A stretch of DNA of 47,388 nucleotides, from positions 1 to 47,388 of the forward strand of contig SKGM01000014.1 in the NCBI GenBank assembly GCA_007117455.1, in the 5' to 3' direction. Source of the DNA: Candidatus Methanomethylophilaceae archaeon (GTDB taxonomy: Archaea; Thermoplasmatota; Thermoplasmata; Methanomassiliicoccales; Methanomethylophilaceae). The notes under the pieces were generated by a model. That model ran no database searches, had not been told where the DNA came from, and saw only the letters and a list, made by a program, of their open reading frames with translations. Positions 1 through 47,388 of the stretch are shown piece by piece (the stretch's first letter is position 1; every line of letters starts with the position of its first letter). The position numbers and the translations under genes were made by a program.

Positions 1-1032
1 AAGCTCCACGAGATACCCGTTATCGAAGGGGGCAAGTTCCTGGGGATGGTCTCCTACGGGAACATCATGAAGAGGAAGAACCTCTCCTTGGAGACCAAGG
101 CGAAGACCCTCTTGGTCAAGGTGCCTACCATAGACCTCGAGACCCCGTTGACGGAGGTTGCTGAGCACATGATGTCTAGCAACGCCCGCCAGCTGCCGGT
201 CGTCAAGGGGAACAGGGTCATCGGCATAATCTCCCGCGCCGACCTGGTCAAGTGGGTGGCCACCATCCGCCAACTGAAGGAGATCAAGGTCTGGGAGATA
301 ATGAGCGATGTCGTGGACCACGTGATGCCAGGGGACAAGCTGGAGGATGCATTGGATATCATGAGGCACCTCGATGTCCGCACCATACCGGTCCTTGACA
401 GCGATGACAAGGTCTTCGGAATAATAGGTATGAGGGAGGTCATCAACTACAACTACCGTGAGAAGAACCGTCAGACCGTCGGTGAGATGACCGGCTTCAA
501 GGCACCGGTGGAACTCAAGGTCGGTTCCCTCTGCGTGGAGAACCCCATAACCATCGGATGGGAGGACGACCTCGGGAAGGCGGCCACCCTGATGGCGGAG
601 AAGGACATCTCCACCCTCCCCGTGGTCGAGGAGGACAGGCTGGTGGGCATAATCACCCGCTATGACATCATAGAACTGATGGCCGCCTGCCGGGAGAGGG
701 ACGTGGTCTTCGTGCAGATAACCGGTCTGGAGGACGAGGACCGTTACTTCATGCCTGCCTTGGACAAGGAGATCGGGAACGAGCTGAGCAAGATCGCCAA
801 GATATTCCAGCCCCAGACCTTCGTCATGCACGTGTCCAAGTACAACTCCGAGGGTTCATCGGCCAAGTTCAGCATAGCCGGCAGACTGACCGCTGGAGGC
901 AGGCTGTTCAGCGCCAAGGCCGTTGATTGGGACCTCGTCCGCACCACCGAGGAGCTTATGAAGAAGCTCATGGCGATGGTGAGCGAGGCCAAGGAGCAGC
1001 GTGTGGACAACCGTAAGCGCGTCGCACGCTGA
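1..1032 (+). CDS. CBS-domain protein with C-terminal ribosome hibernation factor-like domain (5' end outside window)
   Basis: The frame is open from base 1, so the gene starts upstream. The first bases encode the end of a CBS domain (HEIPVIEGGKFLGMVSYGNI). Three further CBS domains follow in series, each with the typical 'LPVV..G..IGIISR.D' type ending (for example ARQLPVVKGNRVIGIISRAD). CBS pairs usually bind adenosine nucleotides. The last ~100 residues do not look like CBS. They read ITGLEDEDRYFMPALDKEI, then KIAKIFQ, a strand FVMHVSKYN, a hairpin ending in FSAKAVDWDLVRTTEELMKKL, and a basic tail. This order and spacing resemble the HPF/RaiA (S30AE) fold of bacterial hibernation factors (ITG..., KL..YF, ...D...AID..I.KL). 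Inference: a nucleotide-sensing ribosome-binding protein. The CBS call is firm; the HPF call rests on pattern comparison only. It stops at TGA just before the valS promoter. Confidence 0.85.
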   Translation, partial: KLHEIPVIEGGKFLGMVSYGNIMKRKNLSLETKAKTLLVKVPTIDLETPLTEVAEHMMSSNARQLPVVKGNRVIGIISRADLVKWVATIRQLKEIKVWEIMSDVVDHVMPGDKLEDALDIMRHLDVRTIPVLDSDDKVFGIIGMREVINYNYREKNRQTVGEMTGFKAPVELKVGSLCVENPITIGWEDDLGKAATLMAEKDISTLPVVEEDRLVGIITRYDIIELMAACRERDVVFVQITGLEDEDRYFMPALDKEIGNELSKIAKIFQPQTFVMHVSKYNSEGSSAKFSIAGRLTAGGRLFSAKAVDWDLVRTTEELMKKLMAMVSEAKEQRVDNRKRVAR

Positions 1033-1043
1033 CCCTCACAACC

Positions 1044-1064
1044 TTTTTTAATCCTTTTTATATT
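1044..1064 (+). promoter_or_regulatory. T-rich terminator / TATA region before valS
   Basis: Two T-rich tracts (TTTTTTAAT at 1044 and TTTTTATATT at 1055) lie in the 44-nt gap between the CBS gene and valS. The first is well placed to be the valS TATA box, about 26 nt before the ATG at 1077. Oligo-T runs also terminate archaeal transcription, so the stretch may serve both genes. Confidence 0.5.
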
Positions 1065-1076
1065 CTCCGAGAGGAC

Positions 1077-3671
1077 ATGTCGCAATATGATTCTATTTCC
1101 ATCGAGAGGAAGTGGCAGGAGAAATGGAAGGAGTGGGGGATACACCGCTTCGACCCTGAATCCGACAGCCCGATCTACAGCATAGACAATCCTCCCCGTT
1201 ACACATCAGGCTCGTTGCACCTGGGTCATGCCACAGGCTACTCCCTGATCGATTTCGCTGCCCGCTACCACCGTATGAAGGGCTACAATGTGTTCTACCC
1301 GCTCTGCTTCGATGTCAACGGGACCCCGACCGAGGTCAAAGTGGAGAAGAAGTACGGGATAACCAAACTGGACCTTCCCCGGACCGAGTACAGGAAGCTC
1401 TGCTCCGAGTATGCCAACGGTTTCATCGATGAGATGACCCATCACTTCGAGATCCTCGGTCAGAGCATGGACCCCAGCATCTACTACCAGACCGATGCTC
1501 CATATTACCGTAGGATCACCCAGATATCTTTCCTTAGACTCTTGAAGATGGGGCTGGCCTACAAGGGGGATTACCCCGTCAACTGGTGCCCCCGCTGCAT
1601 GACGGCCCTGGCCGATGCGGAGGTCGAGTACCGCGACAATGTCACCAAACTGAATTACATCAGATTCGGGGTCGAGGGTGAGGACCGCGATGTCATGATC
1701 GCCACCACCCGACCTGAACTGATATGCACATGCCAAGCGGTCGCTGTCCATCCCGATGATTCGGACAAGAGTGACCTGGTCGGCAAGAACCTGATAACAC
1801 CTCTGTACGGTAAGAAGGTGAAGGTCATAGCCGATGACAAGGTGGACCCAGAGTACGGGACCGGCACCGTCATGATATGCACCATAGGGGACAAAGTGGA
1901 CCTGGAATGGGTCATGAAATACAACCTTCCCCTGGAGAAGGGTATCGACGAATGTGGTTGCATGACGTCGATCTCCGGACCGTATGAGGGCATGAAGGTC
2001 AAGGACGCCCGGGCTGCAGCGCTCGTCGACCTGGAGAAGGCCGGCAAGCTGGATCGGCAGGATGCCCAGGACCAGAACCTTTCCGTCTGCTGGAGATGTC
2101 ACGAGAACATCGAGTTCCTTCAGGTCCCACAGTGGTTCCTGAAGACGTTGGAGTTCAAGGAGCAGGTCCTCAAAAGGGCCGATGAGGTGCAATGGTTCCC
2201 GGAGTTCATGAAGATAAGACTGAGGGACTGGGTGGAATCACTGGAATGGGATTGGGTTCTGTCCCGACAGAGGATATTCGCCACTCCGATACCCATCTGG
2301 GAATGTGAATGCGGCAAGGTCGTAGCAGCGGATGAGGACCAATGCTACGTGGACCCCACCATCGACGAACCGCCTGTTGATGCCTGTCCAGACTGTGGCG
2401 GCATCCTACGGGGATGCGAGGATGTCTTCGACACCTGGATGGACTCCTCTGGCTCCGCACTGTACAACTGCTTCTGGGAACGGGACGAGGCTTTGTTCGA
2501 GAAGCTCTACCCCATGTCCATGCGTCCCCAGTCCCATGACATCATCAGGACCTGGGCCTTCTACACCCTGCTGCGTTCCCACCAGCTCGCTGACAGCATA
2601 CCCTGGAGGGACATAATGGTCCATGGTTTCATCATGTCCCCGGACGGTACACCGATGCATTCCTCATTGGGGAATGTGATAGACCCGATGCCCATACTCG
2701 AGGCGTACGGGGCCGACGCCATGAGGTATTACGCCTGCACCTGCTCCCTTGGAGTCGACCATGCATTCCGTGAGAAGGATGTGAAGAGGGGGAAGAGGCT
2801 TGCCAACAAGGTCTACAACATGGGGAACTTCGTCTCCCGGAAGATCGTTGAGAAACCTCAGATGCCGGAAGAACTGAAAGCCGCCGACCGCTGGATACTG
2901 AGCAGGTTCAGTGAGACCGCGGAACTGGTCGACAGGATGTTCTCAGAATATCAGTTCGACAAGGCGATGAGGGAGATAGAGTCATTCGCCTGGCATGAGT
3001 TCGCGGACCATTACATCGAGATGGTCAAGCACCGGGACGATGATTCCGTCCGTTTCGCCCTCTACACCACATACCTCGGTCTGATAAAGATGTTAGCGCC
3101 ATTCATGCCCCATGTCACGGAGGACGCCTTCCAAACCCATTTCCAGCACTATGAGGGCGACCGCAGCATACACTCCAGCCCATGGCCGGAGACCTATCCT
3201 CTGGACCCTGAGGCGGTCTCCATAGGTGAACTGATGCGGGACGTGATCTCCACAGTGCGCAACTGGAAGGCGAGCAACAAGATGGCCCTGAATCAGGAAT
3301 TGTCTTCCATAGAACTGATCGGCGGTAGCGCCACCATACTGGTCGGCCATGAGGAGGATGTGATGGGGACCCTGAAGGCCAAGGATCTGAGGATAGTCCC
3401 AAGCGCCGAGATAACCGAGAAGGTGATCGCCGCCAAACCCATCCATTCGAAGATAGGGCCTCAGTTCAAAGGCGATGCCAAGAGGGTGGTCTCGATCATC
3501 AAGGAGACCGACCCCGTGGAGATCGCCGATGCACTGGAATCCGGAGGCCTCTCCCAGGATGGGTTGACCATCGGACCGGAGCATGTGGAGCTGGAGAAGA
3601 GCCTGATGCTCCACGGAAGGGAGGTCGAGACCCTGCAGGTCGGCGACGTCCTCGTGGCTACCGAACTCTGA
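1077..3671 (+). CDS. valS: Valyl-tRNA synthetase (archaeal type)
   Basis: Class Ia synthetase charging tRNA-Val, 864 aa. The HIGH-like motif HLGHA is at residues 48-52, in a typical N-terminal context (NPPRYTSGSLHLGHA). It has a zinc-knuckle segment (NWCPRCMTALADAEVEY), the CP1 editing domain (IATTRPEL, VHPDD, EYGTGTVMICTIGDK) and the WDW helix region (SLEWDWVLSRQRIFATPIP), followed by an anticodon-binding helical domain. The KMSKS loop is unusual. At 526-530 the sequence reads P-M-H-S-S followed by LGNVIDP, so both lysines of KMSKS are missing. The ATG at 1077 has a GAGAGG element 4 nt upstream. The stop codon abuts the convergent helicase stop with no spacer. Identification as ValRS rather than IleRS rests on the archaeal ValRS-like editing and zinc segments. 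Confidence 0.95.
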   Translation: MSQYDSISIERKWQEKWKEWGIHRFDPESDSPIYSIDNPPRYTSGSLHLGHATGYSLIDFAARYHRMKGYNVFYPLCFDVNGTPTEVKVEKKYGITKLDLPRTEYRKLCSEYANGFIDEMTHHFEILGQSMDPSIYYQTDAPYYRRITQISFLRLLKMGLAYKGDYPVNWCPRCMTALADAEVEYRDNVTKLNYIRFGVEGEDRDVMIATTRPELICTCQAVAVHPDDSDKSDLVGKNLITPLYGKKVKVIADDKVDPEYGTGTVMICTIGDKVDLEWVMKYNLPLEKGIDECGCMTSISGPYEGMKVKDARAAALVDLEKAGKLDRQDAQDQNLSVCWRCHENIEFLQVPQWFLKTLEFKEQVLKRADEVQWFPEFMKIRLRDWVESLEWDWVLSRQRIFATPIPIWECECGKVVAADEDQCYVDPTIDEPPVDACPDCGGILRGCEDVFDTWMDSSGSALYNCFWERDEALFEKLYPMSMRPQSHDIIRTWAFYTLLRSHQLADSIPWRDIMVHGFIMSPDGTPMHSSLGNVIDPMPILEAYGADAMRYYACTCSLGVDHAFREKDVKRGKRLANKVYNMGNFVSRKIVEKPQMPEELKAADRWILSRFSETAELVDRMFSEYQFDKAMREIESFAWHEFADHYIEMVKHRDDDSVRFALYTTYLGLIKMLAPFMPHVTEDAFQTHFQHYEGDRSIHSSPWPETYPLDPEAVSIGELMRDVISTVRNWKASNKMALNQELSSIELIGGSATILVGHEEDVMGTLKAKDLRIVPSAEITEKVIAAKPIHSKIGPQFKGDAKRVVSIIKETDPVEIADALESGGLSQDGLTIGPEHVELEKSLMLHGREVETLQVGDVLVATEL

Positions 3672-5078
3672 TCAGCGCTGGATAGGCTTGGTCTTCAAAC
3701 CCTTTCCATTATACTTCATCCGAGGAAGGTCCTTGGCCACACGATTGGCGAAATCCTTATGGACCTCAACGGTGGCGGACTCCTTGGATATCTCCACCTT
3801 ACCGATGGATATGTCCTTGACACGGAGTTCCTTGATCAGCATCTCCACCAACTCGTTCTTCTTCAGGCCGTCGGCCTCACCGATGTTGATCTCGAAAAGC
3901 ACCATGCCGAAGATATCGGATATCTGGTCGTAATCGACCACCTTGCGGATGGTCTCCTTGCCCTCGGCCTTCGGGGGCGCCATCTCCTCTATCTCCATGC
4001 CGGTGTAGGCTATTATACTCCGGAGGTAGTAGTTCTCCTCACTGGTAACGAAACTGATGGCGATTCCTTCCCTTCCTGCTCTTCCGGTACGCCCTATCCT
4101 GTGCACATAGACATCGGGATGTTCAGGGATGTCATAGTTGATGACATAGGTCACATCATCGATGTCCAGTCCGCGTGCGGCCACATCGGTGGCCACGAGC
4201 AGGTCTATCTGACCCTTCTTGAACTGCTGCATGACCTTCTCCCTCTTGGACTGGGTCATATCACCGTGGATGGCCTCTGCCTTGTACTTCAGACCCTGAA
4301 GCTTCTCCACGAGCATATCCACCATACGTTTGGTGTGGCAGAATATTATCGCTTTGGGCGTCTCTGCGTCGATCACCCGGCAGAGCGCCCACATCTTGTT
4401 GCGCCTCCCCACCGGGATGTAGTACTGCTTGGTCAGGTCAAGGACCATCTCGTCCCTGGAGACGGTGATCTCCTTGGGATTGTTCATGTAATCGTATGCG
4501 AGTTTCTTGACCCCTTCCGGCATCGTCGCGGAGTACAGGAGGGTCTGACGGCTCTTGGGGGTCTTCTTAAGGATATCCTCGATGTCCTCTATGAATCCCA
4601 TGTCCAACATCCGGTCGGCCTCGTCCAGGACGGCTATCGAGACATTGCTGAGGTTCAGGGTACCTCGGTTCAGATGGTCCTTCACCCTACCAGGTGTGCC
4701 GATGATTATGTCCACACCCTTCTTCAGGGCTTTGAACTGCTTCTCAATGTCCGTTCCGCCATAGACTGGAAGGCAAACGTGTCCGGAGTGTTTTGACAGG
4801 TTGGTCAACTCATCGGAGACCTGTATGGCCAGTTCCCTAGTCGGTGCGAGTATCAGTGCCGAAGGGAGCTTCTGCCTGGAATCTGTCTTCTCCAGGATTA
4901 TGCTTCCGAACGCTCCGGTCTTACCGGTCCCTGTCTGTGCTTGGGCAAGTAGGTCCCTGCCCTCCATTCCGTAAGGTATTGACTCCACCTGGATCGGAGT
5001 GGGTATCTTCCAACCCATCTCATCGATCGCCTTCATCACTTCCTTACCTATTCCTAACGGTTTGAATTCTGAATCCAT
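3672..5078 (-). CDS. DEAD-box ATP-dependent RNA helicase
   Basis: RNA helicase of the DeaD/CsdA type, 468 aa, probably unwinding structured RNA in ribosome assembly or mRNA turnover. All superfamily-2 motifs are visible in order: Q-motif region (IPTPIQVESIP), motif I AQTGTGKT, Ia PTRELA, Ib TPGR, II DEAD, III SAT, IV IIFCHTKRMVDML, V DVAARGLDIDDV and VI HRIGRTGRAGR. The C-terminal ~70 residues (from KDISIGKVEISKE) resemble the DbpA-type RNA-binding domain of DeaD helicases. I chose the ATG at 5078 (MDSEFK) over an in-frame GTG nine bases upstream at 5087. A TATA-like GATAATAAATC (minus, 5127-5137) would give a short leader. Confidence 0.95.
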   Translation of the reverse strand: MDSEFKPLGIGKEVMKAIDEMGWKIPTPIQVESIPYGMEGRDLLAQAQTGTGKTGAFGSIILEKTDSRQKLPSALILAPTRELAIQVSDELTNLSKHSGHVCLPVYGGTDIEKQFKALKKGVDIIIGTPGRVKDHLNRGTLNLSNVSIAVLDEADRMLDMGFIEDIEDILKKTPKSRQTLLYSATMPEGVKKLAYDYMNNPKEITVSRDEMVLDLTKQYYIPVGRRNKMWALCRVIDAETPKAIIFCHTKRMVDMLVEKLQGLKYKAEAIHGDMTQSKREKVMQQFKKGQIDLLVATDVAARGLDIDDVTYVINYDIPEHPDVYVHRIGRTGRAGREGIAISFVTSEENYYLRSIIAYTGMEIEEMAPPKAEGKETIRKVVDYDQISDIFGMVLFEINIGEADGLKKNELVEMLIKELRVKDISIGKVEISKESATVEVHKDFANRVAKDLPRMKYNGKGLKTKPIQR

Positions 5079-5126
5079 TGTAATCACTGATTCTTAATGA
5101 ATGATGACATCCCAATTCACTCCTAT

Positions 5127-5137
5127 GATTTATTATC
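5127..5137 (-). promoter_or_regulatory. TATA box for the helicase gene
   Basis: The minus-strand sequence GATAATAAATC lies about 50 nt before the helicase ATG, giving a predicted transcript start near 5105. The rest of 5088-5231 shows no gene or clear structured RNA. Confidence 0.4.
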
Positions 5138-5231
5138 TACCCATGACACGGGCCCTCAGCGTCAGGGATCGGGGCTTGATGTCATCCTCCCGAAAGACAC
5201 CGTTTGCCATGGGATGTCTGATGACGATAAA

Positions 5232-5240
5232 GTTTATATG
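5232..5240 (+). promoter_or_regulatory. TATA box for tRNA-Gly
   Basis: The element GTTTATATG is centred about 30 nt before the first base of the mature tRNA at 5266. This fits the archaeal TBP-site position with a short 5' leader removed by RNase P. Confidence 0.65.
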
Positions 5241-5265
5241 GGGCAAAATGTTCACCCAGACTGAA

Positions 5266-5341
5266 GCGGACGTAGTGTAGCTGGTTATCACTTGAGCTTG
5301 CCAAGCTTAGAACTCGGGTTCAAATCCCGGCGTCCGCACCA
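5266..5341 (+). tRNA. tRNA-Gly (anticodon GCC)
   Basis: The cloverleaf can be folded by eye. The acceptor arm is GCGGACG (5266-5272) with CGTCCGC (5331-5337). The D-arm is GTGT...ATCAC with a GG pair in the loop. The anticodon stem is TGAGC/GCTTA (one G-U pair) with loop TTGCCAA and anticodon GCC at 5300-5302. The T-arm is TCGGG-TTCAAAT-CCCGG. The discriminator is A5338, and CCA at 5339-5341 is present in the DNA. The mature body is 73 nt and no intron is visible. It decodes GGC and GGU. Confidence 0.97.
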
Positions 5342-5950
5342 ACCTCTTCTCTCAAGTTCATCCATTATCGCCTGCTTATTGTGTCCACCGACCCTCGCCC
5401 CTCGGCGGGGAAGGACAATAGCCCCTCTGGATCGCAACTCCTCAAACAAAGACTCCGAGGTCACGAACAGCATCCCTTCCATATCGCCCTGCCACTGCTC
5501 AGCTATCACCTCGACATGCGCCCGGGGAAGGAATATCAGCATGACGTCATATTGGTCATGCATCCTCATCAAGGATTCAATAATTCCGAAACGCATATAC
5601 AGACTACTGACCGCTTCCTTTCCTTCTATCGGGCAGTGATATGGAAACGCTGGTTGTCCCGCGTCCACCAATCCATACCTTGCTGATACAATTGCCAGAT
5701 CGGAGAATGGAATGGATCCGTGCAGGCTCCTGACCTCCGTGAATCTTCCTCTGAGTATAGATGCCAAAGGGCCTTGGAACGGTTCCAGAAGAGGTGATTC
5801 CGGCTCTGGCCCATCACAACCTGGAATATCCGACCCCGATGACCTGAGTGCTTGGACATAGGGCGCACAATCCTCTGGCCTCATGGCTCTGGCTGTCATA
5901 CCTGGCGGCAGGAACATCTCAGAGTCATTGCTCAAGCACAAAATCCTCAT
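5288..5950 (-). CDS. Conserved hypothetical protein, DUF6884-like, running antisense into tRNA-Gly
   Basis: 220 aa with no signal peptide or membrane segment. The block DLAIVSARYGLVD followed by PYHCPIEG resembles the 'SAKYGLV' motif of DUF6884/YaaA-like proteins, which often carry a nucleotide-related fold. This is a weak family suggestion and no function can be assigned. The start ATG at 5950 follows a minus-strand TATA-like ATACAAATATC (5973-5983) at leaderless distance. The last 17 codons (from WCGRRD) are read antisense through tRNA-Gly and the stop lies opposite the D-arm. No earlier stop exists in frame, so either the two genes truly overlap tail to tail or the C-terminus is an artefact of a lost stop. 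Confidence 0.65.
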   Translation of the reverse strand: MRILCLSNDSEMFLPPGMTARAMRPEDCAPYVQALRSSGSDIPGCDGPEPESPLLEPFQGPLASILRGRFTEVRSLHGSIPFSDLAIVSARYGLVDAGQPAFPYHCPIEGKEAVSSLYMRFGIIESLMRMHDQYDVMLIFLPRAHVEVIAEQWQGDMEGMLFVTSESLFEELRSRGAIVLPRRGARVGGHNKQAIMDELERRGWCGRRDLNPSSKLGKLK

Positions 5951-6023
5951 CGAAACACGATGCTAATGGGGCAGATATTTGTATTCCCCTATGCCGAGGC
6001 ATCGAGGTTATTTGAGTAATTAA

Positions 6024-6034
6024 TTAATAAATAT
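6024..6034 (+). promoter_or_regulatory. TATA box for the small membrane protein gene
   Basis: The AT-rich run TTAATAAATAT is centred about 33 nt before the ATG at 6062. An AGGTG element at 6052-6056 could serve as ribosome binding site. Confidence 0.45.
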
Positions 6035-6061
6035 GATAACGATTCACATCCAGGTGTCCAT

Positions 6062-6592
6062 ATGGCAATACAACTGAACATAGATAAGGAGAAGCTCCAA
6101 CCTATGGTTGGGGATCTGGCTGATAAGGTCAAGAAGAATTACCTTAAACATCTCATAGCTGCGCTACTGTTCGCCTTGGTGCTCTGGCACTTCACGCCGA
6201 ACACATACAACCAATACCAAGGTATGCTTGGTAATTTCCCAACAGCCCTGGTATTCATACTTGTGGCCATGGTTATCTCATACATGATCCTGGTGATCGG
6301 TAGCAGCGACAGCCTGATGAAGGTGCTGAGCGAGTCTGGCTATTTCAATGCATTAAATGAGAAGTTGACCATCGCTTCAGTCCTGTCACTGTTAGGGTTC
6401 TTGATGAGTATCATAATGATCAGATACTTCGCATGGCTATGGACCCATCCGACATTCGGCTGGACGGACCCACTCACGAGTGCAGAGGTCTTCTTCTTCC
6501 TCTCGCTGTTCATCATATCCTTGGCTTTGGTGTTCTTCGTCAGCGTTGTATTGACGCTCATGAAGATCGCGGAGCTACGGGCCAGTGCTTGA
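6062..6592 (+). CDS. Hypothetical integral membrane protein (about four TM helices)
   Basis: 176 aa and not recognised as a named family. A ~30-residue charged N-terminus (IDKEKLQPMVGDLADKVKKN) precedes hydrophobic segments at roughly residues 32-46, 60-82, 103-123 and 140-168. The protein ends in a short basic/polar tail. The third and fourth segments are aromatic-rich (YFAWLWTHP). There are no cysteines and no obvious catalytic motif. It has its own promoter and is a single-gene transcript facing hypD convergently. A T7 run (6616-6622) after the stop fits transcription termination. Confidence 0.75.
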   Translation: MAIQLNIDKEKLQPMVGDLADKVKKNYLKHLIAALLFALVLWHFTPNTYNQYQGMLGNFPTALVFILVAMVISYMILVIGSSDSLMKVLSESGYFNALNEKLTIASVLSLLGFLMSIIMIRYFAWLWTHPTFGWTDPLTSAEVFFFLSLFIISLALVFFVSVVLTLMKIAELRASA

Positions 6593-6615
6593 ACAGTACA
6601 CAAACCCCTTTCTGG

Positions 6616-6622
6616 TTTTTTT
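6616..6622 (+). terminator. Oligo-T terminator after the small membrane protein gene
   Basis: Seven consecutive Ts start 24 nt after the membrane-protein stop and just reach the convergent hypD stop codon. Oligo-T is the usual archaeal intrinsic termination signal. No stem is needed or seen. Confidence 0.45.
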
Positions 6623-7707
6623 CAACGCTGAAGGCTTCCATACCTGAAGGCGATGTTGCAACTTCCCTCGCGTGATACCATACAGGGTCCACGGGGACTC
6701 TGGGGATCACATGACCTTCCGAACATGGGACATTCCTCGGAACGGATTATCCCGCGGAGCACCTCTCCGCAACGGCATCCTTTCGGTTCCTCATCCATCT
6801 CCGGGAGGTCATTCAGGATGTCCTCATGAACGATCCTGGCATCATGCTGCGAAAAATCATCACGGAGCCCAAGGGCACTCGAGGGAATTACCGGGAACCC
6901 TCTCCAGGAGCGGTCCTCCTCCTTGAAGACCTTGGCCATCATCTCCCGTGCTTTCGGATTCCCCTCCTTTCGAACCAGGCGGCGGTACTCGTTCTCCACC
7001 TCGGCCCTTCCCTCCTCCAGCTGTCTGACCAGCATATGGCATGCCATCAGTATGTCCAAGGGTTCGAAGCCAGCGATGACCTGGGGCATGCGGTATCTTG
7101 TCGAGAACGGTTCATACATCTCAGTTCCGGTTATGGCACTGACATGACCAGGTTGGATGAATCCATCCACACTGACCTCTCCCATCTGGAATATCGCCTC
7201 CAGGGCAGGGGGAACTATCCGATGACAACTATAGACGCTGAAGTTCTCAGGCACGCCTTTCAACAGAGGAACGGCGGTCGTGGGAGCGGTGGTCTCGAAG
7301 CCGACCGCCATGAAGACCACATCCTGTTCCTCAGAGCTGGCCATCTGTACCGCATCGGTGATCGAGTATACTATACGGACATCGCCACCACGTGATTTGG
7401 CGTCCGCCAGGGAGCCGATCGGCGTGGGGACGTTTATCATATCACCGAAAACACAGACCGCGACACCGGCATCCGCGAGGGCTATGCCTGCCCCGATCTC
7501 TGTTCCAGTGGTAACACAAACAGGGCATCCTGGCCCTTGGCGTATCTCGATGCCCACATCCTGGAGGAGTTCCTCCAGACCGAAATGGACCATCGTGTCC
7601 TGGTGCGTCCCGCAGACATGCATGAACTTGTATTCCACATCATACCTGGATATGGAATCGAGGATGTCGCGTGCAGTATCGCCGTCACGGAGTTTGAAAA
7701 CACTCAT
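6622..7707 (-). CDS. hypD: [NiFe] hydrogenase maturation protein HypD
   Basis: Iron-sulfur scaffold protein that, with HypC, assembles the Fe(CN)2CO group of [NiFe] hydrogenases. 361 aa. Hallmark motifs are present: FMHVCGTHQDTM (Cys32), GPGCPVCV (Cys61, Cys64), CHRIVPPAL and QPGHVSAITG. The C-terminal cysteine cluster begins GCRCGEVLRGI and ends CMVSREGSC, and would hold the 4Fe-4S cluster. The ATG at 7707 overlaps the hypA stop by 4 nt (ATGA), with GGTG nine bases upstream inside hypA. A longer in-frame start at 7773 exists but would lie deep in hypA and is less likely. Translational coupling to hypA supports joint synthesis. No hydrogenase structural gene is in the window. Confidence 0.96.
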   Translation of the reverse strand: MSVFKLRDGDTARDILDSISRYDVEYKFMHVCGTHQDTMVHFGLEELLQDVGIEIRQGPGCPVCVTTGTEIGAGIALADAGVAVCVFGDMINVPTPIGSLADAKSRGGDVRIVYSITDAVQMASSEEQDVVFMAVGFETTAPTTAVPLLKGVPENFSVYSCHRIVPPALEAIFQMGEVSVDGFIQPGHVSAITGTEMYEPFSTRYRMPQVIAGFEPLDILMACHMLVRQLEEGRAEVENEYRRLVRKEGNPKAREMMAKVFKEEDRSWRGFPVIPSSALGLRDDFSQHDARIVHEDILNDLPEMDEEPKGCRCGEVLRGIIRSEECPMFGRSCDPQSPRGPCMVSREGSCNIAFRYGSLQR

Positions 7708-8075
7708 TCCAACACCTTCAAGGATTTTACCATGCAGGATCTGCCCTTCACCACCTCGACCGGGCGGGAACAATCCGGGCAGCTGAGGACGGGTATGTTG
7801 TGGCTGAAGTCATCGTCCTCAAGTCTGTCCGCCTCCCCCTCGTAAGAACAGGAAAGGCATTTGATTTCTATCGCTTCATCAACAATGGAGAGTCTCGAAC
7901 CTTCCAAGGGTGTGCCCCTGGTGACCACCTCATAGGCGAACTCCATCTGATCACGGCCGAGACGGGTCATCTCACCCAGGAGCAGTTCCACCTCCTCGAC
8001 CCTGCTGACCTGGTGCTTCTCCAATTCCTTGAGCACCGCTTCAACGATACCCGCCATGACCGAGACCTCGTGCAT
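7704..8075 (-). CDS. hypA: Hydrogenase nickel incorporation protein HypA
   Basis: Nickel metallochaperone delivering Ni(II) to the hydrogenase large subunit together with HypB. 123 aa, usual family length. The N-terminal MHE with His2 is the nickel site. The zinc loop uses Cys73, Cys76, Cys99 and Cys102 (CLSC...CPDC). It is fourth in the asnB-like/folC/nth/hypA/hypD run and starts 26 nt after nth. A dedicated HypB is not seen; the COG0523 GTPase at 14.2 kb is a distant relative and is not adjacent. Confidence 0.96.
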   Translation of the reverse strand: MHEVSVMAGIVEAVLKELEKHQVSRVEEVELLLGEMTRLGRDQMEFAYEVVTRGTPLEGSRLSIVDEAIEIKCLSCSYEGEADRLEDDDFSHNIPVLSCPDCSRPVEVVKGRSCMVKSLKVLE

Positions 8076-8101
8076 CCTGCGTCACAAGGCCACAGGAGTA
8101 T

Positions 8102-8770
8102 TTATTTTCTGTCCGCTAAGCTGCCGTGATCGCAATGGTTACTGATCGGGCATTCAGCACACCTTGGACGCCTTGGTTGGCAGATGACCTGACCATGCCT
8201 TACGAGAAGGGCGTTTATGTCCTTCCAATAATGCTCGGGGACGACCTTCATCAGTTGATCTTCCGTCCCATCCGGGTCCTTGCTATCGACCAGGCCGATC
8301 AGGTTGGATATACGGTGCACGTGGGTATCGACACATATCGCTGGAATCCCGAATGCATATGCCCTCACACAATTCGCGGTCTTCCTTCCCACCATCGGGA
8401 GGGAGAGAAGGACGTCCATGTCGGATGGGAGGTCTCCTGAATGTTCCTCTACGACGATCCTCGCAATATCTTTGATCGCCTTGGCCTTCTGTACCGGGAA
8501 TCCTGCATTCCTGATCAAGGATTCTATCTCCTTCACGTCAGCCCCGTTCAGGTCTGCGGGACCGGGGAACCTTGAGAACAGGCGGTCCGCCGCCATCCTG
8601 GTGTTCTCATCCCTTGTCCTTTGAGAGAGTACCGTCGCCAACAGGACCTGGAAGGGGCCGTCCATCCATTCCGGCCTCTCCATCCGGTCCGATCTTCCAG
8701 GGTAGACGCCTTCACCGTACAAAGGGCGGAGGGTCTCCAAAATCAATTCCGCATCCTTCTCCTCAACCAT
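8102..8770 (-). CDS. nth: Endonuclease III-type DNA glycosylase/AP lyase
   Basis: Base-excision repair enzyme removing oxidised pyrimidines, 222 aa. The helix-hairpin-helix reads LLSLPMVGRKTANCVRAYAF, with catalytic Lys130, followed by VDTHVHRISNLIGL with Asp148. A 4Fe-4S loop is formed by Cys197, Cys204, Cys207 and Cys213 (spacing C-X6-C-X2-C-X5-C), as in Nth. The start overlaps the 3' end of folC by 28 nt. The next in-frame Met is about 30 residues further in, so the overlap looks real. Confidence 0.95.
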   Translation of the reverse strand: MVEEKDAELILETLRPLYGEGVYPGRSDRMERPEWMDGPFQVLLATVLSQRTRDENTRMAADRLFSRFPGPADLNGADVKEIESLIRNAGFPVQKAKAIKDIARIVVEEHSGDLPSDMDVLLSLPMVGRKTANCVRAYAFGIPAICVDTHVHRISNLIGLVDSKDPDGTEDQLMKVVPEHYWKDINALLVRHGQVICQPRRPRCAECPISNHCDHGSLADRK

Positions 8771-10014
8771 CTCAAAGAATCCCCCGCCGTGTACAGCGAA
8801 CCCGTGACTAGGACCGTCTCCCCTTCTTCCAGCATTCCATAGGCCAAAGCTATGGCGTCCCCAACCTTCTCCTCGACGGTGACATCATCGCAGTAATGGA
8901 TGAAAGCCCTGCCGACCGCATCCGCAGCCATTCCTCTGTCGCTGTCCGGTTCGGTGGCGACGACCTTACGGAAGTAAGGCCCCAGTTCTGCAGCCATTCC
9001 CTCCAAGTCCTTATCCTTCAGGATGCCGATGACCAGGATATTTCCCTCCCCGTAGATGGCTGGGAAGTCCTTGGCCAATGACTTCGCCCCCATGATGGTG
9101 TGTGTGACATCGATGACGGTGGGAGGGTCATCTGACACCAACTCCATCCGGCAAGGCCAACGGCATTCCTTGAGGCCATCTGCAACATGCTGCGGTAGAA
9201 CCCGGGGATCCTGCAATGCATCCAATGCGAGTAGCGCTGTGGCCGCATTCCCAGCCTGGAATGAACCGGTGATACCAACCTGATACAATTCCCCCTTGTA
9301 GTTTATCTCGATCGATTGCCGACCCATGGACACCATTTCATAATCCGATTCTTCCAGGAAGTGGACGTCGGAACCTCTCTCCCTGGCCTTATCCTCAACA
9401 ACCTCCCTGACCTCACCGCTGCAGTTAGCGACCACCGGAACACCCGGCTTGATTATCCCCGCTTTCTCAACTGCTATCTCCTTGAGAGTACGGCCCAGGT
9501 ATTGACTGTGCTCCATACCTACGGGAGTGATCACCGTTAGCTCGGGTTCAACGACATTGGTGGAATCCAACCTTCCCCCCATACCGGTCTCCAATATGGC
9601 GTAATCCACCTTCTTCGCACTGAAATGTAGGAAAGCGATCGCGGTGGTTATCTCGAAGAAGGTCAGATGCATACCTTCCGATGACATCTCCTCAGCTATT
9701 GGGCGGCACTTGTCTATTAGTTCTGAAAGCTCATAATCGTCGATCTCATGATGGCCCACCTTTATCCTCTCGTTGAACCTTAGAAGATGGGGTGAGGTGT
9801 AAAGTCCTGTGACCAAGCCTGCCTGTTCGAGTACGGAATGCAGCATCGCGCATACGGAACCCTTGCCGTCTGTTCCTGCCACATGTATGGACTTGAAGTC
9901 CTCATGGGGTTCCCCCAACCTTCTCATCAGCTCACGGGTGTTCTCTAGACCGAGTTTCATACCGCGGGCTGTGAGGGAGTACAGCCATGCAAGGCTCTGT
10001 TGCAACTGGTTCAT
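8743..10014 (-). CDS. folC: Folylpolyglutamate / dihydrofolate synthase family ligase
   Basis: Mur-ligase-type ATP-dependent amide ligase, 423 aa. The P-loop VAGTDGKGSV is at residues 45-54, followed by the family block GLYTSPHLLRFNERI. The central domain has ETGMGGRLDSTNVV and PVGMEHSQYLG, then EKAGIIK. The C-terminal domain starts at VIDVTHTIMGAKSL, in place of the bacterial DGAHN block. The overall pattern is FolC, which adds glutamates to folates. In an archaeon the true acceptor could be a folate or a related pterin. It starts 2 nt after the asnB-like stop and overlaps nth. Confidence 0.9.
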   Translation of the reverse strand: MNQLQQSLAWLYSLTARGMKLGLENTRELMRRLGEPHEDFKSIHVAGTDGKGSVCAMLHSVLEQAGLVTGLYTSPHLLRFNERIKVGHHEIDDYELSELIDKCRPIAEEMSSEGMHLTFFEITTAIAFLHFSAKKVDYAILETGMGGRLDSTNVVEPELTVITPVGMEHSQYLGRTLKEIAVEKAGIIKPGVPVVANCSGEVREVVEDKARERGSDVHFLEESDYEMVSMGRQSIEINYKGELYQVGITGSFQAGNAATALLALDALQDPRVLPQHVADGLKECRWPCRMELVSDDPPTVIDVTHTIMGAKSLAKDFPAIYGEGNILVIGILKDKDLEGMAAELGPYFRKVVATEPDSDRGMAADAVGRAFIHYCDDVTVEEKVGDAIALAYGMLEEGETVLVTGSLYTAGDSLRWLRRRMRN

Positions 10015-10016
10015 TT

Positions 10017-10850
10017 TCAGGCCCCTTCATCCACCGCCATCTCAGCGACCATTGACCTGACCGTCATACCATTCCTTTTAGCGTAGGTCTTCAAGGAACG
10101 CATTGCCCCGCTACCATACTGGGCCGCCTTCTTCTTCCTTTCTGCCAGTTCTCCAGCATTGAGTAATCTTGCGACCTCCCTCAATAATTCCTTGGAGGTC
10201 TCATAACCCACCCGTCTCTCCAAGGGTATCGCATTGACCGCTTCTACAGAATCCTTGTGGAGGAAAGGATATCTCAGCTCCTTTCCATGATGGGCGGCGA
10301 TCAGTTGTTCCTGATGGAGGGTGACCTCCATCAGCTTGGCCATGTCTATCGTCATCTGGCTCTCCTTCTCGGAGATGGACATGGTGGAATAACGGGCATA
10401 TCCAGCGAAAAGCTCGTCCGCACCCTGGCCACTCACCAACAGATTCTGGTCCGCATTATGGGAGACGAAATACATGGGAATCTGGAAGGACAGGCTCACA
10501 GGATTGCGGTTACCGGTGAGTGCTACCATATCACGCACTGCGGAGACCACCTCCGATTCAGTTATCACTATCGGATGCCATTCAAGACCCAATGATGAAG
10601 CGGCTGAGCGTCCGGCCTCCATGTCATAAGAGCCCTCGACCCCCACTGTGTAAAGTTTAACATCGCATATCTCTGCGGCCAATATCGCGATTATGGTACT
10701 GTCTATCCCGCCGGAGAAAAGAACACCGACCTCATCAGTGTCGATCGTTGCGCGGGTGGCGCCCCGGAATGATTCCAGGAGTGACTTCGCTTCATTCAAC
10801 TCATAATCACCGTTCTCAGCTATGGATTCGCATATAATAACCTGTTCCAT
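10017..10850 (-). CDS. Stand-alone asparagine-synthetase-like PP-loop ATPase (no glutaminase domain)
   Basis: 277 aa. It has the PP-loop LFSGGIDST (Ser46-Ser51) and the AsnB signature SGQGADELFAGY. It resembles the C-terminal half of AsnB but lacks the N-terminal Cys2 glutaminase domain, so it must use ammonia or a partner amidotransferase, or adenylate something else. Its substrate is unknown. I chose the ATG at 10850 (MEQVIICES). A TTG at 10928 would overlap the divergent nikR start. First gene of a run leading through folC and nth to hypA and hypD. Confidence 0.85.
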   Translation of the reverse strand: MEQVIICESIAENGDYELNEAKSLLESFRGATRATIDTDEVGVLFSGGIDSTIIAILAAEICDVKLYTVGVEGSYDMEAGRSAASSLGLEWHPIVITESEVVSAVRDMVALTGNRNPVSLSFQIPMYFVSHNADQNLLVSGQGADELFAGYARYSTMSISEKESQMTIDMAKLMEVTLHQEQLIAAHHGKELRYPFLHKDSVEAVNAIPLERRVGYETSKELLREVARLLNAGELAERKKKAAQYGSGAMRSLKTYAKRNGMTVRSMVAEMAVDEGA

Positions 10851-10861
10851 TTTCTCTCTGA

Positions 10862-10919
10862 CAACATTGTTGGATTCCCTGTTTCCGATGAAAGGGATTT
10901 TAATTGGTACTCGGATACC
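10862..10919. promoter_or_regulatory. Divergent asnB-like / nikR promoter with two candidate operators
   Basis: A single AT box (TTTTAATT at 10898-10905; AATTAAAA on the other strand) is correctly spaced for both divergent genes. On the minus side the predicted transcript start falls in a palindrome CAACA-T-TGTTG (10862-10872). On the plus side a dyad GGTA-N6-TACC (10906-10919) lies between the TATA box and the nikR ATG. Either could be a NikR site; this is inference from position. Confidence 0.45.
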
Positions 10920-10927
10920 GTCATACA

Positions 10928-11374
10928 ATGGACAACGTCACGCGTATCGGAGTCTCACTGGAGCCGGAGCTCCTTGAGAAGTTCGACCATTCTCTGGGTA
11001 AGAAGGGCTACAACAGCCGGTCCGAAGGTATAAGGGATCTCATAAGGGATGCCTTGGCCGAGGAGGAGTGGAAGAATCCAGAGCAGTTCATGGTAGGCAC
11101 TATAACTCTGATATACGACCATGAGGTCGGCAGCGTGAAGGAGAGGCTGACCTCGATCCAGCATGATAAACATCATCACGTGAGCACCACCATACATGTG
11201 CATCTGGACCAGGACCGATGCATGGAGATACTGCTGGTCAGCGGCAAACTGCAAGAGCTGCATGATTTCGCCAACGAGCTGATGAGCATCAAAGGGGTAC
11301 TGAGGGCGAAACTGACCATGGCCTCGCCCACCAGCACCCACATGCATCACATCGGCCCCCGGCATTACAAGTAG
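10928..11374 (+). CDS. nikR: Nickel-responsive transcription regulator NikR
   Basis: 148 aa. An N-terminal ribbon-helix-helix DNA-binding domain (RIGVSLEPELLEKFD...YNSRSEGIRDLIR) is joined to a C-terminal ACT-like nickel domain. High-affinity Ni ligands are conserved with exact family spacing: His79, His90, His92 and Cys98 (11, 2 and 6 residues apart). The C-terminus is extra His-rich (STHMHHIGPRHYK). The ATG at 10928 fits the family start; upstream in-frame codons have no support. It is divergent from the operon that ends in hypA-hypD, so autoregulation and nickel control of that operon are plausible. The stop is TAG. Confidence 0.95.
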   Translation: MDNVTRIGVSLEPELLEKFDHSLGKKGYNSRSEGIRDLIRDALAEEEWKNPEQFMVGTITLIYDHEVGSVKERLTSIQHDKHHHVSTTIHVHLDQDRCMEILLVSGKLQELHDFANELMSIKGVLRAKLTMASPTSTHMHHIGPRHYK

Positions 11375-11393
11375 TCAATCCCGGGAGCCACAG

Positions 11394-11403
11394 TTTTTAT
11401 ATT
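11394..11403 (+). promoter_or_regulatory. TATA box for topA
   Basis: TTTTTATATT is centred about 27 nt before the topA ATG at 11426, predicting a leaderless or near-leaderless transcript. Confidence 0.6.
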
Positions 11404-11425
11404 CCTGAATTATTGGTCGAGCTCA

Positions 11426-13726
11426 ATGAAGCGGCTAGTGATAACGGAGAAGGCCAATGCCGCCCGCAGGATCTCCACGATACTATCGGACGGGAAACAG
11501 GAGACCGGAAAGGTGGATGGTGCCACCGTTATCACGTTCAATCGTGGTGATGATGAATGGTCGGTCATCGGACTGCGCGGACATATCATAGAGCTCGATT
11601 ACCCCGAGAAGTTCAATAGCTGGTCCAGTGTCCCACCGGAGGAACTGATAACCGCACCCCATGAGAAGATAGTCAAGGCCAAGAGCACCCTGACAGCTAT
11701 AAGGACTTTGGCCATCGAATCCGACCAGATAATAATCGCCACCGACTATGACCGTGAGGGAGAACTGATCGGCCTTGAGACGGTCAGACTCGCTGGCGTT
11801 GACATGAGCAAGGTCGAGAGGGCCCGGTTCAGCGCCCTGACCAAGGTGGAGGTGGAGAACGCCTTCGATAACCTGACCAAGCCTGACGCCAGGCTGGCGG
11901 ACGCCGCTGAAGCCAGACAGATAATCGACCTGACCTGGGGAGCTGTCCTGACCCGGATGGTATCAATCTATTCCGGACAACTTGGCAGGAACTTCCTATC
12001 TGTGGGGAGGGTGCAGAGCCCGACACTGAGGCTTCTGGTTGACCGGCATGAGGAGATCGAGGGCTTCGTGCCCGATCCCTTCTGGCTGATAAAAGGGGAG
12101 TTCGGCGATGAGCCCTTCGCAGGCGAACACAGCGACAATCCCTTCTGGAAGAAGGAGGAAGCGGATGGCAAGATGGAGATATGCCAAGGCATCTCCTCTG
12201 CTGAGGTTGCCGACTTCAAAGTGGAGGAGAGGGATGACTACCCGCCTTCACCTTTCAGCACCACCATACTACTCACTGAGGCAAACAGGATAGGCATCCC
12301 TCCTGGTACAGCCATGAAGCTCGCCGAGGACCTGTACACCAGTGGTTTCATATCATATCCCCGGACCGACAACACCGTTTACCCGAAGAGTTTGAGTCTC
12401 AAGGGGGTTCTGAACCGCCTATCGGATTCTGAGTTCTCGAAAGAGGTGGAGGAGATCCTCTCCCAGGAGGTCATCAGGCCATCACGTGGTAAGAGGATGA
12501 CCACCGACCATCCCCCGATATACCCCACAGGTGTCGCATCATCCAAGAAGATGAAGGGCGACAAATGGAAACTCTACGAACTGGTCGTCAGGAGGTTCCT
12601 GGCTACGGTTGCTCCGTCCGGTAGGGTCGAGGCGAGGTCCTGCCTTCTGAAGGTGGGGGAGGAGGATTTCCATGCCAAAGGTCAGGTTCTTCTCGAGGAG
12701 GGTTGGAGAAGATATTATCCACATTACAGGTTCACAGAGGTACGCATACCGGACCTGGTGGTGGGGGATTCGATAGACATCAGGTCCATCTCCCTTGAAC
12801 AGGATGAGACCAAGCCACCCTACAGATTCAACCAAGGATCCATAATACAAGAGATGGAGAACTTGAACCTGGGTACCAAGAGCACACGGCATGATATAGT
12901 GGGCAAGCTCTATTCCAGGAATTACGTCCAGGGTAAGAGCCTTATGCCCACTCCGAGCGGTACCGCCTTGGTGAAGGCCCTCGAGAAATACGGAGGTCAG
13001 ATCACCGAAGTGGAGATGACAGCCAGGTTGGAGGAGGACATGGGAAGCATCGCTGAAGGGGAGAAGAGCCTGGACTACGTGGTCAAGGAATCCCAGGAGA
13101 TGCTATCAGATGCGGTAGAGGTCATGAAGGCCAATCAGAAGGAGATCGGCGATGAGATCCGTGAGGCTTTGCATGAACAGGGCCACGTGGGGCCATGCGT
13201 GGACTGTGGTGGCAGTTTGACCATCAAGAGGTCCCGTAGAGGTAACTTCATCGGATGCGACTCATATCCAGATTGCGACAAGGCCTATCCCATGCCCAGG
13301 TCGGCAATGGTCCAGACCACAGAAGGACTGTGTGAGGTTTGCGGCCGTCCGGAGCTGAGGGTCATCAGGAGAGGCCTGCCCCCTCAAGAGCAATGCGTTG
13401 ACCCAGAGTGCCGCAGCAACACCGAGAGGACCGACCTAGGCCCCTGTCCGAAATGTAAGGATGGGACCATAAGGATGATGTACTCGCGGGCGGGGAAGAG
13501 ATTCGCGGGATGCTCCACATGGCCTGATTGCGACCAGACCTATCCGCTGCCCCTGAGAGGAAGGATAGATGTCCTCGCGCAGTCCTGTGGCGAGTGTGGT
13601 TCGCCCATCATCGGTATCGGAGAGAAGACCCAGTGCATAAACACCGACTGCCCTACAAGACCTAAGAGGGCGGCTAAGAAACCCGCCAAGGAAAAAGAGA
13701 AGAAGGCTACCAAGAAGAAAGCCTGA
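11426..13726 (+). CDS. topA: DNA topoisomerase I (type IA)
   Basis: Relaxes negative supercoils by single-strand passage, 766 aa. The N-terminal Toprim domain carries the ITEKANAARRI start and the acidic triad in ATDYDREGELIG. Catalytic Tyr311 sits in FISYPRTDNTVYP. The C-terminus holds four zinc-ribbon units: GPCVDCGGSL...GCDSYPDC, GLCEVCGR...CVDPEC, GPCPKCKDGT...GCSTWPDC and SCGECGSP...CINTDC. A lysine-rich tail (AAKKPAKEKEKKATKKKA) follows and may bind DNA non-specifically. The stop lies 3 nt before the convergent stop at 13730. Confidence 0.96.
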   Translation: MKRLVITEKANAARRISTILSDGKQETGKVDGATVITFNRGDDEWSVIGLRGHIIELDYPEKFNSWSSVPPEELITAPHEKIVKAKSTLTAIRTLAIESDQIIIATDYDREGELIGLETVRLAGVDMSKVERARFSALTKVEVENAFDNLTKPDARLADAAEARQIIDLTWGAVLTRMVSIYSGQLGRNFLSVGRVQSPTLRLLVDRHEEIEGFVPDPFWLIKGEFGDEPFAGEHSDNPFWKKEEADGKMEICQGISSAEVADFKVEERDDYPPSPFSTTILLTEANRIGIPPGTAMKLAEDLYTSGFISYPRTDNTVYPKSLSLKGVLNRLSDSEFSKEVEEILSQEVIRPSRGKRMTTDHPPIYPTGVASSKKMKGDKWKLYELVVRRFLATVAPSGRVEARSCLLKVGEEDFHAKGQVLLEEGWRRYYPHYRFTEVRIPDLVVGDSIDIRSISLEQDETKPPYRFNQGSIIQEMENLNLGTKSTRHDIVGKLYSRNYVQGKSLMPTPSGTALVKALEKYGGQITEVEMTARLEEDMGSIAEGEKSLDYVVKESQEMLSDAVEVMKANQKEIGDEIREALHEQGHVGPCVDCGGSLTIKRSRRGNFIGCDSYPDCDKAYPMPRSAMVQTTEGLCEVCGRPELRVIRRGLPPQEQCVDPECRSNTERTDLGPCPKCKDGTIRMMYSRAGKRFAGCSTWPDCDQTYPLPLRGRIDVLAQSCGECGSPIIGIGEKTQCINTDCPTRPKRAAKKPAKEKEKKATKKKA

Positions 13727-13729
13727 TTT

Positions 13730-14200
13730 TCAGCATCTGTCGCAGTCGCAGTCGTCCTCATGGGAGTGTTCTGGACGACGGCAGAAGGGATCGAAGCAAT
13801 CCGGGTCTTCGCAACCCTCAGCGTGGTAGACCTCGACCTCGCTCCCAGGCAGTAGAGCGGACACCTTGTCCAACAACATGGTCTCGAGTTCATCAGCATC
13901 GGGTCCGAAGACGATGACATTCACTGTCATGGTCCAGTCCCCCGTCGGGCCCAGCTCGCCCTTAGAACGAACCTTGCCGTCATCGGTGGTGCTGCTCATG
14001 GACATGAAACCGTCCTCGGCCTCCACCACCCCTTTGACATGTCCGATAGACCAGGCTCCAGCTTCAACGGACCCTAGTGTGAGGGCCTTCAAAAGCTCCT
14101 CGAACCGCATACCGGCCTCCAAACCTTCCAATGGGGGTGAGAAGCTTCCGCTTATATCCGCAGCGAGGGGAGTGGGTATGTACTCCTTGTCCTCGGTCAT
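13730..14200 (-). CDS. Hypothetical protein with Cys/His/Asp-rich C-terminal tail, coupled to COG0523 GTPase
   Basis: 156 aa and not a family I recognise. Residues ~1-120 look like a globular domain (IGHVKGVVEAEDGFMSMSST, then WTMTVNVIVFGPDADELETM). The last ~28 residues are packed with potential ligands: CEDPDCFDPFC, then HSHEDDCDCDRC, that is six Cys and two His among acidic residues. The start codon overlaps the GTPase stop by 4 nt (ATGA), implying translational coupling. Inference: a metal-binding client, acceptor or sensor for the adjacent metallochaperone GTPase. The metal identity is unknown. Confidence 0.8.
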   Translation of the reverse strand: MTEDKEYIPTPLAADISGSFSPPLEGLEAGMRFEELLKALTLGSVEAGAWSIGHVKGVVEAEDGFMSMSSTTDDGKVRSKGELGPTGDWTMTVNVIVFGPDADELETMLLDKVSALLPGSEVEVYHAEGCEDPDCFDPFCRRPEHSHEDDCDCDRC

Positions 14201-14790
14201 TCGAACAGCTCCATGATGTGTTCCATGTTGATTCCCTTGTCAGCCTGCACCGCCTTCACTGGGCCTTCGTAACCGATGGAGATTATCCTCTCCTCGATGT
14301 CCTTGAGCTCTGATTCACTCACGGTGTCCATCTTGTTTATCAGGACCAGGTCGGCGACCTTGAGCTGGTTCCTCAGAGGCCTCTCGAACATCTTCCAGGT
14401 CTTAGCGAACCTCTCAGCGTCAACGACTATGATGGTGCTTAATCTGTCGATCTCTATGCCTGAACAGTCCTGAACGGAGTTGATAATTATCTCAGGGTCG
14501 GCTATACCTGTCGGCTCCACGATTATCAGGTCGGGGTCCATGTTGGCCTGGATGACCCTCACGGTGTCTATGAGTCCGGTCTTGAGCGTGCAGCAGATGC
14601 AACCTCCCTTCAGTTCCTGCACGTCCATGCCGTATTTGCGCATGACCTCGCCGTCGATACCTTTGTTGCCGAAGTCGTTCTCGATCACCATGATTCGATG
14701 ACCTTTGTTCTCATAAAGCGTGTCCATCATATTGAGAATGACCGTGGTCTTCCCCACTCCAAGAAGGCCTGATACCAGAACGAAGTGCAT
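14197..14790 (-). CDS. Short CobW/COG0523-family metallochaperone GTPase
   Basis: 197 aa. Walker A is GLLGVGKTT (residues 8-16). The COG0523 hallmark metal motif CxCC is Cys64-Ile-Cys66-Cys67 in KGGCICCT. A Walker B region (LIIVEPTGIADP) and guanine motif NKMD are present. Family members usually have a C-terminal CobW_C domain of ~100 residues, which is absent here. The neighbouring Cys/His-tailed protein may supply metal ligands in trans. I chose the ATG at 14790 because GGTGA lies 5 nt upstream, and a TATA-like CTTTAATAATC (14821-14831) fits a transcript start near 14801. An ATG six codons upstream is possible. HypB is an alternative relative, but the CxCC motif favours COG0523. Confidence 0.88.
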   Translation of the reverse strand: MHFVLVSGLLGVGKTTVILNMMDTLYENKGHRIMVIENDFGNKGIDGEVMRKYGMDVQELKGGCICCTLKTGLIDTVRVIQANMDPDLIIVEPTGIADPEIIINSVQDCSGIEIDRLSTIIVVDAERFAKTWKMFERPLRNQLKVADLVLINKMDTVSESELKDIEERIISIGYEGPVKAVQADKGINMEHIMELFE

Positions 14791-14820
14791 GTCTTCACCT
14801 AAGCTCATAATGATGACGAT

Positions 14821-14836
14821 GATTATTAAAGATTGG
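14821..14836 (-). promoter_or_regulatory. TATA box for the COG0523 GTPase pair
   Basis: Minus-strand CCAATCTTTAATAATC gives a predicted transcript start about 26 nt downstream, 10-15 nt before the SD-supported ATG at 14790. Read-through from the upstream zinc-ribbon gene is also possible. Confidence 0.45.
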
Positions 14837-14863
14837 TCAGCGACTTAATAATTCGAGCTCAAT

Positions 14864-15091
14864 TCAGAAGTAATCGTCCTCTTCCTCCTCACCGAGGAAG
14901 TGGCGGTCTAGCAGGTCTATCTCACAGGAGATCCTGCGATTCCGACAGGAGTTGCATTCGATGGGTTTCCCGAGCTGTCTTTTCAGGTTTATCGTAGAAC
15001 GGTCCAGGTCCACTATCCTACCACAAGTGCAGTAAACCTTGCCCAGCTCAGGTGCTATGTAACCTCCCAACTCCGCCAAAGAACCTATCAT
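14864..15091 (-). CDS. Small zinc-ribbon protein, unknown function
   Basis: 75 aa. Two cysteine pairs (YCTCG near residue 21 and CNSCRNR near residue 46), plus a further Cys, suggest one zinc site. The C-terminus is strongly acidic (GEEEEDDYF). GGAAGG lies 5 nt before the ATG at 15091. It reads in the same direction as the COG0523 pair, 55-75 nt upstream of it. Too short for a confident family call; the Shine-Dalgarno and the cysteine pattern argue it is real. Confidence 0.7.
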   Translation of the reverse strand: MIGSLAELGGYIAPELGKVYCTCGRIVDLDRSTINLKRQLGKPIECNSCRNRRISCEIDLLDRHFLGEEEEDDYF

Positions 15092-15451
15092 CTAAACCTT
15101 CCTATATCTTCCGGGATTTGGATCGAAGACAAAGCTTACGCTGCAACCTCATGGTGATATCATCCTACCCTTCCCGTCGGCCTGGCCCTAAGCCAGGAGC
15201 CACTGTGCCTCCTAACAGCGGCGTTCGTCCGAAGACGATATTTGCAAAACGGCACTTGACTTTTAATGCTTTCGTTATTTCCCAAAATATCGATTGACCT
15301 GTTATATAGCAAAGGTCCGGAGTCTGCCGGTAGACTAAGCCCGAGTATAAAAGTGGATTTCCTTTGAAGTGTGAATCATGCCGGAGGATACCTTTCGCTT
15401 CAGATTCCCATCATGAAGAGTATATAATGATTATCAAGGCCTATGAAAGTG
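15092..15451 (-). other. 360-nt gene-free region with candidate structured 5' leader of the zinc-ribbon gene
   Basis: No convincing ORF. On the minus strand two TATA-like boxes are present: GCTATATAAC (15301-15310) and CATTAAAAG (about 15259-15267). The second predicts a start near 15237, exactly at a hairpin TCGTC-TTCG-GACGA with a UUCG tetraloop (15225-15238). Further down the leader are AGGAG...CTCCT and CCTGGC-TTAGG-GCCAGG (15181-15197), which share bases and so are mutually exclusive. The Shine-Dalgarno GGAAGG of the zinc-ribbon gene follows. No good TATA lies within 40 nt of that gene, so a ~145-nt leader is likely. A further AGTCT/AGACT hairpin (15321-15336) lies upstream of both boxes. 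Confidence 0.4.
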
Positions 15452-16633
15452 TCAAACAAGCCTTGCCAGTTGATCCAGGACCCGGTCCCTGATCTGTTTC
15501 GGAGTCTCGGAGGGTCTCACGCGCTTACCTGCCGCCATGAGTCTGGTCTCGATCATCTCCATGTCATCACCGCAATCACACCTGATGACATCATCGACTG
15601 TGAGGGAAACGTCCATCGTCAGACATTCGGCACAGCGGAATGGGTACTTCCTACCGCTGAACTTCCCGCGTTTAGATATCGGACGGCCCTCCTTCTCGAT
15701 GATGTCCATGGAGAAGTCAACCGTGGGGGCGTTGCTTATACTGGTACCCACTCCGTAGGAATCGACACCTGAACCGCGGAGGTCGGAGATGCTCCCCTCA
15801 TCCAGTCCTCCGGTGGCAATTATCCGTACGTGATTGTACCCGGACATGTCCAGTTCCCATCTCACTTCCTGGACGAGCTCCCGGAACGAACCTCTTCGTG
15901 ACCCCGGCGTGTCCAATCGTATACCTTCCAGACCGGGTATGTCCTTACAGGCCTCCAAGGCCCCGAACCTCTCGTCCGAGAATGTGTCAACCAATACTAT
16001 CCGTGGAACATCCGGAGGGGAGTGGGCATGGAAGGCCTTGTATGACTCGGATTCCTCCCCGACCATGAGCATCAATGCGTGCGGTACGGTACCCATGGGC
16101 TTTTCTCCGATCAGCTCGGCCCCTAAGGGGGAAGCGACGGCATCGCAGCCGCCGATGTAGGAGGAACGGTCCAACATGGGCGCCAAAGCGGGATGCATTC
16201 GGCGGTTTCCGAAGGCCATCATATGGGCCATCCCAGAGGCTAATTTGCATCGCGCTGCTTTGGTGGCCACACCACTGGAGTGACAGAGCATCCCCAGTAT
16301 GGAGGTCTCCATCTCCCCGAAGCCACAGTAAGGCCCTTCCATATTCATGAAGGGTATGCGGGGACCCTTCTTGGACCTGGGACGCCAGATGGTTCCTTCA
16401 GGGACCCCATGGACATCGACAGGAAGACCCTCCAGAAGTCTGAGGACCTCTTCGGTTCCGCAGATGACCGCCCATGGCCAGCCGTTGGGGAGGGACCCGG
16501 CTCCGAACTCGGCTTTTATGGAAACGTCTTCCATTCCCAATGCCTTGAGGACCCCCAGACTCCTCTGGAAATAGATGTCCATCGTCCTTCCGTTACGGAT
16601 GTCCTCCTCGGTGGCGATGAAAAGCCTGTCCAA
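15452..16633 (-). CDS. pncB: Nicotinate phosphoribosyltransferase
   Basis: NAD salvage: converts nicotinate and PRPP to nicotinate mononucleotide. 393 aa, the archaeal/Thermoplasma-like form. Family features are the N-terminal KAEFGAGSLPNGW region, AFGNRRMHPALAP with the conserved histidine, SYIGGCDAV, the phosphate-binding segment IIATGGLDEGSI and VDSYGVGTSISNAP. The C-terminal domain has a zinc site (RCAECL...CDCGDD). The start is TTG at 16633 with GGAG eight bases upstream; there is no in-frame ATG near the expected N-terminus. It lies 43 nt after enolase and is probably co-transcribed with it. Confidence 0.93.
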   Translation of the reverse strand: MDRLFIATEEDIRNGRTMDIYFQRSLGVLKALGMEDVSIKAEFGAGSLPNGWPWAVICGTEEVLRLLEGLPVDVHGVPEGTIWRPRSKKGPRIPFMNMEGPYCGFGEMETSILGMLCHSSGVATKAARCKLASGMAHMMAFGNRRMHPALAPMLDRSSYIGGCDAVASPLGAELIGEKPMGTVPHALMLMVGEESESYKAFHAHSPPDVPRIVLVDTFSDERFGALEACKDIPGLEGIRLDTPGSRRGSFRELVQEVRWELDMSGYNHVRIIATGGLDEGSISDLRGSGVDSYGVGTSISNAPTVDFSMDIIEKEGRPISKRGKFSGRKYPFRCAECLTMDVSLTVDDVIRCDCGDDMEMIETRLMAAGKRVRPSETPKQIRDRVLDQLARLV

Positions 16634-16676
16634 TTGTCCAACTCCTTTGGCGTGGCAATCCTATGCTGGGGAAGTC

Positions 16677-17942
16677 TCAGCGATTGAAGGCTTTGTGACC
16701 GGGATACACCGCCTTTTCTCCCAACCTCTCTTCGATGCGGAGGAGTCGGTTGTATTTGGCGGTCCTCTCCCCACGGGCGGGGGCACCGGTCTTGATCTGC
16801 CCTGTGCCCCAACCTACCGCGAGGTCAGCGATGGTAACGTCCTCCGACTCCCCAGAGCGGTGGGAAACCACCACGTTGTAGCCGTTCTCGAAGCTCATCA
16901 TGGCCGCATCCTCTGACTCTGAGACCGTACCGATCTGATTCACTTTCAGCAGCAGAGCGTTGGCTGCCCCCATCGAGATGCCCTTGGAGAGCCTCTCAGT
17001 GTTGGTGACGAAGACATCATCACCCACGATCTGGATCCGATCCCCCAACCGACGGGTGAGTTCAGCGAGGGAATCGAAGTCGTCCTCTTCAAAGGGATCT
17101 TCGATACTGATTAAGGGGAAATCATCGGCAAGTGATGCATAGTGGTCGACGAGCTCCCCCGGGCTGAGCTCCATACCATCCAGGTTGTAGACTCCTGCTT
17201 TGTGGAACTCGCTGGAGGCTGCATCCAGTGATAGAAGCACCTCCTTTCCGGGTTGATATCCCGCATCATCTATGGCCGTGACCATCGTGGATAGAGCTTC
17301 GTGGGAGTTGTCCAAAGGCGGTGCGAAACCGCCTTCATCGCCGATGTTTATGGATGCGACCCCATAACGATTCTTAAGCAATGATTTCAAAGATGAGTAT
17401 ATCTCCGCCGACATACGCAGGGCTTCCCGGAACGATGAGGCGCCAGCGGGTATGACCATGAACTCCTGTATGCGCAGTTCACCCCCGGCATGCTTGCCGC
17501 CGTTGATTATGTTGAACATCGGTACTGGAAGGGTCACATTATCCTTGCCTATGTGCTCATAGACCTCCAGACCTAGTGCTTCAGCACCCGCTTTGGCAAC
17601 CGCCATTGATACAGCGGTCACAGCGTTGCCGCCGATTACCGCTTTGTTCTTTGTGCCGTCGAGCTCCTCCAAGGCATGGTCGACTGCCCTCTGGTCCGTA
17701 CAGTCCATTCCCGTCAATGCGGGAGAGACCTTCTGACGGATGTTCTCCACGGCTTTCAGTACGCCCTTGCCTCCGAAACGATGGTCACCGTCCCTCAGCT
17801 CAATGGCCTCGAAGCTGCCGGTGGATGCCCCGGATGGAGCTATCGCCGTCACACACCTCCCACCGGTCCAGACCTCGGCCTCGATGGTGGGGTTACCGCG
17901 GGAGTCCAATACCTCCCTAGCCCAAACCCTGTCTATCTTCAT
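16677..17942 (-). CDS. eno: Enolase (phosphopyruvate hydratase)
   Basis: Glycolysis/gluconeogenesis enzyme interconverting 2-phosphoglycerate and phosphoenolpyruvate, 421 aa. Motifs: EVLDSRGNPTIE, SGASTGSFEA (loop 1, with serine), FNIINGGKHAG, GDEGGFAPPL (catalytic Glu), SIEDPFEEDD (Mg ligand), LLLKVNQIGT (catalytic Lys) and the signature SHRSGESED. Start ATG 17942 has GGTGA 5 nt upstream; a GTG nine bases earlier is less likely. It lies 19 nt after the receiver-DUF835 gene in the same direction. Confidence 0.97.
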   Translation of the reverse strand: MKIDRVWAREVLDSRGNPTIEAEVWTGGRCVTAIAPSGASTGSFEAIELRDGDHRFGGKGVLKAVENIRQKVSPALTGMDCTDQRAVDHALEELDGTKNKAVIGGNAVTAVSMAVAKAGAEALGLEVYEHIGKDNVTLPVPMFNIINGGKHAGGELRIQEFMVIPAGASSFREALRMSAEIYSSLKSLLKNRYGVASINIGDEGGFAPPLDNSHEALSTMVTAIDDAGYQPGKEVLLSLDAASSEFHKAGVYNLDGMELSPGELVDHYASLADDFPLISIEDPFEEDDFDSLAELTRRLGDRIQIVGDDVFVTNTERLSKGISMGAANALLLKVNQIGTVSESEDAAMMSFENGYNVVVSHRSGESEDVTIADLAVGWGTGQIKTGAPARGERTAKYNRLLRIEERLGEKAVYPGHKAFNR

Positions 17943-17961
17943 ATGAGTCACCTTAAAGGCT

Positions 17962-18879
17962 CTAGTCGGACATGAAGTCCAGAAGCTCCTTGTTACGCTG
18001 CAGAAGCGCCAAATCCTTCTGTTCCAGTATCTGGGAGTTCAAAGAGATCAACAGGATGGCGTTGTTATCGACCAGAAGGTCATCGATCTCGTTGATCATC
18101 TTCAGAACCTGGTTGAACTCATTGTTCAGCATCAAAACCTCGATACCATCTATCAGTATCAGGCTGTCTTTGCTGTTCTCAATGAACTGGGATATGGAGG
18201 ATGTGATGCTACCCAACTTACTGGGGTCGATATATGCCTTGCCAGTACGTGAGGTGAGCCAAATTATAGGGGTCTTCTCCAGTTCCCATTTCTCACGGAT
18301 GGACTTGGGATGCTCGCTGGTGACAACGAGGCCTGATTTCCCCTCGCCTATCTCCACCACGAATCCCTCGTAGATCCTCTGTGGCTTCTTCTCCATCACG
18401 ATGTATCCTTTCCCGCTCTTGAGATTCAGTTTGCGGTACACAGGAGTGTTAGGCCTCTCATCCTTCTTGCCGAAGAGTGATTTGAACTTGAATTTGGCCT
18501 TGGGGTCATCGGACTTGTCCGCGACGGAAATGTTCTTGATCCTCTCAATGAGTTCGTTGCCTTTGAAGGGTTTCCTGATATAGCCATCGACGACATCCTG
18601 CAGGCCGAAAATCTCACTTCCGATGTCGGTGTCGGCGGTGAACATCAGAACCTTGAGGCCCTGAGTCAGACCATCGTCCTTCATCTTCCGGAGGATGGTC
18701 CAACCATCCATATCCGGCAGATTGATGTCCAACAGTACAAGCTCTGGACGGAACTGCCTTATCTTGTTGAAGGCATCCTTGCCGTTACCGACGGCTTCCA
18801 CCGTGTTGCCTTCAGTTGTGAGGATCTCGGACACTATCTCCTGTATTGCGACATTGTCGTCGACTATGAGGACCTTCAT
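17962..18879 (-). CDS. Response-regulator receiver domain fused to DUF835
   Basis: 305 aa. The N-terminal CheY-like receiver has Asp7/Asp8, phospho-acceptor Asp51 (LVLLDINLPDMDGW), a Thr in MFTADT and Lys in RKPFK. A charged linker (KFKFKSLFGKKDE) leads to a C-terminal DUF835 domain: KGYIVMEKKPQRIYEGF, REKWELEKTPIIWLTS, SLILIDGIEVLM and LISLNSQILEQKDLALLQ. DUF835 proteins are common in Thermoplasmata and Thermococcales and their biochemical role is unknown. No DNA-binding domain or histidine kinase is seen. GGAGG lies 12 nt before the ATG. The stop is TAG, followed closely by enolase. Confidence 0.93.
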   Translation of the reverse strand: MKVLIVDDNVAIQEIVSEILTTEGNTVEAVGNGKDAFNKIRQFRPELVLLDINLPDMDGWTILRKMKDDGLTQGLKVLMFTADTDIGSEIFGLQDVVDGYIRKPFKGNELIERIKNISVADKSDDPKAKFKFKSLFGKKDERPNTPVYRKLNLKSGKGYIVMEKKPQRIYEGFVVEIGEGKSGLVVTSEHPKSIREKWELEKTPIIWLTSRTGKAYIDPSKLGSITSSISQFIENSKDSLILIDGIEVLMLNNEFNQVLKMINEIDDLLVDNNAILLISLNSQILEQKDLALLQRNKELLDFMSD

Positions 18880-18920
18880 ATCCCAATGGCCTCCATGGTA
18901 GCGAGTTTTAATGAAGGTGC

Positions 18921-18932
18921 ACGTATATTAAG
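18921..18932 (-). promoter_or_regulatory. TATA box for the receiver-DUF835 / eno / pncB transcript
   Basis: Minus-strand GCTTAATATACG lies about 47 nt before the ATG at 18879, predicting a ~20-nt leader that contains the GGAGG Shine-Dalgarno. Confidence 0.5.
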
Positions 18933-18973
18933 CGTACCCTCCAGTAACCGCATGGAACAGTGGTTTGTATGTA

Positions 18974-18993
18974 CCGCCGGAGCATTCCGGCGG
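18974..18993. repeat. Perfect 8-bp inverted repeat downstream of L40e
   Basis: CCGCCGGA-GCAT-TCCGGCGG forms a GC-rich hairpin 10 nt after the L40e stop codon on the minus strand. There is no T-run after it, so it is not a classical terminator. It may be a 3' stabilising stem or a protein site. Confidence 0.55.
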
Positions 18994-19003
18994 CCATTCA
19001 GGA

Positions 19004-19153
19004 TCACGATTTCCTGCTCTCCTTTGCCTTGGGCCTGAGGTTACTGTAGCCACATTTGCGGCAACGACTGGCCTTAGCGGGGTTGGTCACCGAGCAGCTC
19101 ATGCAAACTGTCTTGTTGAGAAGCCTCTCATCAGCCTCTTTGAAACGCGCCAT
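19004..19153 (-). CDS. rpl40e: Large ribosomal subunit protein eL40
   Basis: A 49-aa ribosomal protein, easily missed because of its size. It begins [20 protein letters not shown] and continues with a [15 protein letters not shown] ending, which is the archaeal L40e pattern. Cys17, Cys20, Cys31 and Cys34 form the C4 zinc finger. The length matches the family (about 50 aa). It has its own TATA box and lies between rfcS and the receiver-DUF835 gene, all on the minus strand. Confidence 0.95.
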
Positions 19154-19184
19154 AAGATTGTCTCCAGGGGTCTGAATAATGAAT

Positions 19185-19196
19185 CCTTATTTATAG
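19185..19196 (-). promoter_or_regulatory. TATA box for rpl40e
   Basis: Minus-strand CTATAAATAAGG is centred about 38 nt before the L40e ATG, predicting a leader of roughly 10 nt. Confidence 0.65.
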
Positions 19197-19208
19197 CTTG
19201 GCAAAAGG

Positions 19209-20168
19209 TCAGCGATGAGAGCCACCTATTAACGTCAGATATGCCAGCAACGCCTCCAACTGAATGCGCTCGTTGCTACCCTCCACCATACGGAACTCCG
19301 CTTCCCCGGTTCGGTCTATGAGTCTCACCTTCTCGCTGTCGGATACGGAAAGTTCGTAGTAGCTTCGATGTATCTGCTTGATTATGTCCTGACCCGACAG
19401 GCCATAGTTTATCATCACATCATCCAGCATGCTGCGGGCCTTGAGGAAGTCCCCGGATAGTGCTGTCTCCAGCATTTTCCTGACCTCCTCAGGTCTTGCC
19501 ATCCCAGTGGTCTGATATATCACATCCAGGTCGATGGGCACATCCAAAGATGCTGCGACCTGAAGGGAGTTGATGGCCTTTCTCATGTCCCCCTGGGACA
19601 CATGTACGAGGGCATCTATGGACTCCTCATTTATGTTCAGCCCCTCCCTCTCAGCTATGAAGGCAACATAGCCTTTGACATCATCGGCGGTCAGGGGGCT
19701 GAAACGGAATACCGCACAGCGAGACTGGATCGGGTCGATTATCTTCGATGAATAATTGCAGGAAAGTATGAAACGGCATATGGCCGAGTATTTCTCCATG
19801 GTCCGTCGCAGGGCCGCCTGAGCTTCAGGGGTCAGCGCATCCGCCTCATCGAGGAAGATTATCTTGAAGTCGGATCCCCCTAAAGGGGATGTCCTGGCGA
19901 AATCCTTTATCTTCCCTCTTACGACATCGATACCTCTCTCATCCGAGGCGTTCAACTCGATTACGTTGCCCTTCCATTCATCACCGTACATCTCCTTAGC
20001 CAGTGTTAGGGCGCAGGTCGTCTTGCCGGTTCCAGCAGGTCCGGTGAACAACAGATGCGGCATGTTCTGTGTGGTGACATAGGATTTGAGCCTCTCAGTT
20101 ATATGCTTCTGGCCCACAACCTCGTCCAGTTTCCTAGGACGGTATTTCTCGATCCAAATCTCCCTCAT
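19209..20168 (-). CDS. rfcS: Replication factor C small subunit (clamp loader)
   Basis: AAA+ ATPase that, with RfcL, loads the PCNA clamp. 319 aa. RFC boxes: [16 protein letters not shown], Walker A GPAGTGKT (43-50), Walker B with DEAD ([10 protein letters not shown]), sensor 1 region [11 protein letters not shown], the SRC arginine-finger motif in QSRCAVFRF, and [10 protein letters not shown] in sensor 2. Minus-strand TATTTTTTAA (20197-20206) predicts a near-leaderless transcript. It is divergent from the NIF3/orc1/ncsA operon. No RfcL is present here. Confidence 0.97.
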
Positions 20169-20194
20169 GAAGAACCATCGTCGCTATCGGGTAT

Positions 20195-20264
20195 GGTTAA
20201 AAAATACTTTGCCTCCCGGGGGTGGGTGAAAATGCCAAACGATGGGAAACTTGATAACATTAAT
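20195..20264. promoter_or_regulatory. Divergent promoters for rfcS (minus) and the NIF3-orc1-ncsA operon (plus)
   Basis: The rfcS TATA is AAAGTATTTTTTAACC on the minus strand (20195-20210). The plus-strand box ATAACATTAAT (20254-20264) lies about 25 nt before the ATG at 20282. Between them is a G-rich stretch with no clear dyad. Confidence 0.5.
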
Positions 20265-20281
20265 CCTGCCTAACCAAGTTG

Positions 20282-21235
20282 ATGAGACTCATCGACATCT
20301 ATCGGACCGTTATCGACAAGGGAATGGAGGCCGACCCCCGGGGAAAGGAGGAGATCGGGGAGATCCTGAGGAAAACAAAGGAAGAGTTCGAGAAGATGGA
20401 GGATGACAAGAAGGAGTTCTTCGACCAGGAGAGGCTCTGGAACCCCTATGCGGACAGTAGACTTTGCCACGGGGATCCCGACACCGAGGTGGGAGCCCTC
20501 CTTTGGGGTATTGACATTAGCACCGGTGAGGCGGTACTCGCTGACCGACTTCGGGACAAAGGTAGGAATGTCGACGCGATCATGGGTCATCACCCCATAG
20601 GCAGAAGCCGTACGATATTCCCTGAGGTCATGGGCATGCAGGAGGGGATGTACCATGAGCTTGGCATCCCCATCAACATCGCCGAGGGGATGATGTCCAA
20701 GCGGATGGATGAGGTGAGCAGGGCGGTCCTGGCATCGAATTACGACCAAGTGGTCGACGCCTGCCGCCTTCTGGATATGCCTCTGATGAACGCCCATACG
20801 CCAACCGATAACCTCGTCCAGCGTTACATGGAGGAACACCTGCAAGAGAAGGAACCCCGCCGACTATCGGACCTGGTGGATGCCATAATGGAGATACCCG
20901 AGTATCGGTTGTCGAGCAAGGGCAACTCACCTCCTAGGATTATTCACGGTAAGAAGGACGGTAGCGTCGGGAAGGTGGGGGTGAAAATGACCGGTGGGAC
21001 CTCCGGCCCAGTGGAGATATATGAGAGACTGGCCGATGCGGGGGTGGGCACCGTCGTGGGTATGCACTTCCCTGACAAGCATATAGATGAATGCAAGAAA
21101 TTCCACATCAACGTCGTGATCGCCGGACACATGTCCTCCGACTCGCTGGGGATGAACCTGGCGGCTGATGTGGTTGAGGCCGAGGGGGTGGAAGTTATCC
21201 CGTTCTCTGGCTTCATAAGGTACAGCAGGAACTGA
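20282..21235 (+). CDS. NIF3-like metal-binding family protein
   Basis: 317 aa, related to the NIF3/DUF34 family (dinuclear-metal proteins of unclear, possibly GTP cyclohydrolase-like, function). The conserved metal-ligand blocks are visible: MGHHPIGR near residue 100, NAHTPTDNLVQRYME near 178, and a late VVIAGHMSSDSLGMN. An unusual charged N-terminal segment (GKEEIGEILRKTKEEFEKME) precedes the core. ATG 20282 is preferred; a TTG directly before it is in frame. orc1/cdc6 starts one base after its stop. Confidence 0.88.
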   Translation: MRLIDIYRTVIDKGMEADPRGKEEIGEILRKTKEEFEKMEDDKKEFFDQERLWNPYADSRLCHGDPDTEVGALLWGIDISTGEAVLADRLRDKGRNVDAIMGHHPIGRSRTIFPEVMGMQEGMYHELGIPINIAEGMMSKRMDEVSRAVLASNYDQVVDACRLLDMPLMNAHTPTDNLVQRYMEEHLQEKEPRRLSDLVDAIMEIPEYRLSSKGNSPPRIIHGKKDGSVGKVGVKMTGGTSGPVEIYERLADAGVGTVVGMHFPDKHIDECKKFHINVVIAGHMSSDSLGMNLAADVVEAEGVEVIPFSGFIRYSRN

Positions 21236-21236
21236 G

Positions 21237-22397
21237 ATGTTCGAAAGAAGGACTACCATCATCCGGGACCCGAAGGTGCTGACCTTCGAATATGTGCCCC
21301 AGGAGCTCATACACCGTGAGGACCAGATGAAGTCCCTCCGCATGCTGTTCCGACCCGTGGTCGAGAGCGGTGGGCCACAATCGGCTTTCCTGATCGGCCC
21401 GGTGGGAACAGGCAAGACGGCCACCGCCCGCAGGTTCTGCATGGATGTGATGAGGCATGCCTCAGAGAAGGGCATACCGATGGACTATGTCACTGTGAAC
21501 TGCCGTCAGAACAACACGGAGTCCAGCGCCCTGCTGTCGATGATCTGGCATTTCGATCCTGGATATCCGGACCGGGGCTTCTCGGTCTCAGAGATGCTGA
21601 GGACCTTGAAGCGGCATGTCGAGAAACGCCGCCTCCGTCTCATGGTGGTGCTCGATGAGGTAGATGTGCTAATCAAGAAGGGAGCGGACGACCTGGTATA
21701 CCAATTGTCCAGATTCAATGAGGAGAAGGGGGATCCATCCACATCTCTCTCCCTCATAATGGTTTCCCAGGAGCACATATTGGAGCGTTTGGACCAGGCC
21801 TCCATATCCACTTTCAAAAGGGTAAACACCGTGAGGTTCGGACGCTATTCCCAGAGAGAGCTTCGTGACATAGTATCATCCCGTGCCGATATGGCGATGG
21901 TTCCAGGAACCATCGACGATGACTCCATGGAACTGATAGCCGACATAGCCTCGGAGTGGGGCGATGCCAGGTTCGCCATCGAGATGCTGGAGAAATCCGC
22001 CCTTCTTGCCGAGGAGGATGGTAAGACGGAGATAAGGCCCGAAATCGTGAGAGAGGCCAAGGCCCTGACGTACTCCACCATCACCGAATCGAAACTGGAG
22101 CAATTGGACCTGCACCGAACTTTGACATTGCTCGCGGTCACCAGATGCCTAAAGGATGATGCGTATGTGACCACCGGGAAGGCAGAGAAGACCTACCATA
22201 TCGTTGCTGAGGAGTACGGTGAGAACCCCCGTAAGCACACCCAGTTCTGGAACTACATAAACGACCTGAACGACCTGGGACTCGTACACACCAAGGTCCA
22301 AGGAGACCCTGACGGCGGCAGGACGACATACATATCAGTGCCAGACATGCCGTCCAAGGTCCTTCGCTCCAAACTCGAGGAGATATTGGGTCGTTGA
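21237..22397 (+). CDS. orc1/cdc6: Orc1/Cdc6 family replication initiator
   Basis: Origin-recognition AAA+ protein, 386 aa. Blocks: FEYVPQELIHREDQMKSL (typical N-terminus), Walker A GPVGTGKTA (54-62), Walker B VVLDEVDVLI, sensor 2 region WGDARFAIEMLEKSA, and a C-terminal winged helix (YHIVAEEYGENPRKHTQFW, YINDLNDLGLVHTK). Sensor 1 reads IMVSQEH where Orc1/Cdc6 proteins usually have Asn after Ser, so Gln replaces the usual residue. The gene is the second of a tight operon (NIF3-orc1-ncsA) rather than beside a long AT-rich intergenic region, so an origin here is not evident. Confidence 0.93.
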   Translation: MFERRTTIIRDPKVLTFEYVPQELIHREDQMKSLRMLFRPVVESGGPQSAFLIGPVGTGKTATARRFCMDVMRHASEKGIPMDYVTVNCRQNNTESSALLSMIWHFDPGYPDRGFSVSEMLRTLKRHVEKRRLRLMVVLDEVDVLIKKGADDLVYQLSRFNEEKGDPSTSLSLIMVSQEHILERLDQASISTFKRVNTVRFGRYSQRELRDIVSSRADMAMVPGTIDDDSMELIADIASEWGDARFAIEMLEKSALLAEEDGKTEIRPEIVREAKALTYSTITESKLEQLDLHRTLTLLAVTRCLKDDAYVTTGKAEKTYHIVAEEYGENPRKHTQFWNYINDLNDLGLVHTKVQGDPDGGRTTYISVPDMPSKVLRSKLEEILGR

Positions 22398-22416
22398 GAC
22401 CCATAGGGGATGGGGA

Positions 22417-23334
22417 ATGAGATGCGACCATTGTAATGATGATGCGGTGACCTTCATCCGCTACAACGGCAGCCACCTCTGCGCCACCCACTTCATGTCC
22501 TATGTGGAGAGGAGGGTCAAGAGGGAGTTGAGGAGACAGGTCGACCTCTCCCGGGGATCCACCATCGGTGTGGCGGTGTCAGGCGGTAAGGACAGCATGG
22601 TGGCATTGGACATCATCAGGCGCACCTTCGGAAAACGAAGGGATGCGGAAATACACTGCCTTTCGGTGGACGAGGGTATCGATGGTTACAGAAGGCCAAG
22701 TCTGGATATCGTCCAACGTTACTGTGACGAGCATGCGATCGAGTATCACGAACGTTCCTTCTCGGATATGTTCGGAATCGATATGGACCGGATAGCTCCC
22801 AGGAGTGGTGTGAGCAGCCCCTGCACCTATTGTGGGGTGCTGAGACGAAAATGCCTTAATTCGATGGCCAAAGAGGCTGGATGCGCCCATTTGGCCACCG
22901 GTCTAAACCTCGATGATACTGCCCAGTCACTGATGATGAATTTCGTCAGGGGGGATATGGAGAGGATGGCGAGGATGGGGCCTCATCTCAAGGTCCAACC
23001 TGGCCTGGTACCGAGGATTCAACCTCTCAGATCCATACCGGAGAAGGAATCATACCTGTACGCGATATGCTCCGGATTGGACTTCCATGATGGGGATTGC
23101 CCGTATTCGGAAGCCGCACTGAGGAATCAGTACCGCTCCTTGGTGGATGAGCTGGAGAGGCGTTCACCAGGGTCAAAATTCAGCATACTCTCTTCTTACG
23201 ACCAGATATCGCCTCTGCTCAGAGAGGGGATGCCCCAATCTGAGCTACGGGCCTGCCGTTGCGGTGAGCCGACACTCGGCGAGGAATGCAAAGCCTGCAA
23301 CCTGTTGGGCAATCTGCCCGGGGATATTCCCTGA
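22417..23334 (+). CDS. ncsA: tRNA 2-thiolation protein NcsA/TtuA (Ncs6-like)
   Basis: PP-loop adenylating enzyme that thiolates wobble (or T-loop) uridine in tRNA, using a ubiquitin-like sulfur carrier. 305 aa. The N-terminal zinc finger uses Cys3, Cys6, Cys22 and His25. The PP-loop is SGGKDS (55-60). Catalytic/Fe-S cysteines lie in SPCTYCGVLRRK. GLNLDDTAQS is the conserved family block. The C-terminal zinc finger is CRCGEP...ECKAC. Its start lies 19 nt after orc1/cdc6. Confidence 0.94.
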   Translation: MRCDHCNDDAVTFIRYNGSHLCATHFMSYVERRVKRELRRQVDLSRGSTIGVAVSGGKDSMVALDIIRRTFGKRRDAEIHCLSVDEGIDGYRRPSLDIVQRYCDEHAIEYHERSFSDMFGIDMDRIAPRSGVSSPCTYCGVLRRKCLNSMAKEAGCAHLATGLNLDDTAQSLMMNFVRGDMERMARMGPHLKVQPGLVPRIQPLRSIPEKESYLYAICSGLDFHDGDCPYSEAALRNQYRSLVDELERRSPGSKFSILSSYDQISPLLREGMPQSELRACRCGEPTLGEECKACNLLGNLPGDIP

Positions 23335-23341
23335 AAAAAAA
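23334..23341 (-). terminator. Oligo-T terminator for mgtE
   Basis: Eight As on the plus strand (TTTTTTTT on the minus strand) lie 33-40 nt after the mgtE stop. This fits an archaeal poly-T terminator and touches the ncsA stop from the other side. Confidence 0.55.
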
Positions 23342-23373
23342 GAATGGGTAAGTCGTTTGTCCCCTGGGCTGGT

Positions 23374-24711
23374 TCAAATACCGAGGTACCAGGTCGCTAT
23401 CCCGAAGTACACCAGGACGCCGAGTATGTCGGCGATCGATGTGACCAGGGGGCCACTGGCGGTCGCTGGGTCCAGTTTTATCTTCGACAGCAGGAACGGC
23501 AGTGTCATCCCAACCAAAGATCCGATGATGACCACACAAACCATGGTGAGTGATACGACGACAGCGACCTCTGGACCGGCGCGATACCATCCCAGGGCGG
23601 AGACGGCTACTGCCATCGCGACACCCAGGGCGAGTGCGACCTTCAACTCCTTAACCATCATCTGCGCCCAGTCGCGCATCTTGACATCGCCGATGGCCAT
23701 GGCCCTGACGGTCAGAGTCGCTGCCTGTGAGCCAGCGTTACCGCCGCTGTCGATCAGCAATGGAAGGAAGAAGACCAATGCGATCGCCGCTTCGATGGTG
23801 CCCTCGAAATATGCTATGCCCGCACCGGAGAACACGTTCATTCCCACCAGGGCGAGTAGCCAAGGTATCCTCGCTCTGAAAAGCATCTGGAAGCCCGCTT
23901 CTCTGATGTTCATCGTCGGCATCGGTGAATGGATGGCCGCCAGCCTGTGGAAGTCCTCAGTGGCCTCTTCCTCAGCGACGTCCATGACGTCGTCGAAGGT
24001 CAGCGACCCAACCAATCTGCCTTCGCTGTCCAGTACAGGGATGGCTGGCAGGTCCGTCGTCATCATGAGGTCGCGCGCCGTCTCACGGTCATCGGTGGTC
24101 TTGACGTAGACCTCAGGAAGGGTCGCCAGATCCACAAGCATAGTGTCAGGCGACTCCTTGAGCAGGGAACCCAGGCGAAGATGGCCTAGATACGCCCTCT
24201 TGGAATCGATAAGATAGACCATGTCCATCTCATCAGGGCGCAAGGGGGAGGCCCGGATCCTGTCCAGCATAGCAGCCACGTTGTGTCCTTCCCTGCCGCT
24301 CAGATAGCGCGGCGACATGTTACGACCTGCACTGTCATCGGGGAAGCCCATCAGGACATTGATGAGCTCCCTTGATCTGGGATCCATCTTGTTCACCAGT
24401 TTCTTGGTGACCCTTGCCGGTAGCTCATCCAATAGACGTACCCGGTCATCCACGTCGAGGCTCTTGAAATATTCAACCACCTCATCCTTCTCGAACAGAT
24501 TGATGAGGTCGGCCTGCTTTGAAACCGAAAGTCCGTCGAACACATCGATGGCCAGATCCTTGGTCAGCAACCTGAAGGCTATCACCAGGTCTGTCCCGTC
24601 CAGCTCCTCGAAAATTCCTATCAGATTCGTCAGCCAGGTCTGATTGAGGAGGTCTTTGAGCTCGTTGAGCTCAGCGTTTGCTATCATTCTTCTTACTCTC
24701 ATTGGGGTCAT
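23374..24711 (-). CDS. mgtE: Magnesium transporter MgtE
   Basis: Mg2+ channel/transporter, 445 aa. Cytosolic N-terminal helical domain (residues ~1-130, LLDELPARVTKKLVNKMD), two CBS domains (GRNMSPRYL..., ...PAIPVLDSEGRLVGSLTFD), a plug helix (EEEATEDFHRLAAIHS), then five membrane helices. The first ends NVFSGAGIAYFE. The ion-path helices include LPLLIDSGGNAGSQAATL and the last carries SIADILGVLVYF, with the conserved Asp at the Mg site. GGAGG lies 9 nt before the ATG. Preceded by an M-box riboswitch. Confidence 0.96.
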   Translation of the reverse strand: MTPMRVRRMIANAELNELKDLLNQTWLTNLIGIFEELDGTDLVIAFRLLTKDLAIDVFDGLSVSKQADLINLFEKDEVVEYFKSLDVDDRVRLLDELPARVTKKLVNKMDPRSRELINVLMGFPDDSAGRNMSPRYLSGREGHNVAAMLDRIRASPLRPDEMDMVYLIDSKRAYLGHLRLGSLLKESPDTMLVDLATLPEVYVKTTDDRETARDLMMTTDLPAIPVLDSEGRLVGSLTFDDVMDVAEEEATEDFHRLAAIHSPMPTMNIREAGFQMLFRARIPWLLALVGMNVFSGAGIAYFEGTIEAAIALVFFLPLLIDSGGNAGSQAATLTVRAMAIGDVKMRDWAQMMVKELKVALALGVAMAVAVSALGWYRAGPEVAVVVSLTMVCVVIIGSLVGMTLPFLLSKIKLDPATASGPLVTSIADILGVLVYFGIATWYLGI

Positions 24712-24778
24712 AGGACCATCCTCCCGCGCAATGCGCGATACAGATCGTCCGGCCCCTTGGCCCAGAAATGACTGATAG
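24712..24778 (-). promoter_or_regulatory. Expression platform between M-box and mgtE
   Basis: The 67 nt hold a GGCC-AAGG-GGCC hairpin and a CGCGC-ATT-GCGCG hairpin that directly abuts the mgtE Shine-Dalgarno GGGAGGATGG. There is no T-run, so a bacterial-style intrinsic terminator is absent. Control of ribosome access is the more likely mode. Confidence 0.6.
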
Positions 24779-24949
24779 GTTCAGGCACCTCTAGTCGAGC
24801 TTTGGCTTCACAGGACGTAGACCATATCGGTCAGCTGCCTTAGGCAGAGCCTTATGCCGGCAATGCCTGCTCTACCCGTTGGCATCTCTCGATGTTTCCG
24901 GGCAGCAGCCTGTGTTCCTGTGGTAACCTCACCTAACGAGGCCTTGAAC
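24779..24949 (-). ncRNA. M-box (ykoK-type) magnesium riboswitch upstream of mgtE
   Basis: Minus-strand leader of mgtE. It contains the conserved M-box blocks in order. GTTAGGTGAGG is at 24937-24927. GGCTGCTGCCCGG leads into AACATCGAGAGATGCCAACG and GGGTAGA (about 24908-24872). GGCATAAGGC is near 24858-24849. GCAGCTGACCGATATGG follows. GAAGCCAAAGCTC is near 24809-24797. These match the layout of the Bacillus subtilis mgtE leader block by block. P1 closes with GTTCAAGGCCTC (24949-24938) against GAGGTGCCTGAAC (24791-24779). In this class Mg2+ compacts the RNA and lowers transporter expression. The gene context (mgtE) agrees. The class is known mainly from bacteria, so an archaeal copy with its own TATA box is notable. 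Confidence 0.95.
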
Positions 24950-24973
24950 GATCTAAATCGCTTATAAAAAGAA

Positions 24974-24991
24974 GATTTATAAAAAGGTTTT
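24974..24991 (-). promoter_or_regulatory. TATA box of the M-box/mgtE transcript, overlapping glyA terminator
   Basis: Minus-strand CCTTTTTATAAATC (24974-24987) is centred about 26 nt before position 24954, five bases upstream of the riboswitch P1 stem. The same T-rich stretch immediately follows the glyA stop, so it can also end glyA transcription. A second TTTTTATAAG lies at 24961-24970. Confidence 0.6.
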
Positions 24992-26269
24992 TCAAACGAG
25001 CTCGTGGAAGCGGTAGGCCTCCTCACCCTCACTGAAACAGAAACGGATCTTGGTGAAGTTGCGCTTTAGCTCCTTCACATCCTCCCTCACCTTGGAAGGG
25101 GACTCCTTGTTGCAGACCCGGGATATGAGCTCCGCCACGTGCACCATCTCGCTCTCCTTCATACCCACGCGGGTGAGCTCCTGGACACCGAGACGTATAC
25201 CGGACGGCTTGACGGCGGAGGTGTCCCTCGGCAGCATGTTCTTGTTACAGATGATGTTGGCATCCTCCAGGTCCTGGGCGACGGTCTTGCCACCGCCGAA
25301 CTTGGAGACGTCCACTGCCAGGGCGTGGGAGCGGGTGAAGCCCAGGTCAGGGCATAGTACGTCGACACCTCTCTCATATAGTGCCTCACCCAAGGCCCGG
25401 GAGTTCTTGACGGTCTGCGCTGCATAATCCCTTGCGAAGACCTTCTGTTCAGCCAGGGTCATCGCCAAAGCTGCCATGGCATGTAGGTGGTGACTGCTGG
25501 TGACGCCAGGGAAGACCGCGCGGTAGATGGCCTTCTCCTGCTCCTCATCCAAGTTGTGACCAAGTAGCATACCGTGGTTAGGCCCGGGGAATGTCTTATG
25601 GGTGCTGGATGACATCACATGGACGCCCTCGCGGAACGGGTCGTGGAACTGGCCGCCGGCTATGAGGCCGAGGACATGGGCGGCATCGTACCATACGGTG
25701 CAGCCTATCTCATCGAATGTGTCCTGGAGCTCCTTCATCGGAGGCGGGAACAGGAATACCGACAGGCCGAACTGGGCGACCTTCGGCTTAACCTCTTTTA
25801 GCAGTTTGATCGTTCCGTCGACATCGAGGTTCATGTCACTCTCGTTGAACGGGTAATTGACAGATTCCACGGAACGAAGGCCGAATGCTCCGAACTTCGC
25901 CGTGGATATGTGAGCACCCTGGGCCAGGGCGCAGGTGGTTATGGTGTCACCAGGTTCAGCGAATGCGAAGAGCACCGCCATGTTGGCCACAGTCCCGGAT
26001 ATGGGACGGACATCCGCAAAACTGCATTCGAAGAGGTCTTTGGCCATCTCCATGGCCTTCAGCTCGACCTCGTCGACATAGATGTTTCCCTGGTAGTACC
26101 TCTTTCCCGGAAGTCCTTCAGCGTAACGGTCGGCGAAATCGGAGATCAGCATCTCCTTGGCCAACGGACTCATCAGGTTCTCGGATGCGATCATCGGTAT
26201 GCATTCCTCGAACCATTTGTTATGGGCCTTAACCTTGTTCCGGATCCAAAGTGCTTCCTCGTTCATCAT
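24992..26269 (-). CDS. glyA: Serine hydroxymethyltransferase
   Basis: PLP enzyme interconverting serine and glycine with transfer of a one-carbon unit to a pterin carrier (tetrahydromethanopterin or folate). 425 aa. The PLP lysine lies in SSSTHKTFPGPNHG. Other blocks are IPMIASENLMSP, GLPGKRYYQGNIYVDE, RPISGTVANMAVLFAF, YDAAHVLGLIAGGQF and RDTSAVKPSGIRLGVQELT. The start has two adjacent ATGs (26269, 26266) just after the promoter. Presence of folC in the window leaves the pterin carrier open. Confidence 0.97.
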   Translation of the reverse strand: MMNEEALWIRNKVKAHNKWFEECIPMIASENLMSPLAKEMLISDFADRYAEGLPGKRYYQGNIYVDEVELKAMEMAKDLFECSFADVRPISGTVANMAVLFAFAEPGDTITTCALAQGAHISTAKFGAFGLRSVESVNYPFNESDMNLDVDGTIKLLKEVKPKVAQFGLSVFLFPPPMKELQDTFDEIGCTVWYDAAHVLGLIAGGQFHDPFREGVHVMSSSTHKTFPGPNHGMLLGHNLDEEQEKAIYRAVFPGVTSSHHLHAMAALAMTLAEQKVFARDYAAQTVKNSRALGEALYERGVDVLCPDLGFTRSHALAVDVSKFGGGKTVAQDLEDANIICNKNMLPRDTSAVKPSGIRLGVQELTRVGMKESEMVHVAELISRVCNKESPSKVREDVKELKRNFTKIRFCFSEGEEAYRFHELV

Positions 26270-26298
26270 GGATGATCGGAGTTCCCATACACTCCTCT

Positions 26299-26311
26299 TT
26301 TATTAATATAT
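26299..26311 (-). promoter_or_regulatory. TATA box for glyA
   Basis: Minus-strand GATATATTAATAA lies in the 54-nt gap after the upstream isomerase gene, about 35 nt before the glyA ATG. Confidence 0.55.
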
Positions 26312-26323
26312 CCCCACGATGGG

Positions 26324-27370
26324 TCAATGTCGGGTTCCGAATCCCAACCTCTGTTTGAGACTGGATATGGATACGACTGGCTCTGGATCCACCTTCCTCA
26401 GGAAGGCGAGGTACAATGATACGAAATCACCTATCAATGAGGACCTCAGGTTCTTCTCCAGACTGCCATCACCCTCCACCAACACCTCATGGACCTCCAC
26501 GCCCGAGTCCCTCAGGCTGTCGACGCTGGTGTCGACGATGCTCCGTAGAGTGTCAGGTGCGTTGGCATCATACAGGACCACGGGTGAGCACCTCATGTTG
26601 GGGCGCCCCTCGATCCAACCCACGATCTCATTGTGGTTGAACTCCGGCATTATGCCGGAGAAGGCCAGCATCTTGGAGTTCTCATTGATCTGGGTCTTCC
26701 ATCTTAGGGCGGAAGCACCCATGTTCGGATGGCCATATATCACCGGTACGGTGCCGAAGAGTGATTCAGCCAGGTTGGCGGCCTCATTGTCACCGGAGTT
26801 GGGCATCATCGAATCCCGCAACTCCTTCAATTCCGGAAGGGCCCGGGTAAGTTCTTCCACCGCAGGACAGACATCAAGCTGATCCAGGACGGTGCCTGTC
26901 AGACCTAGCACGTGCCCCAAGGCCGCCCGGGGTTGAATTCCAGCTGGAACGTTGAGATTGGGGACATCGTACTTGGTGCTGAGCCTCTCCAACTCGCCTC
27001 CGGAGCATACCGTGACCATCGGACATCCCCTCTCCTTGGCCTGTCTGAACAGCTCCAGGGTCTCATGGGTGTTACCAGAGTAACTGGTCATCAATGTCAG
27101 GGTGTCTTTGCTCACCCATCGGGGCAGAATGACCCCTCTGACCACATTTATCGGTACGCTCGAGGTCTCATTTGCGAAATCAGCGAAGATGTCACCGGCA
27201 ATCGCCGATGCCCCCATACCACAGACACAGACCTTTTGGAAGTCATAATCTAATTCAATATCCACTCCCAATGATGACTCTATCTGTTCTGGAGTCTCAC
27301 TTATAGCCCGACCGATTCTGGAACCTCCATTCACAAAATCGAAGAGCGTTGGTTCGACGGTCGCCGACAT
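26324..27370 (-). CDS. Bifunctional phosphoglucose/phosphomannose isomerase
   Basis: SIS-domain sugar isomerase, 348 aa, of the archaeal PGI/PMI type. Motifs: CGMGASAIAGDIF, SYSGNTHETLELF (phosphate-binding Ser/Thr), VPAGIQPRAALGH, and GIMPEFNHNEIVGW with catalytic Glu/His. It feeds glycolysis and mannose-containing glycan synthesis. The ATG at 27370 (MSATVEP) is 26 nt after a TATA box TTATATTTAG (27391-27400), so a leaderless start is likely. The upstream alternative at 27388 is TTG. Confidence 0.93.
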   Translation of the reverse strand: MSATVEPTLFDFVNGGSRIGRAISETPEQIESSLGVDIELDYDFQKVCVCGMGASAIAGDIFADFANETSSVPINVVRGVILPRWVSKDTLTLMTSYSGNTHETLELFRQAKERGCPMVTVCSGGELERLSTKYDVPNLNVPAGIQPRAALGHVLGLTGTVLDQLDVCPAVEELTRALPELKELRDSMMPNSGDNEAANLAESLFGTVPVIYGHPNMGASALRWKTQINENSKMLAFSGIMPEFNHNEIVGWIEGRPNMRCSPVVLYDANAPDTLRSIVDTSVDSLRDSGVEVHEVLVEGDGSLEKNLRSSLIGDFVSLYLAFLRKVDPEPVVSISSLKQRLGFGTRH

Positions 27371-27390
27371 GATGTTGTCGATATGCAATT

Positions 27391-27400
27391 CTAAATATAA
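27391..27400 (-). promoter_or_regulatory. TATA box for the PGI/PMI gene
   Basis: Minus-strand TTATATTTAG is centred 25-26 nt before the ATG at 27370. Confidence 0.6.
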
Positions 27401-27476
27401 GTATTGTATTGTTTAAATAACCTGAACAAGCCAGACCCATAAAGGTCTCAGAGGTAAAATGATGGTAGAAGAGTAA

Positions 27477-27536
27477 AGGTATTTTAACCTCGGTCCGATA
27501 ACGGTCACATTCATCCTGGCGTCTGAAATCAGGATG
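27477..27536 (+). promoter_or_regulatory. rib operon promoter with 7-bp dyad at the predicted transcript start
   Basis: A weak TATA (TATTTTAA, 27480-27487) sits inside an AGGT-N6-ACCT dyad (27477-27490). About 25 nt downstream is a perfect inverted repeat CATCCTG-N11-CAGGATG (27512-27536), right at the predicted transcription start. It could be an operator or a 5'-end hairpin. The sequence does not resemble the bacterial FMN riboswitch. Confidence 0.5.
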
Positions 27537-27550
27537 GGACGGAGATTACG

Positions 27551-28237
27551 ATGGCTGACATCGAAAGGGCTTTACAGGATCTGAGAATGGGAAAGATGGT
27601 CCTGGTCTATGATTTCGACGACCGGGAGAGGGAGACCGACATGGTAGTGGCCTCCCAATATGTGGACCATGAACATATTAAGACCATGCGCAAGGACGGC
27701 GGAGGCCTGGTCTGCACCACATTACACGGACCTTTGGCCGAGGAGCTGGGATTGCCCTTCCTCGCCGATCTCTTCGCCATAGCCTCCAAGGATTACCCAT
27801 CGATGGGGGGGCTTGCTCCTTTCGACATACCATATGACACCAAGTCCGCATTCTCCGTGACTGTGAACCATCGGGACACCTATACTGGCATAACCGACCG
27901 GGACCGTGCCCTGACCATAGTGGAGTTGTCGAGGATAGCCGGATCGAAGATGGGTGCGAACGAGAAGAGGGAGGAGTTCGGGAACCACTTCCGCGCCCCC
28001 GGCCATGTCCATCTCCTTCGGACCAGCGATGAGTTGCTTGGCAACCGCCAAGGCCATACGGAGATGAGTACCGTCCTGACGATCCTTGCAGGTCTAATCC
28101 CTTCTGCAACCATCTGCGAGATGATGGGTGATGATGGGGAGGCTTTATCCAAGGAGAAGGCCATGGAATACGCTGATAGACATGGTCTAGTGTTCCTCGA
28201 GGGCAAGGATGTTCTCGAGGCCTGGAAGAATCGATGA
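27551..28237 (+). CDS. ribB: 3,4-dihydroxy-2-butanone 4-phosphate synthase
   Basis: Riboflavin pathway: converts ribulose 5-phosphate to the four-carbon precursor of the xylene ring. 228 aa. The acidic loop VYDFDDRERETDMV corresponds to the family's D(D/E)RE.E.D block. GGGLVCTT follows, then a central block around GLAPFDIPYDTKSAFSVTV, TGITDRDRA, FRAPGHVHLLR and GHTEMS with the conserved His. First gene of the flavin operon; ribL follows 12 nt later. Confidence 0.95.
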   Translation: MADIERALQDLRMGKMVLVYDFDDRERETDMVVASQYVDHEHIKTMRKDGGGLVCTTLHGPLAEELGLPFLADLFAIASKDYPSMGGLAPFDIPYDTKSAFSVTVNHRDTYTGITDRDRALTIVELSRIAGSKMGANEKREEFGNHFRAPGHVHLLRTSDELLGNRQGHTEMSTVLTILAGLIPSATICEMMGDDGEALSKEKAMEYADRHGLVFLEGKDVLEAWKNR

Positions 28238-28249
28238 GAGGTTTGGATT

Positions 28250-29144
<895 letters not shown>

Positions 29145-29157
29145 GGAGGATGAAGAA

Positions 29158-29568
29158 ATGAAGAGCTATAGATTGGGATTCGTGGTGGCGGAGTTCAACT
29201 TCGATATCACATCGATGATGCTGGAGAGGGCAAAGTCCCAGGTCGAGTTCCTGGATGCGGAGATAACCAAGACCATCTTCGTCCCAGGGGTTTTCGACAT
29301 GCCTCTGGCCATCAAGAAACTGTTGGAGATGGATGAAGTGGATGCGGTGGTCACCCTGGGCACCGTCATCGAAGGGGAGACGGAGCATGATGAGATCGTT
29401 GCTGGTCACGCTTCCCGTAAGATAGCCGACCTGGCCTTGGAGTACGGCAAACCGGTGTCATTGGGCATCACCGGCCCTGGCATGACCCGTCTGCAGGCGG
29501 AGAAGCGCATCGAGAAGGGCCGTGACGCTGTGGATGCGGCCATCAAGATGCTGAAACGCCTGGAATAG
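29158..29568 (+). CDS. ribH: 6,7-dimethyl-8-ribityllumazine synthase
   Basis: Condenses the pyrimidine and four-carbon precursors of riboflavin. 136 aa. Blocks: [53 protein letters not shown] (catalytic His) and [19 protein letters not shown]. The ATG at 29158 has GAGGAGG nine bases upstream and matches the family start. An ATG 33 nt earlier would add 11 acidic residues. Last gene of the rib operon. Confidence 0.95.
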
Positions 29569-29581
29569 GCGGGAAACCCTT

Positions 29582-30781
29582 TCAAACCTTCTTCATTTTC
29601 CCGGTCATGAAGGTCTCCAGCTTGTCATACGCCTTCTCGAGTATCGGTATGTCAGGCAGTATGATCGTCCGGAAGTGATTCTTACCGAACTCCTCACAGA
29701 AACCCCCGCCAGGGACGAATAGGACGCCGGTGTTCCAAAGCACGTCAAGGATGAATTCCATATCGTTCTTCCAAAGGTCGGCCTCCACCTTGGGGAACAT
29801 GAACATCGACCCTTTGGCCTCACGGGTGGATATTCCGGGGATCTCATTGAGTCTCTTGTAGGAGTAATCGGCTCGGGCGGAGAGCTTGTCGTTCATCTCC
29901 TTGATGTAATCCTGCGGCCCCTGCAGGGAGGCTCGGGCCGCCCATTGGCAGGGGACATTGGGGCATAGACGGGCGCGAAGTTGGCGCATCACGCCCTCGA
30001 AGATATCCTCCAGCTCCCCGGACTCATCCATGAAGTAGCTGTAACCCACCCTCCATCCCGGCATCAGATTGACCTTGGAGAAGCCATTCATGATTATCTT
30101 CTTCACATCGGTCGATGTACGGGAGAATGAATTGAAGGGAGTGTCGAAGGTGATCTTATCGTATATCTCATCGGAGAGTACTGGAATATTGTACTCCGCA
30201 GCAAGGTCGGCGATCTCCTTGACCGCCTTCTCCGGATACACCGCCCCGGTGGGGTTGTTGGGGTTGATGACCACTATGCCCCTTGTCCTCTCCGTGATCC
30301 GGGACCGCATCATGTCTATGTCCGGTTGCCAGTCATCCTCCTCAACCTGCTCATATGGGATGGGTACGGCATCGAAGAAACTTATGTACTGAGTGTATGA
30401 AGGGTATCCGGGGCCAGGTACCAGGACCTCATCCCCCGGTTCCAGCATGGCCCCTAATATCACCTGGACGGATTCGCTCACTCCGTTGGTGACTATGACA
30501 TTATCAGCGGTTATGCGGGCACCATGCTTCTCGAACTCCCGGTCGACTATGGCTTGGCGCAGCTCAATGCTGCCTTGGGAGTCCCCATAGCCGTTGTCGA
30601 CCATATCCACCGCCTCACGCAGGGCGGCCTTGAAATATTCCGGGGTCTCGAAGTCCCACTTGTTGGGATCCCCTATGTTCATCCTGATGACCTCAGCACC
30701 CTTGCTCTCCATCTCATCGGCTGGGATGGTCACCTGTCTGATGGCATAGTTCATATTCATTGAGCGTCTGGATGCCTTCAT
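29582..30781 (-). CDS. Class I/II PLP aminotransferase (alanine/aspartate type)
   Basis: 399 aa. Fold-type I features: GDPNKWDFETPEYF, TNGVSESVQVILGA, PGPGYPSYTQYI, INPNNPTGAVYP, SDEIYDKITF, the PLP lysine in MNGFSKVNLMPGWRVGY, and the carboxylate-binding Arg in HFRTIILP. Resembles alanine/aspartate aminotransferases of archaea; the exact amino donor cannot be told. ATG 30781 is chosen over a TTG at 30790. Its stop faces ribH with a 13-nt gap. Confidence 0.92.
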   Translation of the reverse strand: MKASRRSMNMNYAIRQVTIPADEMESKGAEVIRMNIGDPNKWDFETPEYFKAALREAVDMVDNGYGDSQGSIELRQAIVDREFEKHGARITADNVIVTNGVSESVQVILGAMLEPGDEVLVPGPGYPSYTQYISFFDAVPIPYEQVEEDDWQPDIDMMRSRITERTRGIVVINPNNPTGAVYPEKAVKEIADLAAEYNIPVLSDEIYDKITFDTPFNSFSRTSTDVKKIIMNGFSKVNLMPGWRVGYSYFMDESGELEDIFEGVMRQLRARLCPNVPCQWAARASLQGPQDYIKEMNDKLSARADYSYKRLNEIPGISTREAKGSMFMFPKVEADLWKNDMEFILDVLWNTGVLFVPGGGFCEEFGKNHFRTIILPDIPILEKAYDKLETFMTGKMKKV

Positions 30782-30804
30782 AGAACCCAATCCTCGGAAT
30801 GGCT

Positions 30805-30830
30805 ACATAATTCAGGACATTATTTAAAAT
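30805..30830. promoter_or_regulatory. Divergent promoters for the aminotransferase (minus) and truA (plus)
   Basis: Minus-strand AATTATGTAG (30805-30814) is placed for a start near 30785. Plus-strand TATTTAAAAT (30821-30830) predicts a start near 30850, 18 nt before the truA ATG. Confidence 0.45.
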
Positions 30831-30867
30831 CCCTTTGTTCTGCAGGTTCTCGGCATGGTGCCTTGAA

Positions 30868-31665
30868 ATGGTGCAGCGGAAGAACGAATGCAGACGTGTG
30901 GCGGTTAGGATCGCCTACCGAGGGGACCCTTTCCACGGATCCCAAAGGCAACCGGGTCTGAGGACTGTGGAGTCGGACATACTCAGATCCTTATCCATCA
31001 TCTCTCCCCCGGACTCCCCCGATGCGGAATTGAAGACTGCCAGCCGTACAGATGCCGGCGTTAGTGCCGCCGCCAATGTAGTCGCCTTCTGGACATCTTT
31101 CGATGATGATGCCTCCCTGCTGAGGGCACTTAACGCAACATCCTCGGACGTCCATTTCCTGGCCATATGCGGCATCGGAGAGGACCGGAACATCCGATAC
31201 GCTAGCTCCAGGTCCTATCGTTACCTTATGCCTCTAGAAGGGGTCGATGTGGAGGCCGTCAAATCCTCCGCACGTCTCTTCGAGGGTAGGCATGATTTCA
31301 AGAACTTCTGCAAGGACGATGGTAAAGACACGGTGGAGACCATAGATCGGATCGAGGTTGGCGATGGTGATGTGATATGTATCGACATCCATGGACGCCG
31401 ATTCCTTTGGAACATGGTGAGGAGGATCGTGGCCGCCTTGGAAGAAGTGGGTCGGGGCAGGGCCACCATGCAGGATGTCAGGATGGCCCTTGAGGGGGGC
31501 GGGTTCCAGTTCGGCCTGGCCGACCCTCGGCCGTTGACCTTACGATCGGTCGATTATTCCGACCTAGAGTTCAGGTCCTTCGACGACCCCGTCCTTCGCA
31601 GGAAACTCATGGCCGCCGTGCACAAGGCGAGGACCGACCTCGAATTCCACCGCGACCTACTCTGA
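30868..31665 (+). CDS. truA: tRNA pseudouridine synthase A
   Basis: Forms pseudouridine at positions 38-40 of tRNA anticodon arms. 265 aa. Catalytic Asp62 lies in TASRTDAGVSAAANV. Other family blocks are IAYRGDPFHGSQRQPG, YASSRSYRYLMP, FEGRHDFKNFCK, and IDIHGRRFLWNMVRRI near the end of the core. ATG 30868 gives the expected N-terminus; an upstream in-frame TTG is unsupported. Its stop overlaps the convergent arsenite permease gene by 9 nt. Confidence 0.94.
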   Translation: MVQRKNECRRVAVRIAYRGDPFHGSQRQPGLRTVESDILRSLSIISPPDSPDAELKTASRTDAGVSAAANVVAFWTSFDDDASLLRALNATSSDVHFLAICGIGEDRNIRYASSRSYRYLMPLEGVDVEAVKSSARLFEGRHDFKNFCKDDGKDTVETIDRIEVGDGDVICIDIHGRRFLWNMVRRIVAALEEVGRGRATMQDVRMALEGGGFQFGLADPRPLTLRSVDYSDLEFRSFDDPVLRRKLMAAVHKARTDLEFHRDLL

Positions 31666-32724
31666 TACTCCCCCGCGGTAATTGAACATCGCCCTCCTAC
31701 GTAGCAGTATGGTGACCAACACTAGCATCACAGGGACCTCGATCAGAACCCCCACGACTGTTGCCAAGGCGGCCCCGCTGCTGACACCGAAAAGCATGAC
31801 CGCCGTCGCTATGGCCACCTCGAAATGGTTGCTCGTACCAATCAGCGAAGTTGGGGCGGCCTCCTCATATCTCAGCTTGAAGGCCTTGGAAAGGGCTATG
31901 CCGACCCCGAATATCAGCAGTATATGCAATGTGAGTGGTAAGGCGATCATGGCCACATAGAGAGGGTTCTCAAGAATCACATCCCCTTGGAGCATGAATA
32001 GATAGACGAGGGTGAGAAGCAGAGCGGCCATTGAAATGGTGCCCATGTTTTTCAGAAACCTCCCCTCGTACCATTCTATACCCCGCTTTCTTATGAGGTG
32101 GGTACGCGTGAAATAGCCTGCGACCAAGGAAACCCCCACATACAACATCACACTGAGGAATATCGTCCAGAAGGGTATGGGAAGGCCTCCAGCGTCCAAG
32201 AGGAAGTTGCCCAGGGGAGCATAGAGGACCAGCATCGTCAGGGAGTTGATAGCGACGAGCACGAGGGTCAGACCCATGGCCCCTCGGGCGAGGTATGAGA
32301 ACACCAGCACCATCGCGGTACAGGGTGCGATCCCCAACAGAATCATACCCGCCATGAATTCGTTCGCCAGAGCGGGATCCAGGTATGGGGCCCAAACCAC
32401 CTGGAAGAACAGCCAGGCGGTGGCGAACATGGTGAATGGCTTAATGCCCCAATTTATGAAAAGGGTCAACAGCACTGGGCGGGGGGCCTTGACCACATTG
32501 GATACCTGGCTGAAATCTATCTGTAGCATGATTGGGAACATCATGGCGAATAGCAGGACCGCTATCGGCAGGTTCACCTGAGCGACCTGTATAGCAGCTA
32601 GTTCCTCCGCAACACCGGGAATCATCCTCCCCAGCATGATTCCAGTCAGAATCCCTAACATCACCCAGACCGTCAGATATTTTTGGAACAGTCCCAACCT
32701 GTACTCCTTTTCTCCACCTTCCAT
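31657..32724 (-). CDS. acr3: Arsenite efflux permease, ACR3 family
   Basis: Membrane exporter of As(III) in the BART/bile-acid transporter superfamily. 355 aa, about ten TM helices. ACR3 signatures: LLFAMMFPIMLQIDF, LLGIAPCTAMVLVFSYLA with the conserved Cys, and IGTSNHFEVAIATAVMLFG. No arsR or arsenate reductase is adjacent; the divergent neighbour is a small zinc-ribbon protein. A dyad overlaps its promoter. The stop is TAG. Confidence 0.93.
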   Translation of the reverse strand: MEGGEKEYRLGLFQKYLTVWVMLGILTGIMLGRMIPGVAEELAAIQVAQVNLPIAVLLFAMMFPIMLQIDFSQVSNVVKAPRPVLLTLFINWGIKPFTMFATAWLFFQVVWAPYLDPALANEFMAGMILLGIAPCTAMVLVFSYLARGAMGLTLVLVAINSLTMLVLYAPLGNFLLDAGGLPIPFWTIFLSVMLYVGVSLVAGYFTRTHLIRKRGIEWYEGRFLKNMGTISMAALLLTLVYLFMLQGDVILENPLYVAMIALPLTLHILLIFGVGIALSKAFKLRYEEAAPTSLIGTSNHFEVAIATAVMLFGVSSGAALATVVGVLIEVPVMLVLVTILLRRRAMFNYRGGVSE

Positions 32725-32746
32725 GATATCGACCTACAAGGTTATT

Positions 32747-32787
32747 CTATTTCAATATAATTAGAAATAGTATTGAGGTATAAAAAG
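32747..32787. promoter_or_regulatory. acr3 / zinc-ribbon divergent promoter with 7-bp dyad operator
   Basis: CTATTTC-N10-GAAATAG (32747-32770) is a perfect dyad enclosing an AT box (AATTATATTG on the minus strand) at the right distance for acr3. On the plus strand GTATAAAAAG (32778-32787) serves the zinc-ribbon gene. A repressor bound to the dyad would block acr3. Confidence 0.55.
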
Positions 32788-32836
32788 TAATCTATTACGA
32801 AATACTTTGAAATGCCTTGCCCACAGGTAAGATTGC

Positions 32837-33067
32837 ATGGGAAGATTGAAATCATGCTTCAGTGAAACGGTATGCATGAGCAGAACCGTTTCAGGAAATT
32901 GCCATAAGTGTGGTGGGACCGAGATGGGAGAGGGTCGTTGGACTGGATACGCCGCCCTGGGTCCAGTCGGGAAACTGGGGCTTCCCTCGCCCGTTATAGC
33001 GACGGTCTGTAGATCATGTGGCGAGATAGTCTCCATGCGTGCTGAGAAGCCAGAGAGATTCAAATGA
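32837..33067 (+). CDS. Small zinc-ribbon protein, unknown function
   Basis: 76 aa. Two CxxC pairs, in GNCHKCGGTEM and VCRSCGEIVSMRAE, form a likely zinc ribbon spaced by a ~35-residue loop (GYAALGPVGKLGLPSPVIAT). The TATA at 32778 predicts a ~28-nt leader. An internal ATG at 32876 would give a 63-aa protein that keeps all cysteines. It is divergent from acr3 and could be its sensor or an unrelated nucleic-acid-binding protein. Confidence 0.65.
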   Translation: MGRLKSCFSETVCMSRTVSGNCHKCGGTEMGEGRWTGYAALGPVGKLGLPSPVIATVCRSCGEIVSMRAEKPERFK

Positions 33068-33080
33068 GCCGCATATCAAC

Positions 33081-33090
33081 ATTTAAATAA
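33081..33090 (+). promoter_or_regulatory. TATA box for the PUA/PP-loop gene
   Basis: ATTTAAATAA is centred 26 nt before the ATG at 33112, predicting a leaderless mRNA. Confidence 0.6.
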
Positions 33091-33111
33091 CCGTTTTCTG
33101 TCAATGAGGAC

Positions 33112-35031
33112 ATGGCCGCTGTCAGACTGGGCAAGAACCATCTTCGATGGTGCGACTCATGCAACCTGCCGCTTCTGGAGAGAAGGGACTGTCCAACCTG
33201 CGGATCGGCCACAAGGGAGGTGGATGTGACACCGCCAGCCGATGTCCGTCCGGCTTTCGACCACGACCTGAATATCATCAGGGATGTTGTGGACCGTCAA
33301 TTCGGCGAGGGTTCAGGGGAACATCTGATACCCTCAGGCCGAGTGGTCCTTTTGAACAAGGTGCCCGCCTTGGATCGCATGGACGAGGTCATCATCGACG
33401 GAGAGGTGGTGGGAGCCCTACGGTACGATCTGGGCAGAGGTTACGTTTTCGTCAACCGCATGCAGGGTGCCAAGAGGATCGCCCCGGTTGTGAGCCGAGG
33501 CCATGTGGAGTCGGACGAAGGTGCACTGCCCTTCATCCGCGAAGGGAAGAACCTAATGGCGCCGGGAGTGGTGGCTGCTGACCCATCGATCCGGATCGGG
33601 GACGAGGTGATCGTTCTCTGCCAGGGAGAGGCTGTGGCCACTGGGCTGGCGCGTATGAACGGCGAGGAGATGGTGTCATCCGAAAGAGGTCAGGCCGTAA
33701 AAACGAAATGGACCAAGGACGTGGAGCCCCTCAATCACCCTTCAGGACCTGGATGGAAAGAGGTGTTGGAGGCCAATAGCGAAGTGATAGAGGCCCGGGT
33801 GGAGGAGGCCGTCTCATTCATCAAGCAGACCGTTGGTTCATATGACCTACCGGCCATCGTATCCTTCTCAGGAGGAAAGGACAGTCTGGCCACATTGCTT
33901 CTCACCTTGGATTCAGGGATGCGCCTTCCGATACTCTTCGTGGACACCGGCCTGGAGTTCGATGAGACGGTCAGACACGTGGAGGAAGTGGCTGAGAGGC
34001 ATGGCCTGGAACTGATCATCGAGTCCGCACCCGTTGACGCCTTCTTCGGTAACCTGCCTGTGTTCGGCCCCCCGGCCAAGGACTACAGATGGTGCTGCAA
34101 GACCAATAAGCTAGGCCCCACCGTCGGAGCTATAATGCGCAACTTCCCCGATGGTGTGCTGTCATTCATAGGCCAACGGAGATACGAATCCGAGGCCAGA
34201 AGGTCCAAGTCACGCGTCTGGAGGAACCCTTGGACGCCTGGACAGATCGGTGCGTCACCCATACAGGAATGGAATGCTCTACATGTTTGGATGTACATCA
34301 TGCATCGAGGAGAGGATTTCAACCCTTGGTACCAGAAGGGTCTGGACCGGATCGGATGCTTCCTCTGCCCCGCATCGGACATGGCGGAACTGGAGACGGT
34401 CGCGGGCCAGAGCTCACGTTACGCTGAGTGGAGCGATCGCCTTCATCAGCATCGTTTATCACGCGGTCTGCCGTCGGAATGGGAGGAGTATGCCCTGTGG
34501 CGTTGGAAAACCGTCCCGCGTTCCATCCGGGAGGAGTTGGAGTCCTTCACCGGCAAGGACCTGTCTTCGATGATGAAAGGTAGACGGGTGGATACGGAAG
34601 GGAGGATGATCCTCCGCCTCCAGGAGGGTGTGAGTCCCTGTGTCCTCGGATACAGTGTGGAGGGTGCTTTCTCGCGATCCCTCGACCTGCAAAGGCTGTC
34701 GGGCCTCGCCAATATGATGGGTCAGGTGACCGTGGAGCCTGATGACGGATGGTTGACCGTGGATGATGTAACGGTCTATGAGGAGGGAGTACTGGTGTCC
34801 AAAGGACCCAGTGAGGATGACGTCAAACGGAAGGCGAAGCGGATGGAGGAGCTGGTCATGCGCTCGGAGGAGTGCGTGGGTTGCTCCCTATGCGTCGCGA
34901 GATGCCCGGAGGGAGTGCTTTCCTTGATGGGTGGCCGTGTCCAGTTGTCCGGTGGGTGTACCCGATGTGGGCGCTGTCTCGAAGGGCCCTGTCCAGCCAC
35001 CAGCTTCCGGGACGATGATTTCCAGATGTGA
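33112..35031 (+). CDS. Zinc ribbon - PUA - PAPS-reductase-like PP-loop ATPase - ferredoxin fusion
   Basis: 639 aa. N-terminal zinc ribbon (Cys14, Cys17, Cys27, Cys30). Residues ~120-215 contain a PUA-like RNA-binding domain (APGVVAADPSIRIGDEVIV, GLARMNGEEM). The PP-loop FSGGKDSL (Ser253-Ser258) and LFVDTGLEFDET are PAPS-reductase (CysH) features. WCCKTNKLGP and IGCFLCPASDMAELE give further cysteine pairs. The C-terminus has a 2x[4Fe-4S]-like ferredoxin segment (CVGCSLCVARCP, CTRCGRCLEGPCP). Such fusions occur in methanogens, often labelled PAPS reductase. The PUA domain argues instead for an RNA substrate, such as tRNA sulfuration. This is inference. Confidence 0.9.
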   Translation: MAAVRLGKNHLRWCDSCNLPLLERRDCPTCGSATREVDVTPPADVRPAFDHDLNIIRDVVDRQFGEGSGEHLIPSGRVVLLNKVPALDRMDEVIIDGEVVGALRYDLGRGYVFVNRMQGAKRIAPVVSRGHVESDEGALPFIREGKNLMAPGVVAADPSIRIGDEVIVLCQGEAVATGLARMNGEEMVSSERGQAVKTKWTKDVEPLNHPSGPGWKEVLEANSEVIEARVEEAVSFIKQTVGSYDLPAIVSFSGGKDSLATLLLTLDSGMRLPILFVDTGLEFDETVRHVEEVAERHGLELIIESAPVDAFFGNLPVFGPPAKDYRWCCKTNKLGPTVGAIMRNFPDGVLSFIGQRRYESEARRSKSRVWRNPWTPGQIGASPIQEWNALHVWMYIMHRGEDFNPWYQKGLDRIGCFLCPASDMAELETVAGQSSRYAEWSDRLHQHRLSRGLPSEWEEYALWRWKTVPRSIREELESFTGKDLSSMMKGRRVDTEGRMILRLQEGVSPCVLGYSVEGAFSRSLDLQRLSGLANMMGQVTVEPDDGWLTVDDVTVYEEGVLVSKGPSEDDVKRKAKRMEELVMRSEECVGCSLCVARCPEGVLSLMGGRVQLSGGCTRCGRCLEGPCPATSFRDDDFQM

Positions 35032-35033
35032 CA

Positions 35034-35690
35034 TCACATGCGGCGGAAGCCGCGACGGGCCCATTCGCTCAATGCTTTTACAACATAACTTATGGTGCCC
35101 ATGTGGGTACGGGACGAGCCTTGGATTCCGACCCTTCCCTCTTTTATGGCCTTTATCACATCATCGGCATCACAGCAATCAGAAGGCAATACGGTATAAG
35201 CATCGCCGACGTGTTCCACCTTATGGGCATCGCTCCCGGCGGTTCCTGGTTTGGACATCTTCTTGGCCAACCTCTTGGCGGCATGGTTCCCCTTCTCAGC
35301 CGATCTGCCGTTCAGGACCTCGATGGCATCGAAACCATCTATGACATTCTCCTCACCCAGGCCGGACCAGGTGCGGTATGGATGCGCAGCGACGGCTATA
35401 CCTCCCGCGGCATGGATGGCCTGCACGGTCTCCGCCACGCCCATCCCGGAAGCGATCTCCTTCACTATGCCGTATGCCAGTATGTGTCCGGAAGCGGATG
35501 AGACCTCCATTGCGGGAATGATTATGAGTTCTTCGGCCTTTTCCAACGCCTCCCAGTAACCGGACATGGTGTTGTGGTCGGTGATGGCCACACAACCCAG
35601 ACCGAGGGATCTGGCAACATCCAGCACCTCCTGCACACTCGATACCCCGTCAGAGGAGTGGTCGGTGTGGATATGGAGGTCCGCCTTCAT
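35034..35690 (-). CDS. PHP-domain metal-dependent phosphoesterase
   Basis: 218 aa. The PHP ligands are visible: DLHIHTDHSSDG, AITDHNTMSGY, an active-site Glu in IPAMEVSS, AAHPYRTW, and the late GTAGSDAHKVEHVG. This is the TrpH-like single-domain type, acting on small phosphoesters or nucleic-acid ends; the substrate is unknown. The start codon overlaps the metG stop (ATGA), so it is translationally coupled to MetRS. The C-terminus is basic (RRGFRRM). Confidence 0.9.
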   Translation of the reverse strand: MKADLHIHTDHSSDGVSSVQEVLDVARSLGLGCVAITDHNTMSGYWEALEKAEELIIIPAMEVSSASGHILAYGIVKEIASGMGVAETVQAIHAAGGIAVAAHPYRTWSGLGEENVIDGFDAIEVLNGRSAEKGNHAAKRLAKKMSKPGTAGSDAHKVEHVGDAYTVLPSDCCDADDVIKAIKEGRVGIQGSSRTHMGTISYVVKALSEWARRGFRRM

Positions 35691-37891
35691 CTCACAGTTG
35701 CTCCGTCCTTCAGGTCCCCATCGATGGTTATCGCCACGTCTGCAGCCATGAGAATTCGGGCCTTGCCGTCATCACAGACGAGTGCCAAATTGGAATCGGC
35801 ATCGGGAGGGGTCTCCAAGACCATACCGGAGACCGTCTCCTGTCCCTTCAGCAGATTGAACACCTTCATATCGACCTTCTGGAAATCCTTGTAGTCCAGT
35901 TTTCCGCCGCCGATCTCCAAACCACAGTCGACCGGTGTCCCATTGGGAAGGTCATCCGAGGGGGTGAGGAGTCTCACGCCCTCCCCGCCCAATTTCTCAT
36001 CATCTGCAGCCAGCACCATCCCTTTGGATTCCACCCCTCGGAGCTTGGCGGGTTTCAGGTTGCATACCACCACGACCTTCTTCCCCGTGAGGTCCTCCGG
36101 CGAGTAATGTGACTTGAGACCAGCGACCACCTGCCTCTCCTCGCCGGTGTCCAACTGCATGACGTAGAGCTTGTCGGCATCTGGATGGTCGCAGACGCTC
36201 TTGATCTCGCCCACCTTGAGCTCCAGACGACGGAAGTCACTGAAACCCTGGTCGATAGGCTCCTCGACCTCGATCTCCACCTTACGGAAAACCGGGACAG
36301 GGTCCTTGAGGCCCTGTCCAACGGGTAACGGCACGCGATGTCCATCCCAGCCGGCATCCTCCAGGGAGGATTCGAAACCCAAATATCCCCATACCTCGGC
36401 CGATGAGAAGGGCAGGAATGGGGATGCCATTATAGCCAATCCCCTAACGATCTCCAGATTGGCGTGAAGAACCTTACCGCAGGCAACCCGGTCCTGTTTC
36501 ACCAGGGCCCAAGGCTTGACGGAATCGAAGTAACGATTGCCGAAGCGGGCGAGTTCCATCACAGACTTCATGGCCTTCTTGAAATCACAATCATCGAGCA
36601 GTCGTGATGTCTCCTGGAAGGCTTTGGCGACCTCGTCCCTGACCTCCACCAGATCGGCTTCTTCCGCTTCCGGTATCTTGCCGAAGTTCTTGCGGGTGAA
36701 ACTCAGGACACGATGGTAGTAGTTACCGAGTTCAGCCACGAGTTCATTGTTGACCTTGGTCATGAAGTCCGGCCAAGAGAACTCAGAGTCCCTATGGTCC
36801 GGCATATTGATCGACAGATAGTAACGTATCAGATCGGGATGGTATTCTGCCAGGACGGAAGGCAGGTCGATGGATGTGCCCCTGCTCTTGGACAACTTGC
36901 CACCCTTGGTGGTCAGATACTCGTTGGCGGGGATCTCATCCGGCAGATGCAGACCTCCGTAACCCATCAATATCGCGGGCCAGATTATGGAGTGGAAGGG
37001 TATGTTGTCCTTCCCTAGGAAATAATAATGTCTCGCCGAGTCGTCCTTCCAATACCGCTCCCAGAGATCGGGCTCCCCGATGAGGGAGGAATACTCCTTG
37101 GAAGCCGCCAGATATCCTATGACCGCCTCGAACCAAACGTATATGACCTTGCCATCCCAACCATCCAAAGGCACTGGCACACCCCAATCCATATCCCTGG
37201 TTATGGCCCTGTCCTGCAATCCCCCTTCCAACCAATTCCTGGTGAAGGTCTTGACGCTGGGTCGCCAATGGTCCTTGCCCTCCAGGTAGCTGAGCAGGCG
37301 TTCCTGGAATTCGTTCAGACGCAGGAAGAAGTGCTCCGTCTCCCTGACCTCGGGACAGCCCTCGCAATGTATGCATCTCCCGTCCTTTATCTCACCCACC
37401 TCGAATGTGGTTCCGCATTCGTCGCATTGGTCGGCACGGGCGTTCGAACAAGCGCATTTTGGACAGCTCCCCTCGACGTAACGATCGGGAAGGAAACGGT
37501 CACAGGCTTGACAGAAGTACTGCATGGTCTGACGGGTGTAGAGCAGGTCTTTCGATCTCAGTACGTTGAAGATGTCATGGACCACTTCCGTATGGTTAGG
37601 GTTATGGGTCTTGGTGAATAGCGAGAATGAGATGCCCATGTCCTCGATGGCCTTGCTGTTTATCCTGTGGAATGTCTCAGCGACCTCCTCCGGCCCGACA
37701 CCTTGTCTCTCGGCGGTAAGGGTTATGGGAGTCCCATGCTGGTCAGACCCTGAGACCATCAGAACATCATTGCCCTTCAACAGATTGTATCGCCTGAATA
37801 TGTCAGGCGGGAGCAGTGAACCGGCCAGATGGCCGAGGTGTATCACACCGTTGGCATAGGGCCAAGCGACCCCTATGAAGACCTTGGTCAT
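35687..37891 (-). CDS. metG: Methionyl-tRNA synthetase with C-terminal tRNA-binding (EMAPII-like) domain
   Basis: 734 aa. The N-terminal catalytic domain has the HIGH-like GVIHLGHLAGS and the KMSKS loop GGKLSKSRG near residue 330. The zinc insertion has four CxxC knuckles between residues ~125 and 175 (CQACDRFLP, CPKCACS, CDECGTT, CIHCEGC). The anticodon domain carries WALVKQDR. From ~residue 550 comes an OB-fold tRNA-binding domain (LELKVGEIKSVCDHPDADKL, VVAGLKSHYSPEDL, CNLKPAKLRGVESKGMVLAA). A TATA-like AACTTAAATC (37919-37928) predicts a near-leaderless start at 37891. Confidence 0.96.
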   Translation of the reverse strand: MTKVFIGVAWPYANGVIHLGHLAGSLLPPDIFRRYNLLKGNDVLMVSGSDQHGTPITLTAERQGVGPEEVAETFHRINSKAIEDMGISFSLFTKTHNPNHTEVVHDIFNVLRSKDLLYTRQTMQYFCQACDRFLPDRYVEGSCPKCACSNARADQCDECGTTFEVGEIKDGRCIHCEGCPEVRETEHFFLRLNEFQERLLSYLEGKDHWRPSVKTFTRNWLEGGLQDRAITRDMDWGVPVPLDGWDGKVIYVWFEAVIGYLAASKEYSSLIGEPDLWERYWKDDSARHYYFLGKDNIPFHSIIWPAILMGYGGLHLPDEIPANEYLTTKGGKLSKSRGTSIDLPSVLAEYHPDLIRYYLSINMPDHRDSEFSWPDFMTKVNNELVAELGNYYHRVLSFTRKNFGKIPEAEEADLVEVRDEVAKAFQETSRLLDDCDFKKAMKSVMELARFGNRYFDSVKPWALVKQDRVACGKVLHANLEIVRGLAIMASPFLPFSSAEVWGYLGFESSLEDAGWDGHRVPLPVGQGLKDPVPVFRKVEIEVEEPIDQGFSDFRRLELKVGEIKSVCDHPDADKLYVMQLDTGEERQVVAGLKSHYSPEDLTGKKVVVVCNLKPAKLRGVESKGMVLAADDEKLGGEGVRLLTPSDDLPNGTPVDCGLEIGGGKLDYKDFQKVDMKVFNLLKGQETVSGMVLETPPDADSNLALVCDDGKARILMAADVAITIDGDLKDGATVR

Positions 37892-37950
37892 TTGAATCGC
37901 ATTGACAACGGATTAAACGATTTAAGTTTGATGGATTCGGCAACGACACA

Positions 37951-39330
37951 CTAACGGGGCCTGACCTTCTCCGCCTCCGCCAACATGACCCTGACTGTCA
38001 ACCATGCCCAGATCAATACCAGCAGTGAACCGGCTATCTCACCGAGGGTCTGACCCCACCATATCCCCACCAGCCCCATCCTTCCTCCGAGTATGTATGC
38101 TGGAACAAGGGTCAGTACCAGATTTCGGATTATCGTACCTACCAAGGCCCTGTTGGCCATTCCCACGCCTTGGAACATAGCGGCCGCGACACCGCCCAAT
38201 CCTATGAACGGAAGGAATAGGACGCTTATCCTTAAGAACAGGACCATCCCCTCTGTCAGATGGGCCGTATCCTCTGAATAGGTGAAAATCAGGACCGCTT
38301 CGTAGGCGAACACCCCTAGGAGTAGGGCTATGAGGGCCATGGAAGCCCCGGTCACCCAATTACCATAGTTGAACGCCTGCGAGAGTTTATCGTAACGTTT
38401 GGCGCCGTAAGCGGCGGCACATATCGGCACTATGGCACCAGCAATGCCCATGTAGGGCAGCATAGCTATCTGCAGCAGCCTCCAGCCACTGGAGAATATC
38501 GCCACGCCGTCAACGCCGCCATAGAGCATCACCACCACATTCAGGATGAAGGCCGAGATGGACAGTACTATCATCTCAGCAGCGGAAGGTATCCCTATCC
38601 TGAGGATCTCCCACACGGTGCCGGGTGAATATTCCATTCCCCGTATGTTGATATTCAGGTATGCTCCCTTACCTGGGAGGTACCAGTATAGGGTTACGAT
38701 GATCGCCACTGAGAATGAGAGGATCGATGCCCATGCCGCCCCCGCGACACCCAGGCCCAAAGTGTAGATGAAGATGGGGTCCAGGATTATGTTCAAAAGG
38801 GACGCCAGTATCATGATGATCATCGCCCTTTTCACCGCCCCCTCCGACCTCATTATACTGTTGGTGACCACGGCGAGGAAGATGATTATGGAACCGAGGA
38901 AAATCACCCTGCCGTATTCCAGTGTCATCGTGGCCACATCCCCGCCGCCGACGAATGCGAATATGCGGTCAGCGTAGACATAGAGCGGAATTGTGAGTGC
39001 CAGTGGTATCAGTACCGCCAGCAGCATAGCGTGCTTCGCAGCTGAATCTGCCCCCGCCTTATCGTTCTGACCGATGCGTTTGGCTATCACCGCTGATGCG
39101 CCTATGCCCAACCCATTGGCCAGACCTATGAGTATGAAGAATACCGGGAACACAAGCCCCACCGCGGCCAATGCATCAGGGCCAAGACCGGCGACCCAAA
39201 TGGCATCGAAGAGGTTGTAGACGGTCTGGGCGAGCATCGCGATTATAAGTGGGAGCGCCATGCGCCTCACTGCCCTCTTGGGATCCCCCAAAAGGGTGTC
39301 GATGCCTTCGGTCTGCCCTTCCCTGTCCAT
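37951..39330 (-). CDS. MATE-family multidrug/Na+ antiporter (copy 1)
   Basis: 459 aa, about twelve TM helices in two homologous halves. Family blocks: PLIIAMLAQTVYNLFDAIWV, GLANGLGIGASAVIAKRIGQ, and VMLYGGVDGVAIFSSGWRL in the second half. The N-terminal IDTLLGDPKRAVRR matches the upstream paralogue, so the two arose by tandem duplication. ATG 39330 aligns with the paralogue start; a GTG at 39363 is the alternative. It probably has its own promoter (TTAATATACC, 39351-39360). The stop is TAG. Confidence 0.93.
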   Translation of the reverse strand: MDREGQTEGIDTLLGDPKRAVRRMALPLIIAMLAQTVYNLFDAIWVAGLGPDALAAVGLVFPVFFILIGLANGLGIGASAVIAKRIGQNDKAGADSAAKHAMLLAVLIPLALTIPLYVYADRIFAFVGGGDVATMTLEYGRVIFLGSIIIFLAVVTNSIMRSEGAVKRAMIIMILASLLNIILDPIFIYTLGLGVAGAAWASILSFSVAIIVTLYWYLPGKGAYLNINIRGMEYSPGTVWEILRIGIPSAAEMIVLSISAFILNVVVMLYGGVDGVAIFSSGWRLLQIAMLPYMGIAGAIVPICAAAYGAKRYDKLSQAFNYGNWVTGASMALIALLLGVFAYEAVLIFTYSEDTAHLTEGMVLFLRISVLFLPFIGLGGVAAAMFQGVGMANRALVGTIIRNLVLTLVPAYILGGRMGLVGIWWGQTLGEIAGSLLVLIWAWLTVRVMLAEAEKVRPR

Positions 39331-39350
39331 GGGCGGGCTGAGACCATCGG

Positions 39351-39360
39351 GGTATATTAA
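39351..39360 (-). promoter_or_regulatory. Internal TATA box for the second MATE gene of the operon
   Basis: Minus-strand TTAATATACC lies between the two MATE genes, 26 nt before the ATG at 39330. The downstream exporter could therefore be expressed independently of MarR. Confidence 0.45.
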
Positions 39361-39367
39361 CACTGGT

Positions 39368-40735
39368 CTAGACCGTTGTGCTGAGCCTTCTTATGGTGAT
39401 CCTGACCCAGGCGAATACTATCAACGAACTGATGACATTGGCGGAGCAGAGTCCGACCCAGATTCCGATAAGACCGAATCCCAGGACCACTCCCAGTATA
39501 TAGCAAAAGAGCACGGAGAGTATGACCGCCCGGAATATGGTGGCGATCAGGGCACGGACCCCCATCCCCATACCTTGGAAGGTCGCGGATGACAGCATTC
39601 CGAAGGCGACTCCCGGGATCATGAATGCGAATATCCTGATGAAGACCACCAAGTCATCGAAAAGATGCTTTGAATCTGCTGACCATGTGAATAAGGTCGT
39701 GACCTGCGGAGCGAAAATGAACAGGAAGAGTAGGAGCACACCGCCTATGCCCAGACCGAATCTGACCGCATACAGATGGGAGGTGGATAGTTTGTCCCAA
39801 CTTCGGGCCCCGAAGGCCGCCCCAGTCACTGGCGTGACTGCACTGGCTACGCCTTGTATGGCCACGATGGCCATTGACACCACCCTCCATCCAGTGCTGT
39901 AGATCGCCACCCCATCGGTGTCATCCACCATCAGTATCAAGGCGATGAGTACGAACTGCGTCAATGCCATTGATGCATACTGCAGAGATGCTGGAGCACC
40001 GACCGCGAGCACCTCACGGTTGACATTTTTGCTCCAGGTATACTGTCTGAGTTCAAGGCGGACGAAGGTGTCCTTGCCGGCCAGATATACATGCAATAGG
40101 GCCAATGAGGTTATACCGAAAGCGACAACCGTGGCCCATGCGGCTCCGGCTATCCCCATGTCCAGGCCGTAGATGAATATCGGATCCAATATTATGTTCA
40201 ACACTGACCCGAGAGCGAGATATATCGATGAGCGCCGTGCGTCACCTTCGCCCCTGAGAGTGGCGGAGAGGACGCTGGCGAGCATTATGGTCACTGCTCC
40301 GCCGAAGACCACCCTTCCATATTCAGTTGCCAATGGGGTGACATCTCCCGCACCCATGGCGATGAAGATGTCCTCAGCGAGGACGAACAGCACTACAGAC
40401 AGGACAACTGACGCCAATATCGTCAGAACAAGGGTGTGGGACAGGACCCTGGCGGCCCCGGCTGTATCCCTGGCACCTATGCGACGGGCTATGGCTGACG
40501 AGCCTCCGATACCGATACCGGCTCCGATCCCCATTATCACGAAGAATATCGGGAATGCGAATCCTACTGCCGCAAGTGCATCCGAACCCAGACCAGAGAC
40601 CCATATGGCATCGAAGAGATTGTAGGCGGTCTGAAGGCTCATAGCGATTATCATCGGGATCGACAGACGCCTTATCGCACTCTTGGGATCCCCCAGAAGC
40701 GTATCCACGCCTCTGGACCTATCGGTTTCACTCAT
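39368..40735 (-). CDS. MATE-family multidrug/Na+ antiporter (copy 2)
   Basis: 455 aa with twelve predicted TM helices. N-terminal VDTLLGDPKSAIRRLSIPM, then LQTAYNLFDAIWVSGLG and GIGIGGSSAIARRIGARD. The fourth-helix region has YGRVVFGGAVTIM and RGEGDARRSS. Closely paralogous to the next gene downstream. Its start overlaps marR by 8 nt, so it is translated from the same mRNA as the regulator. The stop is TAG. Substrate unknown. Confidence 0.93.
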   Translation of the reverse strand: MSETDRSRGVDTLLGDPKSAIRRLSIPMIIAMSLQTAYNLFDAIWVSGLGSDALAAVGFAFPIFFVIMGIGAGIGIGGSSAIARRIGARDTAGAARVLSHTLVLTILASVVLSVVLFVLAEDIFIAMGAGDVTPLATEYGRVVFGGAVTIMLASVLSATLRGEGDARRSSIYLALGSVLNIILDPIFIYGLDMGIAGAAWATVVAFGITSLALLHVYLAGKDTFVRLELRQYTWSKNVNREVLAVGAPASLQYASMALTQFVLIALILMVDDTDGVAIYSTGWRVVSMAIVAIQGVASAVTPVTGAAFGARSWDKLSTSHLYAVRFGLGIGGVLLLFLFIFAPQVTTLFTWSADSKHLFDDLVVFIRIFAFMIPGVAFGMLSSATFQGMGMGVRALIATIFRAVILSVLFCYILGVVLGFGLIGIWVGLCSANVISSLIVFAWVRITIRRLSTTV

Positions 40736-41189
40736 CCCTGAGACCTACAGACACGTTGTCGTGCATCTTCTGGAGCAGGCGCTCCATCTCCCTCAGCTCC
40801 TCATCGCTCAAACCGCAGATTATCGTTGACTCCAACTCCGCCCTGATCCTCCCCAACCTCTCCATGGCCCCTTTACCTTCATCGGTAAGACTGAGACGGT
40901 AGTTACGACGGTCCAGGGAATCCCTCTCCCTCTTTACCAGGCCTGCTTCCTCCAGACGGGTCATGCTTCGGGCCACGGTGCCTTTGTCCAAGCCCATGGC
41001 AGCGGCGACGGTACCCTGGTTTATCCCTTCATTCTCACAGAGCATGAACATCATGGGGAACTGACCTGAACTGATTCCAATATCTCCCAATCTGGATTTG
41101 ATGAAATTGTGACAGTCCCGATGGATCATGGATATCAACCTGAGCCGGGATATCGGGCAGCTCTCGTAGTCGCAGAGGGGGAATTGCAT
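40728..41189 (-). CDS. MarR-family transcription regulator
   Basis: 153 aa winged-helix repressor. The helix-turn-helix NQGTVAAAMGLDKGTVARSMTRLE is followed by the wing GLVKRERDSLDRRNYRLSLTDEG, the standard MarR DxRxxxxxLT pattern. The N-terminus has two cysteines (PLCDYESCPIS), which might sense redox or metals. ATG 41189 is chosen; a TTG at 41213 would lie inside the operator. First gene of the marR-MATE-MATE operon, so it likely represses the exporters and itself. Confidence 0.92.
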   Translation of the reverse strand: MQFPLCDYESCPISRLRLISMIHRDCHNFIKSRLGDIGISSGQFPMMFMLCENEGINQGTVAAAMGLDKGTVARSMTRLEEAGLVKRERDSLDRRNYRLSLTDEGKGAMERLGRIRAELESTIICGLSDEELREMERLLQKMHDNVSVGLRDE

Positions 41190-41199
41190 GGTTATGTTT

Positions 41200-41228
41200 G
41201 GTTGTTTATGCAACCTTGTTATTTATTG
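41200..41228 (-). promoter_or_regulatory. marR promoter and operator dyad
   Basis: Minus-strand TATA CAATAAATAAC (about 41218-41228) predicts a start near 41196. A perfect dyad GGTTG-N6-CAACC (41200-41215) lies exactly between box and start. A wider TTGCAT...ATGCAA pair brackets the same region. This is a good autorepression site. Confidence 0.55.
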
Positions 41229-41264
41229 TTTCTTCGCTTTCGGACCTCTGACCGTTCATTAAAG

Positions 41265-41274
41265 CTTATAAACC
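41265..41274 (+). promoter_or_regulatory. TATA box for rli1
   Basis: CTTATAAACC is centred 25-26 nt before the ATG at 41295, predicting a leaderless mRNA. Confidence 0.6.
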
Positions 41275-41294
41275 AAACGGTCATAGGCGGGAGT

Positions 41295-43061
41295 ATGCGC
41301 ATCGCCGCATTGCTCAAGGACCGATGTCAGCCCAGAAAATGCAACACGGAATGCATGAGGTTCTGCCCTAAGATGAGGACCGGTGTCGAGGTCATAGTGA
41401 TGGGGGAGAAGGGAAAGCCTGTGTTATCCGAGGAGCTTTGCGCAGGTTGCGGCATATGCGTGCACAAGTGCCCTTTCGAGGCGATCAAGATCATCGGTCT
41501 GGCTGATGAACTCAAAACCGAGATGGTGCATCAGTACGGCGAGAACAGCTTCCGCCTGTATCGCCTCCCGGTCCCTAAGAAGGGTATGGTCACAGGCATT
41601 CTAGGACCCAACGGCATCGGCAAGACGACCGCCATAAAGATGCTCTCCGGTGTCGAGATACCCAACCTGGGGAGGTATGATGATCCGCCCAGCAAAGAAG
41701 AGGTCCTTGAACACTTCAGCGGAACGGAGACCCACACCTTCCTCTCGTCCGTATACGGAGGGGGCGTGGTCACAGCAACCAAGCCACAGTACGTCGACAA
41801 GCTACCACAGGTCCATGATGGGAAGGTCAGGGAGCTTCTGCAGAGGGTCGAGGAGAGGATGTCCATCGATGAAGCGGTGGCTCTTTTCGAATTGGAGGAG
41901 GTCATAGACCGCCCCCTGGGAAAACTGTCCGGTGGTGAACTGCAGCGGGTGGCCATGGCGGCCACGATCATGAGGGAGGCTGACGTTTACTTCTTCGATG
42001 AGCCGTCCTCATACCTCGATATCTATCAGAGGATGAGGATGGCCAGGATCATAAGAGGTCTGAGCGCTGAGCGCCAGGTCGTGGTCATAGAGCACGACTT
42101 GGCGGTCCTAGATTTCCTAGCTGACAATGTCAACGTTGTGTATGGCGAGGAGGGGGCCTACGGGGTTTTCACCCTCGGGCGACAGGTCCGGACGGCCATC
42201 AACGTTTACCTGAACGGATACCTTCCCGAAGAGAACATACGGTTCCGTGAGAGGCCCATCGAGTTCGCCATGTCGCCTCCCCGCGGTGAGTGGGTGACCG
42301 GGGATCTGGTGAGCTATCAGGGCCTTAAGAAGGATTTCGGACAGTTCAGCCTGGAGGTCGGACCCGGTACCATAAAGGTGGGCGAGTCGGTAGGGATCGT
42401 AGGACCCAACGCGACCGGTAAGACGACCTTCGTGAAGCTGTTGGCAGGCTCATTGGAGCCTGATGAGGGAGATGTGGATTCTGATGTTAAGGTATCCTAT
42501 AAACCACAGTACATCACGCCCGATTTCGATGGGACCCTTAAGGACCTCCTCCACTCCACGGCGTTCGATGTTATCCAATCCGGTTTCTTCCAGACCGAGG
42601 TGATGGAGCCTTTGGCACTCAAGCATCTTTTGGAGAAGAAGGTGAGGAACCTCTCAGGCGGTGAGCTGCAGAGGTCGGCCATCGCCCTATGCCTCGCCCG
42701 TGAGGCTGACATCTATCTGCTGGACGAGCCATCCGCATATCTGGACTCCAATCAGAGGATGAACGCCGCAAAGACCATCCGCAGGGTTATGGAGAAGAGT
42801 GGGAAGAGTGCCATGATCGTCGACCATGACATCTATTTCCTGGACATGGTGTCGGATTCGATGATGGTTTTCGGCGGGGAGCCGGGGCACAAGGGCCTGG
42901 GAGAGGGCCCCATGGAGATGAGACGGGGCATGAACCGCTTCCTCGGAGAGGTGGACATCACATTCAGAAGGGATGCGGACACCCATCGGCCCCGGATTAA
43001 CAAGCCCGAATCAAGACTTGACCGGGAGCAGAAGGGTCGTGGCGAGTACTATTACGCCTAA
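41295..43061 (+). CDS. rli1: ABCE1/Rli1 ribosome recycling factor
   Basis: Iron-sulfur twin-ATPase that splits ribosomes after termination. 588 aa. The N-terminal ferredoxin-like domain has Cys11, Cys16, Cys20, Cys24 and Cys49, Cys52, Cys55, Cys59. NBD1 has Walker A GPNGIGKTT, signature LSGGELQR and FFDEPSSYLDI. NBD2 has GPNATGKTT, LSGGELQR and LLDEPSAYLDS. The ATG at 41295 (MRIAALLKDRCQPRKC) is the canonical family start. Upstream in-frame codons run into the marR promoter and are not used. Its 3' end overlaps the next gene's stop by 4 nt. Confidence 0.97.
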   Translation: MRIAALLKDRCQPRKCNTECMRFCPKMRTGVEVIVMGEKGKPVLSEELCAGCGICVHKCPFEAIKIIGLADELKTEMVHQYGENSFRLYRLPVPKKGMVTGILGPNGIGKTTAIKMLSGVEIPNLGRYDDPPSKEEVLEHFSGTETHTFLSSVYGGGVVTATKPQYVDKLPQVHDGKVRELLQRVEERMSIDEAVALFELEEVIDRPLGKLSGGELQRVAMAATIMREADVYFFDEPSSYLDIYQRMRMARIIRGLSAERQVVVIEHDLAVLDFLADNVNVVYGEEGAYGVFTLGRQVRTAINVYLNGYLPEENIRFRERPIEFAMSPPRGEWVTGDLVSYQGLKKDFGQFSLEVGPGTIKVGESVGIVGPNATGKTTFVKLLAGSLEPDEGDVDSDVKVSYKPQYITPDFDGTLKDLLHSTAFDVIQSGFFQTEVMEPLALKHLLEKKVRNLSGGELQRSAIALCLAREADIYLLDEPSAYLDSNQRMNAAKTIRRVMEKSGKSAMIVDHDIYFLDMVSDSMMVFGGEPGHKGLGEGPMEMRRGMNRFLGEVDITFRRDADTHRPRINKPESRLDREQKGRGEYYYA

Positions 43062-43519
43062 AGGCTCAGAACCCCGAGTGTGATGAGGGTGGTTATCGCA
43101 CAGGCTATGAGGACCCCCACTCCGATGACGGCAATGGACTTCTTGACATCCAGCTCGAAGAGCCATGCCAAGAGGGTCGCCGTCCATACGCCCGTCACCG
43201 GTACCGGTATGGCAACGAAGACTATGAGACCCAGCTCCTGCCACCTCTCCAAGGCCCGACTGTTCTTGCTGGATACCCGTCTGACGCAGGCCTCGTAGAT
43301 CGATTCAACGAAACCTATCCTGCAGAGCCATCGGGTGTATACGACGCTAAGACTGAAGAATATCAAGGGTGATGCAAGGATGTTGAATGCGGCACACCAT
43401 AGATAAGCGCTCAGAGGGTCCGCCCCCCAGCTGATGGCCAGAGGTATGGTGTAACGACCCTCCCAGAACGGTACCATGGACAAGAATGCCAGAATAAGCC
43501 AATCCCAAATATCCAACAT
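43058..43519 (-). CDS. Small multidrug-export family membrane protein
   Basis: 153 aa, four to five TM helices. It carries the family features of putative small multidrug export proteins: an early FWEGRYTIPLAISWG block and the conserved VAIPVPVTGVWTATLLAWLF block, ending in a long hydrophobic helix (VIGVGVLIACAITTLITLG). The transport function is a family label and not well tested. It lies 12 nt after the Na+/Ca2+ exchanger in the same direction. The stop is TAG. Confidence 0.85.
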   Translation of the reverse strand: MLDIWDWLILAFLSMVPFWEGRYTIPLAISWGADPLSAYLWCAAFNILASPLIFFSLSVVYTRWLCRIGFVESIYEACVRRVSSKNSRALERWQELGLIVFVAIPVPVTGVWTATLLAWLFELDVKKSIAVIGVGVLIACAITTLITLGVLSL

Positions 43520-43531
43520 CGCGCCTCACCC

Positions 43532-44467
43532 TCAGATGAATAGGATTGTCAAGTATGCAAAGTATATAAACACGAACACCAGGCCGAATTTCCTGCCCAC
43601 CCCGCCGCGGAACCTTATGGCCAACAGAAGCATTATGGAAAGAACCAACATCAAGGGGAACTCCAAAGACATCATGTGCATAGGTACCATGATGGGGGAA
43701 TTCACCGCCGCGAGGCCCATCACGAAGAGTGAGTTGAATATGTTGCTCCCGATGATGTTGCTAAGGATTATCTCAGTCTCCTTTTTGATGGCAGCCGCCA
43801 ACGATATCGATAGTTCCGGTAGGGAGGTGCCTATAGCCACCACCACAAGCCCCACCACCAGCTCCGAGACCCCCATGAAAGACGCGAACTCAACCGCACC
43901 GATCACGAAGAAACGGGCGCCTATCACGAGTAGCCCCAGTGATACTATGGTTATCAGCAGGTTTGTCGAGAGTCTGCTGTCATCCTCAGACCGAAGGACC
44001 TCGTCAGCAATCTCCCGCATCGGGTCCTGGCGCGAGAACCGGTATACAACATAGATGAACAATGCCATGATCAACAACAGTATGATACCCTCGAAGACCT
44101 CCATCTGTCGGTTGTAAGCCATAACGGTGAACAAGGCCGTTGCCGCAAGCATCACCCACACCTCGAACCTGACGGTGTCGAATCTCGTTGCCAGAGGATA
44201 GACCAATGCTGAGATGCCTATCACCAGGCCGATATTGGCGATGTTGCTCCCCACTATGTTCCCCAAAACCACATCGGGGGATTTGTCGGACATAAGGGCC
44301 AAGGCCGCCTCCGGAGCGGAGGACCCGAAGGCGACTATGGTAAGACCTATGACGAAAGGGGAGACTCCCAGTATGAGGGCCAACCTCTTGGCCGAGTCGA
44401 CAAGCCAATTGGATGAGAAATAGAGCAATATGAAACCCACGGGCAAACCCAGCAGAGCCAGCGACAT
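43532..44467 (-). CDS. Na+/Ca2+ exchanger family antiporter (CaCA)
   Basis: 311 aa, ten TM helices in two inverted halves. The alpha repeats carry the ion site: TIVAFGSSAPEAALAL with VLGNIVGSNIANIGL, and VVAIGTSLPELSISL with ILSNIIGSNIFNSLF. A cytosolic acidic loop (RSEDDSRLS) joins the halves. ATG 44467 lies at leaderless distance from a TATA-like TTGAAATAATC; a TTG four codons upstream is the alternative. Probably exports Ca2+ in exchange for Na+ or H+. Confidence 0.93.
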   Translation of the reverse strand: MSLALLGLPVGFILLYFSSNWLVDSAKRLALILGVSPFVIGLTIVAFGSSAPEAALALMSDKSPDVVLGNIVGSNIANIGLVIGISALVYPLATRFDTVRFEVWVMLAATALFTVMAYNRQMEVFEGIILLLIMALFIYVVYRFSRQDPMREIADEVLRSEDDSRLSTNLLITIVSLGLLVIGARFFVIGAVEFASFMGVSELVVGLVVVAIGTSLPELSISLAAAIKKETEIILSNIIGSNIFNSLFVMGLAAVNSPIMVPMHMMSLEFPLMLVLSIMLLLAIRFRGGVGRKFGLVFVFIYFAYLTILFI

Positions 44468-44530
44468 CCGGTTTATCAAATGGTTATGATTATTTCAAGG
44501 TTATCTACAAGGATATTAATCACCTGCAAA

Positions 44531-44540
44531 AGCTTATAAC
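44531..44540 (+). promoter_or_regulatory. TATA box for the second PHP-domain gene
   Basis: AGCTTATAAC is centred about 27 nt before the ATG at 44564, predicting a leaderless mRNA. Confidence 0.6.
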
Positions 44541-44563
44541 CCAAAATCAGTCATACATCGTTC

Positions 44564-45517
44564 ATGCTAGGTCGGGCCGACACCCATGTCCATACCAAAT
44601 ACTCGGGTATCGGTACTTTGGGTCCGCTTTTCTTCCCCGAGTCTGTTTCGGACCCTGAGGATGTAGTGAAACATGCCACCAGGCTCGGTGACGATGTTCT
44701 ATGCATAACGGACCACAACACCATGAAAGGGGCGTTCAAAGCCCGTGAGGCAGCGCGCAAGTATGAAGATCTAGATCTGGTGATGGGTGAGGAGATAAGC
44801 ACCTCCGAGGGGGAGATAATCGGCCTATGGCTCAATGAGGAGATACCGAAAGGCATGACCGCGGAGGAGACCGTGGACGCCATAAGGGCCCAAGGTGGGG
44901 TCGTGGTGGCACCGCATCCATTCAGCCTTCATGTCCCCTCGCTCCAGGATCGCATATTCAACCTGGACATCGATGCCATAGAGACGATAAACGCAGGACA
45001 TATCGATTCCTATTCGAATTCTCAGGCCCAAAGGGTAGCGAACACCCATGGTCGCTGGGCCACCTTGGGCGCCAGCGATGCCCATTCCATGCCCACAATG
45101 GGTCATGCATGGACAGAGTACAGGGGCCTCGGCGAGGAGGACCTTAGGCGGAGCATCATGAGAAGGGAATGCTACGCCAGAGGCTATTCGGTACCTATCG
45201 ACAAGGCCATCGACTGGAGCATCGGTGTCGTCATGCAGGCGGACCTGCAGATAATCAGATCTATGCTTGGCCTGATAAGGTCGTATGACGCTGATGATCC
45301 CGTGCAATGCAAGATCCAGCAGCTACCGACCCATAAGAAGATCCTTGGCCTGGTAGGCTCATTCTTCTATCTACTGCCACCCATGCCGCATGTGGCCAGC
45401 ATATTGAGTGGCCGATGGTTGTCAAAGAAGGTGAGACAGATCTCCGCGACTCCGGCGGCCATCGACAAAAACTCAATGGACGTGAAGTCCTCCGAAAGCC
45501 CTCTCGACGACCTCTGA
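44564..45517 (+). CDS. PHP-domain protein with C-terminal extension
   Basis: 317 aa. PHP ligands: RADTHVHTKYSGIG, CITDHNTMKG, MGEEISTSEGEI, VVVAPHPFSLHV and TLGASDAHSMPTMG. After the PHP core (~residue 215) comes a ~100-residue extension with a hydrophobic, possibly membrane-associating segment (ILGLVGSFFYLLPPMPHVA) and a Ser/Asp-rich tail. It is longer than the metG-coupled PHP protein and not its close duplicate. The 3' end overlaps the convergent flavoprotein gene by 45 nt. Confidence 0.88.
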   Translation: MLGRADTHVHTKYSGIGTLGPLFFPESVSDPEDVVKHATRLGDDVLCITDHNTMKGAFKAREAARKYEDLDLVMGEEISTSEGEIIGLWLNEEIPKGMTAEETVDAIRAQGGVVVAPHPFSLHVPSLQDRIFNLDIDAIETINAGHIDSYSNSQAQRVANTHGRWATLGASDAHSMPTMGHAWTEYRGLGEEDLRRSIMRRECYARGYSVPIDKAIDWSIGVVMQADLQIIRSMLGLIRSYDADDPVQCKIQQLPTHKKILGLVGSFFYLLPPMPHVASILSGRWLSKKVRQISATPAAIDKNSMDVKSSESPLDDL

Positions 45518-46840
45518 TAGGGTCGGATGTATTATCTGACTCTTCTTTATCGGTCGGAAGCTCCCGTTTCCGGTTACCATCAAATAGACTATGCCCTGAA
45601 GCATCGAGCTGGCCTCTGGACCGCATATGGTGGCCCCCAATATGGCGGCGCTCTCCTTTTCCACGATTACCTTGACGAAACCATCCATTGAGGCCAAGGC
45701 ATAGCCCTTGCCTGTTTCGTGGTATGGGTAGTGACCCACTAGGATATCATATCCTCTGGCCTTCGCCTCGGCCTCCTGGAGTCCGACAGAGGCCACCTGA
45801 GGCCAAGAGAAGACCGCATGGGGGACCACCCTCTCATCGACCTTGGAGTCACGGCCATTGAGATTCTGCCATACCACGATACTCTGTTTGTTGGCGTTGT
45901 GGCGGAACATGTTCCTTCCCAATGCATCCCCGAATGCGTAGATACCCTCCACATTGGTCTGCAGTCTGTTGTCCACAACATAATATCCTCGGTCATCCAG
46001 TTCGATACCGGATCTCTCCGGTTTCAGTAGGTCGTTGTTGCTCCGGACACCCGTACAGACCAGTACCTCCTCCGCATCGACCTCCTGGGTATCTTCCTTT
46101 GAAACCAGGGCCAGATTCTTCGATCCCCCTTTGGCCTTGACCTCCTCCACTCCATATCCCAAGTAGAAATCGACCTTTTTCGAGAGCCCTTCCAGGACCG
46201 CCTCCGCGGCCTCAGGCTCCTCGGAGGGGAGGAAACGGGGGTTACGCCCTATGACGGTGACATCCACACCTATAGAGCCGAAGAAATGGGCGAACTCAGC
46301 TGCCTTATAACCTCCGCCCAGGATGGCCAGGCTCTTAGGCGGGGTTTTCATCTCGAACACATTCTCAGAGGTCAGATAACCGGCCTTCTCCAAACCTTTG
46401 ATCGATGGTATGTTCGTACGGACGCCGTTGGCTATGACGATCCTGTCTGCGCTGATCCTCCTTATACCTGCCTGTATGGTCTTGACGTCCACGAATTCGG
46501 CGGTCTTCCGGAAAAGGTCTATGTCTGGATCCTTCTCCACCGAACGCTCGATGGATTTGGAGTCGCCATGGGTGAGTTTTGTCAAACGGGAACGGATAAG
46601 ACCGAAATCCACGGTCTCGGCCCGCATCTTGACACCTATCGCCGCAGAGTCCTCGGCGGCTCGGATGGAATCCGCCACGGTGGTCCATACCTTGGAGGGT
46701 ATGCATCCCCGATTGAGGCATGTGCCTCCCATGGGGCCGTTCTCGAAGAGGGCAACCTTCCAACCCTTTTCCTTCGACGCCTGTGCTATGTTCAGCCCTG
46801 CACCGGAACCTATGATAATTATGTCGTAGTCCTTCGCCAT
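45473..46840 (-). CDS. Dihydrolipoamide dehydrogenase-like pyridine nucleotide-disulfide oxidoreductase
   Basis: 455 aa flavoprotein. FAD-binding IIIIGSGAGLNIAQ, the redox disulfide Cys41/Cys46 in GGTCLNRGCIPSK, NAD(P)H-binding AILGGGYKAAEFAHFFG, the second FAD motif GIYAFGDALG, and a dimerisation-domain HPTLSEVVERAF with the catalytic His. It could be dihydrolipoamide dehydrogenase or a mercuric-reductase-like or thiol/disulfide reductase. No 2-oxoacid dehydrogenase genes are nearby to decide. ATG 46840 (MAKDYD) is preferred over a TTG at 46864. Confidence 0.92.
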   Translation of the reverse strand: MAKDYDIIIIGSGAGLNIAQASKEKGWKVALFENGPMGGTCLNRGCIPSKVWTTVADSIRAAEDSAAIGVKMRAETVDFGLIRSRLTKLTHGDSKSIERSVEKDPDIDLFRKTAEFVDVKTIQAGIRRISADRIVIANGVRTNIPSIKGLEKAGYLTSENVFEMKTPPKSLAILGGGYKAAEFAHFFGSIGVDVTVIGRNPRFLPSEEPEAAEAVLEGLSKKVDFYLGYGVEEVKAKGGSKNLALVSKEDTQEVDAEEVLVCTGVRSNNDLLKPERSGIELDDRGYYVVDNRLQTNVEGIYAFGDALGRNMFRHNANKQSIVVWQNLNGRDSKVDERVVPHAVFSWPQVASVGLQEAEAKARGYDILVGHYPYHETGKGYALASMDGFVKVIVEKESAAILGATICGPEASSMLQGIVYLMVTGNGSFRPIKKSQIIHPTLSEVVERAFGGLHVH

Positions 46841-46888
46841 AGCCACCAGATACGAAATCGCCAAGGAATGTAGATTAACCCTTCGCCT

Positions 46889-47215
46889 CTACTCGATGAA
46901 CTCCATCCCCACCGTGCCGACACTCAGTGCCAAGGATCGGGACATCAAGCCGGACTCCAACCATGCGGCATTGAAAACCGCAACCGGTGCTAGGCAGGTG
47001 GGGGTCAGATGCTCGACTATCATAGGGTCCATGATCCTGCTCAAGGTGATATTCCCCAGGTCGGCCATGGATATGGTGCCCAACTGTTCACCGTACTCCC
47101 TCACCTTATCGCATTCCGACTCTATGTTCACATCCAGTAATCCGTCGTCACGCATGGTGACCTTCACCATGTGGGTGTATTCACAGAGTCCCATGTTAAC
47201 CTTGATCGAAGCCAT
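46889..47215 (-). CDS. DUF6951-like small protein, methanogen-associated type
   Basis: 108 aa. The start VNMGLCEYTHMVKVTMRD, a middle ESECDKVREYGEQL and the end LTPTCLAPVAVFNAAWLESG place one conserved Cys in each third, the pattern of a small conserved family I associate with methanogens. Function unknown; the three cysteines may bind a metal or cluster. GGTGA lies 6-7 nt before the ATG. A TATA-like TATAAAAAGG (47247-47256) predicts a short leader. The stop is TAG. Confidence 0.75.
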   Translation of the reverse strand: MASIKVNMGLCEYTHMVKVTMRDDGLLDVNIESECDKVREYGEQLGTISMADLGNITLSRIMDPMIVEHLTPTCLAPVAVFNAAWLESGLMSRSLALSVGTVGMEFIE

Positions 47216-47244
47216 AGTATCACCATTTCTAAATTATTTGAAAT

Positions 47245-47258
47245 ACCTTTTTATACCC
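47245..47258. promoter_or_regulatory. Bidirectional TATA-like element
   Basis: The sequence CTTTTTATACC on plus (TATAAAAAGG on minus) is spaced to drive the DUF6951-like gene on the minus strand. On the plus strand it would give a start near 47280, before an open frame that leaves the window. Confidence 0.45.
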
Positions 47259-47280
47259 TCAAGCAATTGAACTCTCAGGT

Positions 47281-47388
47281 GATGGTCTGAGCGATTGTTG
47301 CATCTCCAAAGCCGCGGCCGAGATCGGCCGCATACGGGTAAATGGAATGTTGGTAGGAATATCTAACCTAAGCGGTGTTTTCAAGGCG
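47281..47388 (+). CDS. Possible 5' part of an unidentified gene, start codon unclear
   Basis: This is the only frame open to the window's end after the plus-strand TATA. It reads LSDCCISKAAAEIGRIRVNG and continues MLVGISNLSGVFKA. No ATG, GTG or TTG is in frame before the ATG at 47347. A CTG at 47287 would give a plausible N-terminus with a Cys-Cys pair. Product unknown. It may instead start outside this reading or be non-coding. Confidence 0.3.

Follow-up and report, generated by a model that had tools for sequence, protein, structure and literature searches.

A probable M-box magnesium riboswitch ahead of mgtE in a Methanomethylophilaceae archaeon

M-boxes have been treated as bacterial RNAs (PMC4072509). 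An initial annotation of a contig from a Candidatus Methanomethylophilaceae archaeon placed one in the leader of mgtE, which raises the question of whether this RNA is a true member of the class, whether it belongs to an archaeal chromosome, and where it came from and how it might act there. We analyzed the whole stretch of DNA (47,388 nucleotides; the window) and searched archaeal and bacterial genomes for related copies. Judging from sequence comparisons, we consider it highly probable (about 0.88) that mgtE of this archaeon is under the control of a genuine M-box Mg2+ riboswitch.

The aptamer and the gene it precedes

The locus comprises the following features, where G000 is the genome of the window and G001-G005 are its congeners:

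24780-24947, minus strand: M-box (ykoK, RF00380) Mg2+ riboswitch aptamer, full length (cmscan 153.1 bits; covariation, 13 archaeal copies)
23374-24711, minus strand: mgtE, full-length CBS-domain Mg2+ channel/transporter of bacterial type, 445 aa (TIGR00400; Pfam)
23299-24991, no strand assigned: M-box plus mgtE segment (congener loci compared with the window by blastn; in G000 and G001, not in G002-G005)

Rfam cmscan matched RF00380 (Magnesium) on the minus strand from 24947 to 24780, covering model positions 1-169 of 169 with 153.1 bits (E 4.1e-35), which lies 109 bits above the gathering score of 44 bits. This agrees with the identity originally assigned from the hallmark sequence blocks of the class, all of which were found in the order claimed, and 55 of the 60 strongly conserved (upper-case) consensus positions are matched by the window aptamer. 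The M-box is located upstream of mgtE with a spacing of 68 nt. The mgtE product scored 345.6 bits with TIGR00400 (cut-off 232.75), and Pfam identified the MgtE_N (PF03448), CBS (PF00571) and MgtE membrane (PF01769) domains.

The initial annotation had also tied its proposal to covariation among archaeal relatives, and the M-box structure does covary. When 13 archaeal copies were aligned on the Rfam structure, 92.1% of cells were paired, compared with 29-41% when the structure was slid by 1-3 columns; changes on both sides were seen in 21 of the 46 pairs, and none of 500 shuffles gave a value as high. With a full-length score over the threshold, a conserved core, a covarying structure and a position in the leader of a Mg2+ transporter gene, the window M-box is a member of RF00380. 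Because the RNA is a canonical M-box, the class is a known one and the novelty lies in the extension of its range at the level of domains. The M-box is single-copy in the draft genome (RF00380 search, E 2.3e-37). The same genome encodes a second MgtE protein, which is two-domain and SLC41-like (G000:C22:30766-31803), and no M-box was found elsewhere in it.

Riboswitch classes documented in archaea are few, and the workings of their expression platforms with archaeal transcription and translation machinery are little explored. The fluoride riboswitch is common to bacteria and archaea. So is the TPP riboswitch, which as of 2013 was the only widely distributed riboswitch found in archaea (PMC3766115). 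Both are like the M-box described here in being present in the two domains, but differ from it in RNA fold and ligand. In the literature searched, with subscription journals mostly outside its scope, we found no published description of an M-box from archaea, and automatically annotated public archaeal genomes may already list such matches. The present copies extend the M-box to a second domain of life and at least two archaeal phyla.

An archaeal chromosome and a conserved site

The genome of the window is a draft of 70 contigs and is 68% complete, a state that would suit an assembly chimera or bacterial contamination in which the M-box and mgtE are bacterial. The initial annotation had called the surrounding chromosome archaeal, and this is borne out by RfcS, Orc1/Cdc6, archaeal TopA and RLI in the window, each above its curated cut-off, and by the conserved gene order in another species of the genus. 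By blastn, the independent genome G001 has the M-box and mgtE pair at the same site, between glyA and ncsA. The flanks are collinear in four more congeners (G002-G005), where glyA directly adjoins ncsA and the M-box plus mgtE segment is missing. The conserved synteny in G001 excludes the bacterial-archaeal chimera against which the initial annotation had cautioned. Further archaeal M-boxes sit in long contigs, including that of G454, which lies within a single contig of 2,138,444 bases in which an archaeal thermosome gene and the M-box gene are ~2.2 kb apart, and the MgtE protein itself falls in an archaeal clade (see below). Based on the congener synteny and the archaeal copies in long contigs we rejected chimera or contamination, which we regard as having practically no chance of being correct.

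Within the genus only two of the six genomes carry the M-box. In the glyA tree G001 groups with G002, and G003-G005 group together, a pattern that could have arisen either by loss in two lineages or by movement within the genus. Identity between the window and G001 is 90% over the aptamer, compared with 69% over the remaining leader and 66% over the first 600 nt of mgtE. The higher identity of the aptamer indicates selection on the RNA, speaking against an artefact, and points to purifying selection on the window copy.

Archaeal distribution and ancestry

Above the cut-off, M-boxes were found as 13 copies in 12 of ~1,075 archaeal genomes (G000-G1074), distributed over two phylum-level groups. 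They occur in 4 of 400 genomes in the sample of the window's class and 6 of 147 in its order, in 4 of 393 sampled genomes of the second archaeal phylum (that of G450, Methanolinea), and in two additional genomes of the order of G454. All 13 copies precede genes of Mg2+-transporter type. The downstream gene encodes a full MgtE in the window, G001 and G481; a CBS-MgtE without the N domain, over the TIGR00400 cut-off, in G454, G674 (two copies), G932 and G938; an Nramp-family protein of NrmT type in G227, G304 and G445; and an MgtA P-type ATPase in G724 (1204.6 bits, cut-off 610.75) and in G420, where the gene is truncated by the contig end. The association of such different transporter families with one leader RNA supports Mg2+ as the signal, and by analogy with the bacterial class we infer that the archaeal M-box RNAs sense Mg2+. 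Full-length MgtE genes of the order-mates G277, G404, G298 and G212 were examined as well, and none of the four is preceded by an M-box.

The NrmT-type genes of G227, G304 and G445 are adjoined by MgtE-N/CBS proteins that have no membrane domain:

L119:7286-8647, MgtE-N/CBS protein beside an NrmT-type gene
L121:3919-5205, MgtE-N/CBS protein beside an NrmT-type gene
L123:5187-6470, MgtE-N/CBS protein beside an NrmT-type gene

M-box crystals bind Mn2+ too, and these three copies control Nramp-related genes, a family usually tied to Mn2+ or Fe2+, as would be expected if the RNA had been tuned to a different divalent ion, for instance Mn2+. However, the conserved core is kept and the gene in the window is mgtE. 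Moreover, the M-box-linked Nramp-related proteins belong to the NrmT group, one member of which carries Mg2+ efficiently and rescued the growth of a strain deficient in Mg2+ transport (PMC4072509). Overall, tuning to another ion is very unlikely. The three loci resemble the Clostridium NrmT M-boxes in having an Nramp-family gene with a neighboring MgtE-N/CBS protein, but are archaeal, whereas those reported were bacterial, mostly from Clostridia and Deltaproteobacteria (PMC4072509).

Two M-box-like sequences scored below the threshold. One, in a 4.14-Mb contig of G942 (L143:1501-1671, plus strand; 36.9 bits), lies directly before a full-length mgtE and looks like a diverged, decaying or much altered riboswitch. 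The other, in a 3.54-Mb contig of G1033 (L144:1501-1671, minus strand; 32.8 bits), has no adjacent Mg2+ transporter gene. It overlaps the 3' end of an oppositely oriented leuB-like gene and resembles a decayed or orphan copy. Such apparently decayed copies elsewhere in archaea would be compatible with the window RNA being a functionless relic as well. Against this, the window copy, at 153 bits, matches on par with good bacterial copies, its aptamer is far better conserved than the neighboring gene and leader, and its TATA-like box and Shine-Dalgarno sequence are intact. We consider a relic correspondingly improbable, to about the same degree as a change of ion.

The patchy presence within the genus, together with the frequency of M-boxes in a Bacillota sample (133 of 398 genomes, 33%, versus ~1% of the archaeal genomes searched), would fit a recent lateral transfer of a bacterial M-box/mgtE cassette into the genus. 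The protein tree argues against it. Full-length archaeal MgtE proteins, with the exception of that of G212, form one clade (SH-aLRT 100) in which M-box-bearing and M-box-free copies are mixed, and the window MgtE lies in this clade with Methanoregulaceae and other methanogen proteins, apart from all sampled bacterial homologues. The aptamer trees point the same way. These included 13 archaeal sequences (all but G420, with the sub-threshold G942) and a bacterial sample almost entirely of Bacillota; the archaeal M-boxes grouped together with support of 97/95 against 31 bacterial sequences and 98/96 against 39. Without the P1 columns the support was 60/95, indicating that part of the tree signal lies in P1, and a single clade of all 14 archaeal M-boxes was neither supported nor rejected (AU p 0.21). 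In a search for a donor, we scanned the bacterial and Methanoregulaceae loci holding the closest MgtE relatives, and none has an M-box; among the bacterial genomes holding such relatives, only 1 of 47 has one anywhere.

Since most archaeal M-boxes stand apart from the 39 bacterial ones, we consider an ancient archaeal lineage more likely than recent transfer into this genome, the latter being improbable. It is likely, though not proven, that an old archaeal M-box lineage was repeatedly lost or spread among methanogens and that G420 received its copy separately; the G420 copy looks like a bacterial-type arrival of its own. Of the two origins first suggested, lateral transfer or a wider ancestry of the class, the second is thus favored for most copies, while a transfer unique to this genome is not and G420 retains an element of the first. 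A more elaborate scenario, in which an old, archaeal-specific lineage of at least two groups passed its aptamer among mgtE, short mgtE, nrmT and mgtA and coupled it to archaeal platforms acting by occlusion of the start codon or Shine-Dalgarno sequence or by gating of archaeal termination, is possible, and we put it forward tentatively.

Leader features and possible control of mgtE

The region around the aptamer contains the following elements:

24976-24983, minus strand: archaeal TATA-like box TTTATAAA (score reached by 0.4% of dinucleotide shuffles)
24781-24792, minus strand: P1 3' strand AGAGGUGCCUGA, the would-be partner-switching strand (pairs with 24938-24943 in the aptamer)
24764-24776, minus strand: leader block ATCAGTCATTTCT, with which the P1 3' strand may pair instead (predicted pairing)
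24713-24750, minus strand: hairpin partly enclosing the Shine-Dalgarno sequence (predicted; in the window and G001, several pairs changed on both sides)
24719-24724, minus strand: Shine-Dalgarno sequence of mgtE, GGAGGA (ATG 7 nt downstream)

The TATA-like box is located 29-36 nt before the aptamer and is matched in G001 by TTTATATA at almost the same distance, which suggests that transcription starts a few nucleotides before the aptamer. The promoter proposed in the initial annotation is thus supported as far as the box is concerned, the start itself being a prediction. Among the archaeal copies a clear TATA box was seen in the window, in G001 and in a small number of further cases, and most did not score above shuffles; we therefore rejected it as a general feature.

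The M-box of Bacillus subtilis mgtE is catalogued among the riboswitches that terminate transcription (PMC12121620). The window RNA resembles it in its full-length aptamer, conserved core and position before mgtE, but differs in its archaeal host, its archaeal-type promoter and the lack of a bacterial-type terminator: no stem-loop followed by a U-run was found on the transcribed minus strand between 24600 and 25100. By extension from the bacterial class, the three helices would pack and P1 would close when Mg2+ is plentiful, and expression of mgtE would drop. When Mg2+ is scarce, P1 would open, its 3' strand would pair elsewhere in the leader and mgtE would be expressed. The OFF step may act at the translation start, through the Shine-Dalgarno hairpin and a cover over the start codon, instead of through a bacterial-type terminator, and this is the least certain part of the scheme.

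Predicted pairing of the P1 3' strand with the downstream leader, as an alternative to P1, exceeded that in shuffles at five archaeal loci (L003, L006, L131, L132 and L141), and was no stronger than in shuffled leaders in the window and G001. Opening of P1 raised the modelled accessibility of the start region in L131 and L141, and the modelled accessibility of the Shine-Dalgarno sequence and start codon in the window and G001 was unchanged by the state of P1. These models show no switching of the Shine-Dalgarno sequence in the window. We also considered sequestration of the start codon. The GUCAU of the window leader block is complementary to the start codon region AUGAC, and in G001 the corresponding block ATCAGACATTTCT and start codon region AUGUC represent one compensatory change. 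Folding energies support this pairing weakly, the start-codon helix of G001 lying 3.6 kcal/mol above the best fold. We favor control at the level of translation, at slightly less than even odds, with archaeal factor-dependent or U-tract termination as the main alternative. Together with the Methanosarcinales-like copies, this canonical, predicted Mg2+ sensor of methanogen-type archaea provides a directly testable archaeal metalloregulatory RNA.

In the Methanosarcinales-like loci (L131, L132, L135, L141 and L142) a pyrimidine-rich element (ACACTTTCCTTC ... GGTCTCTGTCTTCTGGTC and variants) recurs between the M-box and the gene. This element, which complements the P1 3' strand, may act as an anti-Shine-Dalgarno sequence or a termination signal.

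Elsewhere in the window, a plus-strand tRNA gene (5266-5338) and the end of an ORF on the minus strand (5288-5950) overlap. The last residues of the ORF (RRDLNPS...) read through the tRNA, and its true stop or its annotation may need revision. Finally, two tandem MATE-type efflux genes lie beside a MarR-type regulator gene at 37951-41213.
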